Shown here: positions 1 to 64,000 of the stretch, piece after piece
Numbering within the stretch: position 1 is the stretch's first letter
Layout of the letters: every line of letters begins with the position of its first letter
Source of the DNA: Ureibacillus massiliensis 4400831 = CIP 108448 = CCUG 49529
GTDB lineage: Bacteria > Bacillota > Bacilli > Bacillales_A > Planococcaceae
Direction: 5' to 3'
DNA: 64,000 nt
NCBI RefSeq assembly: GCF_000772965.1
Contig: NZ_JPVQ01000005.1
Coordinates: 62,001 to 126,000 of the forward strand
Notes under the pieces: generated by a model
Told to the model about the DNA's origin: nothing
Seen by the model: only the letters and a program-made list of their open reading frames with translations
The model's database searches: none
Position numbers and translations under genes: made by a program

Positions 1-814
1 TCATATCCTCGTCTTCTTCAGATGCTTTAACTGAATTGATACCAAATGAAACGATTTCAATTCCACGAATTTTACCCCATTTTTCTGAAAGTACATCGTT
101 TAGTGCTTTAGCAAGTTCTAACGTATGACCTGGTAGCTCACTATAACGAATCCCGCTTGCAGAAATTTTTGCAAATGCAGGTTGGAGGGCAGTTAATAAT
201 TCTGAACGAAGCTGTCCTTCAATGGAAGAACGTTTAAACTCCTCTTCAACATTACCTGATACATTTGAATAAAATAAAATTGGGTCAATTATTTTGTATG
301 AATATTCTCCATGGCAGCGAATCGAAATATCGATATCCAGTCCGATATTTCGGTCAATGACTCTAAATGGAATTGGTGTTGGAGTGCCGTATTTGTTTCC
401 AGGAATCTCTTTCTTATTAAAGAAATAAATACGTTGATCCTTACCTGGCTCACCACCAAATGTAAAGCGTTTTCCTAGCGATTCAAAGCTTTGTTTAATG
501 GACTCATTTAAATCTCCATAAAAGATACTTGGCTCCGTTGAAGTATCGTAAACAAATTCGCCAGGTTCTGAACAAAATTCTACAATCTTTCCTTGTTCTA
601 CAATAATCATACACTGACCTTCGTTTACAGCAATGATTGAACCATTTGAAATTATATTTTCACTGCCTTTACGATTGAAGTTTCTTTTTCCTCCGCGCTT
701 TTTCCCTTTTGTAATTAGGATTTCAGCCGATAGTGATTCACAATAGAAATATTCTCTCCATTGATCTGCAAGCACCCCTGATAAGGCCCCAACGCCAGCT
801 CTTAATAAACCCAT
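1..814 (-). CDS. SPFH/YdjI-like protein, truncated at left edge
   Basis: The reading frame is open from an ATG at 814 to the left edge, so about 271 residues are visible and the C-terminus is missing. The start has a clear GGAGGG site 7 bases upstream. The N-terminus reads MGLLRAGVGALSGVLADQWR and continues into a conserved region with FVYDTSTEPS, FGGEPGKDQRIYFFNKKE and RVIDRNIGLDIDISIRCHGEYSYKI. This resembles the YdjI/virion-core-like group of SPFH (stomatin/prohibitin/flotillin) proteins. In B. subtilis these work at the membrane with partner proteins in stress responses. The family assignment comes from recalled motifs; the missing C-terminus (often a short zinc-ribbon tail) cannot be judged. 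The minus-strand TATAAT at 850-855 is a possible -10 box. Confidence 0.75.
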   Translation of the reverse strand, partial: MGLLRAGVGALSGVLADQWREYFYCESLSAEILITKGKKRGGKRNFNRKGSENIISNGSIIAVNEGQCMIIVEQGKIVEFCSEPGEFVYDTSTEPSIFYGDLNESIKQSFESLGKRFTFGGEPGKDQRIYFFNKKEIPGNKYGTPTPIPFRVIDRNIGLDIDISIRCHGEYSYKIIDPILFYSNVSGNVEEEFKRSSIEGQLRSELLTALQPAFAKISASGIRYSELPGHTLELAKALNDVLSEKWGKIRGIEIVSFGINSVKASEEDEDM

Positions 815-1232
815 TTGAAAATCCCTCCATTGTGAATGTTTATGTATCTATTATACTGTGTAATAACTTGAATATATCTGCTGTTTTGTAAAGATTAAAT
901 CTTTTATAAAAATTACAATTACAAGTTAAGTTAGCCTATTAGTGAAATTGAAAATAGATTGTTCTATATATTAGTTCTAAAACAAAATTTAAGGAATATA
1001 TTTTCTAATAAGGTAATAACATAGTTAGTTATATATTTTCTCTAATGTTTAGAAAAAGTTTTGATTTTAAAAGGTCGTTAACGATGATGTATCAAGATAA
1101 CAAGGTTGAATGCGATAATTTGATTTTACCAAAATCAACTAATATTAGGAACTAAATACAAAGATTTATTTAAATACTTCTTGTAGTGAAACGAAAGTTA
1201 AATTAATGAACTTATACAAAGGGGGAGAAGAG
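815..1232. other. 418-bp intergenic region with one inverted repeat
   Basis: Divergent intergenic region, very A+T-rich, with no convincing reading frame. The only ordered element is a perfect 8-bp inverted repeat TTGATTTT-acc-AAAATCAA at 1120-1138, about 95 bases before the downstream start. It could be an operator or a short hairpin; no T-run follows, so a terminator is unlikely. Confidence 0.4.
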
Positions 1233-1961
1233 ATGTTACAAATTAGTAGAAATGTTTTCACTGTACCAACAAGTCATATTTATTTTGATGATAAAACGAA
1301 GAAAGGTCGTTTCGAAGCAAAAATTGCACATTATACTCATCGAACTAGACCAAGTCGTCAGCTACAAAAAAAGCAAACAATTCATGTTTTATTACAGCAT
1401 GATGCCTCTATCTTTTTAAATCAAATCCCCGAAGAAATTAGCGAGATACTTTTTACTCATGTCATCGAGCAATATAAAACAGATACAATTAGTGATGTCT
1501 CCATTGAGCAATTAAGACAATTTCAACGTTTCTATAATGAAAATCATCATTCCAAGGACAAGCTTAACCGTACAGAGTTTAATAAACTGCTCTTACTTTG
1601 TGAAAAAAAGGGGCTTGTATTAACGAAAATTGAAAATAGTTTAGGGGAAACGATTTGTTACCGTGTTCATATTGTTGATGGTCATAATGTTTTACTACAT
1701 TATGTTGTTTCTGCTGCCAATCTTCAATTAAATATCGTTGAACAAGCAAACCTTTTATTATGCTGGGAAAATTTAAAACTGTTTAAAAATCTTGGATATA
1801 AAACCTATGATTTTGGGGGTCTTGATCAAGATGGGCAATTGTTACGTTGCGGTCATATTTTCGGTGGAGAAGAAGTAACCGTATTTTCAGGATACATTGC
1901 AAACTCGTTTCCGTTGAAGGTTTTTGCTAAATTGAAAAACTGGCGAAAGAAAGTAAATTAA
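1233..1961 (+). CDS. FemAB/GNAT-like acyltransferase-fold hypothetical protein
   Basis: Predicted protein of 242 residues. The start at 1233 is chosen over an in-frame ATG at 1206 because AAAGGGGGAGAAG lies just before it; the upstream ATG has no ribosome-binding site. The C-terminal third (YKTYDFGGLDQDGQLLRCGH, then IFGGEEVTVFSGYIAN) resembles the core of FemAB-like and GNAT acyltransferases, where a YDFGG turn is followed by a FGG strand. FemAB-like enzymes add amino acids to peptidoglycan precursors, but this protein has only one recognisable domain and its substrate is unknown. It is transcribed alone, between the divergent SPFH gene and ypcP. I do not recognise an orthologue with a name. 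Confidence 0.6.
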   Translation: MLQISRNVFTVPTSHIYFDDKTKKGRFEAKIAHYTHRTRPSRQLQKKQTIHVLLQHDASIFLNQIPEEISEILFTHVIEQYKTDTISDVSIEQLRQFQRFYNENHHSKDKLNRTEFNKLLLLCEKKGLVLTKIENSLGETICYRVHIVDGHNVLLHYVVSAANLQLNIVEQANLLLCWENLKLFKNLGYKTYDFGGLDQDGQLLRCGHIFGGEEVTVFSGYIANSFPLKVFAKLKNWRKKVN

Positions 1962-2055
1962 CTAGAACTGTAAATATTACCACCATTGCAATGAGAAAAA
2001 GAGATTCATATTTTGTTATAATAAGAGAACGACAAGTTTAGAGAGGGTATTTATT

Positions 2056-2943
2056 ATGACAAATAAACCACATTTATTAGTAGTAGATGGAATGGCTCTT
2101 TTGTTTCGTTCATTCTTTGCTACAAGTGCAATGGGGCAATATTTACGACTAGAGGATGGAACGCCAACAAATGGTGTTCAAGGATTTGCGCGGCATGTAC
2201 TCACTGCCCAAAGTTTAATGAAGCCAACCCATTTAGCAGTTTGTTGGGATATGGGGATGCAAACCTTCCGCAATGAATTATTTGATGGCTATAAGGCGAA
2301 TCGCCCCGCACCACCAGAAGAAATGCTTCCGCAGTTTGATATGGCAAAAGAAGTTTCTGAAATGATTGGGTGGAAAAACTTTGGAGAAGTGGGTATGGAA
2401 GCAGATGATACGATAGGCTCTATGATTGAAAAGTGGAAAGATGATGCTGATATTACTGTTATTAGTGGAGATAAAGACTTACTTCAATTATTAAATCCAA
2501 CAACAAAAATTGCTTTTACTAAAAAAGGCTATACGGAATATGATGTTTATACTGAAGAGCGTTTTAAGGAAGAATATAATATCGATCCGCATCAATTTGC
2601 TTATGTAAAAGCCTTTATGGGTGACTCAAGTGATGGTTATCCAGGGGTTAAAGGCATAGGACCAAAAACGGCACTACAGCTTATTCAAAACTATGGCACA
2701 ATTGATGGGGTATTGGAAAACTTGGAACTGCTAAAACCTGCTCAAAGAACGAAAATTACAGAGAACGTGGACATGCTAAAGCTATCTCATAAATTAGCAA
2801 CCATTGAACGTAATATGTCAATCAACGCGGCTTTGGATGAGCTTCAAGTAAACGATTATACAACAGAACGATTTGTAGAATTGGAACAAAGAGGATTCAG
2901 ATTAATCGTAAAGCACGCAAAATCATTATATTCTTTTGTATAA
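2056..2943 (+). CDS. ypcP: 5'-3' exonuclease (YpcP/ExoIX-like)
   Basis: Protein of 295 residues, the length of B. subtilis YpcP, a stand-alone relative of the DNA polymerase I 5'-nuclease domain. It removes RNA primers and flaps during replication and repair. The PIN-like nuclease domain shows the acidic metal-binding motifs in order: VVDGMALLFRSFFA near the start, MEADDTIGSM, VISGDKDLLQLL and GDSSDGYPGVKGIGPKTA. The last is the helix-hairpin-helix that holds DNA and a K+ ion. No polymerase domain follows. A start at 2056 follows AGAGAGGG. An extended -10 box, TGTTATAAT, lies at 2015-2023. The gene ends in a bidirectional terminator shared with the convergent peptidase-like gene. Confidence 0.92.
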   Translation: MTNKPHLLVVDGMALLFRSFFATSAMGQYLRLEDGTPTNGVQGFARHVLTAQSLMKPTHLAVCWDMGMQTFRNELFDGYKANRPAPPEEMLPQFDMAKEVSEMIGWKNFGEVGMEADDTIGSMIEKWKDDADITVISGDKDLLQLLNPTTKIAFTKKGYTEYDVYTEERFKEEYNIDPHQFAYVKAFMGDSSDGYPGVKGIGPKTALQLIQNYGTIDGVLENLELLKPAQRTKITENVDMLKLSHKLATIERNMSINAALDELQVNDYTTERFVELEQRGFRLIVKHAKSLYSFV

Positions 2944-2949
2944 AATAAA

Positions 2950-2987
2950 GGGCCGAGATGATGTCAAAATCATTTCGGCTCTATTTT
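2950..2987. terminator. Bidirectional terminator, ypcP / C39-like gene
   Basis: GGCCGAGATGAT pairs with ATCATTTCGGCT across a short loop and is followed by a T-rich stretch; A-rich sequence on the other side allows use on both strands. It lies between two convergent genes and overlaps the stop of the minus-strand gene. Confidence 0.8.
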
Positions 2988-3482
2988 TACAAATGAAGTC
3001 ACTTTTTCATTATCAGCATAACGGACTTTCCGAATTTGACTATCTCGGTATTTTCCTCCATTATCATGTATGATGAAAAATAACTCATCATTAAGAAATT
3101 CATAACCAATTAAAGGTACCCAGTGATATTTAAAGGCTGGTTTTGCATTCCATTGAAAAGAAAAGTATTTATCAAATTTTAGTGCAACAGGTCTCCCTAA
3201 ATCGATTTGATTTAAAGCTTCATAAAGAGAACAGCTTGAAACATTCCACAGAGGCCCTAGGTAACGTTGTAAATTTTTTATTAACCGCCATTTAAATAAG
3301 CCAATCTTCGTACAGCCAAGACTTTGATAAAGGGCATTTATAGTTGGGATTCTAGCGGATTTATTCATCATATAATTTAAAATCACATGAATAGTCGTAG
3401 GCCCGCAAGCAGAAGACTGGTACTTCTGGTCGATTATATTACTGAACTGAGAAATTCCCTTTACATTCAGTTGTGTTTTCAT
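2970..3482 (-). CDS. C39-like papain-fold peptidase family protein
   Basis: Protein of 170 residues, preceded by AAGGTGATGAA. The pattern of a C39-like cysteine peptidase is visible: SACGPTTIHVILNYM near residue 25 (candidate nucleophilic Cys), HWVPLIGYE near residue 119 (candidate His) and IHDNGG near residue 139 (candidate Asp). Such domains occur in bacteriocin-exporter leader peptidases and in stand-alone proteins of unknown substrate. This one has no transporter or membrane domain, no signal peptide, and no bacteriocin gene beside it. An extended -10 (TGATATAAT on the minus strand, box at 3499-3504) lies just upstream. The fold is well supported; the function is unknown. Confidence 0.7.
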   Translation of the reverse strand: MKTQLNVKGISQFSNIIDQKYQSSACGPTTIHVILNYMMNKSARIPTINALYQSLGCTKIGLFKWRLIKNLQRYLGPLWNVSSCSLYEALNQIDLGRPVALKFDKYFSFQWNAKPAFKYHWVPLIGYEFLNDELFFIIHDNGGKYRDSQIRKVRYADNEKVTSFVKIEPK

Positions 3483-3565
3483 TTCATCACCTTAACACAT
3501 TATATCATACTATTAAATAATATAAATGGCGTAGAGAACGTATAGACAATTCGGAGGAAAATTAG

Positions 3566-4258
3566 TTGAAGAAATCATATAAAACTTTACTGTTTGATCT
3601 AGATGATACATTATTAGATTTTGCTGCAGCTGAAGACGCAGCATTGACAAATCTATTTAAAGAACTTCAAATTCCTTTAACAGAAGTTATGAAGGAAACT
3701 TATAAAATGTTTAATCAAGGTTTGTGGAGAGCTCATGAGAAAGGTGAAATCGGGCGTGATGAGTTAGTGAATACTAGATTTTCCATCTTTTTTGAGCACT
3801 ATGGAAAAAATGTAGATGGAGCAGAATATGAACAAAAATATCGAAACTATTTGAAAGAAGGGGCTCAACTTATTGAAGGGGCTTTAGAAGTTGTTGAGCG
3901 TTTATCCCAACAATTTGATTTATATATTGTAACAAATGGTGTGAAAATAACTCAGCAAAATCGTTTGAAACGTTCTGGTCTTTTACCTTACTTTCAACAT
4001 GTATTTGTCTCAGAAGAAGTTGGATTCCAAAAGCCGAGGATAGAATTTTTTAATTATGTTTTCTCGTATATTGGGATTACTGATTTAGATAGCACTATTA
4101 TTATTGGAGATTCTTTAAGTTCAGATATTAAAGGTGCGAATGTTGCGGGAATCGATAGTTGTTGGTTTAATCCCTTTGAAAAAGAAAATGCAACTGACAG
4201 TGTTCCAACATATCAAATTAAGAGAATTACAGAGTTATATGAGATATTGAACAAATAA
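3566..4258 (+). CDS. HAD-family hydrolase (YjjG/YfnB-like nucleotidase)
   Basis: Protein of 230 residues. It starts with TTG at 3566, because GGAGG sits at 3553-3557 and no later ATG has such a site. HAD motif I is LLFDLDDTLLDF (nucleophile Asp near residue 11), motif II is YIVTNG, motif III is the Lys in GFQKPRIEFF and motif IV is IIIGDSLSSDIKGA. The cap insertion between motifs I and II is of the helical type seen in YjjG/YfnB, which hydrolyse (often non-canonical) pyrimidine nucleoside monophosphates. The HAD assignment is firm; the substrate is inferred. Single gene with its own terminator. Confidence 0.85.
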   Translation: MKKSYKTLLFDLDDTLLDFAAAEDAALTNLFKELQIPLTEVMKETYKMFNQGLWRAHEKGEIGRDELVNTRFSIFFEHYGKNVDGAEYEQKYRNYLKEGAQLIEGALEVVERLSQQFDLYIVTNGVKITQQNRLKRSGLLPYFQHVFVSEEVGFQKPRIEFFNYVFSYIGITDLDSTIIIGDSLSSDIKGANVAGIDSCWFNPFEKENATDSVPTYQIKRITELYEILNK

Positions 4259-4267
4259 AATGTATAA

Positions 4268-4308
4268 AAAAAGGATGGCTCTGATTTTAATGTTGAGTCA
4301 TCCTTCAT
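4268..4308. terminator. Terminator after HAD gene
   Basis: AAGGATGGCTC pairs with GAGTCATCCTT (one G-T pair) around a 12-base loop. It is flanked by an A-run on one side and a T-rich stretch on the other and lies between convergent genes, so it probably serves both. Confidence 0.7.
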
Positions 4309-4313
4309 ATAAA

Positions 4314-4517
4314 CTATTTGCCAGCTTTTCTTCTTTCAGTAACAGTTTCTCCACCAATTCCCCAATTGTCTGTATCAACCTCTTCAATTACGACCACAGT
4401 TGTAGCTGGGTTTTTACCGAGTACATCTACTAATAACTGTGTAGCTCCTGAAATAAGCTGAGCCTTTTTTTCAGGTGTTACATTTTCATTTGTAATTTTA
4501 ATATTAACAAATGGCAT
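4314..4517 (-). CDS. 4-oxalocrotonate tautomerase family protein
   Basis: The start at 4517 gives 67 residues beginning Met-Pro-Phe-Val, and AGGGGAG lies just upstream. An in-frame upstream ATG at 4577 is rejected because family members need Pro directly after the removed Met: that N-terminal Pro is the catalytic base. The length matches the 60-70 residue subunits of 4-oxalocrotonate tautomerase/DmpI/YwhB-type enzymes, which work as hexamers in keto-enol tautomerisation. The C-terminus (DNWGIGGETVTERRKAGK) also fits the family. The gene has no aromatic catabolism genes around it, so the physiological substrate cannot be inferred. Confidence 0.9.
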   Translation of the reverse strand: MPFVNIKITNENVTPEKKAQLISGATQLLVDVLGKNPATTVVVIEEVDTDNWGIGGETVTERRKAGK

Positions 4518-4601
4518 ACATTTCTCCCCTTTCCATTTTCTATTTTTATTGTAAACGATGTTGAAATAAACGTACAAATTGAAAGGGCGAAATAGATGAA
4601 A

Positions 4602-4639
4602 ATAAAAAAGCTATCTTCCGATAGAATCAGAAAGATAGC
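4602..4639 (-). terminator. Terminator of the thioredoxin gene
   Basis: On the minus strand GCTATCTTTC pairs with GGAAGATAGC and is followed by TTTTTTATTTT. It lies 13 bases past the stop of the gene at 4652-4966. Confidence 0.8.
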
Positions 4640-4651
4640 ATGATGGAATTA

Positions 4652-4966
4652 TTATTGTGCTTCTAAAAATTCAATAACTTGTTCTGGTGATTTAGCATTC
4701 GCACTGTGTAAGTGTGCTAATTTTTCTCCATTTTTATAAATTAATAAACTTGGAATACCCATCACTTGATATTTTTCAGCTAGCTCTGGAAATTCATCAC
4801 GATTGATTTCATACCATTTATATTGATTGTATTCCTCGATAATTGGATCAATAAACATATTCATACGCGTACAATCTGGACACCATCCAGCAAAAAATTT
4901 TACGATGACAGGTTGGTCAGAGTTAATAAGTTCATTAAATTGTTCAACTGATGTAATTGCTTCCAC
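4652..4966 (-). CDS. Thioredoxin-family protein, WCPDC active site
   Basis: Predicted 104-residue thioredoxin fold. The start is placed at a GTG at 4966, 10 bases after AAGGAG; the longer frame to 4999 would put the ribosome-binding site inside the gene. The N-terminal strand (PVIVKFFAGWCPDCTRMNMF) contains the CxxC redox pair as Cys-Pro-Asp-Cys instead of the classical CGPC, and the cis-Pro is in VMGIPSLLIYKNGE. CPDC sites occur in thioredoxin-like proteins that act as reductases of particular partners; which partner is unknown. It has its own terminator and is divergent from the fad operon. Confidence 0.85.
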   Translation of the reverse strand: MEAITSVEQFNELINSDQPVIVKFFAGWCPDCTRMNMFIDPIIEEYNQYKWYEINRDEFPELAEKYQVMGIPSLLIYKNGEKLAHLHSANAKSPEQVIEFLEAQ

Positions 4967-5101
4967 AATAATCACGCTCCTTAATATTAGTTTACACATT
5001 TTAGTGAAACACGAAAAGAAATCTGCCTATAAAGGATAGAAATCTATTTATATAAATCTCTTTTATACCATTAATTTTCGGAAAATTCTAAGAAAAAAAG
5101 A

Positions 5102-5130
5102 TTGCTAAAATTGACAAAATATCCTACACT
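5102..5130 (+). promoter_or_regulatory. Possible fadN promoter
   Basis: TTGCTA at 5102-5107 and TACACT at 5125-5130 are separated by 17 bases. A TTGACA at 5111 has no matching -10 box. The proposed site lies upstream of the FadR operator, so bound FadR would block elongation or open-complex formation. Confidence 0.4.
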
Positions 5131-5182
5131 AAGAAGAGAAAAGGTGTGGTTTATTTACAGCTTTTATTTTTTACTCAAAAAA

Positions 5183-5200
5183 TGAATGAGTATTCATTCA
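5183..5200. promoter_or_regulatory. FadR operator
   Basis: TGAATGAGTATTCATTCA is an 18-bp dyad that matches the Bacillus FadR operator (TGAATGAnTAnTCATTCA form) at every defined position as I recall it. FadR represses beta-oxidation genes and is released by long-chain acyl-CoA. The site lies 25-42 bases upstream of the fadN start. Confidence 0.88.
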
Positions 5201-5224
5201 AAGTTGGAGAAAGGGGATGTGCAC

Positions 5225-7609
5225 GTGTCTTACAACATTAAAAAAGTTGCCGTTCTTGGCTCAGGGGTGATGGGTTCTGGTATTGCAGCACACTTAGCAA
5301 ATATCGGAATACCAACAATAATATTGGATATCGTTCCAAAAGAATTAACAAAAGAAGAGGAAGCAAAAGGATTAACACTAGAAGATAAGGTAGTGAGAAA
5401 TCGATTTGCTCTATCAGCTCTTCAAAAATTACAAAAGCAAAAACCCGCACCTTTAACTTCGAAGAAAAGCTTAAGTTTACTAACAGTTGGTAATTTGGAA
5501 GATGACTTAGATAAGATAAAAGATGTTGATTGGATTATTGAAGTAGTTGTTGAAAATTTAGAAGTGAAAAAGGATTTATTTGAACGAATCGATACCTTTA
5601 GAAAAGAAGGTACTATTATAAGTTCAAACACTTCAGGTATTAGCGTTAATGCCATGGCAGAGGGTCGTACAGAGGATTTCCAAAAGCATTTTTTAGGAAC
5701 TCACTTCTTCAATCCACCAAGATATTTAAAATTACTTGAGGTTATCCCTACTAAACAGACATTACCTGAAGTTGTTCAGTTTATGAAAACGTTTGCGGAA
5801 AATGTTTTAGGAAAAGGAGTCGTTATAGGGAAGGACACTCCTAACTTCGTAGCCAATCGAATTGGAACATACGGTCTTTTAGTTACTCTTCGTGAAATGT
5901 TGGAAAGAGGATATTCAGTTGGTGAGGTTGATTCAGTTACCGGACCATTAATTGGACGTCCAAAATCAGCAACATTTAGAACATTAGATGTTGTAGGGCT
6001 TGATACTTTTTTACATGTAGCAAAAACTGTTTATGATCAAACGACAGGTGATGAACAAAAAGTCTTTGATGTACCAGATATTATGAAGAAAATGGTGGAA
6101 AACGGTTGGCTAGGAGCGAAATCAGGTCAAGGATTTTTCGTTAAACGAGGTAAAGACATTTTTGAAATAGATATTGAAACCCTTGATTATGTGCCAATGA
6201 AGAAGTTACAAGCACCTTCGATTGAAATGGCGAAACAGGCAAAGGGTGTTTCTAATAAAGTTAAAACATTAGTATATGCGAATGACCGCGCTGGAGAATT
6301 ACTATGGAATATTTTTGCACCGACGCTTATTTATTCAGGAGAACTAACAGGTGTAATTGCTGAAAATATCGTTGAGATTGATAATGCGATGAAATGGGGC
6401 TTTGGTTGGACTCAAGGTCCGTTTGAAATGTGGGATGCAATTGGCGTAAAAAAATCTGTTGAAAAAATGGAGCAAGAGGGTAGAGTTGTTCCTTCATTTG
6501 TAAAAGAAATGTTGGCAAACGGCTTCGAATCATTCTATACAGAAGTAGACGGGGACCTTGCATTTTATAATGGCGCACAATACGAAAAGATCCCTGTCAA
6601 TGAGAAAGTAATTGATTTGAAGCGTTATAAAAAGCAGCGTGGGGTAATTAAATCAAACTCAGGTGCTAGTTTAATAGATTTAGGTGACGGGATCGCACTA
6701 CTTGAATTCCATTCAAAGTCCAATGCGATTGGGTTAGACATTGTTCAAATGTTAAATTATGCGATTGATGAAGTAGAGGCAAATTATAAAGGGCTTGTCA
6801 TTGGTAATCAAGGTAAAAATTTCTGTGTAGGTGCAAATCTTGGCATGATATTAATGGAAGCGCAGGATGACAACATTTTTGAATTAGATTTTGTTATTCG
6901 TTCATTCCAAAAAGCGATGAGACGAATTAAATACAGTAAAAAGCCAGTGGTGGCAGCGCCTTTTGGTATGACACTTGGTGGAGGATCAGAAGTTTGCTTA
7001 CCAGCAAGCCATATTCAAGCATCGAGCGAAACATACATGGGCTTAGTTGAAGTAGGTGTAGGTTTAATTCCAGGCGGTGGTGGAAATCTCGCATTATATG
7101 AAAAGTTCTTGAAAGGAATACCAAATGGCGTAGAAATCGATTATCAAGCTATTGCAACGAAAGTATTTGAAACAATTGCACTTGCTAAGGTTTCAACTTC
7201 TGGTGAAGAAGCTCGGGATAATAATTTCCTAAGCTTTGCAGATGGCATTTCTGTTAACCCAGATCATTTGATTTATGATGCAAAACAGGCTGCTTTAGCA
7301 CTTTATGAGGCGGGATATACGCCACCAGTTCCGAAAAAGGTAAAAGTGGTTGGTGCCCCAGGATATGCGACATTATTACTTGGTGCTCAAGGAATGTATC
7401 AATCAGGCTATATTAGTGAACATGATTTGAAAATAGCTAAAAAGCTAGCTTATGTTATTGCCGGTGGATTAGTACCTTATGGAACAGAAGTGACAGAGGA
7501 ATATCTTTTGAATTTAGAAAGAGAAGCATTTTTACAGCTGGTTGCTGATCCATTATCCCAAGCAAGAATGCAACATATGCTTGTGAAAGGGAAACCGCTA
7601 CGTAATTAA
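5225..7609 (+). CDS. fadN: 3-hydroxyacyl-CoA dehydrogenase / enoyl-CoA hydratase
   Basis: Bifunctional beta-oxidation enzyme of 794 residues, close to B. subtilis FadN. The start is a GTG at 5225, 8 bases after AAAGGGG; the ATG at 5186 is inside the FadR operator and is rejected. The NAD-binding dehydrogenase comes first (GSGVMGSG at residues 12-19; HFFNPPRYLKLLEVIP; KDTPNFVANRIG). The crotonase (enoyl-CoA hydratase) domain is C-terminal (GKNFCVGANLG; the oxyanion-hole region AAPFGMTLGGGSEVCLPA; GLVEVGVGLIPGGGG). This is the reverse of the E. coli FadB domain order and typical of Gram-positives. First gene of fadN-fadA-fadE; 60 bases separate it from fadA. Repression by FadR is inferred from the operator. 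Confidence 0.95.
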   Translation: MSYNIKKVAVLGSGVMGSGIAAHLANIGIPTIILDIVPKELTKEEEAKGLTLEDKVVRNRFALSALQKLQKQKPAPLTSKKSLSLLTVGNLEDDLDKIKDVDWIIEVVVENLEVKKDLFERIDTFRKEGTIISSNTSGISVNAMAEGRTEDFQKHFLGTHFFNPPRYLKLLEVIPTKQTLPEVVQFMKTFAENVLGKGVVIGKDTPNFVANRIGTYGLLVTLREMLERGYSVGEVDSVTGPLIGRPKSATFRTLDVVGLDTFLHVAKTVYDQTTGDEQKVFDVPDIMKKMVENGWLGAKSGQGFFVKRGKDIFEIDIETLDYVPMKKLQAPSIEMAKQAKGVSNKVKTLVYANDRAGELLWNIFAPTLIYSGELTGVIAENIVEIDNAMKWGFGWTQGPFEMWDAIGVKKSVEKMEQEGRVVPSFVKEMLANGFESFYTEVDGDLAFYNGAQYEKIPVNEKVIDLKRYKKQRGVIKSNSGASLIDLGDGIALLEFHSKSNAIGLDIVQMLNYAIDEVEANYKGLVIGNQGKNFCVGANLGMILMEAQDDNIFELDFVIRSFQKAMRRIKYSKKPVVAAPFGMTLGGGSEVCLPASHIQASSETYMGLVEVGVGLIPGGGGNLALYEKFLKGIPNGVEIDYQAIATKVFETIALAKVSTSGEEARDNNFLSFADGISVNPDHLIYDAKQAALALYEAGYTPPVPKKVKVVGAPGYATLLLGAQGMYQSGYISEHDLKIAKKLAYVIAGGLVPYGTEVTEEYLLNLEREAFLQLVADPLSQARMQHMLVKGKPLRN

Positions 7610-7669
7610 CAAAGCCAAGTTAAATTTAAATCAATTAGGAAAATTAGCAAAGATGAAGGGGGATACAAA

Positions 7670-8842
7670 ATGCGTGAAGCTGTCATAGTAGCAGGTGCAC
7701 GAACGCCAATTGGAAAGGCAAAAAAGGGTTCTCTTGCTCAAATGAGACCCGATGATTTCGGGGCGCTTGTTGTGAAAGAAACATTAAATAGAGCAGGCTA
7801 CGAAGGGCCAATCGATGATTTAATAATGGGCTGCGCAATGCCAGAAGCTGAACAAGGTATGAACGTAGCAAGAAACATTGGTGCTTTAGCGGGTTTGCCA
7901 GATACAACACCTGCAATTACAATCAATCGATTCTGTTCATCTGGCTTACAATCAATTGCTTATGCCGCTGAACGTGTGATGCTAGGTCATTCAAAAGCGA
8001 TTATCGCAGGTGGCGTCGAATCGATGAGTATGATTCCAATGACTGGTAATACGATTCGATTAAATCCTAAACTTGCTGAGGAAGCGCCTCAGTATTATAT
8101 GAGCATGGGTCATACAGCGGAAGAGGTAGCAAATCGTTATAACGTTTCAAGAGAAGATCAGGATGCTTTTGCAGTTCGTTCACATGAGTTGGCAGCAAAA
8201 GCTATTCAAGAAGGTAAGTTTAAAGAAGAGATTGTTCCAATTGAGGTTGTTCAGCAATACGTTGATGAAAATCATAAGCTTCAAAAGAAAGTATTTACCT
8301 TCGATACAGATGAAGGGATTCGACCAGATACTTCTGTTGAAGGGCTGGCAAAATTACGACCAGCATTTCATGTGAAAGGCTCTGTAACGGCTGGTAATTC
8401 ATCTCAAACATCTGATGGAGCTGCCGCTGTTTTAGTAATGGATCGTGAAGAAGCTGAAGTTCAAGGCCTAAAGCCAATGGCGAAGTTTTTAGGATTCGCA
8501 GTGGGCGGTGTTCCACCAGAAGTGATGGGTATTGGCCCAATTGAAGCTGTACCAAAGGCGTTGAAAATCGCAGGTCTAAAACAGGAAGATATCGATCTTT
8601 GGGAGTTAAATGAGGCATTTGCTTCACAATCATTGCAGGTTATTCGTCATTTAGAACTTGATATGGAGAAAGTAAATGTGAATGGTGGAGCGATTGCACT
8701 AGGTCATCCACTTGGTGCAACGGGGGCTATTCTCACATTAAAACTAATTCATGAGTTAAAACGACAAGGGTTAAAATATGGGGTTGTCACGATGTGTATT
8801 GGTGGCGGAATGGGCGCTGCCGGAGTGTTTGAATTATTGTAG
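7670..8842 (+). CDS. fadA: Acetyl-CoA C-acyltransferase (3-ketoacyl-CoA thiolase)
   Basis: Thiolase of 390 residues that carries out the last step of each beta-oxidation round, releasing acetyl-CoA. Catalytic residues are visible: Cys89 in [11 protein letters not shown] (acylated nucleophile), His346 in [10 protein letters not shown] and Cys376 in MCIGGGMG. The loop with [12 protein letters not shown] is also typical. The start follows AAGGGGG by 7 bases. It sits 60 bases after fadN; a hairpin with a T-run then separates it from fadE, so expression of fadE may be lower or partly independent. The operon order matches yusL-yusK-yusJ of B. subtilis. Confidence 0.96.
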
Positions 8843-8864
8843 TTGTTAATCTTAATTGCTAGAT

Positions 8865-8916
8865 AAGCTTGGTGTTTCATTCAAATTGCCTCCGAATTAA
8901 ACACCAACGCTTTTCT
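8865..8916 (+). terminator. Hairpin with T-run between fadA and fadE
   Basis: AAGCTTGGTGTTT (8865-8877) pairs with AAACACCAACGCTT (8899-8912), with one bulged C, around a 21-base loop, and TTTTCT follows. This is terminator-like but lies within the operon. It may attenuate fadE or protect the fadNA transcript. Confidence 0.5.
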
Positions 8917-9007
8917 ATAAATCTATTTGAATTCGAATCTTGTAAAAACTGCAAGTAACCTAGTTCAAAATGTGCTAGGCACAAATAGAAAAATGGAGGG
9001 AAACGAA

Positions 9008-10789
9008 ATGGTACAAACGACAAACATTGTTAAGGGTGGAAGCTTTTTAATTGAAGATGTAGATTTAAATCGTGTTATTACACCAGAGGACTTTACTGAT
9101 GAACAAAAAATGATTGCGAAAACGACAGAGGAATTCGTTGCAAATGATGTCTTACCAGTAGTTGAAAAACTAGAAAATCATGAGTTTGAGTATTCTATTG
9201 AGTTATTAAAAAAAGCAGGGGAACTTGGCTTACTGGCAGCAGATGTTCCAGAAGAATATGAAGGATTAGGCTTAGATAAAATTTCATCAGCACTGATTGG
9301 TGAAAAAATGTCAGTTGCCGGAGGATTCTCATTAACACATGGCGCACATGTGGGGATTGGTTCACTGCCGATTGTTCTTTTCGGTAATGCAGAGCAAAAG
9401 AAAAAATACTTACCGAAATTAGCGAGTGGTGAGTTGATTGCTGCCTACGCATTAACGGAGCCGGGATCAGGTTCAGATGCATTAGGAGCTAAAACGATAG
9501 CAAAATTGAATGATGCAGGGACACATTACGTTTTAAATGGTGAAAAACAATGGATTACTAATGCCGGCTTTGCAGATGTATTTGTTGTATATGCAAAAGT
9601 AGATGGAGAAAAATTCAGTGCATTCATCGTTGAACGTTCATTCCCAGGTGTTTCCGTTGGTGCAGAAGAAAAGAAAATGGGAATTAAATCTTCTTCTACT
9701 CGTACATTAATTTTACAAGATGTTGAAGTTCCTGTAGAAAACTTACTCGGTGAAGTAGGTAGAGGTCATGTCATTGCATTTAATATTTTAAATATTGGAC
9801 GCTATAAATTGGGTGTTGGTACTGTTGGTGGATCAAAACGTGCACTAGAACTTGCTATTCAATATACAAACCAACGTCAGCAATTTAAAACAAAATTATC
9901 TAGCTTTAATTTAACGAAAGAGAAGCTAGCGACAATGGCTGCAACATTGTATGCATCAGAGTCCCTAAATTATAGAACTGTTGGTTATTACGATGAAGTG
10001 ATGAGCCAACTTTCAGAAGAGCAACAAAAGGATCCAAAAGCTATTGCTCAAGCTGTTGCAGAATATGCTATTGAATGCTCTATTGCAAAAGTATTTGGTT
10101 CTGAAACTTTAGACTATATTGCTGATGAAGCTGTTCAATTACATGGTGGATATGGGTTTATGTCTGAATATGAAGTGGAACGTATTTATCGTGATTCACG
10201 GATTAACCGAATTTTTGAAGGAACGAATGAAATTAACCGATTAATCGTACCTGGCACATTTATGAAAAAGGCATTAAAAGGTGAATTACCACTGCTTAAA
10301 GTAGCGCAAGATTTACAGGAAGAATTACTCATGTTAATGCCCGAGGAAATTAGTGATGAGCCATTAGCACAAGAAAAATACTTAGTAAAAAATGCTAAGA
10401 AGATTGGCATTTTAGCTGCTGGTATCGCTGCACAGAGATTTGGAACGAAATTAGAGCAAGAACAAGAAGTATTAGTTAACATTGCAAATATCGCAAACCA
10501 AATCTATGCAATGGAATCGGTTGTGATTCGAACTGCAAAAGCAATTGAGCGTGATGGAGCAGAGAAGGCCAAACAAAAAATTCTTTACGCACAAATTTTC
10601 TGTCAAGAAGCCTTTGGTGAAATCGAAAAAGAAGCAAAAGAAACAATTTTAGCATCGGCCGATGGTGATAATGGACGTATCATGCTATCTGCGCTTCGTA
10701 AACTAACAAGATATAACCCTTACAACCTTATTTTGAAAAAACGTGAGGCATCAGAAAAACTTATCGAAGCTGAAAAATATGTTGTGTAA
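9008..10789 (+). CDS. fadE: Acyl-CoA dehydrogenase
   Basis: FAD enzyme of 593 residues; B. subtilis FadE is of very similar length. The start at 9008 follows GGAGGGAAAC; the ATG at 8927 is rejected because it would extend the protein into the hairpin region without a ribosome-binding site. The acyl-CoA dehydrogenase core runs from about residue 35 to 420: YALTEPGSGSDA and QWITNAGFADVF (FAD and substrate contacts), then the C-terminal helical domain with LHGGYGFMSEYEVERIYRDSR, GTNEINR and the catalytic-base region. A C-terminal extension of about 150 residues is typical of this large subfamily. It introduces the double bond in the first oxidation step. Likely in the FadR regulon with fadNA. 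Confidence 0.95.
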   Translation: MVQTTNIVKGGSFLIEDVDLNRVITPEDFTDEQKMIAKTTEEFVANDVLPVVEKLENHEFEYSIELLKKAGELGLLAADVPEEYEGLGLDKISSALIGEKMSVAGGFSLTHGAHVGIGSLPIVLFGNAEQKKKYLPKLASGELIAAYALTEPGSGSDALGAKTIAKLNDAGTHYVLNGEKQWITNAGFADVFVVYAKVDGEKFSAFIVERSFPGVSVGAEEKKMGIKSSSTRTLILQDVEVPVENLLGEVGRGHVIAFNILNIGRYKLGVGTVGGSKRALELAIQYTNQRQQFKTKLSSFNLTKEKLATMAATLYASESLNYRTVGYYDEVMSQLSEEQQKDPKAIAQAVAEYAIECSIAKVFGSETLDYIADEAVQLHGGYGFMSEYEVERIYRDSRINRIFEGTNEINRLIVPGTFMKKALKGELPLLKVAQDLQEELLMLMPEEISDEPLAQEKYLVKNAKKIGILAAGIAAQRFGTKLEQEQEVLVNIANIANQIYAMESVVIRTAKAIERDGAEKAKQKILYAQIFCQEAFGEIEKEAKETILASADGDNGRIMLSALRKLTRYNPYNLILKKREASEKLIEAEKYVV

Positions 10790-10821
10790 AAATAGCCTAC
10801 CATTTTAAAAGGTAGCATTCA

Positions 10822-10867
10822 AACATAGGTAAACTCAATGGGAATTGGGTTTGCCTATGTTTTTGTT
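10822..10867 (+). terminator. Terminator of the fadNAE operon
   Basis: A long stem (AACATAGGTAAACTCAAT with ATTGGGTTTGCCTATGTT, one G-T and one mismatch) closes a 4-base loop and is followed by TTTTTG. Confidence 0.9.
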
Positions 10868-10901
10868 TGAAATTGAATTGATGGAATTTATACCGAGTCA
10901 C

Positions 10902-10929
10902 TTAAAATAAAGGACAAGCATGGTATACT
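10902..10929 (+). promoter_or_regulatory. Probable yusI promoter
   Basis: TTAAAA (10902-10907), a 16-base spacer, and TATACT (10924-10929) preceded by TGG, an extended -10 arrangement. It lies just past the fad terminator. Confidence 0.5.
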
Positions 10930-10963
10930 TATTTCAAATCACATAAAAATGGAGGACTTGCTC

Positions 10964-11320
10964 ATGACAGTTCAATTTATTCAATACCCAAAATGTACTA
11001 CTTGTAAAAAAGCACAAAAATGGTTGGACGAAAACGGTATAAATTATAATACAATTCATATTGTGGAAGAAAGACCTTCTAAAGAACAGATTAAATCCTA
11101 CTGGGAATTAAGTGGCTTACCCCTTAAGAAATTTTTCAATACTTCTGGTATGAAGTATAAAAGCTTAGGCTTAAAGGACAAATTAAGTTCTATGAGTGAA
11201 GATGAGCAATTAGAATTATTAGCTTCAGACGGTATGTTAGTAAAACGACCAATTGTTACAGACGGTAAAAAAATTACACTCGGATTTAAAGAGTCAGAAT
11301 TTGCTGAAACATGGAAATAA
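10964..11320 (+). CDS. yusI: ArsC/Spx-family protein YusI
   Basis: Protein of 118 residues, the size of B. subtilis YusI. The start at 10964 follows GGAGGA at 10951-10956; the upstream in-frame ATG at 10949 overlaps that site. The N-terminus (FIQYPKCTTCKKAQKWLDE) has a CxxC pair (Cys11, Cys14), followed by the conserved LPLKKFFNTSG and LLASDGMLVKRPIV segments of the arsenate reductase/Spx fold. The role in the cell is not established; a thiol-redox function is inferred. Its position between fadE and gcvH is conserved with B. subtilis. Confidence 0.88.
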   Translation: MTVQFIQYPKCTTCKKAQKWLDENGINYNTIHIVEERPSKEQIKSYWELSGLPLKKFFNTSGMKYKSLGLKDKLSSMSEDEQLELLASDGMLVKRPIVTDGKKITLGFKESEFAETWK

Positions 11321-11399
11321 GTAGCTGTATTAACTTGTTTTTACGGTAAAAATATGGCAAACTGAATTTGAATACTACATATATAGTTGGAGGGGTTTT

Positions 11400-11780
11400 A
11401 TGAGCACACCGAAAGATTTACGATACTCAGAAGAACACGAATGGGTGAAAGTTGAAAATGGAAAAGTGCGAATTGGAATTACACATTTTGCACAATCTGA
11501 ACTAGGCGACATTGTATTTGTTGAGCTACCTCAAGTTGGAGATGAAATTCAATCAAATGAACCATTTGGTAGTGTTGAATCTGTTAAAACAGTTTCAGAA
11601 CTTTATGCACCAATTACAGGTAAAGTTGTTGAAGTGAACTCGGAACTAGAAGATAGCCCAGAACTAGTAAATGAATCCCCATATGAAAAAGCATGGATGA
11701 TCATTGTAGAACCTAGTGATATTTCTGAAGTTGACCAACTACTAACTCCAGAACGATATGAAGAAATGATTGTAGAATAA
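11400..11780 (+). CDS. gcvH: Glycine cleavage system H protein
   Basis: Lipoyl carrier protein of 126 residues, complete and of normal length. The lipoyl-accepting residue is Lys63 in the strand-turn-strand [16 protein letters not shown]; the family signature E-S-V-K is intact. GcvH shuttles the aminomethyl group between the P, T and L proteins. In Firmicutes it is also the entry point from which lipoyl or octanoyl groups are passed to other dehydrogenases, linking it to lipA in this window. The other gcv genes are elsewhere, as in B. subtilis. The start follows GGAGGGG. It is closed by a strong terminator. Confidence 0.97.
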
Positions 11781-11797
11781 TTTTATGTTTAAAACTC

Positions 11798-11826
11798 GCC
11801 AGCTAAAAAGAACTGGCGTTTTTTTA
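11798..11826 (+). terminator. gcvH terminator
   Basis: CGCCAG (11798-11803) and CTGGCG (11814-11819) form the stem and seven Ts follow. Confidence 0.85.
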
Positions 11827-11913
11827 TAATATTAATATAATATAGTACCACTCGCATATTTTCACCCTTCTGTATTCTTTTCATTTGTACTTACATTTCG
11901 TGAGGTGAGCATG

Positions 11914-12255
11914 ATGGCTGTTGAAAAGTGTATTATTGTTGAAGGCAGGTCGGATATGTTGAAATTAGCTCCAATTTTTGCAGAGGATGTCCAAATTGTT
12001 TGTACAAATGGGACAATTAGTGAAGATGCCTTAATTGAATTGATTGAACCATTTGAAGAGTGCAAACTTTACACATTCTTTGATGCTGACAAAGCAGGAG
12101 AAAAACTGAGAAGTCTTACTAAAAGAATATACTCAGAAGCCGTACATTTATTAATCCCAAGAACTTATATGGAGGTTGCTAATGCACCGAGCAAAGTTTT
12201 GGCTCAACGTTTGAGAGAAGCTAGATTTTCGGTGAATAAACAATATTTAGTATAG
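11914..12255 (+). CDS. yusF: Toprim-domain protein YusF
   Basis: Protein of 113 residues consisting of one Toprim domain. The N-terminal CIIVEGRSD carries the conserved Glu, and TFFDADKAG carries the D-x-D metal-binding pair, as in small primase-like/ribonuclease-M5-like proteins. Start choice: two consecutive ATGs lie at 11911 and 11914; the second has better spacing from GAGGTGA. The partner and substrate of YusF are unknown. In B. subtilis yusG lies between gcvH and yusF; the gap here (133 bases) is too short for it, so yusG is missing at this locus. Confidence 0.82.
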   Translation: MAVEKCIIVEGRSDMLKLAPIFAEDVQIVCTNGTISEDALIELIEPFEECKLYTFFDADKAGEKLRSLTKRIYSEAVHLLIPRTYMEVANAPSKVLAQRLREARFSVNKQYLV

Positions 12256-12303
12256 TTTAAGTAATATAACTTCGAAAGTTCTCGAAGATTTTATAAATAA
12301 TCA

Positions 12304-12347
12304 AAGGTGACATAATTCGTATCAAGCGAATTTTTGTCACCTTTTTG
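12304..12347 (+). terminator. yusF terminator
   Basis: AAGGTGACA and TGTCACCTT form the outer stem, with an inner AATTCG/CGAATT pairing, followed by TTTTT. Confidence 0.85.
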
Positions 12348-12390
12348 ATATGATAGATGAAAATTATTATTATTGTTTAGGATGAGTGGA

Positions 12391-12693
12391 ATGGAAGAAT
12401 GGAATCGCAACCAGTGGGAACAAGCCATTAAAAATCATAATAAAGTTGCATTTTATCTTTATACACCGATGTGTGGAACGTGTGCAGTTGCAACAAAAAT
12501 GCTAGAAGTTGTAGAAAATGTCGTAACGGATGTCCCTATTGGAAAAGCAAATATTAATTTTCTTGAAGAAATAGCTAACGAGTATCGCATTGAAAGTGTT
12601 CCTTGCTTATTAATAAGCGAAAACGGTGAAATAGCAGAAAAAATTTATGCTTTCCAATCCGTACAAAATGTATATGAAAAATTGAAAAAATAG
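12391..12693 (+). CDS. yusE: Thioredoxin-like protein YusE
   Basis: Thioredoxin-fold protein of about 100 residues. The active-site region is FYLYTPMCGTCAVATKMLE, a CGTC variant, and the cis-Pro is in ESVPCLLISENGE. Several starts are in frame (TTG 12373, ATG 12382, ATG 12391); 12391 is chosen because AGGATGAG lies at a suitable distance. Next to yusF as in B. subtilis. The -35 box of the methionine promoter directly follows its stop codon. It is distinct from the CPDC thioredoxin at 4652, so two non-canonical thioredoxins are encoded here. Function unknown beyond probable thiol-disulfide exchange. Confidence 0.82.
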   Translation: MEEWNRNQWEQAIKNHNKVAFYLYTPMCGTCAVATKMLEVVENVVTDVPIGKANINFLEEIANEYRIESVPCLLISENGEIAEKIYAFQSVQNVYEKLKK

Positions 12694-12694
12694 G

Positions 12695-12723
12695 TTGACG
12701 AAAAGAAAGTAACATGATAAAGT
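12695..12723 (+). promoter_or_regulatory. Promoter of the S-box/metNPQ transcript
   Basis: TTGACG at 12695-12700, a 17-base spacer and TAAAGT at 12718-12723. It begins one base after the yusE stop codon and about 35 bases before the riboswitch. Confidence 0.6.
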
Positions 12724-12756
12724 AACATTCGTAATCATTAAAATTAAATAACAATA

Positions 12757-12928
12757 CTCTTATGAAGAGCGGTGGAGGGAAGTGCCCTATGAAACCCGGC
12801 AACCATCACATTTGTGAAAAGGTGCCAAGTCACGCGAAGTGGATACTTTGAAAGATAAGAGAAAGGTTAATGTGATATTATAATTATGCACTTTACACCC
12901 TTCTACTTATTAGGTAGAAGGTTTTTTT
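12757..12928 (+). promoter_or_regulatory. SAM-I (S-box) riboswitch
   Basis: The P1 helix is CTCTTAT (12757-12763) with ATAAGAG (12855-12861). Between them are the S-box core elements in the right order: AGCGGTGGAGGGAAGTGCCC, GAAACCCGGCAACC, AAGGTGCCAA and the GGATACTTTGAAAGATAAG region. A terminator stem (CCTTCTAC 12899-12906 with GTAGAAGG 12914-12921, then a T-run) completes the expression platform. S-adenosylmethionine binding stabilises P1 and allows termination, so methionine import is shut down when SAM is plentiful. The target is metNPQ, but 331 bases separate the terminator from metN. Confidence 0.95.
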
Positions 12929-13259
12929 ATATGTAAATACTTATAAAATAAGAACGTAGCTGTGTTATTTTGTTATTAAATGTTAGTAATTCTATAAGTT
13001 TAATAATAGATTGTGATAAATCCTTAAAAGAGTAGTTAGGATCATTCATAATAATACATTTACGTTAATTGTAATATGATTATCAAATTAAGCTATATAC
13101 TAAAGCTTCCCTATTTCTAATAGGTAAGTTTGTATGATTAATAATTGTGGCAACTACTTTCGAGCAGAAGGTTCAACAAGGAATATCGATTGTATGTTGG
13201 TTACAATAAACGCATTCTGGAAACGATACGAATATCGTATTGGTAAAGGAGTTCCTAAA
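12929..13259 (+). other. Long leader between S-box and metN
   Basis: A 331-base A+T-rich stretch with no credible gene. A frame from 13134 is open into metN but has no ribosome-binding site. A small hairpin lies at 13106-13128 (CCTATT-tct-AATAGG, extended by CTT/AAG), with a 6-bp dyad (ATACGA/TCGTAT) shortly before the metN ribosome-binding site. No second promoter is clear. Confidence 0.5.
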
Positions 13260-14285
13260 ATGATTGAATTAAAAAATATATCCAAAATATATAAAACCAA
13301 TAACGGAGAAATCGCCGCAGTTAAAGATGTAAATCTTACTATTGAAAAAGGCGAGATTTTCGGTGTAATTGGGTATAGTGGAGCAGGAAAAAGTTCATTA
13401 ATACGTTTATTAAATGGCCTTGAAAAACCATCAACTGGATCGGTTAGCGTAAATGGACAAGAAATTTCATCTATTTCCGGAAAACAACTTCGGAATGCCC
13501 GTCAAAAAATAAGTATGATTTTCCAGCATTTTAATCTACTTTGGTCTCGAACTGTTGAAGAAAACATTGCATTTCCATTAGAAATTGCAGGGGTACCAAA
13601 ACAAAACCGTGATACTCGGGTGAAGGAATTAATCGAGCTTGTTGGCTTAAAAGGGCGTGAAAAATCTTATCCTTCACAATTATCTGGAGGGCAAAAGCAA
13701 AGGGTTGGTATTGCTCGAGCTTTAGCAAATAATCCAGAAGTATTACTTTGTGATGAGGCGACAAGCGCACTTGATCCAGAAACAACCGATCAAATATTAG
13801 AATTATTACTTGATATTAATAAGCGATTCGGCTTAACGATTGTTCTTATTACCCATGAGATGCACGTAATCAGAAAAATTTGTCATCGTGTAGCAGTGAT
13901 GGAAGCTGGACAAGTTGTAGAAGAAGGAAAAGTGTTGCAAGTATTCCAAAATCCACAGGCACCTATTACCAAAAACTTCGTCATTCAAGTTTCAGGGGCG
14001 AAGGAATCCAAAGAGTCAATGGAGCAAATTTTACAAAACTATCCTACTGGCAAGCTAGTAAAATTGACTTTTGTAGGCTCAAAAACAGAGCAACCAATTA
14101 TTTCTCATTTAATTAAAGAGTTCAATGTAGAAGTAAATATCGTTCATGGAAATATTTCGCAAACAGCAAATGGGCCCTATGGGACACTAATTGTCCATGT
14201 CGATGGTGAAATACAAAATGTTCAAAAAGCAATGGAATTATTAGATTCCCTAGAAATTCAAACGGAGGTGATTGAGAATGATTAA
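13260..14285 (+). CDS. metN: Methionine ABC importer, ATPase
   Basis: ATPase of 341 residues, the same length as B. subtilis MetN. Walker A is GYSGAGKSS, the signature is LSGGQKQRVGIARALA and Walker B is VLLCDEATSALD, followed by the His of the switch (LITHEM). The C-terminal 90 residues form the NIL/ACT-like methionine-sensing domain, which inhibits transport when internal methionine is high. The start at 13260 follows AAAGGAG; the longer frame from 13134 is rejected. Its 3' end overlaps metP by 8 bases. It sits under S-box control. Confidence 0.95.
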   Translation: MIELKNISKIYKTNNGEIAAVKDVNLTIEKGEIFGVIGYSGAGKSSLIRLLNGLEKPSTGSVSVNGQEISSISGKQLRNARQKISMIFQHFNLLWSRTVEENIAFPLEIAGVPKQNRDTRVKELIELVGLKGREKSYPSQLSGGQKQRVGIARALANNPEVLLCDEATSALDPETTDQILELLLDINKRFGLTIVLITHEMHVIRKICHRVAVMEAGQVVEEGKVLQVFQNPQAPITKNFVIQVSGAKESKESMEQILQNYPTGKLVKLTFVGSKTEQPIISHLIKEFNVEVNIVHGNISQTANGPYGTLIVHVDGEIQNVQKAMELLDSLEIQTEVIEND

Positions 14286-14946
14286 TCAATTATTTCCAAA
14301 TGTAGACTGGGAAGATATGTGGCAAGCTACATATGATACCATCTACATGACGACTGTCTCAACAATCGCAACATTTATATTAGGCTTAATAATAGGGATT
14401 ATTCTATTTTTAACGAGTCCTAATCAGCTTTGGGCAAACAAAGTAGCTTACTTTATCACAAGCTCATTTGTAAATATTTTTAGATCGATACCATTTATCG
14501 TTTTAATTATTTTGCTTATTCCATTTACTAAATTCTTACTTGGTACAATCCGTGGTGCAAACGCCGCATTACCAGCATTGATTGTAGGAGCTGCTCCTTT
14601 CTATGCGCGGATGGTTTTAATCGCACTACGCGAAATTGATAAAGGTGTTATTGAAGCGGTTCGTTCCATGGGGGCTAAAACCTCAACGATAATTTGGAAG
14701 TTACTTATTCCTGAATCGATGCCGGCTTTAATTTCAGGTATTACTGTTACAGCAATCACGCTAGTAGGATTTACAGCGATGGCTGGAATAATCGGAGCTG
14801 GTGGACTTGGTAACCTTGCATTTATTGACGGTTTCCAACGAAGCAGATTTGATGTAACGGTAATGTCTACAATTATTATTTTAATTATTGTATTTGTTAT
14901 CCAATTTATCGGAGATTTTGTTACTTCGAAAACGGATAAGCGTTAA
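14278..14946 (+). CDS. metP: Methionine ABC importer, permease
   Basis: Permease of 222 residues, the usual length. The start is the ATG at 14278, 7 bases after GGAGGTG inside the end of metN. Five or so membrane segments are evident; the ATPase-contact loop is EAVRSMGAKTSTIIWKLLIPESMPAL, matching the EAA motif. It forms a homodimer channel with two MetN subunits. The 8-base overlap with metN indicates translational coupling. Confidence 0.95.
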   Translation: MINQLFPNVDWEDMWQATYDTIYMTTVSTIATFILGLIIGIILFLTSPNQLWANKVAYFITSSFVNIFRSIPFIVLIILLIPFTKFLLGTIRGANAALPALIVGAAPFYARMVLIALREIDKGVIEAVRSMGAKTSTIIWKLLIPESMPALISGITVTAITLVGFTAMAGIIGAGGLGNLAFIDGFQRSRFDVTVMSTIIILIIVFVIQFIGDFVTSKTDKR

Positions 14947-15011
14947 TTCATTGGTGATTCGGGTGTTAAACGCCGTTCACATATAAATAAAAAACAAAGG
15001 AGTTTGAGGAA

Positions 15012-15896
15012 ATGAAAAAATTATTATCATTTTTACTACTATCAGTTGTTATGTTAGTATTAGCAGCTTGTGGTTCAGGTGAAGATACAGATACAACTGC
15101 TAATGAAGGTCAACCAGCTGACAATGAAGAAGCTACTGAACAAACAACTGAAACAGTAACTATAAAAATTGGTGCTTCTCATACACCGCACGCAGTAATT
15201 TTAGAAAAAGCAAAACCAATTTTAGCTGAGCAAGGTATTGAATTACAAATTGAAGAATACCAAGATTACATTATGCCAAACCAAGATTTAGAATCTGGTG
15301 AAATTGATGCGAACTACTTCCAACACATTCCTTATTTAGAGAATCAAATTGCAGAAAATGGATATGATTTTGTAAATGCTGGATCAATTCATATTGAACC
15401 AATCGGTATTTATTCAAAAAAATATAAATCATTAGATGAGCTTCCAGACGGGGCAGAAATAATTATTTCAAACTCTGTTTCAGACCGCGGTCGTATTTTA
15501 GCGATGTTAGAAACTGAAGGTTTAATCAAATTACGTGATGATATCGAAAAAACTGCAGCAACAGTTGATGATATCGTTGAAAATCCTAAAAACTTAGTAT
15601 TCAAAAGTGAAAACGAAAGTCCAGCACCAGAAATGTTAGTTTCTTTATACAATGAAGGTGAAGGTGATGCTATCGCAATCAACTCAAACTTCGCTATTGA
15701 CGCTGGAATTAGCCCAATTGACGAATCAATTGCAATTGAAGGTACAGAAACTCCATACAAAAATGTAATTGCAGTTCGTGCTGAAGATAAAGATAAAGAA
15801 GCGATTAAAACATTAGTAGAAGTACTACGTTCAAAAGAAATCCAAGACTTCATTAACGAAGAATGGAAAGGTGCAGTAGTACCTGTTTCAGAATAA
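15012..15896 (+). CDS. metQ: Methionine-binding lipoprotein
   Basis: Solute-binding protein of 294 residues. The signal peptide is followed by the lipobox LVLAACG with the lipidated Cys at residue 20, then an acidic, Thr/Glu-rich linker to about residue 45. The NlpA/MetQ fold follows (IKIGASHTPHAVILEKAKPI; YQDYIMPNQDLESGEIDANYFQHIPYLENQ). It delivers D/L-methionine to MetNP at the outer face of the membrane. Last gene of the S-box operon, 65 bases after metP. Two hairpins follow, the second shared with the convergent gltC. Confidence 0.94.
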   Translation: MKKLLSFLLLSVVMLVLAACGSGEDTDTTANEGQPADNEEATEQTTETVTIKIGASHTPHAVILEKAKPILAEQGIELQIEEYQDYIMPNQDLESGEIDANYFQHIPYLENQIAENGYDFVNAGSIHIEPIGIYSKKYKSLDELPDGAEIIISNSVSDRGRILAMLETEGLIKLRDDIEKTAATVDDIVENPKNLVFKSENESPAPEMLVSLYNEGEGDAIAINSNFAIDAGISPIDESIAIEGTETPYKNVIAVRAEDKDKEAIKTLVEVLRSKEIQDFINEEWKGAVVPVSE

Positions 15897-15911
15897 TATA
15901 TTAATAGGAAG

Positions 15912-15946
15912 AAACTCTTGGTAATTTAACCAAAAGTTTTCTTTTT
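15912..15946 (+). terminator. metQ terminator
   Basis: AAACTCTTGGT (15912-15922) pairs with ACCAAAAGTTT (15929-15939), with one mismatch, followed by TTTCTTTTT. Confidence 0.75.
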
Positions 15947-15952
15947 ATAATG

Positions 15953-15990
15953 GAAAAAGCTCATTTGTTTTTGAATGAGCTTTCATTTTA
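15953..15990. terminator. Bidirectional terminator, metQ / gltC
   Basis: AAGCTCATT and AATGAGCTT form a 9-bp stem with an A-run before and a T-rich stretch after; it lies directly before the gltC stop on the other strand. Confidence 0.7.
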
Positions 15991-15992
15991 TT

Positions 15993-16895
15993 TTAACGGA
16001 ATTGAGTTAGTCGTGAGAAAAAAGAATTGATAAAATTCAAAAATACTTGTTCAGATGGTGCCATATCACGATTGTTTGGATAAATAATACCTACAGTACG
16101 CGTGATGTTGGGGTTTTCAATCGGTACTCTTACTGTATAGCGCGGTGTAGAGTCATTTAAAGAACTATCGGGCAACAATGTAATACCAATACCAGCTGCT
16201 ACTAGCCCTTTTAATGCATCAAGATCTTCTCCTTCAGAAGTCACATTTGGAACAAAGCCAGCAGCTCTACATGCATCCACTGCAACCTTATTTAAAATGT
16301 ATTCTTCCGGGAATAAAACAAACGCTTCATTTTTTAAGTCGGATAGGTTTAATTTTTCTCTTTTTGCTAACGGATGATTCGCAGGAAGGAGTGCATGGAT
16401 ATTTTCACTAAACAAAATCATTGTATCCAAAACTTCATCCTTTTGTGGAACTGGTCCTAAAAAAGCGAGGTTTAACTCTCTATTTTTAACAGCATCAATT
16501 AAATATCGATAGGATCCTTGACGTAAATGAAAAGAAACATCAGGATATTCTCTTTTAAACGCTGAAATAACTGTCGGCAATACATAGCTAGCCAAACTTG
16601 TAGGGAAACCGATTCTGATTGTTCCTTTTGCAGGATCTAAATATTCTTCTACTTGTTTAACTGCAAAGTCAATCGCTTTCAAAGCAGATACTGAATGCTC
16701 TAAAAAAATTTTACCAATCGGCGTAAGTTTAACATTTCGCCCAACACGTTCAAATAGAGGTGTCCCAAGCTCATCTTCAAGGTTTGCTATTTGTCTACTA
16801 ACAGCTGACTGTGCGACATGAAGATGTTCAGCTGCTTCTGAAATATGTTCCCGCTCAGCAACTTCGACAAAGTATCTTAATTGCCTTAATTCCAA
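15993..16895 (-). CDS. gltC: LysR-type activator of glutamate synthase
   Basis: Transcription factor of 300 residues when started at the TTG at 16895 (MELRQLRYFVEVAEREHISE), which matches the N-terminus and length of B. subtilis GltC; an upstream ATG at 16913 adds six residues. The winged helix-turn-helix is at about residues 18-40 (EAAEHLHVAQSAVSRQIANLE), and the LysR effector domain follows (GTIRIGFPTSLASYVLPTVI; GEDLDALKGLVAAGIGITLLP). It is transcribed divergently from gltA with 119 bases between the starts, the classical arrangement in which GltC activates gltAB and represses its own gene. Its activity is known in B. subtilis to respond to 2-oxoglutarate/glutamate and glutamate dehydrogenase. 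Confidence 0.93.
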   Translation of the reverse strand: MELRQLRYFVEVAEREHISEAAEHLHVAQSAVSRQIANLEDELGTPLFERVGRNVKLTPIGKIFLEHSVSALKAIDFAVKQVEEYLDPAKGTIRIGFPTSLASYVLPTVISAFKREYPDVSFHLRQGSYRYLIDAVKNRELNLAFLGPVPQKDEVLDTMILFSENIHALLPANHPLAKREKLNLSDLKNEAFVLFPEEYILNKVAVDACRAAGFVPNVTSEGEDLDALKGLVAAGIGITLLPDSSLNDSTPRYTVRVPIENPNITRTVGIIYPNNRDMAPSEQVFLNFINSFFSRLTQFR

Positions 16896-16911
16896 CGTTC
16901 CCACCCCATTC

Positions 16912-16926
16912 ATCTAAAAAATAGAT
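16912..16926. promoter_or_regulatory. Candidate GltC-binding dyad
   Basis: ATCTAAAAAATAGAT is a 15-bp dyad with the T-N11-A spacing of LysR-type sites, located next to the gltC start and 22-36 bases upstream of the proposed gltA -35 box. The match to the B. subtilis GltC boxes is by recollection. Confidence 0.5.
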
Positions 16927-16947
16927 TAATTCCATGCAAAGTATATA

Positions 16948-16977
16948 TTGTTAATATTAATTTAAAAACCGTACAAT
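16948..16977 (+). promoter_or_regulatory. Probable gltA promoter
   Basis: TTGTTA (16948-16953), an 18-base spacer and TACAAT (16972-16977). The candidate GltC dyad lies just upstream, as expected for an activated promoter. Confidence 0.6.
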
Positions 16978-17014
16978 GTAAATACGCTATTTTAGAAGAT
17001 TTGGGGGGGTTATC

Positions 17015-20000
17015 ATGACTTTTCATAAACTACCGAACGCACAAGGCCTTTATTCTCCTAGTTTTGAGCATGATGCTTGTGGTATAGGATTTTATGCAAA
17101 TATTAAAGGAAAAGCTTCACATGACATTGTAAAAAACGGATTAGAAATGTTATGTCGATTAGATCATCGTGCTGGACGTGGGGGCGACGGCAAAACAGGT
17201 GATGGCGCTGGACTAATGGTTCAAATTCCAGATGCTTTTTATAAATTAAATTGTTCCGAATTACAATTGCCAAACAAAGGTGAATATGGTGTTGGACAAT
17301 TGTTTTTTACTGATAATGAAGAAGATAGACTTTCTATTGAAAATAAAATTAATGAACTGATTGAACAAGTTGGGCAGAGTTTAATAGGCTGGAGAACAGT
17401 ACCTACTAACAAAAGTATGTTAAGTGATACAGCAAAAGCAACTGCTCCTGTTGTTCGACAAGTATTTGTAAAAGCAAATAATGTTAAAGATTCGTTAGCA
17501 TTTGAACGTAAATTATACTTAATCCGTAAACAAGCGGAATTTTGGGCGAAAGAAAATGATAAAAAATTCTATTGTCCAAGTATGTCAAGTCAAACAATGG
17601 TATTCAAAGGTTTACTTACACCAGAAGAAGTAAGTGAGTTTTATATTGATTTACAAGATGAAAGCTTTGTGTCAGCCTTTGCAATTGTTCACTCACGCTA
17701 CTCAACAAATACTTTCCCTAGCTGGGAACGTGCGCATCCAAATCGCTATATCGTACACAATGGTGAAATCAATACTTTACGCGGTAATATTAACTGGATG
17801 ACAGCTCGTGAACAACGTTTTATTTCAGAAGCCTTTGGTGAAGATTTACAAAAGGTATTACCTATCGTTGATAATTCAGGTTCTGACTCATCGATGCTAG
17901 ATAATGCTTTTGAATTCTTTGTATTAGCTGGTCGTACACCTGCCCATACAGCTATGATGTTAATTCCAGAGCCTTGGACTGAAAACCCTCATATTTCAGA
18001 AGAGAAAAGAGCTTTCTATGAATATCATGCGAATTTAATGGAGCCTTGGGATGGACCGACTGCAATTTGTTTCACAGATGGCAAACAAATTGGATCAATC
18101 TTAGATCGTAATGGTTTACGTCCAGCACGTTACTATGTGACGAAAGATGATATGATTGTCTTTTCTTCAGAAGTAGGGGTTGTTGACATTGAAGAAGAAA
18201 ACGTTTTATACAAGGAACGTTTAAGCCCTGGTCGTATGCTTTTAGTAGATTTAGAGCAAGGTAAAATCGTATCTGATGAAGAATTGAAAAGCCAAATGGC
18301 AGCTTCTGAGCCATATGCTGAATGGTTAGAAGAAAATAAAGTAACGGTAGAAGTGAAAAACGAAGAACAAAAAGAAATTGACCAGCTTACTACTCGTCAA
18401 AAAATATTTGGCTATACATTTGAAGATGTTCATAAATACATTCATCCGATCGCATCAAGTGGTAAAGATCCAATTGGTTCTATGGGGAACGACTCTCCAT
18501 TAGCCGTTCTATCTGACAGACCACAATCGCTATTTAATTATTTTAAACAGTTATTTGCACAAGTAACAAATCCACCGATTGACTCAATTCGTGAGCATAT
18601 CGTGACATCAACAATGACTTTACTAGGTGCAGAAGGTAACTTACTACATCCTAATGGTGAAAATGCGAGAAGAATCTTTTTAGATACACCTATTTTAACG
18701 AATAATGAATTAGAGCAAATTGTAAATATAGAAAACAAACACTTCCAAAGTGTAATCATTTCTTTAGAATTTACACAATCTTTAGAAAATGAGTTAAATA
18801 GAATTTTTGCTGAAGTAGATAAAGCAATTGATGCTGGAAAAACATTAATAGTTTTATCTGATGAGTTGGAGGATGTAAATACGCCGACAATTCCGATTCT
18901 GCTTGCTGTAAGTAGCTTACATCAATATCTAGTTCGTACAGGAAAACGTACGTTAGCAAGTATCATAGCAAATAGTGGTGAGGCTCGTGAAGTACATCAC
19001 TTTGCAGCATTAATTGGTTTTGGTGTCGATGCAATTAATCCTTATTTGGCTTATGCAACGATTGGTGAATCTATTGAAAAAGGACATTTAGAGCTCAGCT
19101 ACCATGACGCAGTGAAAAAATACCGTAAAGGCGCTGCGGATGGTGTTGTAAAAGTAATGTCAAAGATGGGTATTTCGACTGTTCAATCTTATCGCGGTGC
19201 TCAAATTTTTGAAGCTGTTGGTATTAGTAAAGAAGTAATTGATCAACACTTCACAGGAACAGCTTCTCAAATTGATGGAATCGATTTAGAAACAATTGGT
19301 GAAGAGGCGAAACGTCGTCATGCATTAGCCATGAATTTAAGTAAAGAGCTTGAATCAGGTAGTGATTTCCAATGGCGTGCAGATGGAGAGCATCATGCCT
19401 TTAACCCGAAAACAATTCATACATTACAATGGGCAACTCGTAAAAATGATATCGGCTTATATAGAATGTATGCTGAAATGGCAAATGAAGAACGTATAGG
19501 ATTTTTAAGAAATCTATTAGAATTTAAAAAAGATTTAAAACCGATTCCTTTAGATGAAGTTGAATCAGTTGATTCGATTGTTAAACGCTTTAAAACAGGT
19601 GCGATGTCATTCGGATCAATTTCCAAGGAAGCACATGAAACGCTTGCAATCGCAATGAATCGTCTTGGTGGTCGTTCAAATTCTGGTGAAGGTGGGGAAA
19701 ACCCAGCGCGCTACGAAATTGATGAGAATGGTGACAATCGAAACAGTTCCATTAAACAGATTGCTTCAGGTCGTTTTGGTGTTAAATCTCATTATTTAGT
19801 GAATGCAAAAGAGTTACAAATTAAAATGGCTCAAGGTGCTAAACCGGGTGAAGGTGGGCAATTACCTGGTAATAAAGTATACCCATGGGTAGCAGAGGTA
19901 CGTGGCTCAACTCCTGGTGTTGGTTTAATTTCACCGCCTCCACACCATGATATTTATTCGATTGAAGACTTAGCGGAATTAATCTATGATTTGAAAAATT

Positions 20001-21532
20001 CAAATCGATATGCTCGAATTTCAGTTAAGTTAGTTGCAAAAGCAGGTGTTGGAACAATCGCTGCTGGTGTTGCTAAAGGTGGCGCTGATGTTATCGTTAT
20101 TTCTGGTTATGACGGAGGTACAGGTGCATCACCAAAAACTTCAATTAAACATACTGGTTTACCCTGGGAGCTTGGATTAGCGGAAGCACACCAAACTTTA
20201 ATGTTAAATGGACTTCGTGATCGAGTAACTTTAGAAACAGACGGTAAATTAATGACTGGTAAAGATGTTGTAATGGCTGCTTTATTTGGTGCAGAGGAAT
20301 ATGGCTTTGCAACGGCTCCATTAATTGTACTAGGTTGTATCATGATGCGTGCTTGTCACTTGGATACTTGCCCAGTTGGTGTTGCAACTCAAAACCCAGA
20401 GCTTCGTGCGAAATTCATGGGTAAACCAGAGCACATTGTAAACTATATGCGCTTTGTAGCTGAAGAAATGCGCGAATATATGGCGAAGCTTGGTTTCCGT
20501 TCAGTTGAAGAAATGGTTGGGCGGACAGATGTATTAACAGTAAGTGACCGTGCAAAATCTCATTGGAAAGCAGGTCAACTTGATTTATCTGCATTACTTT
20601 ATCAAGTACAAGGTACTCGTACAAAACAAGTTAATCAAGATTTACGTATTGAAGAAACATTTGATATGCGCGAGCTTTTACCAAAAGTTGAAGAAAGCAT
20701 TGACAATAAAGAAAAAATTGAGCTTGAATACGAAATTAAAAATACAGATCGTGTTGTTGGAACAATCATCGGTAGTGAGATATCAAGAAAATATGGTGAA
20801 GTAGGTTTGGCTGATAATACGATCACATTAAAATTCAATGGCCATGCAGGTCAAAGCTTTGGCGCATTTGCACCAAAAGGTATGACATTATCTTGTGTTG
20901 GTGATGTAAATGACTACTTTGGTAAAGGTTTATCTGGAGGTAAATTAGTTGCCATCGCACCAATAAAAGGCGAGCAAGAGAAAAACGTAATCGCTGGTAA
21001 CGTATGCTTATACGGTGCAACAAGCGGCACAGCATATATTAATGGTCGTGCCGGAGAACGATTTGCAGTACGTAATAGTGGTGCAAATGTAGTGGTAGAA
21101 GGTATTGGAGATCATGGTTGTGAATATATGACTGGTGGCCGAGTTGTTGTATTAGGTGATGTTGGCAAAAACTTCGCAGCAGGTATGAGTGGTGGTATTG
21201 CTTACGTACTACCAACAGACGAAGAATCATTCAAAGAAAAATGCAATATGGAAATGATTCAATTTGAGAGATTAACAGATAAAGAGGAAATTAATTTAGT
21301 ACGTGCTATGATAATTCAACATTTAGAGCATACAGATAGCACAGTAGCACTGGATGTTTTAGCGAAATGGGATCAAATTGTTCCTAAATTTATCAAAGTC
21401 GTACCTACAGATTATAAAGCAATGATTGAAAAAATTAATCGTCATAAATTTGAAGGATTAACAGAAGAGCTAGCAGCAATGCAGGCGTTTGTTGAAACAA
21501 CTGGCGCAAAAGAGTTAGCCATTTCCAAATAA
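17015..21532 (+). CDS. gltA: Glutamate synthase (NADPH), large subunit
   Basis: Protein of 1505 residues, full length. It makes two glutamates from glutamine and 2-oxoglutarate. The N-terminal class II amidotransferase has its nucleophile as Cys22 (FEHDACGIGFYA), implying removal of a 21-residue propeptide. A central domain covers about 480-770 and the FMN-binding synthase domain about 830-1190 (RSNSGEGGENPARYE; GGTGASPKTSIKHTG). The [3Fe-4S] cysteines are in CIMMRACHLDTC. The C-terminal GXGXG beta-helix follows (GGRVVVLGDVGKNFAAGMSGGIAYV). The start follows GGGGGGG. gltB begins 15 bases downstream. The Fe-S requirement connects it to the suf operon nearby. Confidence 0.97.
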   Translation: MTFHKLPNAQGLYSPSFEHDACGIGFYANIKGKASHDIVKNGLEMLCRLDHRAGRGGDGKTGDGAGLMVQIPDAFYKLNCSELQLPNKGEYGVGQLFFTDNEEDRLSIENKINELIEQVGQSLIGWRTVPTNKSMLSDTAKATAPVVRQVFVKANNVKDSLAFERKLYLIRKQAEFWAKENDKKFYCPSMSSQTMVFKGLLTPEEVSEFYIDLQDESFVSAFAIVHSRYSTNTFPSWERAHPNRYIVHNGEINTLRGNINWMTAREQRFISEAFGEDLQKVLPIVDNSGSDSSMLDNAFEFFVLAGRTPAHTAMMLIPEPWTENPHISEEKRAFYEYHANLMEPWDGPTAICFTDGKQIGSILDRNGLRPARYYVTKDDMIVFSSEVGVVDIEEENVLYKERLSPGRMLLVDLEQGKIVSDEELKSQMAASEPYAEWLEENKVTVEVKNEEQKEIDQLTTRQKIFGYTFEDVHKYIHPIASSGKDPIGSMGNDSPLAVLSDRPQSLFNYFKQLFAQVTNPPIDSIREHIVTSTMTLLGAEGNLLHPNGENARRIFLDTPILTNNELEQIVNIENKHFQSVIISLEFTQSLENELNRIFAEVDKAIDAGKTLIVLSDELEDVNTPTIPILLAVSSLHQYLVRTGKRTLASIIANSGEAREVHHFAALIGFGVDAINPYLAYATIGESIEKGHLELSYHDAVKKYRKGAADGVVKVMSKMGISTVQSYRGAQIFEAVGISKEVIDQHFTGTASQIDGIDLETIGEEAKRRHALAMNLSKELESGSDFQWRADGEHHAFNPKTIHTLQWATRKNDIGLYRMYAEMANEERIGFLRNLLEFKKDLKPIPLDEVESVDSIVKRFKTGAMSFGSISKEAHETLAIAMNRLGGRSNSGEGGENPARYEIDENGDNRNSSIKQIASGRFGVKSHYLVNAKELQIKMAQGAKPGEGGQLPGNKVYPWVAEVRGSTPGVGLISPPPHHDIYSIEDLAELIYDLKNSNRYARISVKLVAKAGVGTIAAGVAKGGADVIVISGYDGGTGASPKTSIKHTGLPWELGLAEAHQTLMLNGLRDRVTLETDGKLMTGKDVVMAALFGAEEYGFATAPLIVLGCIMMRACHLDTCPVGVATQNPELRAKFMGKPEHIVNYMRFVAEEMREYMAKLGFRSVEEMVGRTDVLTVSDRAKSHWKAGQLDLSALLYQVQGTRTKQVNQDLRIEETFDMRELLPKVEESIDNKEKIELEYEIKNTDRVVGTIIGSEISRKYGEVGLADNTITLKFNGHAGQSFGAFAPKGMTLSCVGDVNDYFGKGLSGGKLVAIAPIKGEQEKNVIAGNVCLYGATSGTAYINGRAGERFAVRNSGANVVVEGIGDHGCEYMTGGRVVVLGDVGKNFAAGMSGGIAYVLPTDEESFKEKCNMEMIQFERLTDKEEINLVRAMIIQHLEHTDSTVALDVLAKWDQIVPKFIKVVPTDYKAMIEKINRHKFEGLTEELAAMQAFVETTGAKELAISK

Positions 21533-21547
21533 GAGGGGGGTTCTAGC

Positions 21548-23023
21548 ATGGGAAAACCAACAGGATTCATGGAGTATAAAAGGGAAAAAACGAAAGAACA
21601 GCCTCCACAAGTTCGTATAAAAAGTTGGAATGAATATTCTACAAGGCTGTCAGATGAAGCATTACAAACGCAAGGTGCTCGTTGTATGGATTGCGGAACA
21701 CCTTTCTGTCATATGGGAATTGAAATTCGTGGGACTGCTGCAGGATGCCCAATCCAAAATGTTATCCCGGAATGGAACGATTTAGTCTATAAAGGTCAAT
21801 GGAAAGAAGCATTGGATCGTCTTCATATGACAAATAACTTTCCAGAATTCACAGGGCGTGTATGTCCAGCGCCTTGTGAAGGATCTTGTACATTAGGGAT
21901 TAATGAACCAGCAGTAGCCATTAAGTCTATTGAACGTTCTATTATTGATAAAGGTTTTGAAAACAATTGGATTACACCAAGAATTCCTGAATCTCGCACC
22001 GGCCAAAAGGTAGCGGTTGTTGGTTCAGGTCCAGCTGGCTTAGCAGCAGCAGATCAGTTAAATCAACTTGGCCATACTGTGACAGTTTATGAACGAGCAG
22101 ATCGAGTTGGTGGATTATTAATGTATGGCATCCCTAATATGAAGTTGGAAAAAGAAGTAATTGACCGTCGTGTTAACTTACTTCGTCAAGAAGGCATTGA
22201 CTTCGTATTAAATACTGAAATCGGAAAAGATATTTCTGCACAAGAGCTAAAAGCACAATATGATGCAGTCATTTTATGTATCGGTGCTCAAAAGCAACGT
22301 GCCCTTCGCATTGAAGGTAGCGAAGCAGAAGGTGTTCATCTTGCAATGGATTATTTAACAGGTGTTACAAAAAGCCTATTAGATTCCAATTTCAATGATG
22401 GAAATGCGATTGATGTAAAAGGAAAAGATGTCATTGTCATTGGTGGTGGAGATACAGGTGCTGACTGTGTTGCAACAGCTATTCGTCAAAAGTGTCGCTC
22501 AGTTTATCAATTCGGTAAACATCCACAATTACCAGCCACAAGAACAGATGATACACCATGGCCACAGGATCCAAACGTGTATAAACTTGATTATGCATAT
22601 GAAGAAGTTGAAGCTGTTCAAGGAAAAGATCCGCGTGAATATTGTATTCAAACGAAAAAAATTGTTGCAGACAAAAACGGTCATGTAAAAGAGCTTCATA
22701 CTATTCAAATGGAAAAAATACTAGGTGATGACGGTTTCTATTTCTTTAAAGAATTACCGGGAACTGAAAAAGTTTGGCCAGCACAATATGTATTTGTAGC
22801 CATTGGATTTGAAGGTGTCGAAAAATCACTGCCAGAAGCATTTGGTGTAAATGTAACAAATAATCGAATCAAAGCTTCTTTAAGAGATTTTGAAACAAAT
22901 GTTCCAGGTGTATTTGCCGCAGGTGATGCTAGACGTGGTCAAAGTCTTGTTGTATGGGCAATAAAAGAAGGTCGCGCAGTTGCAGCAAACGTTGATGCTT
23001 TTTTAGCTACAAAAGTTAAATAA
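21548..23023 (+). CDS. gltB: Glutamate synthase (NADPH), small subunit
   Basis: Electron-input subunit of 491 residues. The N-terminal region binds two [4Fe-4S] clusters (CMDCGTPFCHMG, AAGCPIQNVIPEW, CPAPCEGSCTLG). FAD is bound at VAVVGSGPAGLAAADQL and NADPH at VIVIGGGDTGADCVATAIRQ, with the final FAD motif VFAAGDARRGQSLVVWAIKEGR. It passes electrons from NADPH to the large subunit. The start has GAGGGGGG upstream. It shares an operon with gltA and ends at a strong terminator. Confidence 0.96.
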   Translation: MGKPTGFMEYKREKTKEQPPQVRIKSWNEYSTRLSDEALQTQGARCMDCGTPFCHMGIEIRGTAAGCPIQNVIPEWNDLVYKGQWKEALDRLHMTNNFPEFTGRVCPAPCEGSCTLGINEPAVAIKSIERSIIDKGFENNWITPRIPESRTGQKVAVVGSGPAGLAAADQLNQLGHTVTVYERADRVGGLLMYGIPNMKLEKEVIDRRVNLLRQEGIDFVLNTEIGKDISAQELKAQYDAVILCIGAQKQRALRIEGSEAEGVHLAMDYLTGVTKSLLDSNFNDGNAIDVKGKDVIVIGGGDTGADCVATAIRQKCRSVYQFGKHPQLPATRTDDTPWPQDPNVYKLDYAYEEVEAVQGKDPREYCIQTKKIVADKNGHVKELHTIQMEKILGDDGFYFFKELPGTEKVWPAQYVFVAIGFEGVEKSLPEAFGVNVTNNRIKASLRDFETNVPGVFAAGDARRGQSLVVWAIKEGRAVAANVDAFLATKVK

Positions 23024-23035
23024 GATAAGTGAAAA

Positions 23036-23079
23036 ATAGTAGTGCAAACCGTGTAGACAGGTTTGTGCTACTTTTTTTG
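23036..23079 (+). terminator. gltAB terminator
   Basis: AGTAGTGCAAACC (23038-23050) pairs with GGTTTGTGCTACT (23060-23072), followed by seven Ts. Confidence 0.88.
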
Positions 23080-23267
23080 CGGTTATTACGAAAGAAAGGT
23101 AATATATGCAGCACCCCAATAAACACCACCCCACAAAAACCACCAATTAGCACCCCTACATCATAGACCGATAGAATCAAGATTTAAAATATACTAATAT
23201 AGTTAAATTGATTTATGTTAATATTAAAAAATGCCAACAAAGATATAGGAAATAGGAGTGATTTTTA

Positions 23268-24245
23268 ATGAAGGAGAATAAATTATTATTTTTGTTCACT
23301 CTTTGTGCACTAATACTTTCAGCTTGTTCAACTAGTGATTCAACTTTAGGGAATGAAAGATTAAAGGTTGGTATTATGCTTTCGGATGCAGGGTTAGGTG
23401 ATCAATCATTTTCAGACCTGGGATTTGCAGGTTTAGAAAAAGCGCGTGATGAATTGAATATCTCTTTTGATTATAGAGAACTCGAAGAATCCGGTACTTA
23501 TGAACAAGGAATTGAAGAATTAGTCCTACAAGGAAATGATCTTATCATTGGACTAGGCTTTTCTATCCAAGAAGCACTTGAAAAAGTAGCAAAGAAATAT
23601 CCTGATACCTCATTTTTATTAATTGATTCTCAATCTGAATTATCGAATGTAAATAATATTACATTTAAAGAGGATGAGGGTTCTTTTTTAATAGGTGTAT
23701 TAGCAGGTTTGAAGACTGAGACAAATACAGTTGGATTTGTTGGTGGTGAAGATGCCCCAATTATACATAAGTTTGAGCAAGGTTTTATAAAAGGTGTTAA
23801 AGCTGTTAATCCTGAAGCACAAATTATGACAGAATATGCCGGGACATTTGGAGATGACAAATTAGGAGGAAACATTGCAAAAGAAATGATTGTAAATGGA
23901 GCTGATTTCATTTATCCTGCAGCAGGCTTTACAGGTGTTGGAGTTTTATTAGAAACTCAACGTTCTGGGGTGTATTCCTTTGGTGTAGACAGTGATCAGT
24001 TTTATTTAGCAGAGAAGTCGGTTGTTTCTTCTATGGTGAAACAAGTAGATATTGCAATTTATGACACAGTAAAAGAACTAGTTGAGACTGGTTCAATTGC
24101 TGAAAAAAATAAAGTGTTAGGATTAAAAGAAAATGGAGTTGCACTAGCACCTATACGGGTAATTCAGCTTACAGAGGAAGAACAGTCTATTCTTGAACAA
24201 CAAAAACAAAAAATATCTAATGGTAATATTTCTATAACAGAGTAA
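23268..24245 (+). CDS. BMP-family substrate-binding lipoprotein
   Basis: Protein of 325 residues with a signal peptide and lipobox ILSACS (lipidated Cys near residue 20). The mature part is a BMP/PnrA-like periplasmic-binding fold (LKVGIMLSDAGLGDQSFSDLGFAGLEKA; GLGFSIQEALEKVAKKYPDTSFLLID; NNITFKEDEGSFLIGVLAGL; VGFVGGEDAPIIHKFEQGFIKGVKAVNP). Relatives bind nucleosides for ABC import. Here no ABC ATPase or permease is adjacent; the gene is followed after 12 bases by a chemoreceptor, which suggests a binding protein that reports to a sensor or serves a permease encoded elsewhere. The start has AGGAGTG upstream. Ligand unknown. Confidence 0.87.
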   Translation: MKENKLLFLFTLCALILSACSTSDSTLGNERLKVGIMLSDAGLGDQSFSDLGFAGLEKARDELNISFDYRELEESGTYEQGIEELVLQGNDLIIGLGFSIQEALEKVAKKYPDTSFLLIDSQSELSNVNNITFKEDEGSFLIGVLAGLKTETNTVGFVGGEDAPIIHKFEQGFIKGVKAVNPEAQIMTEYAGTFGDDKLGGNIAKEMIVNGADFIYPAAGFTGVGVLLETQRSGVYSFGVDSDQFYLAEKSVVSSMVKQVDIAIYDTVKELVETGSIAEKNKVLGLKENGVALAPIRVIQLTEEEQSILEQQKQKISNGNISITE

Positions 24246-24257
24246 GGCGGAGAGTAA

Positions 24258-25907
24258 ATGAAATTAAAACAAAAAATATTACTTATATCGATAATTCCAT
24301 TATTGCTTTCTGCTTGTATTATTGGATTTAATATTAGTCAATTAGCGACATTGAAATCTTCCACAGAGGAGATTGTGAATTCACTCGTAAAGGTAGAAGA
24401 ATTAAATAGTTCAGCAAAGAGCCTTCAAAAATCCTTAAGTGTGTACGCTTTAAATATTTCAGAAAGTAATAAAAATGATATTGAAGAAGATTTGAAATTA
24501 ATGAAAACCATTTATGAGGAATTAGCGCCATCACTTGAAACTTCTGAACAGCAAGCATATGCAGAAAAGATTTCTCAAAAATATCAAGATATTTCAACGA
24601 AAGCAACTAAGGCAATAGATGAGAATAATCAAGCGGAAATTAAAAAGCAATCGTTCCGAACAAAAGGTGTCCTTAATGATGTAATTGAATTAAAACGCAA
24701 TATAACAACTCAATATCAAACGATGCAGCTAGACTTACAAAATAAAATTAATAGCATTATGATCATATCAATCATATTAGTTGCGGTACTTTTAATCAGT
24801 GGAATTTCTGTTGTCGTCATTATTTTAAATCGGATCATTGGCCGTATTAGTAATTTAACACGTAATGCTGAAGAAATAGCTAATGGCAACCTAGCGATTC
24901 AACTTGAAAAGGCAACAGGTAAAGATGAAGTAGCCTCATTGCAAAATTCATTTACCAATATGACAAACAATTTAAGAGAATTGCTTCTCCATGTAAATGA
25001 TAGCTCAAATCAAGTTGCAGCTTCTGCTGAACAATTGATGGCGAGTGCAGATGAAACAATGAGAGGTGCAGAGTCAATTTCTGCATCAATTCAAGAGGTT
25101 TCAAATGGTGCAGTTAAACAGTCCATTATGTCAAAAGAATCTGCACATTCAGCTAAAGAAAGTCAATCTGCTGTTGAGGAAATAGCGAATAATGCTATTG
25201 AAGCGGAAAAGTTATCTGTTTCTACAAGTGAAAAAACAATACAAGGATCCCAGTTTGTAAAAGAAACAGTATTACAAATGAATAGAATTAACGAATCTGT
25301 TGTGGAGACAGATAGCGCATTAGTTACGTTAAATAATCAAACTAAAATGATTGTACAAGTATTATCACAAATTACAGAAATAGCAGAACAAACGAATTTA
25401 CTTTCGCTAAATGCTGCTATAGAAGCTGCTAGAGCCGGTGAGGCTGGAAAAGGATTTGCAGTGGTTGCCCAAGAGGTAAGAAAATTAGCAGATCAAACGA
25501 AAAATCTAGTTTCCAACATTAATCAGATTGCATCACAAATTGAAGATGATACGGAAAAAACAGTAAAGTCCATTAATGATGTCAAAGAACGGGTAAATAA
25601 TGGATTAAAAATCACATCTAATACGGAAATGACATTTAATGAAATTCTTTTAGCTGTTGAACAAGTAAAAACACAAGTAAGTAATATTTCAATTGTATCG
25701 AGTAAAATTGAAAAAGAAGTATATAATGTTGTAAATCAAGCTCAAGAAATGACAAATCTGAGTGCAATAACTTCCGATAATTCGAGCAATGTTGCTGCAA
25801 CATCAGATGAACAATTAGCGTCAATGGAAGAAATAACGAGTGCATCTATAGCATTAGCAAATCTTGCAGAGGATTTGCAAAAAAGGTTAGCAAAATTTAC
25901 GCTATAA
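24258..25907 (+). CDS. Methyl-accepting chemotaxis protein
   Basis: Transducer of 549 residues. Transmembrane segment 1 is about residues 7-29 and segment 2 about 168-192; between them lies a small helical ligand domain of about 140 residues, rich in Lys/Glu/Ser (four-helix-bundle type, no Cache or PAS signature seen). HAMP follows (about 192-246), then the long coiled-coil signalling domain with the conserved tip [20 protein letters not shown] and [20 protein letters not shown]. No C-terminal CheR-tethering pentapeptide is present. It lies 12 bases after the BMP lipoprotein gene, with AAGGCGG as ribosome-binding site, so the two form a transcription unit closed by a terminator. Chemoeffector unknown. 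Confidence 0.92.
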
Positions 25908-25914
25908 ATAATGA

Positions 25915-25950
25915 AAGAAAGATCCATTATTGATGGGTCTTTCTTTTTTA
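25915..25950 (+). terminator. Terminator of the BMP-chemoreceptor unit
   Basis: AAAGAAAGATCCA pairs with TGGGTCTTTCTTT (one G-T pair), with TTT following. Confidence 0.85.
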
Positions 25951-26384
25951 TATACAAGCAATTCACTTAGATTGTCCTTTTTACATATAACATTCTGCTA
26001 ATTTTGAAATTCGGTAGGTTTTTCATAAACATGCAACATGTTCAGCATGATAATATTTACTTATTTTCGGGTATAGTAAATATATTGCACTTAAAACAAG
26101 ACATATGTTTGGGAAGGTTATAAAATAAAGAATAAAATAGAATAATGAAATACATTCTCAATTAGAAATTCTTTATTGAAAATGAACGATTCGACTTTTT
26201 TACTACAATATTTTATGGAAAAAGCAAAAAATAATCATCATTATCTTAATTTTATTGGTTTTTATCGTTTAAAATTCATTGCAGAATAAATGTTTTGCAT
26301 GACTCGATGTTTTCGGTTAAGATTAGAATGATAATAAATTAGTAATGGTTCTACCATTTAATGTTCAATTACGGAGGGAAAATA
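25951..26384 (+). other. 434-bp region upstream of sufC
   Basis: No gene is visible. Two dyads stand out: CATGC (26030-26034) and GCATG (26045-26049) flanking the palindrome AACATGTT, and ATATTTACT (26053-26061) with AGTAAATAT (26075-26083). Both lie about 300 bases before sufC. I could not assign a confident sufC promoter; GATAAT near 26330 is the best -10 candidate. Function of the dyads unknown. Confidence 0.35.
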
Positions 26385-27167
26385 ATGTCTACACTAGTAA
26401 TTAAAGATCTTCATGTATCAATTGAAGACAAAGAAATTTTAAAAGGCGTTAACTTAACGATTAATACAAATGAAGTACACGCAATCATGGGTCCAAACGG
26501 AACAGGTAAATCTACTTTAGCTTCTGCAATTATGGGACACCCAAAATACGAAGTAACACAAGGTACAATTGAAATAGATGGCGAAAACGTTCTTGAAATG
26601 GAAGTTGATGAAAGAGCTAAAGCTGGTCTATTTTTAGCAATGCAATATCCTTCTGAAATCTCTGGTGTAACAAATGCTGACTTTATCCGTTCAGCTATTA
26701 ATGCACGTCGAGAAGAAGGTGATGAGATTTCATTAATGAAATTCATCCGTGAATTAGATAAAACGATGGATTTCTTAGAAATGGATCAAGATATGGCTCA
26801 ACGTTATTTAAATGAAGGATTCTCTGGTGGGGAAAAGAAACGTAACGAAATTCTTCAATTAATGATGATTAAGCCAAAATTTGCTATCTTAGATGAAATT
26901 GACTCAGGTCTTGATATAGATGCTTTAAAAGTTGTAGCTAAAGGTATTAATGAAATGCGCGGGGAAGGATTCGGTTGTCTTGCAATCACTCACTATCAAC
27001 GCTTATTAAACTACATTACTCCTGACCATGTACATGTTATGATGCAAGGTCGCGTTGTAAAATCAGGTGGTCCTGAATTAGCTCAACGTTTAGAAGCTGA
27101 AGGTTACGACTGGATTAAAAAAGAACTAGGTATTGAAGATACAGACGCGGTAACAGAAGAAGCATAA
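26385..27167 (+). CDS. sufC: Fe-S assembly ATPase SufC
   Basis: ABC-type ATPase of 260 residues (B. subtilis SufC 261). The start at 26385 follows GGAGGG; an earlier ATG in frame at 26361 lacks a site. Walker A is GPNGTGKST, the signature is FSGGEKKRNEILQLM, and Walker B is AILDEIDSGLD. It forms the SufBCD scaffold complex on which Fe-S clusters are built in the cytosol. First gene of sufCDSUB, in the standard Gram-positive order, with 16 bases to sufD. Confidence 0.97.
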   Translation: MSTLVIKDLHVSIEDKEILKGVNLTINTNEVHAIMGPNGTGKSTLASAIMGHPKYEVTQGTIEIDGENVLEMEVDERAKAGLFLAMQYPSEISGVTNADFIRSAINARREEGDEISLMKFIRELDKTMDFLEMDQDMAQRYLNEGFSGGEKKRNEILQLMMIKPKFAILDEIDSGLDIDALKVVAKGINEMRGEGFGCLAITHYQRLLNYITPDHVHVMMQGRVVKSGGPELAQRLEAEGYDWIKKELGIEDTDAVTEEA

Positions 27168-27183
27168 GAGAGGACGGATTAAA

Positions 27184-30141
<2,958 letters not shown>

Positions 30142-30163
30142 AAGTTTGAACGGAGGAGAAAAA

Positions 30164-31561
30164 ATGGCAAAGCAAATGCCTGAAATCGGCGATTATAAAT
30201 ACGGTTTCCATGATAAGGACGTATCAGTTTTCCGTTCAAAACGTGGATTAACTGAAGAAATCGTTCGAGAAATTTCAAATATGAAAAATGAACCTGAGTG
30301 GATGTTAAACTATCGCTTAAAAGCGTTAGAAATCTTCTACTCTAAACCGATGCCACAATGGGGTGGCGATCTTTCAGCTTTAAACTTTGATGAGATTACT
30401 TATTATGTAAAACCATCTGAAGCAACTCAAAAATCTTGGGATGAAGTACCTGAAGAAATCAAAGCTACATTTGATAAATTAGGTATTCCAGAGGCTGAAC
30501 AAAAATACTTAGCTGGTGTTTCTGCTCAGTATGAATCTGAAGTAGTATATCATAACATGAAAAAAGACCTTGAAGATCTAGGTATCGTATTCAAAGATAC
30601 TGATTCTGCATTACGTGAAAATGAAGACATCTTCAAAAAATATTGGGGTACAGTAATTCCATCTTCAGATAACAAATTTGCTGCATTAAACTCAGCTGTT
30701 TGGTCTGGGGGATCATTCATTTACGTACCACCTGGTGTTAAATTAGAAACACCTTTACAAGCATACTTCCGTATTAACTCAGAAAACATGGGTCAATTCG
30801 AACGTACATTAATCATTGTTGACGAAGGTGCAAGTGTACACTACGTAGAAGGATGTACAGCGCCTGTATACACAACAAACTCACTGCACTCTGCAGTAGT
30901 TGAAATCATCGTTAAAAAAGATGCATATTGCCGTTATACAACGATCCAAAACTGGGCAAATAACGTATATAACCTAGTGACAAAACGTACTGTTGTTGAA
31001 GAAAACGGAACGATGGAATGGGTTGATGGTAATATCGGTTCTAAACTTACAATGAAATATCCAGCATGTATCCTTAAAGGTGAGGGTGCACGTGGTATGA
31101 CATTATCGATTGCGATTGCTGGTAAAGGTCAACACCAAGATGCAGGTGCAAAAATGATTCACTTAGCACCAAATACATCTTCTACAATCGTATCTAAATC
31201 GATTTCTAAACAAGGTGGTAAAGTAACTTACCGTGGTATCGTACGATTTGGTAAAAAAGCAACAGGTGCACGTTCAAATATCGAATGTGATACTTTAATT
31301 CTTGATAACCAATCGACTTCAGATACAATCCCTTACAACGAAATCTTAAATGATAACGTATCTTTAGAGCACGAAGCAAAAGTTTCAAAAGTATCTGAAG
31401 AACAATTATTCTATTTAATGAGCCGTGGTATTTCAGAACAAGAAGCAACTGAAATGATCGTAATGGGCTTCATCGAACCATTTACAAAAGAACTTCCAAT
31501 GGAATATGCTGTTGAAATGAACAGATTAATCAAGTTTGAGATGGAAGGTAGTATCGGATAA
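30164..31561 (+). CDS. sufB: Fe-S assembly protein SufB
   Basis: Scaffold protein of 465 residues, identical in length to B. subtilis SufB. The start is the ATG at 30164 after GGAGGAG; a TTG at 30146 in frame is rejected. Landmarks: [62 protein letters not shown], and [15 protein letters not shown] with the conserved Cys near the C-terminus. Last gene of the operon, followed by a strong terminator. It is 22 bases from sufU. Confidence 0.97.
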
Positions 31562-31567
31562 TTAACG

Positions 31568-31598
31568 AAAAACCCTTGTCTATCAAGGGTTTTTCTTA
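31568..31598 (+). terminator. suf operon terminator
   Basis: AAAAACCCTTG (31568-31578) pairs perfectly with CAAGGGTTTTT (31584-31594), with further Ts. Confidence 0.88.
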
Positions 31599-31755
31599 TT
31601 TTTGTTACGAGCCAAGTTCATTATTTGCCGATTTCTAAAATGGTAAAGGTGACCCTTACCTTGACTTGAAATTTATTAAATAAAATAGCAGGTTTTTTCA
31701 AAAAGAAATGGTAAAATTGAAGAAAAAGTAAAGTTATTTTTTAGGGGAAAGTATT

Positions 31756-32208
31756 ATGTTTATTCGTAAACTAAAAATAGATGAAGAGCCTCCAATAGAT
31801 TTATTGTTATTAGCTGATCCTTCTAGAGTCATCGTTGAAGAATATTTGCAAAGAGGAGAATGCTTTGTAGCGGAAAGTGATAATCAACTGATTGGGGTCT
31901 ATGTACTACTGCCGACTAGACCTGAAACGGTGGAATTGGTGAATATTGCAATAATCGAAACTCAGCAGGGTAAAGGGTTGGGGAAACAACTAGTAATGAA
32001 TGCAATTGAAATGGCTAAGTTAAAAGGATTCAGAACCATAGAAGTCGGAACTGGAAATTCAAGCATTGGACAATTAGCCCTCTACCAAAAATGTGGTTTT
32101 AGAATTGTTAGTGTTGATACTGATTTTTTTACTAGGCACTATCCGGAAGAGATTTTCGAAAACGGTATACAATGTAGAGATATGATTCGATTATCTCAAG
32201 ATTTATAA
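31756..32208 (+). CDS. GNAT-family N-acetyltransferase
   Basis: Protein of 150 residues with a complete GNAT fold. Motif A, which binds acetyl-CoA, is VNIAIIETQQGKGLGKQLVMNAIE (Q-x-x-G-K-G form), and motif B is GNSSIGQLALYQKCGFRIVSVDTDFF. It resembles B. subtilis YvbK and related small-molecule or protein acetyltransferases, but the substrate is not known. The start follows AGGGGAAAG. It is a single gene after the suf terminator; the next plus-strand terminator is at 32552, so its transcript may continue across the small minus-strand gene. Confidence 0.85.
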   Translation: MFIRKLKIDEEPPIDLLLLADPSRVIVEEYLQRGECFVAESDNQLIGVYVLLPTRPETVELVNIAIIETQQGKGLGKQLVMNAIEMAKLKGFRTIEVGTGNSSIGQLALYQKCGFRIVSVDTDFFTRHYPEEIFENGIQCRDMIRLSQDL

Positions 32209-32289
32209 TCAAGTTCGAGATAAAAATGATTAATCTTTTATCTTTTAGTGTTGGAATCAAGCTGTAGATGTTATCCTTTTAGAAGGATT

Positions 32290-32454
32290 CTATCTTTTAT
32301 CATGTTTTATAATCATTATGACTAATAATCCAATAATGATACTAAAGTTTATCTGGAAACCTATAAATGCTCTATACTCAAACAAATAAACCATTATTCC
32401 TGTGTAAATGATCATTCCTAAAAGTAAAAAACCGATCCACTTATCATCATTCAT
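32290..32454 (-). CDS. Small two-span membrane protein
   Basis: A 54-residue frame starting at an ATG at 32454 with a strong ribosome-binding site (AAGGGAGGAATATAA just upstream). The protein begins MNDDKWIGFLLLGMIIYTGI and consists of two hydrophobic helices (about residues 6-25 and 31-49) joined by a short loop with FEYRAF, ending KHDKR. The excellent ribosome-binding site and clean hydrophobic pattern make it a probable gene. I recognise no family; small paired-helix proteins like this are common and uncharacterised in Bacillales. It lies alone in a 460-base gap, opposite to its neighbours. Confidence 0.6.
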   Translation of the reverse strand: MNDDKWIGFLLLGMIIYTGIMVYLFEYRAFIGFQINFSIIIGLLVIMIIKHDKR

Positions 32455-32551
32455 TTATATTCCTCCCTTAAAATATAGATTCAATAACAGTTTGAAAATT
32501 CCTATATAATTTCTTTAAATTTTATAAAATAAGAAATTGGAAAAACTTTTA

Positions 32552-32586
32552 AAAGTGAGTTAGCATTAAGCTAGCTCGCTTTTTTC
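32552..32586 (+). terminator. Terminator with no adjacent plus-strand gene
   Basis: AAAGTGAGTTAGC (32552-32564) pairs with GCTAGCTCGCTTT (32570-32582) through two G-T pairs, followed by TTTT. The nearest plus-strand gene upstream (GNAT) ends 344 bases away. Confidence 0.7.
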
Positions 32587-32668
32587 TTACATAAATGTGG
32601 CAATATTAATAAATTCATGAAATTCTAAATTTTAACTATGTTATCATAATAAAAAAGGAGTGGGGAGC

Positions 32669-33529
32669 TTGATTTATATTGGGCTTACTGGCTGGGGTGA
32701 CCATCCAATTTTATATAGCGAGCTTTCAACAAGTCGAGATAAATTGTTTGATTACAGCGGACATTTCCCTGTTGTGGAGGTGGACACTTCATTTTATGGA
32801 ATTCCATCTCTAAAGAGCGTTGAAAAATGGTGTAATGATACACCTTCGAATTTTAAATTTGTTTTAAAAGCCTATCAAGGTATCACGGGGCACTTAAGAG
32901 ATGAGCTTCCCTTTGAGTCGCGTAATGACATGTTTAATGCATTTAAAGAATGTGCAAGAGGCTTTCAATTGCAAGGTAAGCTTGCCATGGTTTTAGTACA
33001 GTTTCCGCCATGGTTTGATTGTCAAAATAAAAATGTTCAATATATACGTTATGTTAAACAGCAATTAACGGATTTTCCGATTGCCATCGAATTTCGAAAT
33101 CAGTCTTGGTATTTAGAAAAAAATCGAGGCGAAATGTTCAAATTTTTACAAGAAAACGAACTTATCCATACCGTATGTGATGAGCCACAAGCAGGCAGTG
33201 GTTCCATTCCTTTAGTAGGTAAAGCTACATCAAAGGAAGCGGTCTTATTACGTATACACGGGAGAAATATTCATGGTTGGCGAAATGCTGGGAACAACCA
33301 AAATTGGAGAGAAGTTCGCTTTTTATATGATTATAATGAAGAAGAACTTGAAGAAATTGCAAATGTCATACTTGAATTGAAACAGCAGTCCAGAGATGTT
33401 TTTGTACTGTTTAATAATAATTCGGGGCATCACGCTGCAAAAAATGCAAAAAGAATAATGGAAATGCTAAATATTGAATATAGCAATTTATCACCTAAGC
33501 AGTTAAATATGTTTGAAGGAGACTTTTAA
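32669..33529 (+). CDS. yunF: DUF72 family protein YunF
   Basis: Protein of 286 residues of the DUF72 (UPF0759) family, with a TIM-barrel fold of unknown activity. A TTG start at 32669, 8 bases after AAGGAG, gives MIYIGLTGWGDHPILY, the conserved family N-terminus; the GTG at 32660 overlaps the ribosome-binding site. Other landmarks: VVEVDTSFYGIPS, FKFVLKAYQGITGH, MVLVQFPPWF, IAIEFRNQSWY and VFVLFNNNSGHHAAKNA. It abuts yunE with no gap and is followed by yunD, as in B. subtilis but in the reverse order to that genome's numbering. Confidence 0.88.
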   Translation: MIYIGLTGWGDHPILYSELSTSRDKLFDYSGHFPVVEVDTSFYGIPSLKSVEKWCNDTPSNFKFVLKAYQGITGHLRDELPFESRNDMFNAFKECARGFQLQGKLAMVLVQFPPWFDCQNKNVQYIRYVKQQLTDFPIAIEFRNQSWYLEKNRGEMFKFLQENELIHTVCDEPQAGSGSIPLVGKATSKEAVLLRIHGRNIHGWRNAGNNQNWREVRFLYDYNEEELEEIANVILELKQQSRDVFVLFNNNSGHHAAKNAKRIMEMLNIEYSNLSPKQLNMFEGDF

Positions 33530-34351
33530 ATGGAATATGTAATATTACTAATCATTGCACTCTGTTCAGGAATTATCGGATCTCTTGTCGGTTTAGGTGG
33601 AGGGGTTATATTAGTCCCAGCAACTTTATTTTTTGGTATCACACTAGGATTTATTTCCGATTTAACACCTCAAACAGTCGTTGGTTTATCGGTCATCATG
33701 ATGATATTTACTGGACTTTCATCAACTCTATCGTATATGAAGTCGAAAACGGTTGATTATAAAAGTGGGGTAATTTTTTTTATCGGTAGTATTCCGGGTA
33801 CAATGTTTGGCGCTTGGGTGAATAAGTTTTTAGATCTGCCTTCGTTTAATTTGTATTTTGGGATATTATTAATTATTTTATCGACAATCTTATTAATAAG
33901 AGATAAATTAAATCCGGTAAATTGGTTTGTGGAGCACGGTACAAAAAGACATTTCGTAGACCTTCAAGGAAACGAACATATTTATGGATATCCAATTTGG
34001 TTTGCCATAGCTCTAACCTTTATTGTTGGTTTTTGTTCAGGCTTGTTTGGAATTGGTGGGGGATCAATGATTGTTCCAGCCATGCTATTATTATTTAGAT
34101 TTCCACCTCATGTGGCTGTAGCAACTTCCATGTTTTTAGTTTTCTTATCTTCTTTAGTCAATTCTGCTAGTCACATTACTTTAGGAAATGTTCCTTGGAT
34201 TTATACAATACCAGTCATTATTGGTGCATATATTGGAGCAAAGATAGGTGCTTCCTTAAACAAGAAAATGAAATCAGAAACACTTGTTTTTGCTCTTAGA
34301 ATTATTTTATTGCTATTAGGTATACGTAGCATTTACGATGGTTTATTTTAA
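33530..34351 (+). CDS. yunE: TauE/SafE-family membrane transporter YunE
   Basis: Membrane protein of 273 residues with about eight hydrophobic spans. The two internal repeats are visible as GSLVGLGGGVILVPATL near the N-terminus and GLFGIGGGSMIVPAMLLL in the second half, the glycine-rich pore motifs of the TauE/SafE (DUF81) family. Family members export sulfite, sulfoacetate or similar anions; the substrate here is unknown. It starts directly after the yunF stop (TAAATGG), so the two are cotranscribed and probably coupled. Confidence 0.88.
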   Translation: MEYVILLIIALCSGIIGSLVGLGGGVILVPATLFFGITLGFISDLTPQTVVGLSVIMMIFTGLSSTLSYMKSKTVDYKSGVIFFIGSIPGTMFGAWVNKFLDLPSFNLYFGILLIILSTILLIRDKLNPVNWFVEHGTKRHFVDLQGNEHIYGYPIWFAIALTFIVGFCSGLFGIGGGSMIVPAMLLLFRFPPHVAVATSMFLVFLSSLVNSASHITLGNVPWIYTIPVIIGAYIGAKIGASLNKKMKSETLVFALRIILLLLGIRSIYDGLF

Positions 34352-34386
34352 CAATATTGATTGATAATTGAAAGATGGTGACGGAC

Positions 34387-35748
34387 ATGATCGAAACAAT
34401 TCATATATTTCACACGAATGATGTACATAGCCATTTCGAGTATTGGCCTCGCATGCAATATTATATTAAAGAGCAAAGAAAGGCCTTTGCAAGATTAGGA
34501 GAACCAAGCTTTTTATTAGATATTGGTGACCATCTTGATCGTTCTAATATTTATACAGAAGCAACGTTAGGACAGGGCAATATCGAGTTATTGAATAAAG
34601 CGGAGTACGATGTTGTAACGATTGGGAATAACGAAGGAATAACTTTGTCCTTTGAAGATTTATATCATCTTTACGATCGTGCTGAATTTGAAGTCGTTGT
34701 TGCCAATTTGAAGGTGAAAAATGGGATTGATCCACAATGGATAAAACCATATACAATTTTAACAACGAAATATGGAACAAAAATTGGGGTAATTGGTGCA
34801 ACTGCTGTATTTACTGTTTTTTATGATGAACTAAATTGGGAGATTAAGGAGCCAAGAGAAGTTATAAAAAAAATCGTAAGTGAAATACAGCATGAAGTAG
34901 ATGTGATTTTTTGCCTCTCCCATTTAGGAATTACTGAAGATGAGTTACTTGCAAATGAATGTTCTGAAATAGACGTTATTTTCGGTTCACATACCCATCA
35001 TTTATTTCTAGAGGGTAAAATGATTAATAATGTTTTATTAACTGGCTGCGGGAAATTTGGAGCCTATACAGGCCATTTAACAATTGAATTTGATCATCAA
35101 AAACGACAAGTCATTAAAAAAGAAGAAATCGTTGTAGAAAATGCTTTATTACCTGAAATTGAAGGGGAATCATCCTTTGTTGCTTCATTATATAACCAAG
35201 GTAAAGAATTGCTTAAACAACCAGTTTTTGAAACAATGAAAAGCTACAATAAAGAATGGTTCCATCATTCCCAAATTTCTCGTTTGTTTGCAAAGTGTTT
35301 AATGGATTATACAGATGCAGACTGTGCCATGTTTAATGCAGGTATCTTTTTAGATGGGCTGCCAAAGGGAATTGTAACTAAATATGACCTTCATAAAATA
35401 CTTCCCCATCCTATCAATGCATGTGTAATAGAAATAAGCGGTAGAGAATTGAAGGAAGTATACTTGCAGTCAGCAAATGAAGATTGGCCCCTTCTTGAAT
35501 TAAAAGGACTCGGTTTTAGAGGAACAATCTTTGGCAAGATGTTACTATATAAACTCTCATTAAATGAAAAAAACCAATTGTTAGTGGATAATAAAATTGC
35601 AGACCTAGATAAAACCTATCGTCTAGCTACATTAGATATGTTTACATTCGGGTATTTCTTTCCAACTTTCAAACGTGCAAAGAAAAAATATTATTTACCG
35701 CTTTTTCTACGAGATGTTTTAGCAAATTTTGGAGAAAAATATCTTTAA
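34387..35748 (+). CDS. yunD: Metallophosphoesterase / 5'-nucleotidase-like YunD
   Basis: Protein of 453 residues (start MIETIHIFHTNDVHSHFE; an ATG at 34375 is a weaker alternative). The N-terminal calcineurin-like phosphoesterase has the metal ligands in HTNDVHSHF, LLDIGDHLDRSN, TIGNNEG, CLSHLGITEDE and GSHTHH. The C-terminal 5'-nucleotidase domain follows. No signal peptide or cell-wall anchor is present, so unlike secreted 5'-nucleotidases this one appears cytoplasmic. It follows yunE by 35 bases and is probably in the yunF-yunE-yunD transcript. Substrate not determined. Confidence 0.87.
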   Translation: MIETIHIFHTNDVHSHFEYWPRMQYYIKEQRKAFARLGEPSFLLDIGDHLDRSNIYTEATLGQGNIELLNKAEYDVVTIGNNEGITLSFEDLYHLYDRAEFEVVVANLKVKNGIDPQWIKPYTILTTKYGTKIGVIGATAVFTVFYDELNWEIKEPREVIKKIVSEIQHEVDVIFCLSHLGITEDELLANECSEIDVIFGSHTHHLFLEGKMINNVLLTGCGKFGAYTGHLTIEFDHQKRQVIKKEEIVVENALLPEIEGESSFVASLYNQGKELLKQPVFETMKSYNKEWFHHSQISRLFAKCLMDYTDADCAMFNAGIFLDGLPKGIVTKYDLHKILPHPINACVIEISGRELKEVYLQSANEDWPLLELKGLGFRGTIFGKMLLYKLSLNEKNQLLVDNKIADLDKTYRLATLDMFTFGYFFPTFKRAKKKYYLPLFLRDVLANFGEKYL

Positions 35749-35777
35749 TTGACAATTTATTGCTGAATCTTTATCAT
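35749..35777 (+). promoter_or_regulatory. Promoter of the HD-GYP gene
   Basis: TTGACA (35749-35754), a 17-base spacer and TATCAT (35772-35777), starting at the base after the yunD stop codon. A near-consensus sigma-A promoter. Confidence 0.75.
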
Positions 35778-35799
35778 TTAACTATTCGTAATAGTTAAA
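35777..35799. promoter_or_regulatory. Perfect 23-bp palindrome at the transcription start
   Basis: TTTAACTATT (35777-35786) and AATAGTTAAA (35790-35799) are exact inverted repeats around CGT. The dyad begins at the last base of the -10 box and covers the expected start of transcription. It lies 22 bases before the HD-GYP start codon. An operator is the simplest reading; a 5' mRNA hairpin is the alternative. Confidence 0.6.
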
Positions 35800-35820
35800 A
35801 TGAAACGGAGCAAAAGCAGC

Positions 35821-36924
35821 ATGAGACTAATATCAATCGATGCGCTTCAACCTGGAATGGTAGTAGCCAGAACGATTTGGAATGAGGCAGGTCTACCTCT
35901 ATTGCAAAAAGATGCGAAAATTAGCATACCGATTATTAATCGACTAAGACAACTAAACATTAAGTATTTGTACATCGATGACAAGCTCTCTCAAGGTATT
36001 GAGGTTTCTGAGTTAATTGCTCCTGAAAAACGTTTGGAAGTTGTTAAAGTGATTAAAGATTCGTTTAAAAAGCTTAGAGGGATTGAAGGTAAAGATGTAT
36101 CCTATGTTTTAGACAAGCAGTCTAATGAAATAAAAATGCTCGTTGATAATTTACTTGAATCCATATTAAATAGTAATGAAATGTTGACGGTACTTACAGA
36201 CTCTTATCTATATGATGAATATTTATATCAACATTCCTTCCAGGTAACATTATATTCCATTGCTATAGCAAAAGAGCTTGGCTATAAATATGATGATTTA
36301 AGATTAATTGGTATTGGCGCAATGCTACATGATGTTGGGAAATTACAAGTTCCTACTAATATAATAATGAAGCCGGGGCATTTAACGAATGAAGAATTTG
36401 ACATCATGAAGGAGCATGCACGGTTTGGATTTGATATATTAAGAAACTTGCACTCTATATCTCTACTTGTTGCCCATTGTGCATTTCAACATCACGAACG
36501 ATTGGATGGAAGTGGGTATCCAAGAGGGCTAGTCGACCATGAAATACACCCATTTGCTAAGATAATAGCTGTTGCAGATGTATTTGATGCTGTTACATCC
36601 AACCGGGTTTATCGTGAAAAAATGTTACCTTCACAAGGGATTGAAATCATTGAGGCTGGAAGCGGAACAATGTTTGATCAGCGTGTTGTAGATGCGTTTA
36701 AACGGAGCGTTGTGCACTTTTCAAATGGTACAATCGTATTACTATCTGATGGACGAAGAGGAATCGTGGCAAAACAAAATATGAACAACTCTGCAAGACC
36801 GTATATTCGAATTTTTGAAGAAAACAATACTATGCTAAAATCTACTTACATAATTAGTTTAGAAGAGTACCCTGAACTGTCTGTTAATAAAATTGAAACA
36901 GAATACATTTCGCATGTCGAATAG
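35821..36924 (+). CDS. HD-GYP domain cyclic-di-GMP phosphodiesterase-like protein
   Basis: Protein of 367 residues. The start is the ATG at 35821 (MRLISIDALQPGMVVART) after ACGGAG; an ATG at 35800 lies inside the palindrome region with no ribosome-binding site. An N-terminal region (about 1-120) is typical of HD-GYP proteins. The HD-GYP domain (about 125-300) has HSFQVTLYSIAI, MLHDVGKLQVP (HD pair), a His in KEHARFGFDIL, HHERLDGSGYPRGL (the GYP loop) and VADVFDAVTSNRVYREK. Such proteins hydrolyse c-di-GMP. A C-terminal beta-rich tail follows. No receiver or GGDEF domain is attached. It replaces yunC at this place relative to B. subtilis. Confidence 0.9.
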   Translation: MRLISIDALQPGMVVARTIWNEAGLPLLQKDAKISIPIINRLRQLNIKYLYIDDKLSQGIEVSELIAPEKRLEVVKVIKDSFKKLRGIEGKDVSYVLDKQSNEIKMLVDNLLESILNSNEMLTVLTDSYLYDEYLYQHSFQVTLYSIAIAKELGYKYDDLRLIGIGAMLHDVGKLQVPTNIIMKPGHLTNEEFDIMKEHARFGFDILRNLHSISLLVAHCAFQHHERLDGSGYPRGLVDHEIHPFAKIIAVADVFDAVTSNRVYREKMLPSQGIEIIEAGSGTMFDQRVVDAFKRSVVHFSNGTIVLLSDGRRGIVAKQNMNNSARPYIRIFEENNTMLKSTYIISLEEYPELSVNKIETEYISHVE

Positions 36925-36928
36925 ATAA

Positions 36929-36970
36929 CTCCTCCTATTCATAAATATATAGAATAGGAGGAGATTTTTT
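36929..36970 (+). terminator. Terminator hairpin whose 3' arm is the yunB ribosome-binding site
   Basis: CTCCTCCTATTC (36929-36940) pairs perfectly with GAATAGGAGGAG (36952-36963), followed by ATTTTTT. The 3' arm contains GGAGGAG, which lies 5 bases before the yunB TTG start. Confidence 0.8.
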
Positions 36971-37766
36971 GTTTTCTCGTCGAAATAGCGTTATGTTTTC
37001 TCGCCGAAATAACAGGAGATTAAATAGGCGAAATTTTGGAAGATCGAATCGTCTTGCCATATTCCTTATATTTTTTGTAGCATGTTTAATATTCTTTATC
37101 GTTTATATTAATGAAAAATTATTGCCAACTTATTTAGATTATGCAGAGGTACAAACATTTAAAATTGCTTCCCATGTTGTTAGTAGAGCTATTAGTGCAG
37201 GTACATCTGATGTAATGGATGTAAATGATGTTATAGAAAATATGCCTGGTGAAAATCAAATGGTTACAGTAAAGTTTAACACTGAAATTATTAATAAAGT
37301 AAGAGCAGAAACGGTTTCATTAGTAAAAGAACATTTACAACAAGCAGAACAAGGTAATTTAAGCCATCTTCCTGAATTAGATAATGTAGAATATGATGTA
37401 GGAAGCATGGAAGCAGGAGATGGTATTGTATTTTTTGTTCCGTTGGGGCAAGCTTTAAACCTCCCGATTATTGGTAATCTCGGACCTAAAATTCCAATCC
37501 GTTTTCATATCATTGGGAATGTTAGTAGTGACGTGGTTTCCAATATACAAGAATTCGGTATCAATAGTGCGAAAGTAGAAGTAGGTATAAAAGTAAGGGT
37601 AAACGTACAAATTATCATTCCTTTTGCTTCTTCGACATCAACGGTTGAACAATATATTCCTGTTGCAATAGGTCTTGTTCAAGGCACTGTACCACATATT
37701 TGGTCTGGAGGAGGAGATGGAGCACAGCCTTCAATCGAAGTTCCAGTTCCGCTTCCGCTTGAGTAA
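36969..37766 (+). CDS. yunB: Sporulation protein YunB
   Basis: Protein of 265 residues resembling YunB, which in B. subtilis is made in the mother cell under sigma-E and is needed for normal spore formation. The start is a TTG at 36969, five bases after GGAGGAG; the next ATG at 36993 has no site. An Arg-rich N-terminus (MFSRRNSVMFSRRNNRRLNR) is followed by one membrane span (about residues 30-50) and an extracytoplasmic domain with FFVPLGQALNLPIIGNLGPKIP. The first 16 codons contain a tandem duplication of MFSRRN. A hairpin that would end HD-GYP transcription covers the ribosome-binding site. Confidence 0.85.
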   Translation: MFSRRNSVMFSRRNNRRLNRRNFGRSNRLAIFLIFFVACLIFFIVYINEKLLPTYLDYAEVQTFKIASHVVSRAISAGTSDVMDVNDVIENMPGENQMVTVKFNTEIINKVRAETVSLVKEHLQQAEQGNLSHLPELDNVEYDVGSMEAGDGIVFFVPLGQALNLPIIGNLGPKIPIRFHIIGNVSSDVVSNIQEFGINSAKVEVGIKVRVNVQIIIPFASSTSTVEQYIPVAIGLVQGTVPHIWSGGGDGAQPSIEVPVPLPLE

Positions 37767-37881
37767 AAAAACTAGTTTATTTAGTAACATTTAGATACAC
37801 TAAAAGGAAGTTAATTGTTACAATAGTTATAGTGTTTTACATTGACAAAGGTAAGATGAGAGTTAGACAGGGGCGATATTT

Positions 37882-38802
37882 ATGACAGTAAGTAATAAAA
37901 ATGAAGAAATTTTACGTAAACCCGAATGGTTAAAAATAAAGCTTAATACAAACGAAGAATACAAAGGCTTAAAAAAATTAATGCGAGAAAAAAATCTGCA
38001 CACTGTTTGTGAGGAAGCTCGCTGTCCGAACATTCATGAATGTTGGGGAGAAAGAAGAACGGCGACAATGATGATCCTAGGGGCAGTTTGTACACGTGCT
38101 TGTAGATTCTGTGCTGTAAAAACAGGATTACCGAATGAACTGGACTTAGCAGAACCAGAACGTGTCGCAGATTCAGTACAATTAATGGATTTAAAGCACG
38201 TCGTTATTACAATGGTTGCTCGTGATGATTTAAAAGACGGAGGAGCAGGCGTATTAGCAGAAACTGTTCGTGCTATTCGTAGAAAATCTCCACAAACTTC
38301 AGTCGAAGTGTTACCTTCAGATTTAGGTGGAGTAGAAGAAAATTTAAAAATGCTCATGGATGCAAAACCTGATATTCTAAACCATAATATCGAAACGGTT
38401 CGACGTCTTACACCAAGAGTCCGTGCCAGAGCAAAATATGATCGTTCTTTAGAGTTTTTACGTCGAGCAAAAGAAATGCAGCCGGACATTCCAACAAAAT
38501 CATCTTTAATGATTGGTCTTGGGGAAACATGGGATGAAATTTTAGAGGTTATGGATGATTTACGTGCAAATAACGTAGACATTATGACGATTGGTCAATA
38601 TTTACAACCAACGAAAAAGCATTTACCAGTAAAACAATATTACACACCACTTGAGTTCGGTAAACTACGTAAAATTGCAATGGAAAAAGGCTTCAAGCAT
38701 TGTCAAGCAGGGCCTTTAGTTCGCAGTAGTTATCATGCCGATGAGCAAGTAAACGAAGCTACAAAAAATAGACAATTACAAGCTGAAGGGTTAATTGAAT
38801 AA
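37882..38802 (+). CDS. lipA: Lipoyl synthase
   Basis: Radical-SAM enzyme of 306 residues. It inserts two sulfurs into octanoyl groups on carrier proteins such as GcvH. The auxiliary [4Fe-4S] cluster cysteines are in [16 protein letters not shown] (C-x4-C-x5-C) and the SAM cluster cysteines are in [14 protein letters not shown] (C-x3-C-x2-C). The C-terminal RSSYHADEQ, which holds the conserved Ser ligand, is present. The start follows CAGGGGCG. In B. subtilis lytH (yunA) lies between yunB and lipA; it is absent here. Confidence 0.96.
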
Positions 38803-38992
38803 CCAATTTTAAATCTTAATTCAGCAGTAGAATTTTTTAGTATTATGTAGATGTAGCAAAAGGGATTTCCTTCGAATGGATTCACCTACTCTTGCATCTC
38901 TTTGTTTATTCTGTTGCAAATACTATTTAATACATGAATAAACAGTAAAAATGATCAAATGGATGTATGTACAAATAGAAGGGAGAATTTCG

Positions 38993-39346
38993 ATGATAAT
39001 AGCAGAAGGATATGCATATGAAATTATCGAAAATGTCCGAGATGGGTTTCAGGAAGAAGTGTTTCAAGCTCGTTACAGTGATGTTCTAGCAAAATATGAT
39101 TATATTGTAGGCGATTGGGGTTATGGTCAATTAAGAATGAAAGGATTTTTCGATGACCGTAATCAAAAGTCGACCTTTGATACGAAAATCAGTACTTTTG
39201 AGGATTATTTATATGAGTATTGTAATTTTGGCTGTGCATATTTTGTGTTACGTAAAACAGGAAGAGCGCCAAAACAAGAAACACTACCAGTTGTTGAAGA
39301 AAGCTCAACAACGAATGAATCATCAGAAACAATTGAGCAAATTTAA
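38993..39346 (+). CDS. yutD: DUF1027 family protein YutD
   Basis: Protein of 117 residues starting at 38993 (MIIAEGYAYEIIENVRDGF) after GAAGGGAG; an upstream ATG at 38951 is rejected. The conserved region includes EVFQARYSDVLAKYDYIVGDWGYGQLRMKGFFDD and YLYEYCNFGCAYFVLRKT. The C-terminal 25 residues are Glu/Ser/Thr-rich and probably disordered. Function unknown; its position next to lipA is conserved with B. subtilis. The ending hairpin has arms identical to one inside the repeat at 55 kb. Confidence 0.88.
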   Translation: MIIAEGYAYEIIENVRDGFQEEVFQARYSDVLAKYDYIVGDWGYGQLRMKGFFDDRNQKSTFDTKISTFEDYLYEYCNFGCAYFVLRKTGRAPKQETLPVVEESSTTNESSETIEQI

Positions 39347-39362
39347 AATTTTAGAAGCTAAT

Positions 39363-39398
39363 AAAAAGTACAATCCATCAATGGATTGTACTTTTTAT
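39363..39398. terminator. Bidirectional terminator, yutD / DUF3055-like gene
   Basis: AAAAAGTACAATCCAT and ATGGATTGTACTTTTT form a perfect 16-bp stem with a 2-base loop (CA); A-run on one side, T-run on the other. Confidence 0.9.
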
Positions 39399-39426
39399 GC
39401 GTATAGGGATAGCCTATACCTTGCTT

Positions 39427-39693
39427 TTAAGCTAATAATTCTGTTAAATACTCCCGCAAATCAATAGCTTCTTCTTCTGTTTTATTATACACATGCTCTA
39501 AATATCCAGGTTCTTCAACATCGTCCGGACCGATAATCGCAAATCGATTGGATTGCATATCTAAAACTAGTACTTTTCCAAAAAATCGACTGGATTGCAC
39601 AATAGCTAGGTCATAACGTAGCTTGTTTCCTGTAAAGCTAACAAATCTTGTTTTTGTATCTTCAATATCATCATATAAGAAAAAACGCTCCAT
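39427..39693 (-). CDS. DUF3055-like hypothetical protein
   Basis: Protein of 88 residues, preceded by GGGAGGAG at good spacing. It starts MERFFLYDDIEDTKTRFVSF and contains RYDLAIVQSSRFFGKVLVLDMQSNRFAIIG followed by an acidic C-terminus (NKTEEEAIDLREYLTELLA). I recall this as the DUF3055 pattern of small Bacillales proteins, but the function is unknown. It is divergent from yutE and converges on yutD. Confidence 0.72.
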   Translation of the reverse strand: MERFFLYDDIEDTKTRFVSFTGNKLRYDLAIVQSSRFFGKVLVLDMQSNRFAIIGPDDVEEPGYLEHVYNKTEEEAIDLREYLTELLA

Positions 39694-39779
39694 ATGGTTT
39701 TACTCCTCCCAATTCTCTAGAATATGTTACTATAAATAAGAAACGACTATCAACTTAATTGATTAATGGGGGCTTTAAC

Positions 39780-40232
39780 ATGTATTTTGTCGATCGTAAT
39801 AAAATAATTAGCACATTAAAGCATTTAGATGAACTACTTTCTGTGTTTGAATCAAAACAAGAATGGTTAAATGATGATATTTCAAAACTTGCTCTACAAA
39901 GAATTGCACACAATACGGTAGAAGCTTTGATGGATGTGGGGAATTTGATTATTGATGGTTTTATTATGAGAGATCCTGGTAGTTATGAAGACATAATTGA
40001 TATTTTAATCGATGAAAAAGTAGTATCTATAGAAATGGAAACACCATTAAAAAACGTTGTAGATCTTCGTAAAATCGTAGTAAGAGAATATGTGGATGCA
40101 GACAATGAGGTAGTAGAAAAAGTATTAAAAGAAAATCTAGCGAGCATAAAACAATTCTCATCAAGTGTTATTAATTATTTAGAAAATGAGTTGGGGCCAG
40201 TATCAGCATTTTTACCGGAGAGCGAAAAATGA
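39780..40232 (+). CDS. yutE: DUF86 / HepT-like protein YutE
   Basis: Protein of 150 residues (start 39780 after ATGGGGGC; the ATG at 39759 is rejected). It is all-helical and matches the HEPN/HepT-like DUF86 family, whose toxins act with MNT nucleotidyltransferase antitoxins. No nucleotidyltransferase gene is adjacent; the gene is instead coupled to the HAD gene yutF by a 4-base ATGA overlap. At the place of the HEPN active motif (R-x4-6-H, typically RNxxVHxY) it reads VDLRKIVVREYVDAD, with Arg in place of His. This suggests a catalytically inactive, domesticated protein. Function unknown. Confidence 0.85.
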   Translation: MYFVDRNKIISTLKHLDELLSVFESKQEWLNDDISKLALQRIAHNTVEALMDVGNLIIDGFIMRDPGSYEDIIDILIDEKVVSIEMETPLKNVVDLRKIVVREYVDADNEVVEKVLKENLASIKQFSSSVINYLENELGPVSAFLPESEK

Positions 40233-40990
40233 AAAGATATAAAGCTTATTGCTTCGATTTAGATGGAACGGTTTATAGAGGAAATGAAGGGATTGAAACT
40301 GCAGTACGATTTATCCATCGCTTGCAGGAAGAAGGTGTTGAATATTATTTCATCACGAATAATTCTTCAAAAACACCTACACAATTGCAGAGTGCACTAG
40401 CTAAAATAAATATTGAGGCTCCAACAAGTAGAATTTATTCTAGTGCAATTACGACTGCAAAGTATATTTCTCAACATTATAAAAACGCCATCGTACATGT
40501 AATTGGTTCTGATGGATTAAAAGAAGCATTAGTCGAAGAAAATATTGCTCTGACAGATGATTTAAATGCTGATGTTGTCGTGATGGGAATTGACCAAACT
40601 GTTGACTATATGAAGCTTGCAAAAGCAACTGTCGCTGTTCAAAATGGCGCAACATTAATCGGTACAAATAAGGATATAAAGTTCCCTAGTGAGTTCGGAT
40701 TTTTACCGGGAAATGGTTCATTTGTAGAGCTAGTTGCAAACGTAGGGAATACGGATCCAATCTATGTTGGAAAGCCTTCTCCAGTGATGCTTGAAGTGAT
40801 TCAAGAGGAATATGGATACGATAAAGAAGACATGGTGTTAATAGGGGACAATTACGATACGGATATTTTATGTGGTATCCAATTTGGTTGTGATACAATC
40901 CATGTCAATACAGGTGTAACGAGCACGGAACAGGTGCTAAAAAAGGAAATCCAGCCTACATATTGTTTGGAAGACTTAAGCGAGATATAA
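40229..40990 (+). CDS. yutF: HAD-superfamily phosphatase YutF
   Basis: Protein of 253 residues of the HAD-IIA (NagD-like) class. Motif I is CFDLDGTVYRG, motif II is FITNNSSKTP, the C2 cap domain lies between, motif III is the Lys in YVGKPSPVMLEVI and motif IV is VLIGDNYDTDILCGIQFG. NagD relatives dephosphorylate small sugars and nucleotides; the physiological substrate here is not known. Its start overlaps the yutE stop as ATGA. A compound hairpin follows the stop. Confidence 0.9.
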   Translation: MKRYKAYCFDLDGTVYRGNEGIETAVRFIHRLQEEGVEYYFITNNSSKTPTQLQSALAKINIEAPTSRIYSSAITTAKYISQHYKNAIVHVIGSDGLKEALVEENIALTDDLNADVVVMGIDQTVDYMKLAKATVAVQNGATLIGTNKDIKFPSEFGFLPGNGSFVELVANVGNTDPIYVGKPSPVMLEVIQEEYGYDKEDMVLIGDNYDTDILCGIQFGCDTIHVNTGVTSTEQVLKKEIQPTYCLEDLSEI

Positions 40991-41006
40991 ATAAAGTAAA
41001 AGAAAA

Positions 41007-41078
41007 GATCCACGTACATATAGAATGAACAATAAACTTATGATTAACGGTTCATTCTTAAAAAGTACGTGGATTTTA
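41007..41078. terminator. Compound hairpin, yutF / yuzB
   Basis: GATCCACGTAC (41007-41017) pairs with GTACGTGGATT (from 41065), enclosing an inner GAATGAAC/GTTCATTC pairing. T-rich on the plus side and A-rich on the other; it lies between convergent genes. Confidence 0.75.
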
Positions 41079-41080
41079 TG

Positions 41081-41317
41081 TTAGAATAAAGGATTTTCTT
41101 CAATGTATTGATAAATCTTCCCTGTTAATTCTTCAGGAGTGTCAGCCTCTACAATATCACCATTCACAAGTGCGTAAAATGTGCTGTCACATAATGTACA
41201 GTAGCTTAAACAACCGTACTCAAGTACATCTATATTAGGATCTTTTTCTAATATTTCATAAGTTTCTTGTGCGCCCTTTGCTAGATTGCTAATACAAAAT
41301 TCTACTAATGGGTTCAT
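41081..41317 (-). CDS. yuzB: DUF1450 protein YuzB
   Basis: Protein of 78 residues when started at 41317 ([17 protein letters not shown]) after GAGGTGA; the same length as B. subtilis YuzB. It has the fold and cysteine pattern of a small thioredoxin-like/ferredoxin-like domain: Cys8, and [10 protein letters not shown] near residues 36-45, followed by [18 protein letters not shown]. Function unknown. It is divergent from yutJ with a 472-base gap that holds the repeat array and Rex sites. Placement beside yutJ is conserved with B. subtilis. Confidence 0.9.
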
Positions 41318-41426
41318 TGGAGTCACCTCAAATAAAAATCCTACTCTGTTTTTAGGATTTCGTCAATTTATCCGATTTAAATGTGGTTTATCCATCCATC
41401 TTGTGGGGGCTATTATATTAGTGATT

Positions 41427-41613
41427 AGTCTATTATCAGCACGAGATTGTCTAATATCCGCCTCGGAATGTCTAATATCATACTCGGATTGTCTATTATC
41501 CTAAAGCTTTTGTCTATTATTTAGAACACGCTCCTGCTCTTGTCTAATATCCGTCCGGGATTGTCTATTATCGGATCGCCTTTGTCTATTAAACCTGCAT
41601 GCTCGTCTATATC
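41427..41613. repeat. Nine TGTCTAWTATC motifs with 21-bp period
   Basis: Copies begin at 41427, 41448, 41469, 41490, 41511, 41541, 41562, 41583 and 41604. Seven of the eight steps are exactly 21 bp and one is 30. The core is TGTCTAATATC or TGTCTATTATC (copy 1 AGTC..., copy 5 ends TT, copy 8 ends AAA, copy 9 lacks one base). The 10-base spacers vary but several end CGGA/CGGGA-T just before the next copy. A weaker CTATTAT at 41410 may be another unit. 21 bp equals two helical turns, so all copies face the same side of the DNA. Confidence 0.9.
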
Positions 41614-41678
41614 AATCCCTAGTCACAATCCAGATACCTAGCCATTTTAATTAGTAAGAATAAAGGGCTTAAAACTTT

Positions 41679-41696
41679 TTGTGAAATTTTTCACAA
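41679..41696. promoter_or_regulatory. Rex operator 1
   Basis: TTGTGAAATTTTTCACAA is an exact match to the Rex consensus TTGTGAAnnnnTTCACAA. Rex represses when NADH is low relative to NAD+ and lets go when NADH rises. 35 bp upstream of the second site. Confidence 0.9.
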
Positions 41697-41713
41697 AAAA
41701 TTTCGAAATGATA

Positions 41714-41731
41714 TTGTGAAAAGTATCACAA
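41714..41731. promoter_or_regulatory. Rex operator 2
   Basis: TTGTGAAAAGTATCACAA keeps the TTGTGA/TCACAA half-sites of the Rex consensus. Its first six bases are also the proposed yutJ -35 box. Confidence 0.82.
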
Positions 41732-41742
41732 TGAGCTATACT
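41714..41742 (+). promoter_or_regulatory. yutJ promoter
   Basis: TTGTGA (41714-41719), a 17-base spacer and TATACT (41737-41742). The -35 box overlaps Rex operator 2, so Rex binding would exclude RNA polymerase. Confidence 0.72.
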
Positions 41743-41789
41743 CGAATGTGTATTATTTGTGAACGCTATAAAATTAGAGGGAGAGTTAT

Positions 41790-42863
41790 ATGAAAAACTT
41801 AGTATTATTAGGCGGAGGTTATGGCAACATGCGTATTTTACATCGCCTTTTGCCAAACAATTTCCCTGAAGACACGATGATAACATTGATTGACAGAACA
41901 CCGTTTCATAGCTTAAAAACAGAGTTTTATGCATTGGCAGCAGGTACTTCTACTGATAAAGAAGTTCGTGTTACATTTCCAGAGCATCCTAGATTAGATA
42001 CTGTATACGGTGAAATAACTAAAATTGATACTAAAGAGAAACTTGTTTATTTAGATAAAGATCGAACTGTACAATACGATGATTTAGTAATTGGGCTTGG
42101 TTGTGAAGATAAATATCACGATGTACCAGGAGCTGAAGAATATACATATAGTATTCAGACAATCGCTAAGTCACGTTGTACGTTTGAAAAACTATGTGGT
42201 TTGCCTGCTGGTTCAACAGTTGCGATTGTTGGAGCTGGTTTAAGTGGTATTGAATTAGCAAGTGAATTACGCGAAAGTAGAGAAGATCTTAAAATTAAGC
42301 TTTTCGATCGTTCACACCGTATATTACGAGAGTTCCCTGAGAAACTAAGTAATTATGTGAAATCATGGTTTGAAAAAAATAATGTTGAAGTGATTGCAGA
42401 ATCAAACATTACAAAAGTTGAACCAAATCTTTTATTTAATCACGAAGATGTTATAGAAGTTGATTCAGTTGTTTGGACTGCGGGAGTTCAGCCTGTAAAA
42501 GTTGTAAGAGATATTGAGGATATTGAAAAGGATTCAAAGGAACGCCCGATAATAAATCAATATTTCCAATTAATCAATGATGAACATGTATATGTGATTG
42601 GTGACTGTGCTTCATCAGAGCTACCTCCAAGTGCTCAATTAGCAGAAGAACAGGCTGAGCGTGTAGTAAAAGTACTGAAAGCACGTTTTAAAAATGAACC
42701 ATTACCTGAAAAAATGCCTGAAATTAAGTTGAAAGGCTATTTAGGTTCATTAGGTAAAAAGCACGGCTTTGCCCATGTTATGGATACGGCTGTAACCGGA
42801 CGCCTTGCTAGATTAATGAAATCTGGCTATCTTTGGTTTTATAAACGTCAAGTTGAATCATAA
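41790..42863 (+). CDS. yutJ: NADH dehydrogenase-like flavoprotein YutJ
   Basis: Protein of 357 residues related to type II NADH dehydrogenases; B. subtilis YutJ is of similar length. The FAD-binding motif is LVLLGGGYGNMRIL at the N-terminus, the NADH-binding motif is VAIVGAGLSGIELASEL near residue 150, and the second FAD motif is VYVIGDCASSELPPSAQLAEEQA. A C-terminal region with basic and aromatic residues (LMKSGYLWFYKRQVES) could touch the membrane. It probably passes electrons from NADH to menaquinone. Two Rex sites and an overlapping promoter suggest induction by high NADH, as known for B. subtilis yjlC-ndh. Confidence 0.9.
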   Translation: MKNLVLLGGGYGNMRILHRLLPNNFPEDTMITLIDRTPFHSLKTEFYALAAGTSTDKEVRVTFPEHPRLDTVYGEITKIDTKEKLVYLDKDRTVQYDDLVIGLGCEDKYHDVPGAEEYTYSIQTIAKSRCTFEKLCGLPAGSTVAIVGAGLSGIELASELRESREDLKIKLFDRSHRILREFPEKLSNYVKSWFEKNNVEVIAESNITKVEPNLLFNHEDVIEVDSVVWTAGVQPVKVVRDIEDIEKDSKERPIINQYFQLINDEHVYVIGDCASSELPPSAQLAEEQAERVVKVLKARFKNEPLPEKMPEIKLKGYLGSLGKKHGFAHVMDTAVTGRLARLMKSGYLWFYKRQVES

Positions 42864-42869
42864 TAAAAA

Positions 42870-42900
42870 CAGGAGTCTAAAATTCATTTTAGACTCCAAA
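42870..42900. terminator. Terminator, yutJ / yuzD
   Basis: GGAGTCTAAAAT (42872-42883) and ATTTTAGACTCC (42886-42897) form a perfect 12-bp stem with a 2-base loop between convergent genes; the flanking T/A runs are short. Confidence 0.75.
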
Positions 42901-42917
42901 TTTTAAAACAGTTTATT

Positions 42918-43244
42918 TCAAACTTCTGAGGTAAAACCAATATCCTCTAGTGCAGAGAATACAGGCTTTAATTGAATATACCCTTCACCGATTACTTCAT
43001 TATTAAGTAATACTAGTGGATAAAAGAATTCATCGTTATGTATGCGTTCTGCCCAATGTATTTCTCTAGGATCAGTCAAAGGTTGCTCGATGTCAACATA
43101 ACGAATTGTAAAAGGGTGGTTAGGAAATTTACGGCTAATTGCAGCCTCTAGCCATTCATAGGTGTCTTTAGATGAAGGTGCATTAACACAGCTAGCACAT
43201 AATATATCTGCGCCAAAGATTTCAATCACTGGTTTATTTTTCAT
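42918..43244 (-). CDS. yuzD: DUF1462 protein YuzD
   Basis: Protein of 108 residues, the same length as B. subtilis YuzD. A thioredoxin-like domain is suggested by the N-terminal strand and CxxC: VIEIFGADILCASCVNAPSSKDTYEWLEAAI, then FFYPLVLLNNEVIGEGYIQLKPVFSAL. It sits divergent from the NifU-like yutI and next to yutJ, a conserved neighbourhood, so a link to Fe-S or redox metabolism is likely but unproven. Confidence 0.88.
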   Translation of the reverse strand: MKNKPVIEIFGADILCASCVNAPSSKDTYEWLEAAISRKFPNHPFTIRYVDIEQPLTDPREIHWAERIHNDEFFYPLVLLNNEVIGEGYIQLKPVFSALEDIGFTSEV

Positions 43245-43331
43245 TATAAATCTAACAACCTTTCTGACTTAACTATTGGATTTTTTCGTTTCTTCACATT
43301 ATAATTATTTTAATGAAAGGAGTCGAGGGAA

Positions 43332-43568
43332 ATGACAGATTTAGAACAAAAAGAACAAGTGCAAGAAGTTTTAGATAAATTACGTCCGTTCTTACTTCGC
43401 GACGGGGGCGACTGTGAATTAGTTGATGTTGAAGAAGGTATTGTTCGCTTGCGTTTATTAGGTGCATGCGGAAGCTGCCCAAGTTCAACAATCACTTTAA
43501 AAGCAGGTATTGAACGCGCACTTTTAGAAGAAGTACCTGGTATCGTGGAAGTAGAACAAGTATTTTAA
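43332..43568 (+). CDS. yutI: NifU C-terminal-like Fe-S carrier YutI
   Basis: Protein of 78 residues consisting only of the Nfu domain. The cluster-binding CxxC is Cys46-Gly-Ser-Cys49 in [21 protein letters not shown]. Two monomers hold a [4Fe-4S] cluster in this family and deliver it to target enzymes. It is shorter than the B. subtilis protein as I recall it (about 110 residues), with the extra N-terminus missing. The start follows AAAGGAGTCGAGGGA. Function downstream of sufCDSUB is inferred. Confidence 0.92.
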
Positions 43569-43582
43569 TTTACATGATAAAT

Positions 43583-43622
43583 TTGGCTATCTAATGTGAA
43601 AATGTTAGATAGCCTTTTTTTA
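43583..43622. terminator. Terminator, yutI / DUF2225 gene
   Basis: GGCTATCTAA (43585-43594) and TTAGATAGCC (43605-43614) form a perfect stem followed by seven Ts on the plus strand, reaching the stop of the convergent gene. Confidence 0.88.
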
Positions 43623-44327
43623 ATTTTTCGGAAGTTCCTCACGCAGTTTCTCACGTTCTTCACGAACTAGCTGCCATTGTTCTTTTGCCATATCGATCAG
43701 CTTTGCCTCACCACCAATGTGCTGCTGTTCGATTACTTTAGAGAAGAATCGAGTAGCATTTTCTATATCATTGATGCGACGAGATAGTTCTGCAATCATA
43801 TACATAACTCGAACACCTGACATTTGAGTACTTGCATAATCTTCATTTGAAAAAGATTCTAAATAATAGTCACGAGAAAGCTTGATAAAACGCTCTTCCT
43901 GCTCCAGATTTCCCATTGAACGGTATAGCCAGCCAATTCTTAATGATAAACCAGCAAGTGATACGTTTTTTTCTTTTTTAATCGTCCCACATAAAAGGGC
44001 AAGTTTGTAAGCTTGAACAGCTTGTGAAATCGTTCGTTCGCCACTAAAAGTATGATGTACCCACTTTTTCGTAATTTGCTCATCAATTTGTTCTTTTACA
44101 CCAGGAGCAAAGTATTTATTAAAGTCTTCTGTGAAAGAAAAACCACAATGTTCACAAACAAATACATTATAAAAAAGTGCATTAACATTTGTATCAGCAT
44201 ATATAGGACGAAAATCACTTTCGGTTTGATTTACTTTTATAAATTTTGAACGTACCTTATAAGAAGGGAATGTCTTTTTACAGTTAATGCATTCTATTTG
44301 TTTTTCATAATACGGTGACATTTCCAT
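43620..44327 (-). CDS. DUF2225 family protein
   Basis: Protein of 235 residues; the start at 44327 (MEMSPYYEKQIECINC) follows GGAGGAG, and the hydrophobic upstream extension is rejected. A zinc ribbon is suggested by CINCKKTF near residue 14 and VCEHCGFSF near residue 58. The rest is helical and resembles tetratricopeptide repeats (AYKLALLCGTIKKEK; LSLRIGWLYRSMGNLEQEERFIKLSRDYY; VMYMIAELSRRINDIENATRFFSKVIEQ). It was probably built for protein-protein contacts. Function unknown. Confidence 0.82.
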   Translation of the reverse strand: MEMSPYYEKQIECINCKKTFPSYKVRSKFIKVNQTESDFRPIYADTNVNALFYNVFVCEHCGFSFTEDFNKYFAPGVKEQIDEQITKKWVHHTFSGERTISQAVQAYKLALLCGTIKKEKNVSLAGLSLRIGWLYRSMGNLEQEERFIKLSRDYYLESFSNEDYASTQMSGVRVMYMIAELSRRINDIENATRFFSKVIEQQHIGGEAKLIDMAKEQWQLVREEREKLREELPKN

Positions 44328-44426
44328 AATACGTACTCCTCCAATAACATATAATAAGACTATTATAACAGTTATCAATTAAAAGTTGTTAAACCCATTG
44401 TCCTATTTTTTTCAGAAGCAGTATTG

Positions 44427-44456
44427 TTGAATCATCATGTGAAAACTTGATATTAT
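44427..44456 (+). promoter_or_regulatory. Probable yutM promoter
   Basis: TTGAAT (44427-44432), an 18-base spacer and TATTAT (44451-44456), about 29 bases before the start codon. Confidence 0.5.
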
Positions 44457-44484
44457 ATAAGATAGAAGGAAGGTGACTACAGAG

Positions 44485-44859
44485 ATGACAAGTGAAAAAA
44501 ATGTGATACATTTAACTGAAGCGGCAGCATTTCGTGTGAAAGAAATGCAAAAGCATAATGATGAGGAAGGTTCATTTTTACGTGTCGCAGTTCATGGTGG
44601 CGGATGTAGTGGACTTTCATACGGCATGAATTTTGACCAAAACCAAAGCGAAGACGATTATATAGACGAACAATTTGGCTTGAAAATTCTTGTTTCTCGC
44701 GAGGATGCACCAATCTTAACGGGGACTAAAATTGATTATAAGCAATCTCTAATGGGTGGCGGTTTTACCATCGACAATCCGAATGCAATCGCTTCATGTG
44801 GCTGTGGAACGTCTTTTAAAACGGCTAAAGTTGAAGGTACGCCGGAAGTTTGTGAGTAA
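44485..44859 (+). CDS. yutM: A-type Fe-S carrier protein YutM
   Basis: Protein of 124 residues of the HesB/IscA/SufA/ErpA family. All three conserved cysteines are present: Cys41 in HGGGCSGLSYG, and Cys105 and Cys107 in the C-terminal SCGCGTSF. These proteins carry [4Fe-4S] clusters from the Suf scaffold to enzymes such as lipoyl synthase, which is encoded 6 kb away. The start is the ATG at 44485 (AGGTGA upstream), not the GTG at 44473. Single gene with its own terminator. Confidence 0.93.
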   Translation: MTSEKNVIHLTEAAAFRVKEMQKHNDEEGSFLRVAVHGGGCSGLSYGMNFDQNQSEDDYIDEQFGLKILVSREDAPILTGTKIDYKQSLMGGGFTIDNPNAIASCGCGTSFKTAKVEGTPEVCE

Positions 44860-44881
44860 TAGTTAAATATCAGGTAATATT

Positions 44882-44927
44882 TATGAGACTTTTTTCTTTT
44901 TAATGAAGAAGGTCTCATATTTTTTAT
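44882..44927 (+). terminator. yutM terminator
   Basis: TATGAGACTTTTTTC pairs with GAAGAAGGTCTCATA through G-T pairs, followed by TTTTTT. Confidence 0.78.
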
Positions 44928-45028
44928 AAATTCAACTCATTATCGGAATCAATACAAGGTTTATATAATTAAATTTTAAGAATGAATTATATAATATTAA
45001 ATATAGGGAATATACAAAGGGTGATTAG

Positions 45029-45526
45029 ATGAAAAAGGATCGGGGAAAGGTTTGGCTTGGTGTTGCTGGAGTTGTTATTAATTCAGAAGGTAAGTGGCTC
45101 GTAGTGAAAAAGAAATATAGTGGATTAAAAGGGGTATGGTCACTGCCAGCAGGATTTGTAAATGACGGTGAGACAGCGGATGAGGCGGTCGTCCGTGAAG
45201 TAAAAGAAGAAACGGGCATTGATTGTGAGGTTTCGGGCTTAGTCGGTTTCAGATCAGGCGTTATTCGAGAGGAAATAAGCGATAACATGGCTATTTTTTA
45301 TTGTAGACCTATTTATGATATACAGTCCATTTCCATCCAAGAACGGGAATTATCAGAAGTAGCTTGGTTAACAGTTGAAGAACTAGTTAACGGTGGAGAA
45401 TCTTCCGTTATGCTTCGAGAAATGGCTAGTCATGAGTTGAAAGAACACCAGCTATTTAAAAAAGAAGGCATTAATCCAGGGGAAGTATTTGAATACTCAG
45501 CTTATAAATTATTTTTTAATAAATGA
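45029..45526 (+). CDS. NUDIX hydrolase
   Basis: Protein of 165 residues. The Nudix box G-x5-E-x7-R-E-x2-E-E-x-G is complete in [20 protein letters not shown] followed by TGI. The N-terminus ([35 protein letters not shown]) is of the ADP-ribose/MutT-like type. It cleaves a nucleoside diphosphate linked to another group; the actual substrate cannot be told. The start has AAAGGGTG upstream. Single gene with a terminator. Confidence 0.9.
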
Positions 45527-45542
45527 CTACATAGTTGGATTG

Positions 45543-45576
45543 AACTAGTTGTACCGATTCGTATAACTAGTTTTTG
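45543..45576 (+). terminator. NUDIX gene terminator
   Basis: AACTAGTTGTAC (45543-45554) and GTATAACTAGTT (45561-45572) form a 12-bp stem with one G-T pair, followed by TTTG. Confidence 0.7.
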
Positions 45577-45626
45577 TTGTGACGGAGAAAATCAAATAAA
45601 TGTCACAAAACGTGCGTCATAACCAT

Positions 45627-45655
45627 TTGAAAGCATTTACTGAATAGGTTACACT
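45627..45655 (+). promoter_or_regulatory. yuiB promoter
   Basis: TTGAAA (45627-45632), a 17-base spacer and TACACT (45650-45655), 30 bases before the start codon. Confidence 0.68.
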
Positions 45656-45684
45656 AGTTAAGAGAAAACGGAGGTATACATAAA

Positions 45685-46014
45685 ATGAGTGGATCAGTTT
45701 CCATAGTACAATTGATCATATCTATCGTACTATTTTTTGTTATGTTCTTTGGAATAGGATTTTTATTAAACATGCTCCTTCGTATGACATGGTTAATGGC
45801 AATAATCTATCCTGTAGTCGTAATATTTATTATTGATGAAGTTAGTTTTTTAGACTACATATTTAAACCAGGAATGGCTTTTCCCGCTTTATGGGATAAA
45901 ATTTTATCTTTACATTTAGTAGATATATTAATTTTGGCTGGTGGTTTTGGGGGAGCTATTGTAGCAGGCTTCGTTATGATGTTTTTAAGAAAAAGTGGAT
46001 ATCGAATGTTTTAA
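45685..46014 (+). CDS. yuiB: Membrane protein YuiB
   Basis: Protein of 109 residues with about three hydrophobic spans (about residues 7-30, 34-52 and 78-100). It starts MSGSVSIVQLIISIVLFFVM and ends MMFLRKSGYRMF. It corresponds to B. subtilis YuiB by length, sequence pattern and position near yuiD and yuiE. Function unknown. The start follows GGAGG, and a good sigma-A-type promoter lies upstream. The small yuiA gene, which accompanies it in B. subtilis, was not found. Confidence 0.83.
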   Translation: MSGSVSIVQLIISIVLFFVMFFGIGFLLNMLLRMTWLMAIIYPVVVIFIIDEVSFLDYIFKPGMAFPALWDKILSLHLVDILILAGGFGGAIVAGFVMMFLRKSGYRMF

Positions 46015-46018
46015 TCAA

Positions 46019-46052
46019 AAAAGTGCTTTGGATATTCCCGAAGCACTTTTTG
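46019..46052. terminator. Terminator, yuiB / yuiD
   Basis: AAAAAGTGCTTTGG and the CCCGAAGCACTTTTT arm form a long stem with one bulge; A-run before and T-run after, shared by convergent genes. Confidence 0.85.
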
Positions 46053-46529
46053 TTATCCTATAAAATTGTAATAAATAATGGCAATAAGAATTCCAGTGAC
46101 TGCACCAGATAAAACTTCGCTTGGTTTATGGCCTAATAGTGTTTTTAACGCTTGGTGTTCTTCCGTCTCATTTTTATCTGGCCAACGAGAAATTTCTCTA
46201 AAAAACACATATAAATCATCGCGTATTTGATTTAAAATGGCTGCATGCTGTCCAGCTTGATAACGTACGCCACTAGCATCATACATTACAATACCTGCAA
46301 ACATAGTCGCTACTGCAAAGGTAGGGGAATTCAAGCCAGTTTCAAACCCAACTGCAGTGGCGAGACTTGAGACAGCAGCAGAATGAGAACTAGGCATACC
46401 TCCTGTAGAAGTCATTAAAGCCCAATTTATTTTTTTTGTCAGGATAAAATGAATAGGTACTTTAATAAATTGAGCAAACAGAATTGAAAATAAAGCTAAT
46501 AATAAAGGTGTATTCTGTAGTAAAGCCAA
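46053..46529 (-). CDS. yuiD: Divergent PAP2-family membrane protein YuiD
   Basis: A TTG start at 46529, 8 bases after AAGGTAGGG, gives exactly 158 residues, the length of B. subtilis YuiD; an ATG at 46574 would add 15 residues. It belongs to the divergent PAP2 family (acid phosphatase/vanadium haloperoxidase-related). The signature is ALMTSTGGMPSSHSAAVSSLATAVG, with ASGVRYQAGQHAAILNQI and GHKPSEVLSGAVTGILIAIIYY following. Four or five membrane spans are seen. A phospholipid- or polyprenyl-phosphate-related role is possible but unproven. Confidence 0.87.
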   Translation of the reverse strand: MALLQNTPLLLALFSILFAQFIKVPIHFILTKKINWALMTSTGGMPSSHSAAVSSLATAVGFETGLNSPTFAVATMFAGIVMYDASGVRYQAGQHAAILNQIRDDLYVFFREISRWPDKNETEEHQALKTLLGHKPSEVLSGAVTGILIAIIYYNFIG

Positions 46530-46609
46530 AAGAAAAATCCCTACCTTTCTTATTCTATGCTTAAAGTATAGCACAACTACGTTGCTAAAAATAAACGATT
46601 GTTATTAAA

Positions 46610-46627
46610 TTTGAAGTAATCTTCAAA
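46610..46627. promoter_or_regulatory. Inverted repeat upstream of pepA
   Basis: TTTGAAG-taat-CTTCAAA, perfect 7-bp arms, in the A+T-rich region 49-66 bases before pepA. It overlaps a possible -35 (TTCAAA at 46622). It may be an operator; no regulator is known to me. Confidence 0.35.
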
Positions 46628-46675
46628 TAACATTTACAATTACTATATTATAAATATTAAAGGAGGCTGTTAAGG

Positions 46676-48199
46676 ATGAAAATCATACATGAGTCAAAAA
46701 ATTTCGAGCAGATTAATGCGGAATTATTAATTGTTGGAGTAAGGAAAAATTCAAATCAAATAAAGAATTGGGAATCATTTGTATCCTTTTTTGGAGATTC
46801 CATTGAAGAGTGGCTAAAATCAGGTGATATACAAACTAATCAAAAAAAATTAACAAAGATTCCACTGATAAGTAAAAATCAGCATGTTAAAAGAGTTTTG
46901 TTTGTTGGAATAGGCGATCAAAAGAACTTAACTGATCAAGTATTACGTGAAGTATTTGGGACAGTGGGGAAAGAATTAGATAAATTAAAAGCGAAAAACT
47001 TTGCAATTTGGCTTGAGTCTTTTACTGCTGCACCCATTGATGAAAAGGATATTGCCTTCTTAGCTGCTGAAGGAATTACGTTAGGATATTACTCAATCCC
47101 ACATTACAAAACAACGATCAATGAACCTGATTCTTATCTTGAATCAGTCGAATTTGTAACAGAAGCTGATATTGAAGAAGTAGCTTCAAGCTTTAAGGTT
47201 GGTAAAGTATATGGAGATTCAGTAAATGAAGCACGAAGTTTAATCAATATGCCACCTAATCTTTTAACGGCACCAGATTTAGCTGATTACGCTATGAAAT
47301 TGGCAAAGGATTATGATTTTGAATTAGAAATTTTAACTAAAGCAGATTTAGAAGAGTTGGGTATGGGTGGTATCCTAGCAGTTAATCAAGGATCTTCCAT
47401 TGAACCACGTATGATAACACTTAAATATCAAGCAAAAGATACATGGGAGGATGTCATTGGTTTAGTAGGTAAGGGAGTTACTTATGACACTGGTGGATAT
47501 TCAATCAAGTCAAAAACAGGTATGGTGGGCATGAAAGGTGATATGGGTGGTGCAGCAGCTGTATTAGGAGCTATGAGAATTGTAGGTGAGCTAAGGCCAG
47601 AACAAAATGTAGTGGCGGTTATAGGTGCCACTGATAATATGATATCAAGTAAAGCGATGAAGCCAGACGATGTCATAACAACATATAGTGGTAAGACAGT
47701 AGAAATATTAAATTCTGATGCGGAAGGTCGTCTAGTTTTAGCAGATGCTGTAACCTATGCGAAACAGCATGGTGCAAATTATTTAATTGATGTAGCTACA
47801 TTAACCGGTGGTGTAATTACTGCACTAGGGTATGATAAAACGGGCGCTCTTTCTAATAACGAGGCATTATTTGATGCTTTTATAGAGACAAGTATCGAAA
47901 CAGGAGAATTTGTTTGGGGTATGCCTCTGACAGAAAATGATAAAAAGCGTATTCGTAAATCAGACGTTGCGGATTTAAATAATTCTCCAGGTAGTGATGG
48001 ACATATGATTTTTGCAGGAGGGTTCGTAGGTGAATTTGTTGAAAATACACCATGGATACATCTTGATATTGCGGGTACCTCAGAATCGAAAACAGGGCAT
48101 GATCTAGGTCCAAAAGGTGGAACTGGTGTAATGGTTAGAACATTAGCAACATTTATTGAACGTTTTGCAGATTTAAAAGAGGAAAGACAGAGTTTTTAA
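46676..48199 (+). CDS. pepA: Leucyl aminopeptidase (M17 family, PepA/YuiE)
   Basis: Peptidase of 507 residues, matching B. subtilis YuiE. The C-terminal catalytic domain carries the M17 signature NSDAEGRLVLADA (usual form NTDAEGRL) and the metal- and substrate-binding residues in LVGKGVTYDTGGYSIKSKTGMVGMKGDMGGAAAV. It is a hexameric, two-metal exopeptidase that removes N-terminal amino acids. The start is preceded by AAAGGAGG. It is transcribed alone. Confidence 0.94.
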   Translation: MKIIHESKNFEQINAELLIVGVRKNSNQIKNWESFVSFFGDSIEEWLKSGDIQTNQKKLTKIPLISKNQHVKRVLFVGIGDQKNLTDQVLREVFGTVGKELDKLKAKNFAIWLESFTAAPIDEKDIAFLAAEGITLGYYSIPHYKTTINEPDSYLESVEFVTEADIEEVASSFKVGKVYGDSVNEARSLINMPPNLLTAPDLADYAMKLAKDYDFELEILTKADLEELGMGGILAVNQGSSIEPRMITLKYQAKDTWEDVIGLVGKGVTYDTGGYSIKSKTGMVGMKGDMGGAAAVLGAMRIVGELRPEQNVVAVIGATDNMISSKAMKPDDVITTYSGKTVEILNSDAEGRLVLADAVTYAKQHGANYLIDVATLTGGVITALGYDKTGALSNNEALFDAFIETSIETGEFVWGMPLTENDKKRIRKSDVADLNNSPGSDGHMIFAGGFVGEFVENTPWIHLDIAGTSESKTGHDLGPKGGTGVMVRTLATFIERFADLKEERQSF

Positions 48200-48282
48200 A
48201 TAGATTCTTTCTACCGTGGGCAACTGCATAACTACATTCTTCTTTTTGACATATGTTACTAGAGAAAAGGAGGAGTAGCAGT

Positions 48283-48471
48283 ATGACGAATTTTTATGGA
48301 GGCGGAGGATATGGTTTTGGCTATCCTTTTTTAGGAGGATTATTAGGAGGTTTTCTAGGAAACGTTCTTTATCCAGATAATCGTTATCCGTATTATTATA
48401 GACCACCATATCCTTATAATCCTTACCCACCAAACTATTATCCATATAGAAGACGTAGAAGATATTATTAA
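48283..48471 (+). CDS. Small Gly/Tyr/Pro-rich protein
   Basis: Protein of 62 residues starting at 48283 after AGGAGGAG. Low-complexity sequence in three blocks: a Gly/Tyr-rich N-terminus (MTNFYGGGGYGFGYPFLGG), a short GGFLGN hydrophobic stretch, and a Tyr/Pro-rich tail (repeated YPYN, PPNYY) ending in RRRRRYY. Such proteins in spore-formers are often spore-coat or surface components, but nothing here proves it. The strong ribosome-binding site and following terminator support a real gene. No family recognised. Confidence 0.7.
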   Translation: MTNFYGGGGYGFGYPFLGGLLGGFLGNVLYPDNRYPYYYRPPYPYNPYPPNYYPYRRRRRYY

Positions 48472-48475
48472 AAAG

Positions 48476-48504
48476 AAAAAGCGCGAAAATATTCGCGCTT
48501 TTTT
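48476..48504 (+). terminator. Terminator after the Gly/Tyr-rich gene
   Basis: AAAAAGCGCGAA (48476-48487) pairs perfectly with TTCGCGCTTTTT (48492-48503) around AATA. Confidence 0.9.
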
Positions 48505-48522
48505 GCTTTCTAAAGGTGGAAC

Positions 48523-48891
48523 TTATTTTATACCTTGTTCCTTTTTCATACGTTCGAATTCTTCCTTTAGGTCATCACGAACGGTTCCTTTCCAAGGTTT
48601 AACTCCTGCTAAATAGGAGGAGCGGCTCATAATATGAGCGCCTACCGGACCTGTTATGAATAGAAAAAGAATTCCTAAAAGAATGCCAGGGTTGAAATGT
48701 CCCTCATTGAGCCAAAAATGAAAGAAAACCCCTAATAATATACACATAACTCCTAATGTAGAACTTTTAGATGCTGCGTGAGCTCTTGTATATAAATCTG
48801 GTAAACGGAATAATCCAATGGCTGTAACAGCTATAAATATCAAACCGACTGATATAAAGAATATAACTAGAATATTAGCGAGAATCGTCAC
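48523..48891 (-). CDS. mrpG: Na+/H+ antiporter subunit G
   Basis: Subunit of 122 residues with three membrane spans (FFISVGLIFIAVTAIGLFRLPDLYTRAHAASKSSTLG is the conserved core). It is the last gene of the Mrp operon. It starts with GTG at 48891 inside mrpF, with GGAG upstream. Mrp complexes of seven different membrane proteins exchange cytoplasmic Na+ for external H+ and give alkali and salt resistance. The C-terminus is charged (DDLKEEFERMKKEQGIK). Confidence 0.93.
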   Translation of the reverse strand: MTILANILVIFFISVGLIFIAVTAIGLFRLPDLYTRAHAASKSSTLGVMCILLGVFFHFWLNEGHFNPGILLGILFLFITGPVGAHIMSRSSYLAGVKPWKGTVRDDLKEEFERMKKEQGIK

Positions 48892-49156
48892 GAGTAATGA
48901 TATCTCCTTTCTCTATGAATTTAGAGAAAGCAATTGTTCCGATAAAGGATAAAATCGCTAATAATAAGATAATCTCTAGGAAAAAACTTGTCTCAACCAA
49001 GATAGTAAATAGAGCCACCAAACATATCAATGTAATGCCTAAAGAATCTAATGCAATAACTCGATCAGAAGGAGTAGGCCCTTTTACAACACGATATAGA
49101 AGGGCAACCATTGATAATGCAATAATCACAATTGCAGTCCAGATAAAGTAAATCAT
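48875..49156 (-). CDS. mrpF: Na+/H+ antiporter subunit F
   Basis: Subunit of 93 residues with three hydrophobic spans. The conserved LYRVVKGPTPSDRVIALDSLG loop of MrpF/MnhF lies between spans 1 and 2. It overlaps mrpE by four bases (ATGA) and mrpG by 17, typical of this tightly packed operon. Confidence 0.94.
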   Translation of the reverse strand: MIYFIWTAIVIIALSMVALLYRVVKGPTPSDRVIALDSLGITLICLVALFTILVETSFFLEIILLLAILSFIGTIAFSKFIEKGDIITRDDSR

Positions 49157-49632
49157 GAGCGGCTCACCTCCAATATCGCTTTTTCAAAGGAATTTTTAAT
49201 CGAATCAATCGTTTCATCAATATCATTACTATCAATAACATGGATAAACAATGATTTTGAATCATCGGAAACATGAACTACTACTGTCCCAGGCGTTAAA
49301 GTGATTAAACTTGATAATAGAGTAATCTCCCAATCGTTTTTTAATTGGGTATCATACTTGAAAAATGCTGGCTGCATTTGTAATTTTGGTTTAAGCACAA
49401 GTACTAACACTGAAATATTTGCCAAAATTAATTCTTTAATGAAGAGAATAATCAACTTAATAACTGCCCATACACGGGTGATATATAGACGTGATTTAAA
49501 GAATTTTCTCAAAACAATGATAGATATCAAACCAAGAATATAACCAATCACAAATCCAGATGGTGTATAGTTTGATGTTAAAAACATTAAAAGAAATGCT
49601 AAAAATACATTTAATAATATTTGAAAGGACAT
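49153..49632 (-). CDS. mrpE: Na+/H+ antiporter subunit E
   Basis: Subunit of 159 residues. The N-terminal half has two or three membrane spans; the C-terminal half is a cytoplasmic domain (LLSSLITLTPGTVVVHVSDDSKSLFIHVID) characteristic of MrpE/MnhE. It begins one base after the mrpD stop, implying coupled translation. Confidence 0.94.
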   Translation of the reverse strand: MSFQILLNVFLAFLLMFLTSNYTPSGFVIGYILGLISIIVLRKFFKSRLYITRVWAVIKLIILFIKELILANISVLVLVLKPKLQMQPAFFKYDTQLKNDWEITLLSSLITLTPGTVVVHVSDDSKSLFIHVIDSNDIDETIDSIKNSFEKAILEVSRS

Positions 49633-49633
49633 T

Positions 49634-51133
49634 TTATTCTCCTCCTTTCAACACTGCATCAGTGTAAATAGAAGGATCAGATAATACCTTTGCAGCATCT
49701 TCCATGTAAGGAAGGATAAATTCTGTTCCAACTCCATATGCAACCGATACGAGTACTAAAAGCATGGTAGGGAAAAATAAACGATTATATGTTGTTTTAT
49801 TTATATCACTAGATAGTTGGCCTTGTTCGCCCCAAAACGCATATATAAAGATACGAATAACAGATAGTAACACAACTAAACTGGAGGCTAATATAAAAAT
49901 ACTAGTCCAAATATTCCCCGCCTCGAATCCACCTTGTATAATCAATAGCTTCCCAATGAAACCACTTAATGGCGGTACACCAGTTAAACCTAGTGCTGCA
50001 ATGAAGAAAAACCATCCTAATGCGGGATAGTGCTTTATTAAACCACCCATTTTTCTCAAGTTGGATGTTCCTGTTAAATAAATCACAATACCAATTAACA
50101 TAAACAATGCAGCTTTTATAATCATATCGTGGACTAAATATAACATAGCTCCTTCAAGTGCCACTTCGTTCATTTGTGCCACACCAAAAAGGATGACACC
50201 TACAGCAATTACAATGTTATAAATGATAATCTGCTTCACATCGAAGTGTGCAAGTGCACCAATTCCACCAGCGATGACTGTTATTACTGCAAGTATCAAT
50301 AATAAATCATGTGTGAAGGCGATATCATGTGTAAAGAATAAAGTATATGTACGCATGATTGCGTATATCCCTACTTTAGTCAGTAAGGCACCGAACAATG
50401 CTAATACCGGAATCGGTGGAGCTGCATACGCACCTGGTAACCAAAAGTACAATGGGAAAATTGCTGCTTTCATACCGAATACCAATAAGAATAATACGGC
50501 AATAACCGTAATGATCCCTGGTTGATTGAATTCAGCTATTTTAACTGAAATATCAGCCATGTTTAATGTACCAATAACGGAATATAAATAGGCTACGGTA
50601 ATAACAAACAAAGCAGATGAGATTACATTTACAAGAATATATTTAATCGATTCTCTAAGCTGAGCCTTTTCTCCACCTAGAACAATTAATAGATAAGAAG
50701 CCATTAACAGCACTTCAAAGAATACGAATAGGTTGAAAATATCGCCTGTTGTGAAGGCACCGTTGACTCCAGTAACGATAAACATTACACCAGAATAATA
50801 GAAAAATTGTTCACGTTTCTTATTGATTGATTCGAATCCATACCAAACAATAAAGAAAGTGAGTACTAATGTTGTTAAAACGAGTAGGACTGAAACCATG
50901 TCTGACACCATCGAGATTCCGAATGGTGCTGGCCAATCACCGAGTGTTAAGGTTTGTGGACCGTTTTTGTAGACATTTATTAAAAGTCCAAATGCACTTA
51001 AAATTGCTAGTAGTAAACCGAATAAAGTCGTAATTCTTTGATACTTTATACTTTTTTGATTAAACATCAAAATCATACCGAAGAAAAATGGGATGATAAT
51101 AGGTAATAAAAGAAAGTTAATCAATTTCCTCAC
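49634..51133 (-). CDS. mrpD: Na+/H+ antiporter subunit D
   Basis: Subunit of 499 residues with about 14 membrane spans. It is homologous to the proton-pumping subunits of respiratory complex I (NuoM/NuoN-like); the conserved charged residues lie in the FFEVLLMASYLLIVLGG and LGALLTKVGIYAIMRT regions (Glu in span 5, Lys in span 7), and the LVHDMIIKAALFMLIG segment follows. With MrpA it forms the ion path. It overlaps mrpC by 17 bases. Confidence 0.96.
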   Translation of the reverse strand: MRKLINFLLLPIIIPFFFGMILMFNQKSIKYQRITTLFGLLLAILSAFGLLINVYKNGPQTLTLGDWPAPFGISMVSDMVSVLLVLTTLVLTFFIVWYGFESINKKREQFFYYSGVMFIVTGVNGAFTTGDIFNLFVFFEVLLMASYLLIVLGGEKAQLRESIKYILVNVISSALFVITVAYLYSVIGTLNMADISVKIAEFNQPGIITVIAVLFLLVFGMKAAIFPLYFWLPGAYAAPPIPVLALFGALLTKVGIYAIMRTYTLFFTHDIAFTHDLLLILAVITVIAGGIGALAHFDVKQIIIYNIVIAVGVILFGVAQMNEVALEGAMLYLVHDMIIKAALFMLIGIVIYLTGTSNLRKMGGLIKHYPALGWFFFIAALGLTGVPPLSGFIGKLLIIQGGFEAGNIWTSIFILASSLVVLLSVIRIFIYAFWGEQGQLSSDINKTTYNRLFFPTMLLVLVSVAYGVGTEFILPYMEDAAKVLSDPSIYTDAVLKGGE

Positions 51134-51458
51134 TTCCTTTCATTAATGTCATATCATCCGTTTTTAGTTCATGGTAAGAACGATAGGCTAAAACTAGGAA
51201 GAAAGCCGTAACACCAAAACTAATAACGATCGCTGTTAATATAAGCGCCTGTGGAAGTGGATCCACATATTCTGTTACACCATCAGCTAACACTGGAGGG
51301 TTCTCTCCACCAAATCCACCCATCGTAAGGATAAGTAAATGTGCTCCGTGACTTAATAAACCTGTACCAATAATAATTCGAAGTAGGCTTCTCGACAAGA
51401 TTAAATAAATTGCTGACATAAACAAGAAGCCACATACAAATGCCATAACTATCTCCAT
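51117..51458 (-). CDS. mrpC: Na+/H+ antiporter subunit C
   Basis: Subunit of 113 residues with three spans, homologous to NuoK of complex I (LLRIIIGTGLLSHGAHLLILTMGG; ALILTAIVISFGVTAFFLVLAYR). Its start overlaps the mrpB stop by one base (TAATG). Confidence 0.95.
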   Translation of the reverse strand: MEIVMAFVCGFLFMSAIYLILSRSLLRIIIGTGLLSHGAHLLILTMGGFGGENPPVLADGVTEYVDPLPQALILTAIVISFGVTAFFLVLAYRSYHELKTDDMTLMKGSEEID

Positions 51459-51880
51459 TATTCATCCTCCCCAATCGTTTGAATAATGGTCATCGTAACG
51501 CCAACAACAACCAAATAAACACCAAAGTCGAATAAAGCTGCTGTGTGAAGTGAAGTTTTTCCAAACAACGGCAAATAGAAATAATCGAAGAAATGTGTAA
51601 AGAACGGCTCATTTACAAACATTGCAATCGAAGCTGTCCCTAATGCAATAAGTAACCCTATTGCTACCATATAAATGTAGTTAATAGGTAGCAATGATCT
51701 GACAGTTTTTAAATCAAATGCAACTAATAACAATACAATTGCACTTGCTGTCACTAATCCTCCAACAAATCCACCGCCTGGTGTGTAATGTCCAGCAAAG
51801 AAAATGTGAACAGCAAAGAAGAAGATAATGAAAAAGACAATTTTAGTAGTAAATTGTAGTATGACGTTATTTACTTTCAT
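51458..51880 (-). CDS. mrpB: Na+/H+ antiporter subunit B
   Basis: Subunit of 140 residues with four spans and the conserved HIFFAGHYTPGGGFVGGLVTASAIVLL segment. It overlaps the mrpA 3' end by 14 bases. MrpB resembles a domain that is also present at the C-terminus of MrpA. Confidence 0.95.
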   Translation of the reverse strand: MKVNNVILQFTTKIVFFIIFFFAVHIFFAGHYTPGGGFVGGLVTASAIVLLLVAFDLKTVRSLLPINYIYMVAIGLLIALGTASIAMFVNEPFFTHFFDYFYLPLFGKTSLHTAALFDFGVYLVVVGVTMTIIQTIGEDE

Positions 51881-54284
51881 GATTCTTCTCCTTTCTGCTC
51901 ATCCGTAGTTTAATCATTCCGTAGATTGCAATTCCAGCGATAGCAAGAACGGCAATTTCAAATAATGTATCGAACCCACGATAGTCTACTAAAATTACGT
52001 TTACGATATTTCCTCCACCTGCGAGTGAATAAACGGTTTCTTTATAATATTCAGCAATCGAAGTAACTAACTTTTGTGAGTGTGCTGATAACGCCACAAG
52101 TGTAACCATAACCCCAACACCTACTGAGATAAACACTCTTCCAAATTTGAAACGTGTTCGCTCCTCCACCTTTTGGAATTTCGGTAAATGATAAAAGGCA
52201 AGTAAAAATAAAGCAACGGATATTGTTTCAATGACAAGCTGTGTTAATGCTAAATCAGGTGCATTAAAGATAACAAAGAATAGTGATACAGTATATCCTA
52301 CAGCACCTAGTGCAATAATTGATGTTATACGGGATCTTGCATAAACTGTTGTAATTGTACCAATAACTAATACGAAAATTAGAATGATTTGGTACAAATG
52401 AATAGGTGAAGCTCCTTCAAATGAAACAACGAATGCATTTTTAATAAATAATGTTGCAATCACAATAATCGGTATTGCAGTAAACATGTATCCTAGATAA
52501 TTTCGAATGGAACCTGTCATATATAGACCAGAGAAACGAGTCATCCATGATCCTAATAGTTCGTTTACTGTAAAGTCGTACAAGCGATTTAATGTGAATT
52601 GTTCAGGAAGTGTATTATAGTATTTTTGCCATTTTGATAGAGTTACAAATAATAACAGTCCGACTACAATAATTCCTAATGTCATCCAAAGCTCAGGAGA
52701 AAATCCATGCCATGCAGAGACATGAATATGCACATCTTCAGGACTTGAATATAAAAACGGTTGAATAGCCATTACTGCTGGCTTTACAAAAGTATCAGTC
52801 ACTAAATTCGGAATAAAGAATATTGTGACAACTAAGCTTGCTAAAATTACTGGAGAAATTAACATGCCAATTGGAGCTTCATGTGGCTTCGTAGGTAACT
52901 CATTTTCTTGAAGCTTCCCAGTAAATGTTTTAAATACAAAATAGAAACTATAGACAAATGTAAACACACTAGCAACCCAAGCGATGATAGGGAAGAGTGG
53001 TGCCCATGTTGAAAAGTTAAATAAATCGAATTCTGTAACAGAGAGCATAGCTGTTAAAAACATTTCTTTACTTAAGAAACCATTAAACGGGGGTAACCCA
53101 GCCATTGAGAAGCTTCCTATCAATGCAACGGTAAAGCTTACAGGCATAATACTCATTAAACCACCGAGTTTTCGAATATCCCGAGTACCTGTTTCGTGGT
53201 CAACAATCCCAGCAATCATGAACAGACTACCTTTGAAAGTAGCATGATTAATCAGATGGAAAATTGCTGCAAATGAAGCATATTTAAATACAGTATCAGC
53301 AGCATCGTTTACATGGTAAGCAATTGCACCAACCCCAAGTAAAGACATTATTAGTCCGAGCTGACTCACTGTTGAGAAAGCTAATATACCTTTTAAATCC
53401 GTTTGTTTTACTGCAAAGAATGATCCCCAGAATAATGTCAATAAACCGATTCCTGCTACTAGCCAGATCCAAACCTCTGATAAAGCAAACACAGGTGTAA
53501 ATCTTGCTACTAAGTAAATTCCTGCTTTAACCATTGTTGCGGAGTGTAAATAAGCACTAACTGGAGTAGGTGCTTCCATCGCATCAGGTAGCCAAATATA
53601 GAATGGGAACTGAGCTGACTTTGTAAACGCACCAAGTAAGATTAAAACAAGTGCAATTACAAATGTGTCATTTGTTGCAAAAAGTGGAGCCTGTTCAATA
53701 ATACTTCGAATCGAGAATGTTCCACCCATTAATGAAAGTAAAACAAATCCTCCGAGCATCATCATCCCACCTGCAACGGTGATCATCATTGATTTCAATG
53801 CACCAAAGCGAGACTTATCACGGTTATACCAATAACCGATTAAAAGGAATGATGAAATGGATGTTAACTCCCAGAATAAATAAAGCGTTATCATATTATC
53901 TGATTGAACAACACCAAGCATTGCCGACATGAAGATTAATAAATAAATATAGAAATTATGGAGCTGCTCTTTCTTCCGATTTAAATAAAAAATTGAATAG
54001 AGAACAACTAATGCACCAATTCCTGAAATGAGTAATGAAAATAATAAACTTAATCCATCAATATAAGATACAAAAGAAATACCTAATGACGGAATCCAAT
54101 CAAACTGAACTACTGCTGTTTCGCCCTTGGAAATCGAAGGTACAAAAGTTGCATAGTAGATGGCTAGGAATAATGGAACGAATAAAACAAACCAACCAGT
54201 ATGTATATTTCGAATCTTCTTAAATAAAAAAGGCATAAAAATAGCAGCAATTAATGGAATAAAAAGACATACTACTTGTAGCAA
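51867..54284 (-). CDS. mrpA: Na+/H+ antiporter subunit A
   Basis: Largest Mrp subunit, 805 residues when started at the TTG at 54284 (MLQVVCLFIPLIAAIFMPFL), six bases after AAAGGGGG; the frame reaching 54353 would bury that site. The N-terminal 500 residues are NuoL-like (LYLFWELTSISSFLLIGYWY; FPFYIWLPDAMEAPTPVSAYLHSATMVKAGIYLVARF; HLINHATFKGSLFMIAGIVDHETGTRD). The C-terminal part has further spans with a MrpB-like domain (IVNVILVDYRGFDTLFEIAVLAIAGIAIYG). First gene of mrpABCDEFG; the operon order is the standard group 1 form. A -10-like TATAAT lies on the minus strand at 54399-54404. Confidence 0.96.
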   Translation of the reverse strand: MLQVVCLFIPLIAAIFMPFLFKKIRNIHTGWFVLFVPLFLAIYYATFVPSISKGETAVVQFDWIPSLGISFVSYIDGLSLLFSLLISGIGALVVLYSIFYLNRKKEQLHNFYIYLLIFMSAMLGVVQSDNMITLYLFWELTSISSFLLIGYWYNRDKSRFGALKSMMITVAGGMMMLGGFVLLSLMGGTFSIRSIIEQAPLFATNDTFVIALVLILLGAFTKSAQFPFYIWLPDAMEAPTPVSAYLHSATMVKAGIYLVARFTPVFALSEVWIWLVAGIGLLTLFWGSFFAVKQTDLKGILAFSTVSQLGLIMSLLGVGAIAYHVNDAADTVFKYASFAAIFHLINHATFKGSLFMIAGIVDHETGTRDIRKLGGLMSIMPVSFTVALIGSFSMAGLPPFNGFLSKEMFLTAMLSVTEFDLFNFSTWAPLFPIIAWVASVFTFVYSFYFVFKTFTGKLQENELPTKPHEAPIGMLISPVILASLVVTIFFIPNLVTDTFVKPAVMAIQPFLYSSPEDVHIHVSAWHGFSPELWMTLGIIVVGLLLFVTLSKWQKYYNTLPEQFTLNRLYDFTVNELLGSWMTRFSGLYMTGSIRNYLGYMFTAIPIIVIATLFIKNAFVVSFEGASPIHLYQIILIFVLVIGTITTVYARSRITSIIALGAVGYTVSLFFVIFNAPDLALTQLVIETISVALFLLAFYHLPKFQKVEERTRFKFGRVFISVGVGVMVTLVALSAHSQKLVTSIAEYYKETVYSLAGGGNIVNVILVDYRGFDTLFEIAVLAIAGIAIYGMIKLRMSRKEKNHESK

Positions 54285-54511
54285 AATAATCCCCCTTTCT
54301 AAAATTAAAACAAGGCTCTGTGTTATTGATGTTAGTTTTATCAAACACAGCAATAAGTATTTTCAGAGCTTAGAACATAAATTTCTCGAATAGTTAATAT
54401 TATACTGCAATTTAAGATATATTGCATGATTCTACGCATAAATGACTTGATATAGTTCATAAAAATTATGCTATATTAGATTAAGAGAAATTGAATAATA
54501 GAGGAATTTTT

Positions 54512-55075
54512 ATGAAAAACCCATACTTATATGGCTATTTGCCGTTATTTACAATTGTTTTATTTAGTATGTCTTTTGGAATATACATGGTCGATCAATC
54601 GCTCCAATTATTTATTTCAATCGGTGTATATTCAGGCATGCAAGAATTTTTATCAGAACTTGAGATTCGAGTGTTTTTATTAATACTTTTTTCCCTTTGT
54701 TTTTGTATGCTATTTTCAGCATTAAAGTTAATTGGTGAAACAATTCACGAAGTAGGAATGTTGTTCTTTTCTAGGGATAATAATGGCCACACTATAAGTG
54801 TTGCACGTGGCGGTTATGTTATTTTCTTCTTCGGTTCATTGTTATCATTCATAGGTATTCAGTCATTCATTTTATTAATGATTGTTTTTGCAGTTACGAT
54901 TTTTGCTTATTTTATTTATACGATATATAAGATGAGTCAATACATGTCAACTCTTGGAATGATAGGGTTAATCACCTTTGAGATTATGTTTTGGGCAGTG
55001 TTTGTAACATTTATACTTTATATTTCCTTAAAACTTTATAATGGCATTTTAGCAAGTTTACCTTTTGCAAACTAA
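54512..55075 (+). CDS. yufK: DUF5366 membrane protein YufK
   Basis: Membrane protein of 187 residues with about five spans. The start is the ATG at 54512 (MKNPYLYGYLPLFTIVLF) after AGAGGAA; a TTG 21 bases earlier is rejected. It corresponds to B. subtilis YufK, which also lies next to the mrp genes. Function unknown; a link to Mrp is suggested only by the conserved divergent neighbourhood. Its stop codon directly precedes the repeat element at 55074. A possible promoter is TTGATA near 54449 with TATATT 19 bases later. Confidence 0.82.
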   Translation: MKNPYLYGYLPLFTIVLFSMSFGIYMVDQSLQLFISIGVYSGMQEFLSELEIRVFLLILFSLCFCMLFSALKLIGETIHEVGMLFFSRDNNGHTISVARGGYVIFFFGSLLSFIGIQSFILLMIVFAVTIFAYFIYTIYKMSQYMSTLGMIGLITFEIMFWAVFVTFILYISLKLYNGILASLPFAN

Positions 55076-55350
55076 GAGGCTGGGACATAAAGAGAAAAGT
55101 ACAATCCATTTAAAAATATGGATTGTACTTTTTTGATATAGCACCGTTCGTTTCCGATGCAGACTTCGCGCATCCAGGGCGAGCGGTGCTCCTTTCGCTT
55201 TGCTCTGCGGGGTCTCACCACTGCTCTTACATCCCGCAGGAGTCTTCGCCTGCCTCTCCAACGAACGACTTTCAAATTGAACAATAAGCAAATATTTACT
55301 ATTCTTTCTTGAGTATACTTGTTCGAAATTTACTTTTGTCCCAGCCTCTT
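55074..55350. repeat. 277-bp noncoding element with 14-bp inverted ends
   Basis: AAGAGGCTGGGACA (55074-55087) and TGTCCCAGCCTCTT (55337-55350) are perfect inverted terminal repeats. Inside are a strong hairpin (55095-55132) and a distinctly G+C-rich block (about 55140-55265) with CGTTCG-type motifs and the inverted pair CGTTCGTT/AACGAACG, flanked by A+T-rich ends. The element fills the whole space between yufK and the penicillin-binding protein gene. I take it for a dispersed intergenic repeat of Bacillales; it has no transposase. The composition differs sharply from its surroundings. Confidence 0.75.
55095..55134 (+). terminator. Terminator hairpin inside the repeat (yufK side)
   Basis: AAAAGTACAATCCAT (55095-55109) pairs perfectly with ATGGATTGTACTTTT (55118-55132), followed by Ts. 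It probably ends yufK transcription. Confidence 0.85.
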
Positions 55351-55351
55351 C

Positions 55352-57202
55352 TTAATTCATAATTACATTAAAAATTTTAAAATGAATTTGATCATCTTCT
55401 AAATAGTGCATTGATTTTGGTTTATCGAATCCTAACCAAATTGCAGTTGTATATTCGTCTGTCAATCCAGCTAACCAAAAATCTTTATAATCATTTGTTG
55501 TACCAGTTTTTGCTCCAATATAAGTTGAATTCGCATGTAATCCTACACCAGTCCCGCTTCTAACTACTTCGCTTAATAAGGTGCGCATATATTGGACAGT
55601 ATGGGGTGACCAAATAACCTCTTTTTCGGCTGGCCATTTATATAATAGGTTTCCTTCTAAATCTGTAACTTCTCGTATACTATGAACTTGTTGATAGGAT
55701 CCATCTATGAAACTCGTATAGGCATCTGCCATTTCAAGAGGAGTTACTCCATAAGTTAAGCCCCCTAATGCAGCGGCATAAGAATAATCCTGTTCAACAA
55801 TTGAATTGAAATGGAACTTGTTTAAATATTCAAATCCTGTATTAACACCAATAGTATTTAATAATCGAACAGCAGATGTATTGTAGCTATGTTTAAATGC
55901 TGTAGCAATACTTACATTCCCATAAATTGCACCACCATAATTTTGAGGGCAGAAATTACTTATACAATAAGCGCCACCACTAACAGTTGAATTTGGTGAA
56001 TAGTTTGTCGTTTCGAAAAGTGGGGCATAGACTATTAATGGTTTAAAGGATGAACCTGGTTGTCTTGTCCCTTGAAAGGCTCGATTAAAGTCGAACTTTT
56101 TATAATTTTTTCCAGCGTATAGACTAACAATTTCTCTAGACTTATTGTCTACAACGACAGAGCTGGCCTGTAAGTTTTCCATCCATAGTATATTATTAAT
56201 TTTCTGTTCATCCTCAAACTGTTTTTCGGCATCTAATGCAGTATAAATATGGATACCTGAATATAAGACGTTTTCAAAAAGCTCATCTATTTCCTTTTGA
56301 ATGGAGATACGTTCTTCCTCTGTTTTTGCATCTTTTAATTGAATATCTAAGCCTTCATCATTAGCGATAAGCCATTTTAATTCCTCTAGTACATAAGTGC
56401 TGTATGCGGGATATTCTTGGAGCTTTGTTTTAATTTTTAATGTAATTTTTTCGTCTTTATATTGTTTTGCTTCTTCGTATGTAATAATGTCATTTTCAGC
56501 TAACATGTCAATAAGTCTTTCTTGACGAGTTTTTGTATTGTTAAAATGAGCAATGGGATCATATATCGATGGATTGTTAGGGATAGCAGCGATAAAAGCC
56601 ATTTGTGCAACAGATAACTGTTCTAATGGTTTTTGAAAATAGTAAGTAGCTGCAGATGCTATTCCATACACTTTGTTGCCAAAGTACATCTCATTTAAGT
56701 ACATTTCGAATATCGTTTCTTTGTCATAAAGCTGTTCTAATTTATAAGCATAAAACACTTCCATCAATTTACGTTCATAGGTTTTATCCTGTGATAAATA
56801 TCGAAGGCGGACAAGCTGTTGTGTAATAGTACTTCCGCCTTGTTCAATTGATTCGCTAGTTGAATTGGCCGCCAATGCACGTGCGATGGCACTCACATCA
56901 AAACCGATATGTTCATAAAACTCAGTATCTTCACTTAAAATATATATCTGCTTAATAACTTCTGGAATTTCCTCAAATTGAACCGGTGTTCGCCATTCAA
57001 TGTATTCTTCAGTAAAAACGATGCCATCCCGGTTGTACATTTTTAAAGGCTGTTGAAATTTTATATCTGGGAGCTCTATTTCTTCTTTTAAATGTTTGTC
57101 ATAAGATAATGCAATTGAATATTCATTCCAAATGTTGTTTCCTAGTAAAAAAAGAATAGCCATGCTACAAATAATGATTACATATCCAAATGTTTGTTTC
57201 AT
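55352..57202 (-). CDS. Class A penicillin-binding protein (transglycosylase/transpeptidase)
   Basis: Bifunctional cell-wall synthase of 616 residues, anchored by one N-terminal span (about 7-22). The glycosyltransferase 51 domain (about 50-230) has the catalytic Glu91 in SEDTEFYEHIGFD and the QGGSTITQQ motif at 121-129. The transpeptidase domain (about 320-600) has S384-S-F-K387 in QPGSSFKP, S439-Y-N441 and KTG in IGAKTGTTND. It is shorter than B. subtilis PbpF/PbpG-type proteins because no C-terminal tail follows. Start preceded by GGAGG. Its stop lies one base from the 55-kb repeat, whose end could act as terminator. Confidence 0.93.
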   Translation of the reverse strand: MKQTFGYVIIICSMAILFLLGNNIWNEYSIALSYDKHLKEEIELPDIKFQQPLKMYNRDGIVFTEEYIEWRTPVQFEEIPEVIKQIYILSEDTEFYEHIGFDVSAIARALAANSTSESIEQGGSTITQQLVRLRYLSQDKTYERKLMEVFYAYKLEQLYDKETIFEMYLNEMYFGNKVYGIASAATYYFQKPLEQLSVAQMAFIAAIPNNPSIYDPIAHFNNTKTRQERLIDMLAENDIITYEEAKQYKDEKITLKIKTKLQEYPAYSTYVLEELKWLIANDEGLDIQLKDAKTEEERISIQKEIDELFENVLYSGIHIYTALDAEKQFEDEQKINNILWMENLQASSVVVDNKSREIVSLYAGKNYKKFDFNRAFQGTRQPGSSFKPLIVYAPLFETTNYSPNSTVSGGAYCISNFCPQNYGGAIYGNVSIATAFKHSYNTSAVRLLNTIGVNTGFEYLNKFHFNSIVEQDYSYAAALGGLTYGVTPLEMADAYTSFIDGSYQQVHSIREVTDLEGNLLYKWPAEKEVIWSPHTVQYMRTLLSEVVRSGTGVGLHANSTYIGAKTGTTNDYKDFWLAGLTDEYTTAIWLGFDKPKSMHYLEDDQIHFKIFNVIMN

Positions 57203-57259
57203 TTATGTTATCCTCCAAGTAAAGAAATCACTTAAGATTTCTTTTACTTCGTGTGAAAT

Positions 57260-58486
57260 CTACAGTTTTTCTTGATGACTTTTTAAAATGTCTTCCATAT
57301 ATTGCTTCGGTAATTTTCGAATAATGAAAACAATAATCGCAGCTATAAAGAACAAAATACCAGTTGAATAAAATACCATGGAAATAGTGGCTAAACCACT
57401 GATAAATCCTCCAAAGAGCGGCCCTATTATATTACCTAAGAAACGGAAGCTTTGATTATAGCCCATAATTTCACCTTGTATTTCAAGGGGTGCTTCGCGA
57501 CGAATAAGAGCTGTTGTAATGGGAATAAGCCCTCCCGAAAATATACCAAATAAAAATCTTAGAACGATTAATTGCCATAGAGAAGTAACGAGCGCCTGCG
57601 GGATAATCATAATGAAGCTAACAAAAAGTAGCACCATCAATACTTTCTCGTAGCCTAAATGATCTGCTAAACGTCCAAAGATCCGAGAAAATAATAGGCT
57701 ACCAACCCCAGCTGCACTGAACGTTATTCCTGCAAGAAGCGCAATTTGCTGTGAGCTAGTTAAATGAGATACATAGAGTGAAAGTAGTGGCTGAATGCTG
57801 AAATTTCCAACTTGAATTAAAGAAGTAACAAGCATTATATTCAAGATTAATCGGTGATGAAAAATTGTCCAAAGTATATTTTTTCGTGAAAACAATAAAT
57901 TATTTTTCTTTTGAACAACCTTTGGCTCATGGACTGAAATGCTAATCAAGATAGCAGCAATCGAAATAGTGATTGAAGTTAATAGGAACGTGTAATTAAA
58001 GCCCACCTGGTCTGCCAAAATCCCACCGATAATTGGACCAAATAAAGTGCCCCCAACACTACCCATTTGAAGAGTTCCGAGTGTCTTTCCTGCGACATTC
58101 TTAGGCGTATGTTTACTAATAAAAGCCATCGAAGTGGGTATAAATCCTGTTACAATCCCCATTAATAACCGTAAAATAAAAAACTGTTCAACATTTTGGA
58201 CATGCCCCATTAGAAAAATGCTTGTTGCAATACCAAAACCATTAATAATCATGATAGGCTTATAGCCATATTTATCAGCGACTCTACCCCAAATTGGGGA
58301 CATAATAAAAGCTGTTACAAAAGTAGCACCAAATATCAAACCTGCCCATGTCTGAACATAACTTTCGGTGAAGTCACCAAAAGTATAGATATATAATGAC
58401 AAAAAGGGCATAATCATTGTCATAGAACCTGAAACAATAAAGTTTGAAATGAGGATAATGACAAAATTATGTTTTTGAGTTGACAT
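57260..58486 (-). CDS. MFS efflux transporter (DHA1, MdtG-like)
   Basis: Membrane protein of 408 residues with 12 hydrophobic spans. The MFS motif A is GRVADKYGYKP between spans 2 and 3, the span 5 motif is GGTLFGPIIGGILADQ, and a second A-like motif, GRLADHLGYEK, begins the second half. This pattern is of drug:H+ antiporters such as MdtG/PmrA. The substrate is not known. Minus strand, divergent from ppiB. A 9-bp inverted repeat (AAAGAAATC/GATTTCTTT) lies between it and the penicillin-binding protein gene. Confidence 0.88.
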   Translation of the reverse strand: MSTQKHNFVIILISNFIVSGSMTMIMPFLSLYIYTFGDFTESYVQTWAGLIFGATFVTAFIMSPIWGRVADKYGYKPIMIINGFGIATSIFLMGHVQNVEQFFILRLLMGIVTGFIPTSMAFISKHTPKNVAGKTLGTLQMGSVGGTLFGPIIGGILADQVGFNYTFLLTSITISIAAILISISVHEPKVVQKKNNLLFSRKNILWTIFHHRLILNIMLVTSLIQVGNFSIQPLLSLYVSHLTSSQQIALLAGITFSAAGVGSLLFSRIFGRLADHLGYEKVLMVLLFVSFIMIIPQALVTSLWQLIVLRFLFGIFSGGLIPITTALIRREAPLEIQGEIMGYNQSFRFLGNIIGPLFGGFISGLATISMVFYSTGILFFIAAIIVFIIRKLPKQYMEDILKSHQEKL

Positions 58487-58735
58487 AGATGTTCACTTTC
58501 TTTCTAATACTTATAAGATTTATAAACAATAAATGCACGAAATGTTTAATTATCATTACCATTTTACTTATATTTCATAAAAATTATAAACAATCATTAG
58601 TATATCCTAAGTCATTGCTTGAAGAAAGGATACAAGGGGATAATAGCGGAAAAATAATTGTGAATATGTTAAACTGGTACGAGGCAATATGAAAACAATA
58701 ATGATATTGATGTTATATAAAAGGAGAGACACAAA

Positions 58736-59323
58736 ATGTATCCACAATTAACAAAAGAAGTAAACCAAGGTGAAGTAGTAGTAGAAATGAATACAACATT
58801 AGGTTCTATAAAAATAAAGCTATTTCCTGAACAAGCACCAAAAACAGTTGAGAATTTTTTAGGACATGCTAAATCTGGTTACTATAACGGAATTATTTTC
58901 CATCGTGTGATTACTGACTTTATGATTCAAGGTGGGGACCCAACTGGTACAGGTATGGGTGGAGAATCAATTTGGGGACAATCTTTTGAAGACGAGTTCA
59001 GTCAAGATTTATTTAACCTGCGCGGCGCATTGTCAATGGCAAACGCTGGACCAAATACTAATGGATCACAATTTTTCATCGTTCAAATGGAAAATGTTCC
59101 AAGCAATATGATTCAACAAATGGAACAAGCAGGGTACCCGAAAGAAATTATTGAAGAATATGCTCGAGTAGGTGGTACTCCGTGGTTAGATTATAAACAT
59201 ACAGTATTCGGTCATGTACTTGAAGGTATGGACGTTGTTGACAAAATTGCGAACGTTGAGAAAGATATGCGCGATAAACCATTAGAAGATGTTAAAATAG
59301 AGTCGATTACAATACTCGACTAA
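58736..59323 (+). CDS. ppiB: Peptidyl-prolyl cis-trans isomerase, cyclophilin
   Basis: Cytosolic cyclophilin of 195 residues without a signal peptide. Active-site residues lie in [19 protein letters not shown] (Arg, Phe, Gln) and [15 protein letters not shown], with the conserved His in [17 protein letters not shown]. subtilis PpiB has about 143 residues; the extra length comes from an insertion of roughly 35 residues ([23 protein letters not shown] region) between FFI and the [11 protein letters not shown] strand, plus a longer N-terminus. The same type of enlarged PpiB occurs in other Bacillales as I recall. The start follows AAAGGAGAG. Confidence 0.93.
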
Positions 59324-59343
59324 AAATAAAGGAAGCGAATAAA

Positions 59344-59565
59344 ATGAAGCTTATCGCATTATATACTGGATTTCTATACTTTCCAGAGGATAAAAGTTTA
59401 TACATTCCTGCAGTCATTGAAATGATCTTGCTACTTCTTTTGTGTATTGCAGTATTCATGTGGTTTAGAAAGATTTCCAATAAACAAGCGATGAAGGCAA
59501 AGGAAATCGAAGAGCGCATTTTAGGCGACAGAAAACAAAATACAGAAGATCATATGAAGGAATAA
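59344..59565 (+). CDS. Small single-span membrane protein
   Basis: Protein of 73 residues with AAGGAAGCG upstream, 20 bases after ppiB and probably cotranscribed. A short N-terminal segment (MKLIALYTGFLYFPEDKSL) is followed by one membrane span (about residues 22-42) and a basic, then Lys/Glu-rich cytoplasmic tail (KAKEIEERILGDRKQNTEDHMKE). No family is recognised. Coupling to ppiB and the shared terminator support expression. Confidence 0.7.
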   Translation: MKLIALYTGFLYFPEDKSLYIPAVIEMILLLLLCIAVFMWFRKISNKQAMKAKEIEERILGDRKQNTEDHMKE

Positions 59566-59567
59566 AT

Positions 59568-59608
59568 AAAAGTGCTCATTGTAAGTTTTTACAATGAGCA
59601 CTTTTTTT
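59568..59608. terminator. Terminator, ppiB operon / MFS gene
   Basis: AAAAGTGCTCATTGTAA pairs with TTACAATGAGCACTTTT, a perfect 17-bp stem around GTTT, followed by TTTT; it reaches the stop codon of the convergent MFS gene. Confidence 0.92.
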
Positions 59609-60797
59609 ATTTTGTTGCTACTTTTTTCGTCATAAGAAGCATGAACAATAAATAAATAATTGGTAAAACAGTAGTGATAGTAACAATCCCATTCCAATTC
59701 CAAAGCTCCCAAATCGGACCAATTAACGTACTACCTGAAGCAACACCTATATAATAAGAAACTAAATATAAGCTTGATGCACTTCCTTTTAAATGTGTAG
59801 CCTTTTGACTAACCGATGCAGCAGTTAATGAATGAGCTGTAAAGAAACCAAAGCACAATATACACATTCCAATGAGTACGAGGGTAAGAGAAGGAGTGAT
59901 TGTTAACAAAACACCAAAAATAAGAAATAAAATCGCAACCGTCCGTACGTTTTCCAATGTGAATCGGTTAGATAGCCAACTTGCAATTGGTGCACCAAGA
60001 ATACCAAATCCATAAACAAAATAAATTAAAGAGATCGTATCTAAGGGCAGCCCAAATGGTGGAGATGTTAAATGGAAGGGAAGATATGTCCAAATCCCCG
60101 TATAAGTAATTTGTAAAACAATCCCAAGTCCGAACATAAGTAGTAAAACTGGATTCGTTAGATGATAACTAAACCCTTTTAAATCTTCTTTAAAGCTCCG
60201 ATTACCCGGAATAAAATTATTTGATTTTGGTAATGCGAAGAATACAAAAAGAAACACTAAAACACCTAATATCATTAAAACATAAAATGCGTATTGCCAA
60301 TTGATTTCTGAAAAATAGCCAGATATGACTCTACCAATCATACCACCTAGTGGATTACTAGAAATATATATAGCTGTAGCCATATTACTTGACTTCGGAT
60401 CAATCTCTTCTCCAATATATGCTAAAGCCGCAGCAGGAACCCCTGCAAGGGTAAATCCTTGTATAAATCTTAAAATCGTAATAACTAGGAATGAATCTGT
60501 AAAAGGAATAAATATAATCGGTATGATTGAAAGCAAAATGGACAGTTTTATAAATAAAACACGTCCATTTCGATCGGATAAAAATCCTAATATGATTAAT
60601 CCAATAATTAAAGATAGTGTTGTTAATGACATAGTTGTACTAGCGGATGAAACGGAAATACTGAATTCATCCGTTAGTACAGGGAGGAGAGGCTGAAACG
60701 AGTAAAATACAGCGAATGTAAACATTGATGCAAGAGACAGGCTCAGCACAATCACCCAAAATTGTCTATCTTTTATAGAATACCCCTTTGTGAACAT
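59607..60797 (-). CDS. MFS transporter (YnfM-like)
   Basis: Membrane protein of 396 residues with 12 spans. The N-terminal half has FYSFQPLLPVLTDEFSISVS and the motif A loop LGFLSDRNGRVLFIKLS; RFIQGFTLAGVPAAALAYIGEEI is characteristic of the YnfM/arabinose-efflux-like group. The C-terminal half has GFGILGAPIASWLSNRF. The substrate is unknown; exporters of this group handle sugars, drugs or other metabolites. Ribosome-binding site AAGGTGGG. It is 16 bases downstream of the TRAP permease dctM on the same strand, so it may be the last gene of that operon. Confidence 0.85.
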   Translation of the reverse strand: MFTKGYSIKDRQFWVIVLSLSLASMFTFAVFYSFQPLLPVLTDEFSISVSSASTTMSLTTLSLIIGLIILGFLSDRNGRVLFIKLSILLSIIPIIFIPFTDSFLVITILRFIQGFTLAGVPAAALAYIGEEIDPKSSNMATAIYISSNPLGGMIGRVISGYFSEINWQYAFYVLMILGVLVFLFVFFALPKSNNFIPGNRSFKEDLKGFSYHLTNPVLLLMFGLGIVLQITYTGIWTYLPFHLTSPPFGLPLDTISLIYFVYGFGILGAPIASWLSNRFTLENVRTVAILFLIFGVLLTITPSLTLVLIGMCILCFGFFTAHSLTAASVSQKATHLKGSASSLYLVSYYIGVASGSTLIGPIWELWNWNGIVTITTVLPIIYLLFMLLMTKKVATK

Positions 60798-60813
60798 TTC
60801 TTATCCCACCTTC

Positions 60814-62100
60814 TTATGGTCCAACTACCCCTGGATTAGTTATTGACGGTAACCATAATGACAGTTGTGGGAATAGTATAACAATAACTAAATAAGCAAT
60901 CATTAATACAATAAACGGTATTACCCCTTTTACCGCTACTGATAGTTTTTCTTTCGCAATACCACTTACAACGAATAAATTCAATCCAACTGGTGGTGTA
61001 ATCATACCTAATTCTAAGTTGATTACCATGATAATCGCAAAGTGATAAAGGTTAATGCCAAAGTGATCTAGTATAGGTAATAGAATTGGTAATGTAATTA
61101 AAATAATTGAAACCGCTTCTAAGAACATACCTAGAACGAAGAATAATAAGTTTACGATTAACATAAAGATCCAAACATTCATTTCACTCTCAGCAATCCA
61201 AGCACCTACAGCTTGAGGGATTTGATTGTTTGTTAAGTATAATCCGAATAATGACGCAGCACCGATAATTAAGAATATCATTGCAGTAACGTTGATAGAC
61301 TCAACAATTACAGGACGGAAATCTTTAATTTTAAACTCACGGTAAACAAATATTGAAACGATTAATCCGTATACGACAGCAATAACAGCTGATTCAGTTG
61401 GAGTAACCGCACCTGAATAAATAGAACCTAAAATTAGTATTGGTAAGAAAGCACCCCAAATTGCTTTTAATGAAGCTCGACCGCGTTCACCCCATGTTGC
61501 TTTTGCAGATCCTTTAAATCCATTTTTCTTCGCATAAAATACTGCAGCAATGATTAGAACAGCTAGTAATCCAATACCAGGAAGTAAGCCTGCCATGAAT
61601 AATGCGCCGATTGATTCTTCCGATGTAATACCGTAAATAATTAACGGAACACTCGGAGGAATTAAAATTCCTAAAGTACCACCGGCAGCAACTAAACCTA
61701 GTGCATATTTTTTATCATAGCCACCTGCAACTAAAGCAGGGATCATAATAGAACCAATGGCAGCTGCAGTAGCAGGAGATGAGCCTGAAATTGCGGCGAA
61801 AATACCACTAGCTAAAATTGTAACAACAGCAAGTCCACCAGGAAGGTGTCCAACCCAAGATTTTAATGCTTCAATTAAATATTTAGAGATACCACCACGT
61901 GCCATGATAACCCCAGCAAGTACGAATCCAGGAATCGCCATCATAGGGAATGAATCAAGTGCAGTGAATATTCTTTGTGGCATCATGTTCATGTTGAAAT
62001 TGGATTGCATTAAAACAAAAATAGTAGATAATGCTAAACTGATTGCAACTGGAACACGTAAGAATAATAATACAAAAAAACTAATTAAGAGGGTTAGCAT
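60814..62100 (-). CDS. dctM: TRAP transporter large permease DctM
   Basis: Membrane subunit of 428 residues, about 12 spans. The start is the ATG at 62100 with AAAGGGTG upstream; a GTG at 62109 overlaps that site. Family landmarks: FLRVPVAISLALSTIFVL; AMIAIPGF-type segment FPMMAIPGFVLAGVIMARGGIS; GGLAVVTILASGIFAAISGSSPATAAAIGSIMIPAL; GIVLPPS-like GTLGILIPPSVPLIIYGI; MITPPVGLNLFVVSGIA. It moves the solute using an ion gradient. It overlaps dctQ by 20 bases. Confidence 0.95.
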   Translation of the reverse strand: MLTLLISFFVLLFLRVPVAISLALSTIFVLMQSNFNMNMMPQRIFTALDSFPMMAIPGFVLAGVIMARGGISKYLIEALKSWVGHLPGGLAVVTILASGIFAAISGSSPATAAAIGSIMIPALVAGGYDKKYALGLVAAGGTLGILIPPSVPLIIYGITSEESIGALFMAGLLPGIGLLAVLIIAAVFYAKKNGFKGSAKATWGERGRASLKAIWGAFLPILILGSIYSGAVTPTESAVIAVVYGLIVSIFVYREFKIKDFRPVIVESINVTAMIFLIIGAASLFGLYLTNNQIPQAVGAWIAESEMNVWIFMLIVNLLFFVLGMFLEAVSIILITLPILLPILDHFGINLYHFAIIMVINLELGMITPPVGLNLFVVSGIAKEKLSVAVKGVIPFIVLMIAYLVIVILFPQLSLWLPSITNPGVVGP

Positions 62101-62578
62101 ATTCTTCACCCTTTCTACGCAGAATGTTCACTAATCTTTCGATAAAGCGAAGTAAGAATAGTACACCTGAAAGCGGTAAAATTAGATAAACAATCCACAT
62201 AGGAATACCAACATCCAGTGAAACCATTCCAGAAGAATATCTATTTTCTACTAGTACCAGTCCGTAGTATGTATAAATTAGACAGAAAAGAATACTTAAA
62301 CCAGTAGCAACTATATTTAAAATAAACTTCCAAGTGTTATTTAATTTATCGTATAAAATATCTACTTGAATATGTTGATTATGTTTAAGTGCTAGACCAA
62401 AGCCAAGAAATACGCCCCAAATGATTGAGTAACGTGCAATTTCTTCTATCCAAGCTTGTGGGTCATTCATAATATAACGCATCACTACGCCATAAAAAAT
62501 TAATAATACACCAAATGAAAAGAACACACCGGCTAATATTTCTTCTAGGAATGTCCATGCTTTCATTAATAGTTTCAT
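62081..62578 (-). CDS. dctQ: TRAP transporter small permease DctQ
   Basis: Subunit of 165 residues with four membrane spans (about 14-32, 47-64, 88-106 and 130-150). The sequence between spans (NDPQAWIEEIARYSIIWGVFLGFGLALKHNQHIQVDILYDKLN) is the standard DctQ signature. The start follows AAAGGAGTG. It links the receptor to DctM in the membrane complex. A hairpin with a T-run separates it from dctP. Confidence 0.94.
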   Translation of the reverse strand: MKLLMKAWTFLEEILAGVFFSFGVLLIFYGVVMRYIMNDPQAWIEEIARYSIIWGVFLGFGLALKHNQHIQVDILYDKLNNTWKFILNIVATGLSILFCLIYTYYGLVLVENRYSSGMVSLDVGIPMWIVYLILPLSGVLFLLRFIERLVNILRRKGEEYANPLN

Positions 62579-62601
62579 AATTTCACTCCTTTAAGGGTTA
62601 T

Positions 62602-62638
62602 TAAAAAAAGAAGAAGGGAGTGCCAACAAGTGGCACTC
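62602..62638 (-). terminator. Intra-operon hairpin, dctP / dctQ
   Basis: On the minus strand GAGTGCCA-cttgt-TGGCACTC is followed by a T-rich tract ending in seven Ts. Located between the receptor and the permeases, it probably lets receptor mRNA exceed permease mRNA. Confidence 0.8.
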
Positions 62639-62652
62639 AAGTTCATTCATTA

Positions 62653-63687
62653 TTATTTCAGTCCATTAATACCATCGATTAATTCTTGAGTAATAACTTC
62701 AGAGAATTCATCATAAACAGGTTGCATTGCTTCTTTTAATACATCACGCTCTTCTTGAGACATTTCATAAACTTCAACTGTACCTAATGCTTTGATTTTC
62801 TCTAATGATTTAGCATTTTCTTCTGCAGCTAACTCTTGAGCATAAGTAGTAGCTTCATTAAGAGCTTCATCAACTAAAGTTCTTAAATCTTCAGGAATTG
62901 ATTCCCAGAAAGACTTGTTAACAAAGATTGCATAGTCAAGGCGACCATGTTCAGATACAGTATAGTATTTTTGAACTTCGTAGAATTTCATCGTATCGAA
63001 GTTGTTATGTGGATTTTCTGTACCATCAACTGTACCTTGTTGTAATGCTGCATAAGTTTCACCGAATGAAATTGTTGCTGAACCAGCGTTTAAAGCTTGG
63101 AATTGTGCCTCAAGCACTTTACCAGCTTGTGCACGGAATTTTTGACCAGCGAAATCTTCAGGTTTTACTAATTGGTTCTTATTAGAAGAGAAGTTTTTAA
63201 AGCCATTTGGCCAGAAAGCTTTACCCATAATATCGTTTGCAGCTAAAGCATCTGCATTAAATAAGCTTTGTGCTACTTCAGAATCGAAGAAAGCTTCAAC
63301 ATGCTCTTCATTTTCAAATAGGAAAGGCATGTCTACATATTGCCAACGTGGGTCAAGTTTAACCATTTTTGTTACAGATGGAGCGATCATATGTACGTTC
63401 CCTGACATTAAAGCGTCAAGTTCGTCAGCGTCTCCGTATAATTGTGAAGAAGGATATACTTCTACTTTTACTTTTCCTTCAGTTTTTTCATCAACTAATT
63501 GCGCGAAATAATCAGCTGCTTTACCTTTTACACTATCGATTGCAGTAACGTGTGAAAATTTAATAATTAATGGATTTTCAGCAGTATACTCTTCGCTAGA
63601 AGTAGCTTCGTTACTACCGCCCCCTCCACAAGCCGCCAATACTAGCGCAAATGCACTAATAATCGTAAGTAATAACCATTTTTTCAT
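62653..63687 (-). CDS. dctP: TRAP transporter substrate-binding lipoprotein DctP
   Basis: Receptor of 344 residues. The signal peptide ends in the lipobox VLAACG (Cys near residue 20), and a Gly/Ser/Glu linker follows, so it is membrane-anchored as expected for a Gram-positive. The DctP fold is clear: IIKFSHVTAIDSVKGKAADYFAQLVDEKTEGKVKVEVYPSSQLYGDADELDALMSG. The conserved Arg that binds a substrate carboxylate is in GQKFRAQAGKVLEAQF, and the ALQQGTVDGTENPHNNF loop follows. Ligand probably a carboxylic acid. RBS AAGGGGG. A second, partly seen DctP gene lies directly upstream. Confidence 0.94.
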   Translation of the reverse strand: MKKWLLLTIISAFALVLAACGGGGSNEATSSEEYTAENPLIIKFSHVTAIDSVKGKAADYFAQLVDEKTEGKVKVEVYPSSQLYGDADELDALMSGNVHMIAPSVTKMVKLDPRWQYVDMPFLFENEEHVEAFFDSEVAQSLFNADALAANDIMGKAFWPNGFKNFSSNKNQLVKPEDFAGQKFRAQAGKVLEAQFQALNAGSATISFGETYAALQQGTVDGTENPHNNFDTMKFYEVQKYYTVSEHGRLDYAIFVNKSFWESIPEDLRTLVDEALNEATTYAQELAAEENAKSLEKIKALGTVEVYEMSQEERDVLKEAMQPVYDEFSEVITQELIDGINGLK

Positions 63688-63722
63688 TTGTCTTGTCCCC
63701 CTTAAAGAAATTGAAATATATT

Positions 63723-63748
63723 GTTAAAAGAGAGGATATCTCTTTGTA
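63723..63748 (-). terminator. Short hairpin between two dctP genes
   Basis: On the minus strand AAAGAGA-tatcc-TCTCTTT is followed by TAAC. The stem is short and the T-run weak; it may be a partial terminator between the two receptor genes. Confidence 0.4.
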
Positions 63749-63755
63749 ACCAGTT

Positions 63756-64000
63756 TTAGGAATCTGATTGGAATTTAGGGAGTGCATTAATAAATTCTTC
63801 ACTGTATTTACTTTTGTAGTAGTCATATACAGGCTGAAATTGTTCTTCCCATTCCTTAACATCTTCATCACTTAAGTAGTGAATTTCAATACAATTACAA
63901 TTTTCAATATCTGTTAATGTTTGATTGTTAAGTTGCTCTGTTAGATTCCATTCCCACTGTTGAACCTCTTTGAAAGTTTCAGTTATGAGTTGTTGAACAT
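63756..64000 (-). CDS. Second DctP-like receptor, C-terminal part only
   Basis: An open frame enters from the right edge and stops at 63756; about 81 residues are visible. The end, LSDEDVKEWEEQFQPVYDYY followed by KSKYSEEFINAL, aligns with MSQEERDVLKEAMQPVYDEF and SEVITQELIDGI of the complete DctP, and the preceding WNLTEQLNNQTLTDIENCNC helix also matches. So a paralogous TRAP receptor lies upstream of dctP in the same direction. It contains CNC where the complete copy has no Cys. Whether it is intact beyond the edge cannot be seen. Confidence 0.75.
   Translation of the reverse strand, partial: VQQLITETFKEVQQWEWNLTEQLNNQTLTDIENCNCIEIHYLSDEDVKEWEEQFQPVYDYYKSKYSEEFINALPKFQSDS

Follow-up and report, generated by a model that had tools for sequence, protein, structure and literature searches.

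In CRISPR loci a nuclease gene adjoins an array of conserved and variable parts. Iteron and partition-site arrays consist of direct repeats at about two helical turns, to which the product of a nearby gene binds. NERD domains are widespread among bacteria, and to our knowledge the substrates of stand-alone NERD proteins are not known. Extragenic repeats can also accompany a chromosomal gene, and in the excerpts of the RAYT-REPIN account a different REPIN cluster lies beside each single-copy RAYT (PMC3116915). Intergenic direct repeats of TAACTGA occur in Beggiatoaceae, Cyanobacteria and Bacteroidetes, and the binding partner of the heptamer repeats in Beggiatoaceae is only conjectured in the excerpts of that source (PMC4679880).

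Here we describe a tandem array in a 64,000-nucleotide stretch of the Ureibacillus massiliensis genome, referred to below as the window, and its relation to a family of chromosomal genes for NERD-domain proteins. The link between protein and array points to an undescribed protein-plus-repeat system.

A phased array in the yuzB-yutJ gap

The features of the locus are collected in Table 1. The original prediction was a nine-copy array with a 21-bp period. The units start at 41427, 41448, 41469, 41490, 41511, 41541, 41562, 41583 and 41604, and these starts confirm that seven of the eight intervals are 21 bp and one is 30 (in order 21, 21, 21, 21, 30, 21, 21 and 21). Mismatches to TGTCTAWTATC number 1, 0, 0, 0, 1, 0, 0, 2 and 5 from the first unit to the last. 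Therefore, the array is real with eight good units, and the ninth copy (41604), with five mismatches, is poor. TRF reports a 21-bp array at 41423-41500.

Table 1. Features of the array locus, in window coordinates
Feature	Position	Strand	Remarks
Array with TTGTCTAWTATC-type core, eight good units and one poor unit	41427..41613	+	21-bp step, one 30-bp step
Degenerate upstream unit GGGCTATTATA	41407..41417	+	20 bp before unit 41427; three mismatches to TGTCTAWTATC
30-bp unit with pyrimidine-rich end ..CGCTCCTGCTCT	41511..41540	+	like the 30-bp units in the C45, C125 and C145 arrays of this genome
Gene for DUF1450 protein (yuzB in the original prediction), left neighbour	41081..41326	-	divergent from yutJ; outside the array system
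Gene for yutJ-type pyridine nucleotide-disulphide oxidoreductase, right neighbour	41790..42863	+	outside the array system
Two Rex-type palindromes upstream of yutJ	about 41679-41696, 41713-41732		outside the array system

The longest chain of units at exactly 21 bp with at most two mismatches has five members and lies on the plus strand of the window, whereas in 59 of 60 dinucleotide shuffles, both strands included, no chain exceeded a single unit, and the remaining shuffle reached two. The spacing of the array is beyond chance. At one mismatch the 11-mer is not rare within the window (7 found against 3.64 expected), and the unusual property of the array is its spacing rather than the frequency of the 11-mer. 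A scan of the window for a second run with 21-bp periodicity at 38/63 found none.

The array occupies a divergent gap, with 80 bp separating it from yuzB and about 177-186 bp from yutJ. The first Rex-type palindrome lies some 66 bp away, as predicted; following the original prediction, we take these palindromes to be putative Rex sites. A possible likeness to the Spo0A box (TGNCGAA) was also seen. Between 41320 and 41800 there are 8 promoter-like sites against 1.9 expected, and three of them, weak matches (TAGACA, 17 nt, GACAAT; 9/12), fall on the minus strand at 41446-41588. Such weak matches, which might be read as tandem promoters at the array, follow from the core and its 21-bp step.

A genome-wide array family

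The window array is one member of a genome-wide array family. The 12-mer TTGTCTAWTATC occurs 100 times in the 4.0-Mb draft genome, with none for the reversed control, and 99 of the copies lie inside 11 array loci, the window included; the remaining one is on contig C155. A search of the genome for the core at 21-bp spacing, as had been proposed, returned at least 11 arrays with the common core TTGTCTAWTA, so that the core of the window recurs at ten further loci. The arrays of this genome are intergenic and have 2 to 45 units. Long arrays contain super-units of 93 or 102 bp, made of 21-bp units and one 30- or 18-bp step.

The search of relatives covered 261 family genomes from 19 genera and looked for TGNCTAWTA twice at 21 bp. 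The period recurs, with matching pairs in 30/261 genomes and 6/19 genera, although some of these are single pairs that perhaps arose by chance. The pairs number 379 in G022, 90 in this genome, 71 in G007 and 55 in G013, and a reversed control gave 0 to 2 per genome, except in G221 and G222. The latter two genomes have a second dispersed array family with a 14-bp core, ATAATCGGTCGGTY, at the same 21-bp step (loci L132-L151). Its arrays have 3-8 units, with one of 15; they open with a recurring unit, often GGAATCGGTCGGTT, and close with another, often CGGTCAAC. The NERD gene of this second family in G221 and G222 was not located. Related cores at 21 bp are also present in G220, G214, G215 and G216. 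Since different cores share the same step across families, the step is more conserved than the core.

Unit number differs between close relatives, and both unit and super-unit number change fast. At locus L154, G215 has a decayed remnant of a second-family array; the array at this place counts six units in G221 and two fewer in G222. The 3.0-Mb genome G022, of the same genus, has many arrays with 103-104-bp super-units (L086-L096). Among the contigs of this genome that were covered, two (C2 and C13) end in or soon after an array, and assemblies therefore seem to break there.

The home locus beside eno

The home array lies between eno and a NERD-domain gene, directly 3' of the NERD gene. The product of the gene that faces eno across the array matches PF08378 with an E-value of 1.2e-14 (55.1 bits against a cut-off of 22.1). 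A clear 21-bp array (lag-21 identity of at least 40/63) is present downstream of eno in 12/30 genomes, several of the 30 eno loci ending early at contig ends, and in 12/12 cases it is antisense to eno. The cores are lineage-specific, for example TGTCTATTA, TGGCTGATA, TTTCTATTA, TGGCGATTA and TGGCGGATT. On a tree of eno-plus-yutJ proteins the presence of the array family requires 4 changes, compared with 8.3 when the labels are shuffled, which amounts to vertical inheritance with losses by clade.

Close orthologues of this NERD protein (54-61% identity) are found in 10 of the 25 genus genomes (G000, which is this genome, G002, G003, G006, G007, G009, G011, G017, G021 and G022). All ten have the array family of the window, which the remaining 15 lack save for G013, G010 and G015 (Fisher p 1e-4, phylogeny ignored). 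The 12 genomes counted as lacking the family are those with no exact TGNCTAWTA pair and no eno array, two of their eno loci being cut short. Among these genomes, G020 shows one pair, which carries one mismatch, and several have arrays with other cores behind NERD paralogues. G013 is without a close NERD orthologue and an eno array, yet it has many dispersed arrays. Arrays are also present in G015, where all there is of a NERD gene is a remnant, and in G010, where the match is no higher than 40%. In G011 and G006 the NERD-linked core is TGGCGAWTA, as against TGTCTAWTA in the dispersed arrays. This mismatch and the arrays of G013 could represent recent switches or relics.

Arrays behind NERD-family genes

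The association extends to the NERD family as a whole. Periodicity at 21 bp (lag-21 identity of at least 36/63 within 700 nt 3' of the stop codon) follows 64/77 NERD-family genes, a set that leaves out two N-masked loci and two duplicates; 13/77 have no clear 3' array. The control flanks gave 0/53, comprising yutJ 3' flanks (0/23, maximum 28) and eno 5' flanks (0/30, maximum 29). A Fisher comparison of NERD 3' flanks with control flanks (n=54) gave p 1e-24 for loci that are not independent, several being from near relatives (e.g. L278 and L299). The 54 include a misplaced yutJ flank from G018, whose contig stops at yutJ, and this flank is left out of the 53. The NERD loci comprise 30 from the search and 60 chosen from the listed matches; they are top-scoring, come from related genomes and are non-random. 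In a larger set that includes duplicates and the two N-masked loci, 79/88 NERD 3' flanks exceed the maximum of 40 shuffles, the two N-masked loci not being among the 79. NERD 5' flanks also reach 38/63 in 4/66 cases. A wider control with ORFs of at least 150 aa at the yutJ and eno loci had 18/139 periodic 3' flanks. By position, these 18 belong to eno, to the gene facing eno or to the gene left of the window array, and they face arrays already known.

The linked arrays begin a median of 32 nt past the NERD stop codon (65 arrays). Their cores differ between paralogues, and protein identity correlates with unit similarity (Mantel r 0.45, 0/2000 permutations). Several NERD-array pairs coexist in this genome, namely TTGTCTATTATC on contig C45 and GGACACAAAAT..ATCGAT and GCGAGTATT on contig C1.

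Properties of the NERD protein

The NERD domain (Pfam PF08378) was recognized in 20/20 aligned proteins and a transposase-like zinc ribbon, weakly, in 6/20. A wider alignment of 81 proteins of 290-337 aa includes two duplicates and dropped ORFs with stops or shorter than 280 aa. Residues R21, G42, G45, E46, D81, K96, G100, Q129 and R132 are kept in 99-100% of the 81, and position 94 holds E in 98% of them but D in the protein of this genome. We take E46, D81, E/D94-x-K96 and Q129 to be a PD-(D/E)XK-type residue set, and these conserved residues make the protein a putative nuclease. Cysteines C229, C232, C247 and C250, likewise kept in 99-100% of the 81 proteins, form a predicted zinc ribbon. 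The C-terminal 70 residues contain ..RITNxEFREFFGIxSxxxASKILxRLxLExxGxxRGRxYxIPE. This region looks like a winged helix, a putative assignment that Pfam does not make; a single-sequence structure model (pLDDT 35) was too poor there.

Among 25 Pfam families listed for the NERD proteins, the IS200/IS605-type tyrosine transposase family is absent. Defence libraries gave only weak partial matches, including the NERD parts of PglW and MAD6, far below cut-offs. With one query per collection, the protein was unmatched in plasmid and phage collections at 1e-10, and so was the array. A phage or plasmid origin was rejected on these grounds. A viral contig (L300) encodes a distant NERD relative, with 21% identity over residues 42-234.

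A model for the arrays and its rivals

The window array is probably a dispersed copy of the cognate sites of a chromosomal NERD-family nuclease. The zinc ribbon and the putative C-terminal winged helix would recognize the 9-12 bp core, and the 21-bp step, equal to two helical turns, would place the protomers on one face of the DNA. The idea of phased sites for one protein, already part of the original prediction, fits well in that the core is kept and the 21-bp step is kept across differing cores. The nuclease domain may nick or cut at the arrays, and repair would then bring about gain or loss of units and duplication of the 93-104-bp super-units. Repair may also, rarely, place copies of arrays in further intergenic gaps; no empty site showing the clean ends of an insertion came to light. 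We propose that, as a result of nicking or cutting and repair at the arrays, the NERD protein and its core drift together. The array beside yutJ would be a bystander landing place rather than a yutJ operator. A broader proposal can be advanced only tentatively, and we stop just short of favouring it: each stand-alone NERD nuclease would own a private 3' array phased at 21 bp, read its core specifically, and seed and maintain more arrays between genes, with several orthogonal pairs in one genome and the core rewritten as the protein evolves. Such pairs would constitute a new class of enzyme plus repeat in the Caryophanaceae/Planococcaceae.

An alternative that we consider unlikely, while taking it seriously, is that the NERD protein binds the arrays in a structural or regulatory capacity only, serving autoregulation, chromosome organization or the insulation of transcription. 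The nuclease site would be unused there, and the arrays would spread by ordinary recombination. The linkage and phasing evidence is common to this and the nuclease reading, and the gene context is in its favour, as arrays prefer convergent gaps and several sit by terminator-like hairpins, where they would spare promoters. The arrays occupy 23 convergent, 5 divergent and 34 tandem gaps, against 36, 68 and 96 in the background (convergent versus divergent p 9e-6). Against a purely structural role, the catalytic-type residues are kept in at least 98% of the 81 proteins, which suggests that enzyme activity matters.

Several arrays adjoin the hairpins, as seen by eye and uncounted. Because arrays favour convergent gaps, several of them by hairpins, the divergent gap of the window is unusual. 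An earlier choice of neighbours omitted ORFs overlapping arrays. In a check of this choice, 2/89 arrays ran into an ORF that extends 300 nt or more beyond the array, the overlap being 35 nt at L123 and 123 nt at L052. Array orientation is opposite to the local GC skew in 43 cases and the same in 24, with p 0.027 when orthologous loci are counted twice. The arrays of G239 (7/7; L104, L107-L111) and G007 (8/9) run against the skew and other genomes are mixed; the second family, with 12/22 against it, has no bias.

It is improbable that the arrays are satellite-like repeats, whether neutral or selfish, that lack a protein of their own, their link to NERD genes being an accident of shared ancestry around eno. 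Fast change in unit and super-unit number and the avoidance of genes and of divergent promoter gaps speak for it. This reading is already strained by the NERD linkage in 64/77 genes, and the link recurs at many paralogue loci away from eno with unrelated cores. Moreover, the core is far better kept than the spacer. Between the orthologous arrays of G222 and G221, changes affect 7/580 core, 43/285 spacer and 225/1805 flank positions, and between those of G059, which is Lysinibacillus odysseyi going by matching array positions, and G161 they affect 12/189, 118/271 and 302/870. These comparisons bear out the early observation that the core is conserved while the spacers vary. Where two arrays differ in unit number, the alignment sets spacers against each other that are not homologous, and the clean cases are two pairs with equal unit numbers and substitutions, L134/L141 (core 2/84, spacer 15/41, flank 40/228) and L045/L043 (2/63, 38/83 and 58/233). 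Core conservation is biased upwards because the core sites were picked by motif.

Arrays of one genome also agree in their core. At the free core position 3, agreement in the majority base between arrays of one genome is 0.80, against 0.39 shuffled, whereas the spacers of different arrays in one genome have an identity of 0.32-0.37 against a composition expectation of 0.27-0.29. A core that is kept among nearly unrelated spacers within a genome fits recognition by a trans-acting factor. Exceptional intervals cluster at 18-20, 29-30 and 40-41 bp, in counts shaped by the list of intervals allowed for one-mismatch sites. The 40-41 bp class is 21 + 19 bp across a core that has been lost, so that helical phase has modest support beyond the 21-bp step itself.

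Control of yutJ or yuzB by the array as an operator is very improbable. The position of the array in the divergent yuzB-yutJ gap suggests such a role. The same-genus set comprises 25 genomes, of which 24 have a yutJ orthologue (G010 has only a 22% match). The array is present in the gap of only 2/24, this genome and its nearest relative, G013, and neither an exact core search nor core-free periodicity found it in the other 22. In G013 the array is decayed: YutJ is 98% identical to that of this genome, and the gap array is shorter and mutated. Over the 600 nt that precede yutJ, lag-21 identity reaches 45/63 in this genome and 32 in G013; elsewhere it stays at 28 or below, except in G007 (35), which has an array beyond yuzB. 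At the window locus the two close relatives differ at 5/36 core, 15/48 spacer and 19/162 flank positions; for core versus spacer p is 0.075, and the core is not clearly better kept than the flank. The proposed alignment of orthologous gaps, carried out for six, found the Rex-type palindromes by yutJ kept in all and the array missing from four of these relatives. Since the array is missing from most yuzB-yutJ gaps of the genus, it is unnecessary for yutJ control in the genus. The suggested tie to yutJ and yuzB is not supported by this survey, and the same core recurs at the ten other loci. Absence from related genomes, which was to count against a DNA-binding array, is found at the yutJ locus and not for the array family. 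A yutJ-specific operator was rejected on both forms of the gap survey.

We regard it as similarly remote that the arrays act as RNA, co-transcribed with the NERD gene and processed to guides or to protein-binding RNA. Among orthologues, home arrays follow the NERD gene on its 3' side and keep one orientation, and the unit is about as long as a small guide. In opposition, dispersed arrays have mixed orientation to neighbouring genes, spacers drift freely, and folding is not clearly better than that of shuffles (8 strands, z -1.7 to 2.4). The best-folding strand, the plus strand of L132, beats all but 12/200 shuffles and the other strands are ordinary. An Rfam search found no family at an array. 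We rejected an RNA structure because folding is near that of shuffles and no Rfam family falls at the arrays. A Bacillaceae-1 RNA (RF01690) lies at L104:2172-2238, a few hundred bp from an array of G239.

The step of 21 bp is also seven codons, and the check for a decayed coding repeat that had been called for disfavours a coding origin. No reading frame is open in more than 19/64 arrays of the window's family, and none is open in any of the 12 arrays of G022. The frame reading N-R/S-Q or N-R-S-V is open in 19/64 against 10.2 shuffled, and one frame of the second family is open in 19/21 arrays against 14.7. The excess in the N-R/S-Q frame is perhaps due to base composition or to repeated super-units. 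A real or decayed heptapeptide repeat, favoured by the seven-codon step and the open-array excess, is scarcely credible and was rejected, as every frame is closed in the majority of arrays of the window's family, most of the odd intervals do not divide by 3 (19, 20, 22, 29, 40 and 41 shift the frame), and super-units are 103-104 bp.

Comparison with known systems

The preferred reading, cognate sites of a NERD-family nuclease, can be compared with the systems introduced above. Among the open-licence papers listed, no title or abstract start describes a link between NERD proteins and arrays. The arrays differ from CRISPR arrays in having 21-bp units, dispersed copies and spacers of 7-12 bp, too short for guides and longer only in the 29-41-bp intervals; the long unique spacers of CRISPR arrays are lacking. 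None of the array neighbours, identified by ORF translation with a few run against Pfam, was recognized as a Cas protein. In contrast to iteron and partition-site arrays, those described here are chromosomal and dispersed, and they are unmatched in plasmid and phage collections (one query each). The protein shares with PglW of BREX and with MAD6 the NERD domain (PF08378), found in all 20 aligned proteins. It differs from both in being a stand-alone protein of 290-337 aa with a zinc ribbon, an extra C-terminal region and no kinase, and in its link to arrays.

The TAACTGA repeats resemble the arrays as many sets of short intergenic direct repeats with a patchy phylogenetic distribution. They are heptamers, however, and in the best-studied genome they lie mostly just upstream of start codons, according to the excerpts of the source (PMC4679880). 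The arrays have a 21-bp step with variable spacers, are mostly beyond gene ends and are linked to a gene for a putative nuclease.

The RAYT-REPIN system is the closest analogue in logic, with unrelated parts. As far as the excerpts of its description go, both systems have a chromosomal enzyme gene with its own adjoining repeat flavour and dispersed extragenic copies, and both have several distinct enzyme-repeat pairs per genome (PMC3116915). An own repeat flavour accompanies 64/77 NERD genes, and dispersed copies of the home core occupy at least 11 loci in this genome. However, the RAYT is a tyrosine transposase, whereas the array-linked enzyme has a NERD domain and is a putative nuclease. The REP doublets are palindromic, whereas the arrays are phased direct tandem repeats of a non-palindromic core. 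Since the parts differ completely, the NERD-array system is not a member of the RAYT-REPIN group.

The link explains otherwise odd intergenic arrays at which several contigs end, and through it a large protein family gains a predicted DNA substrate. The NERD-array pairs are a natural set of proteins and sites for studying the evolution of DNA recognition. Together they would show for a second time, and with parts of unrelated origin, the logic of RAYT and REPIN, in which a long-lived enzyme is coupled to extragenic repeats.
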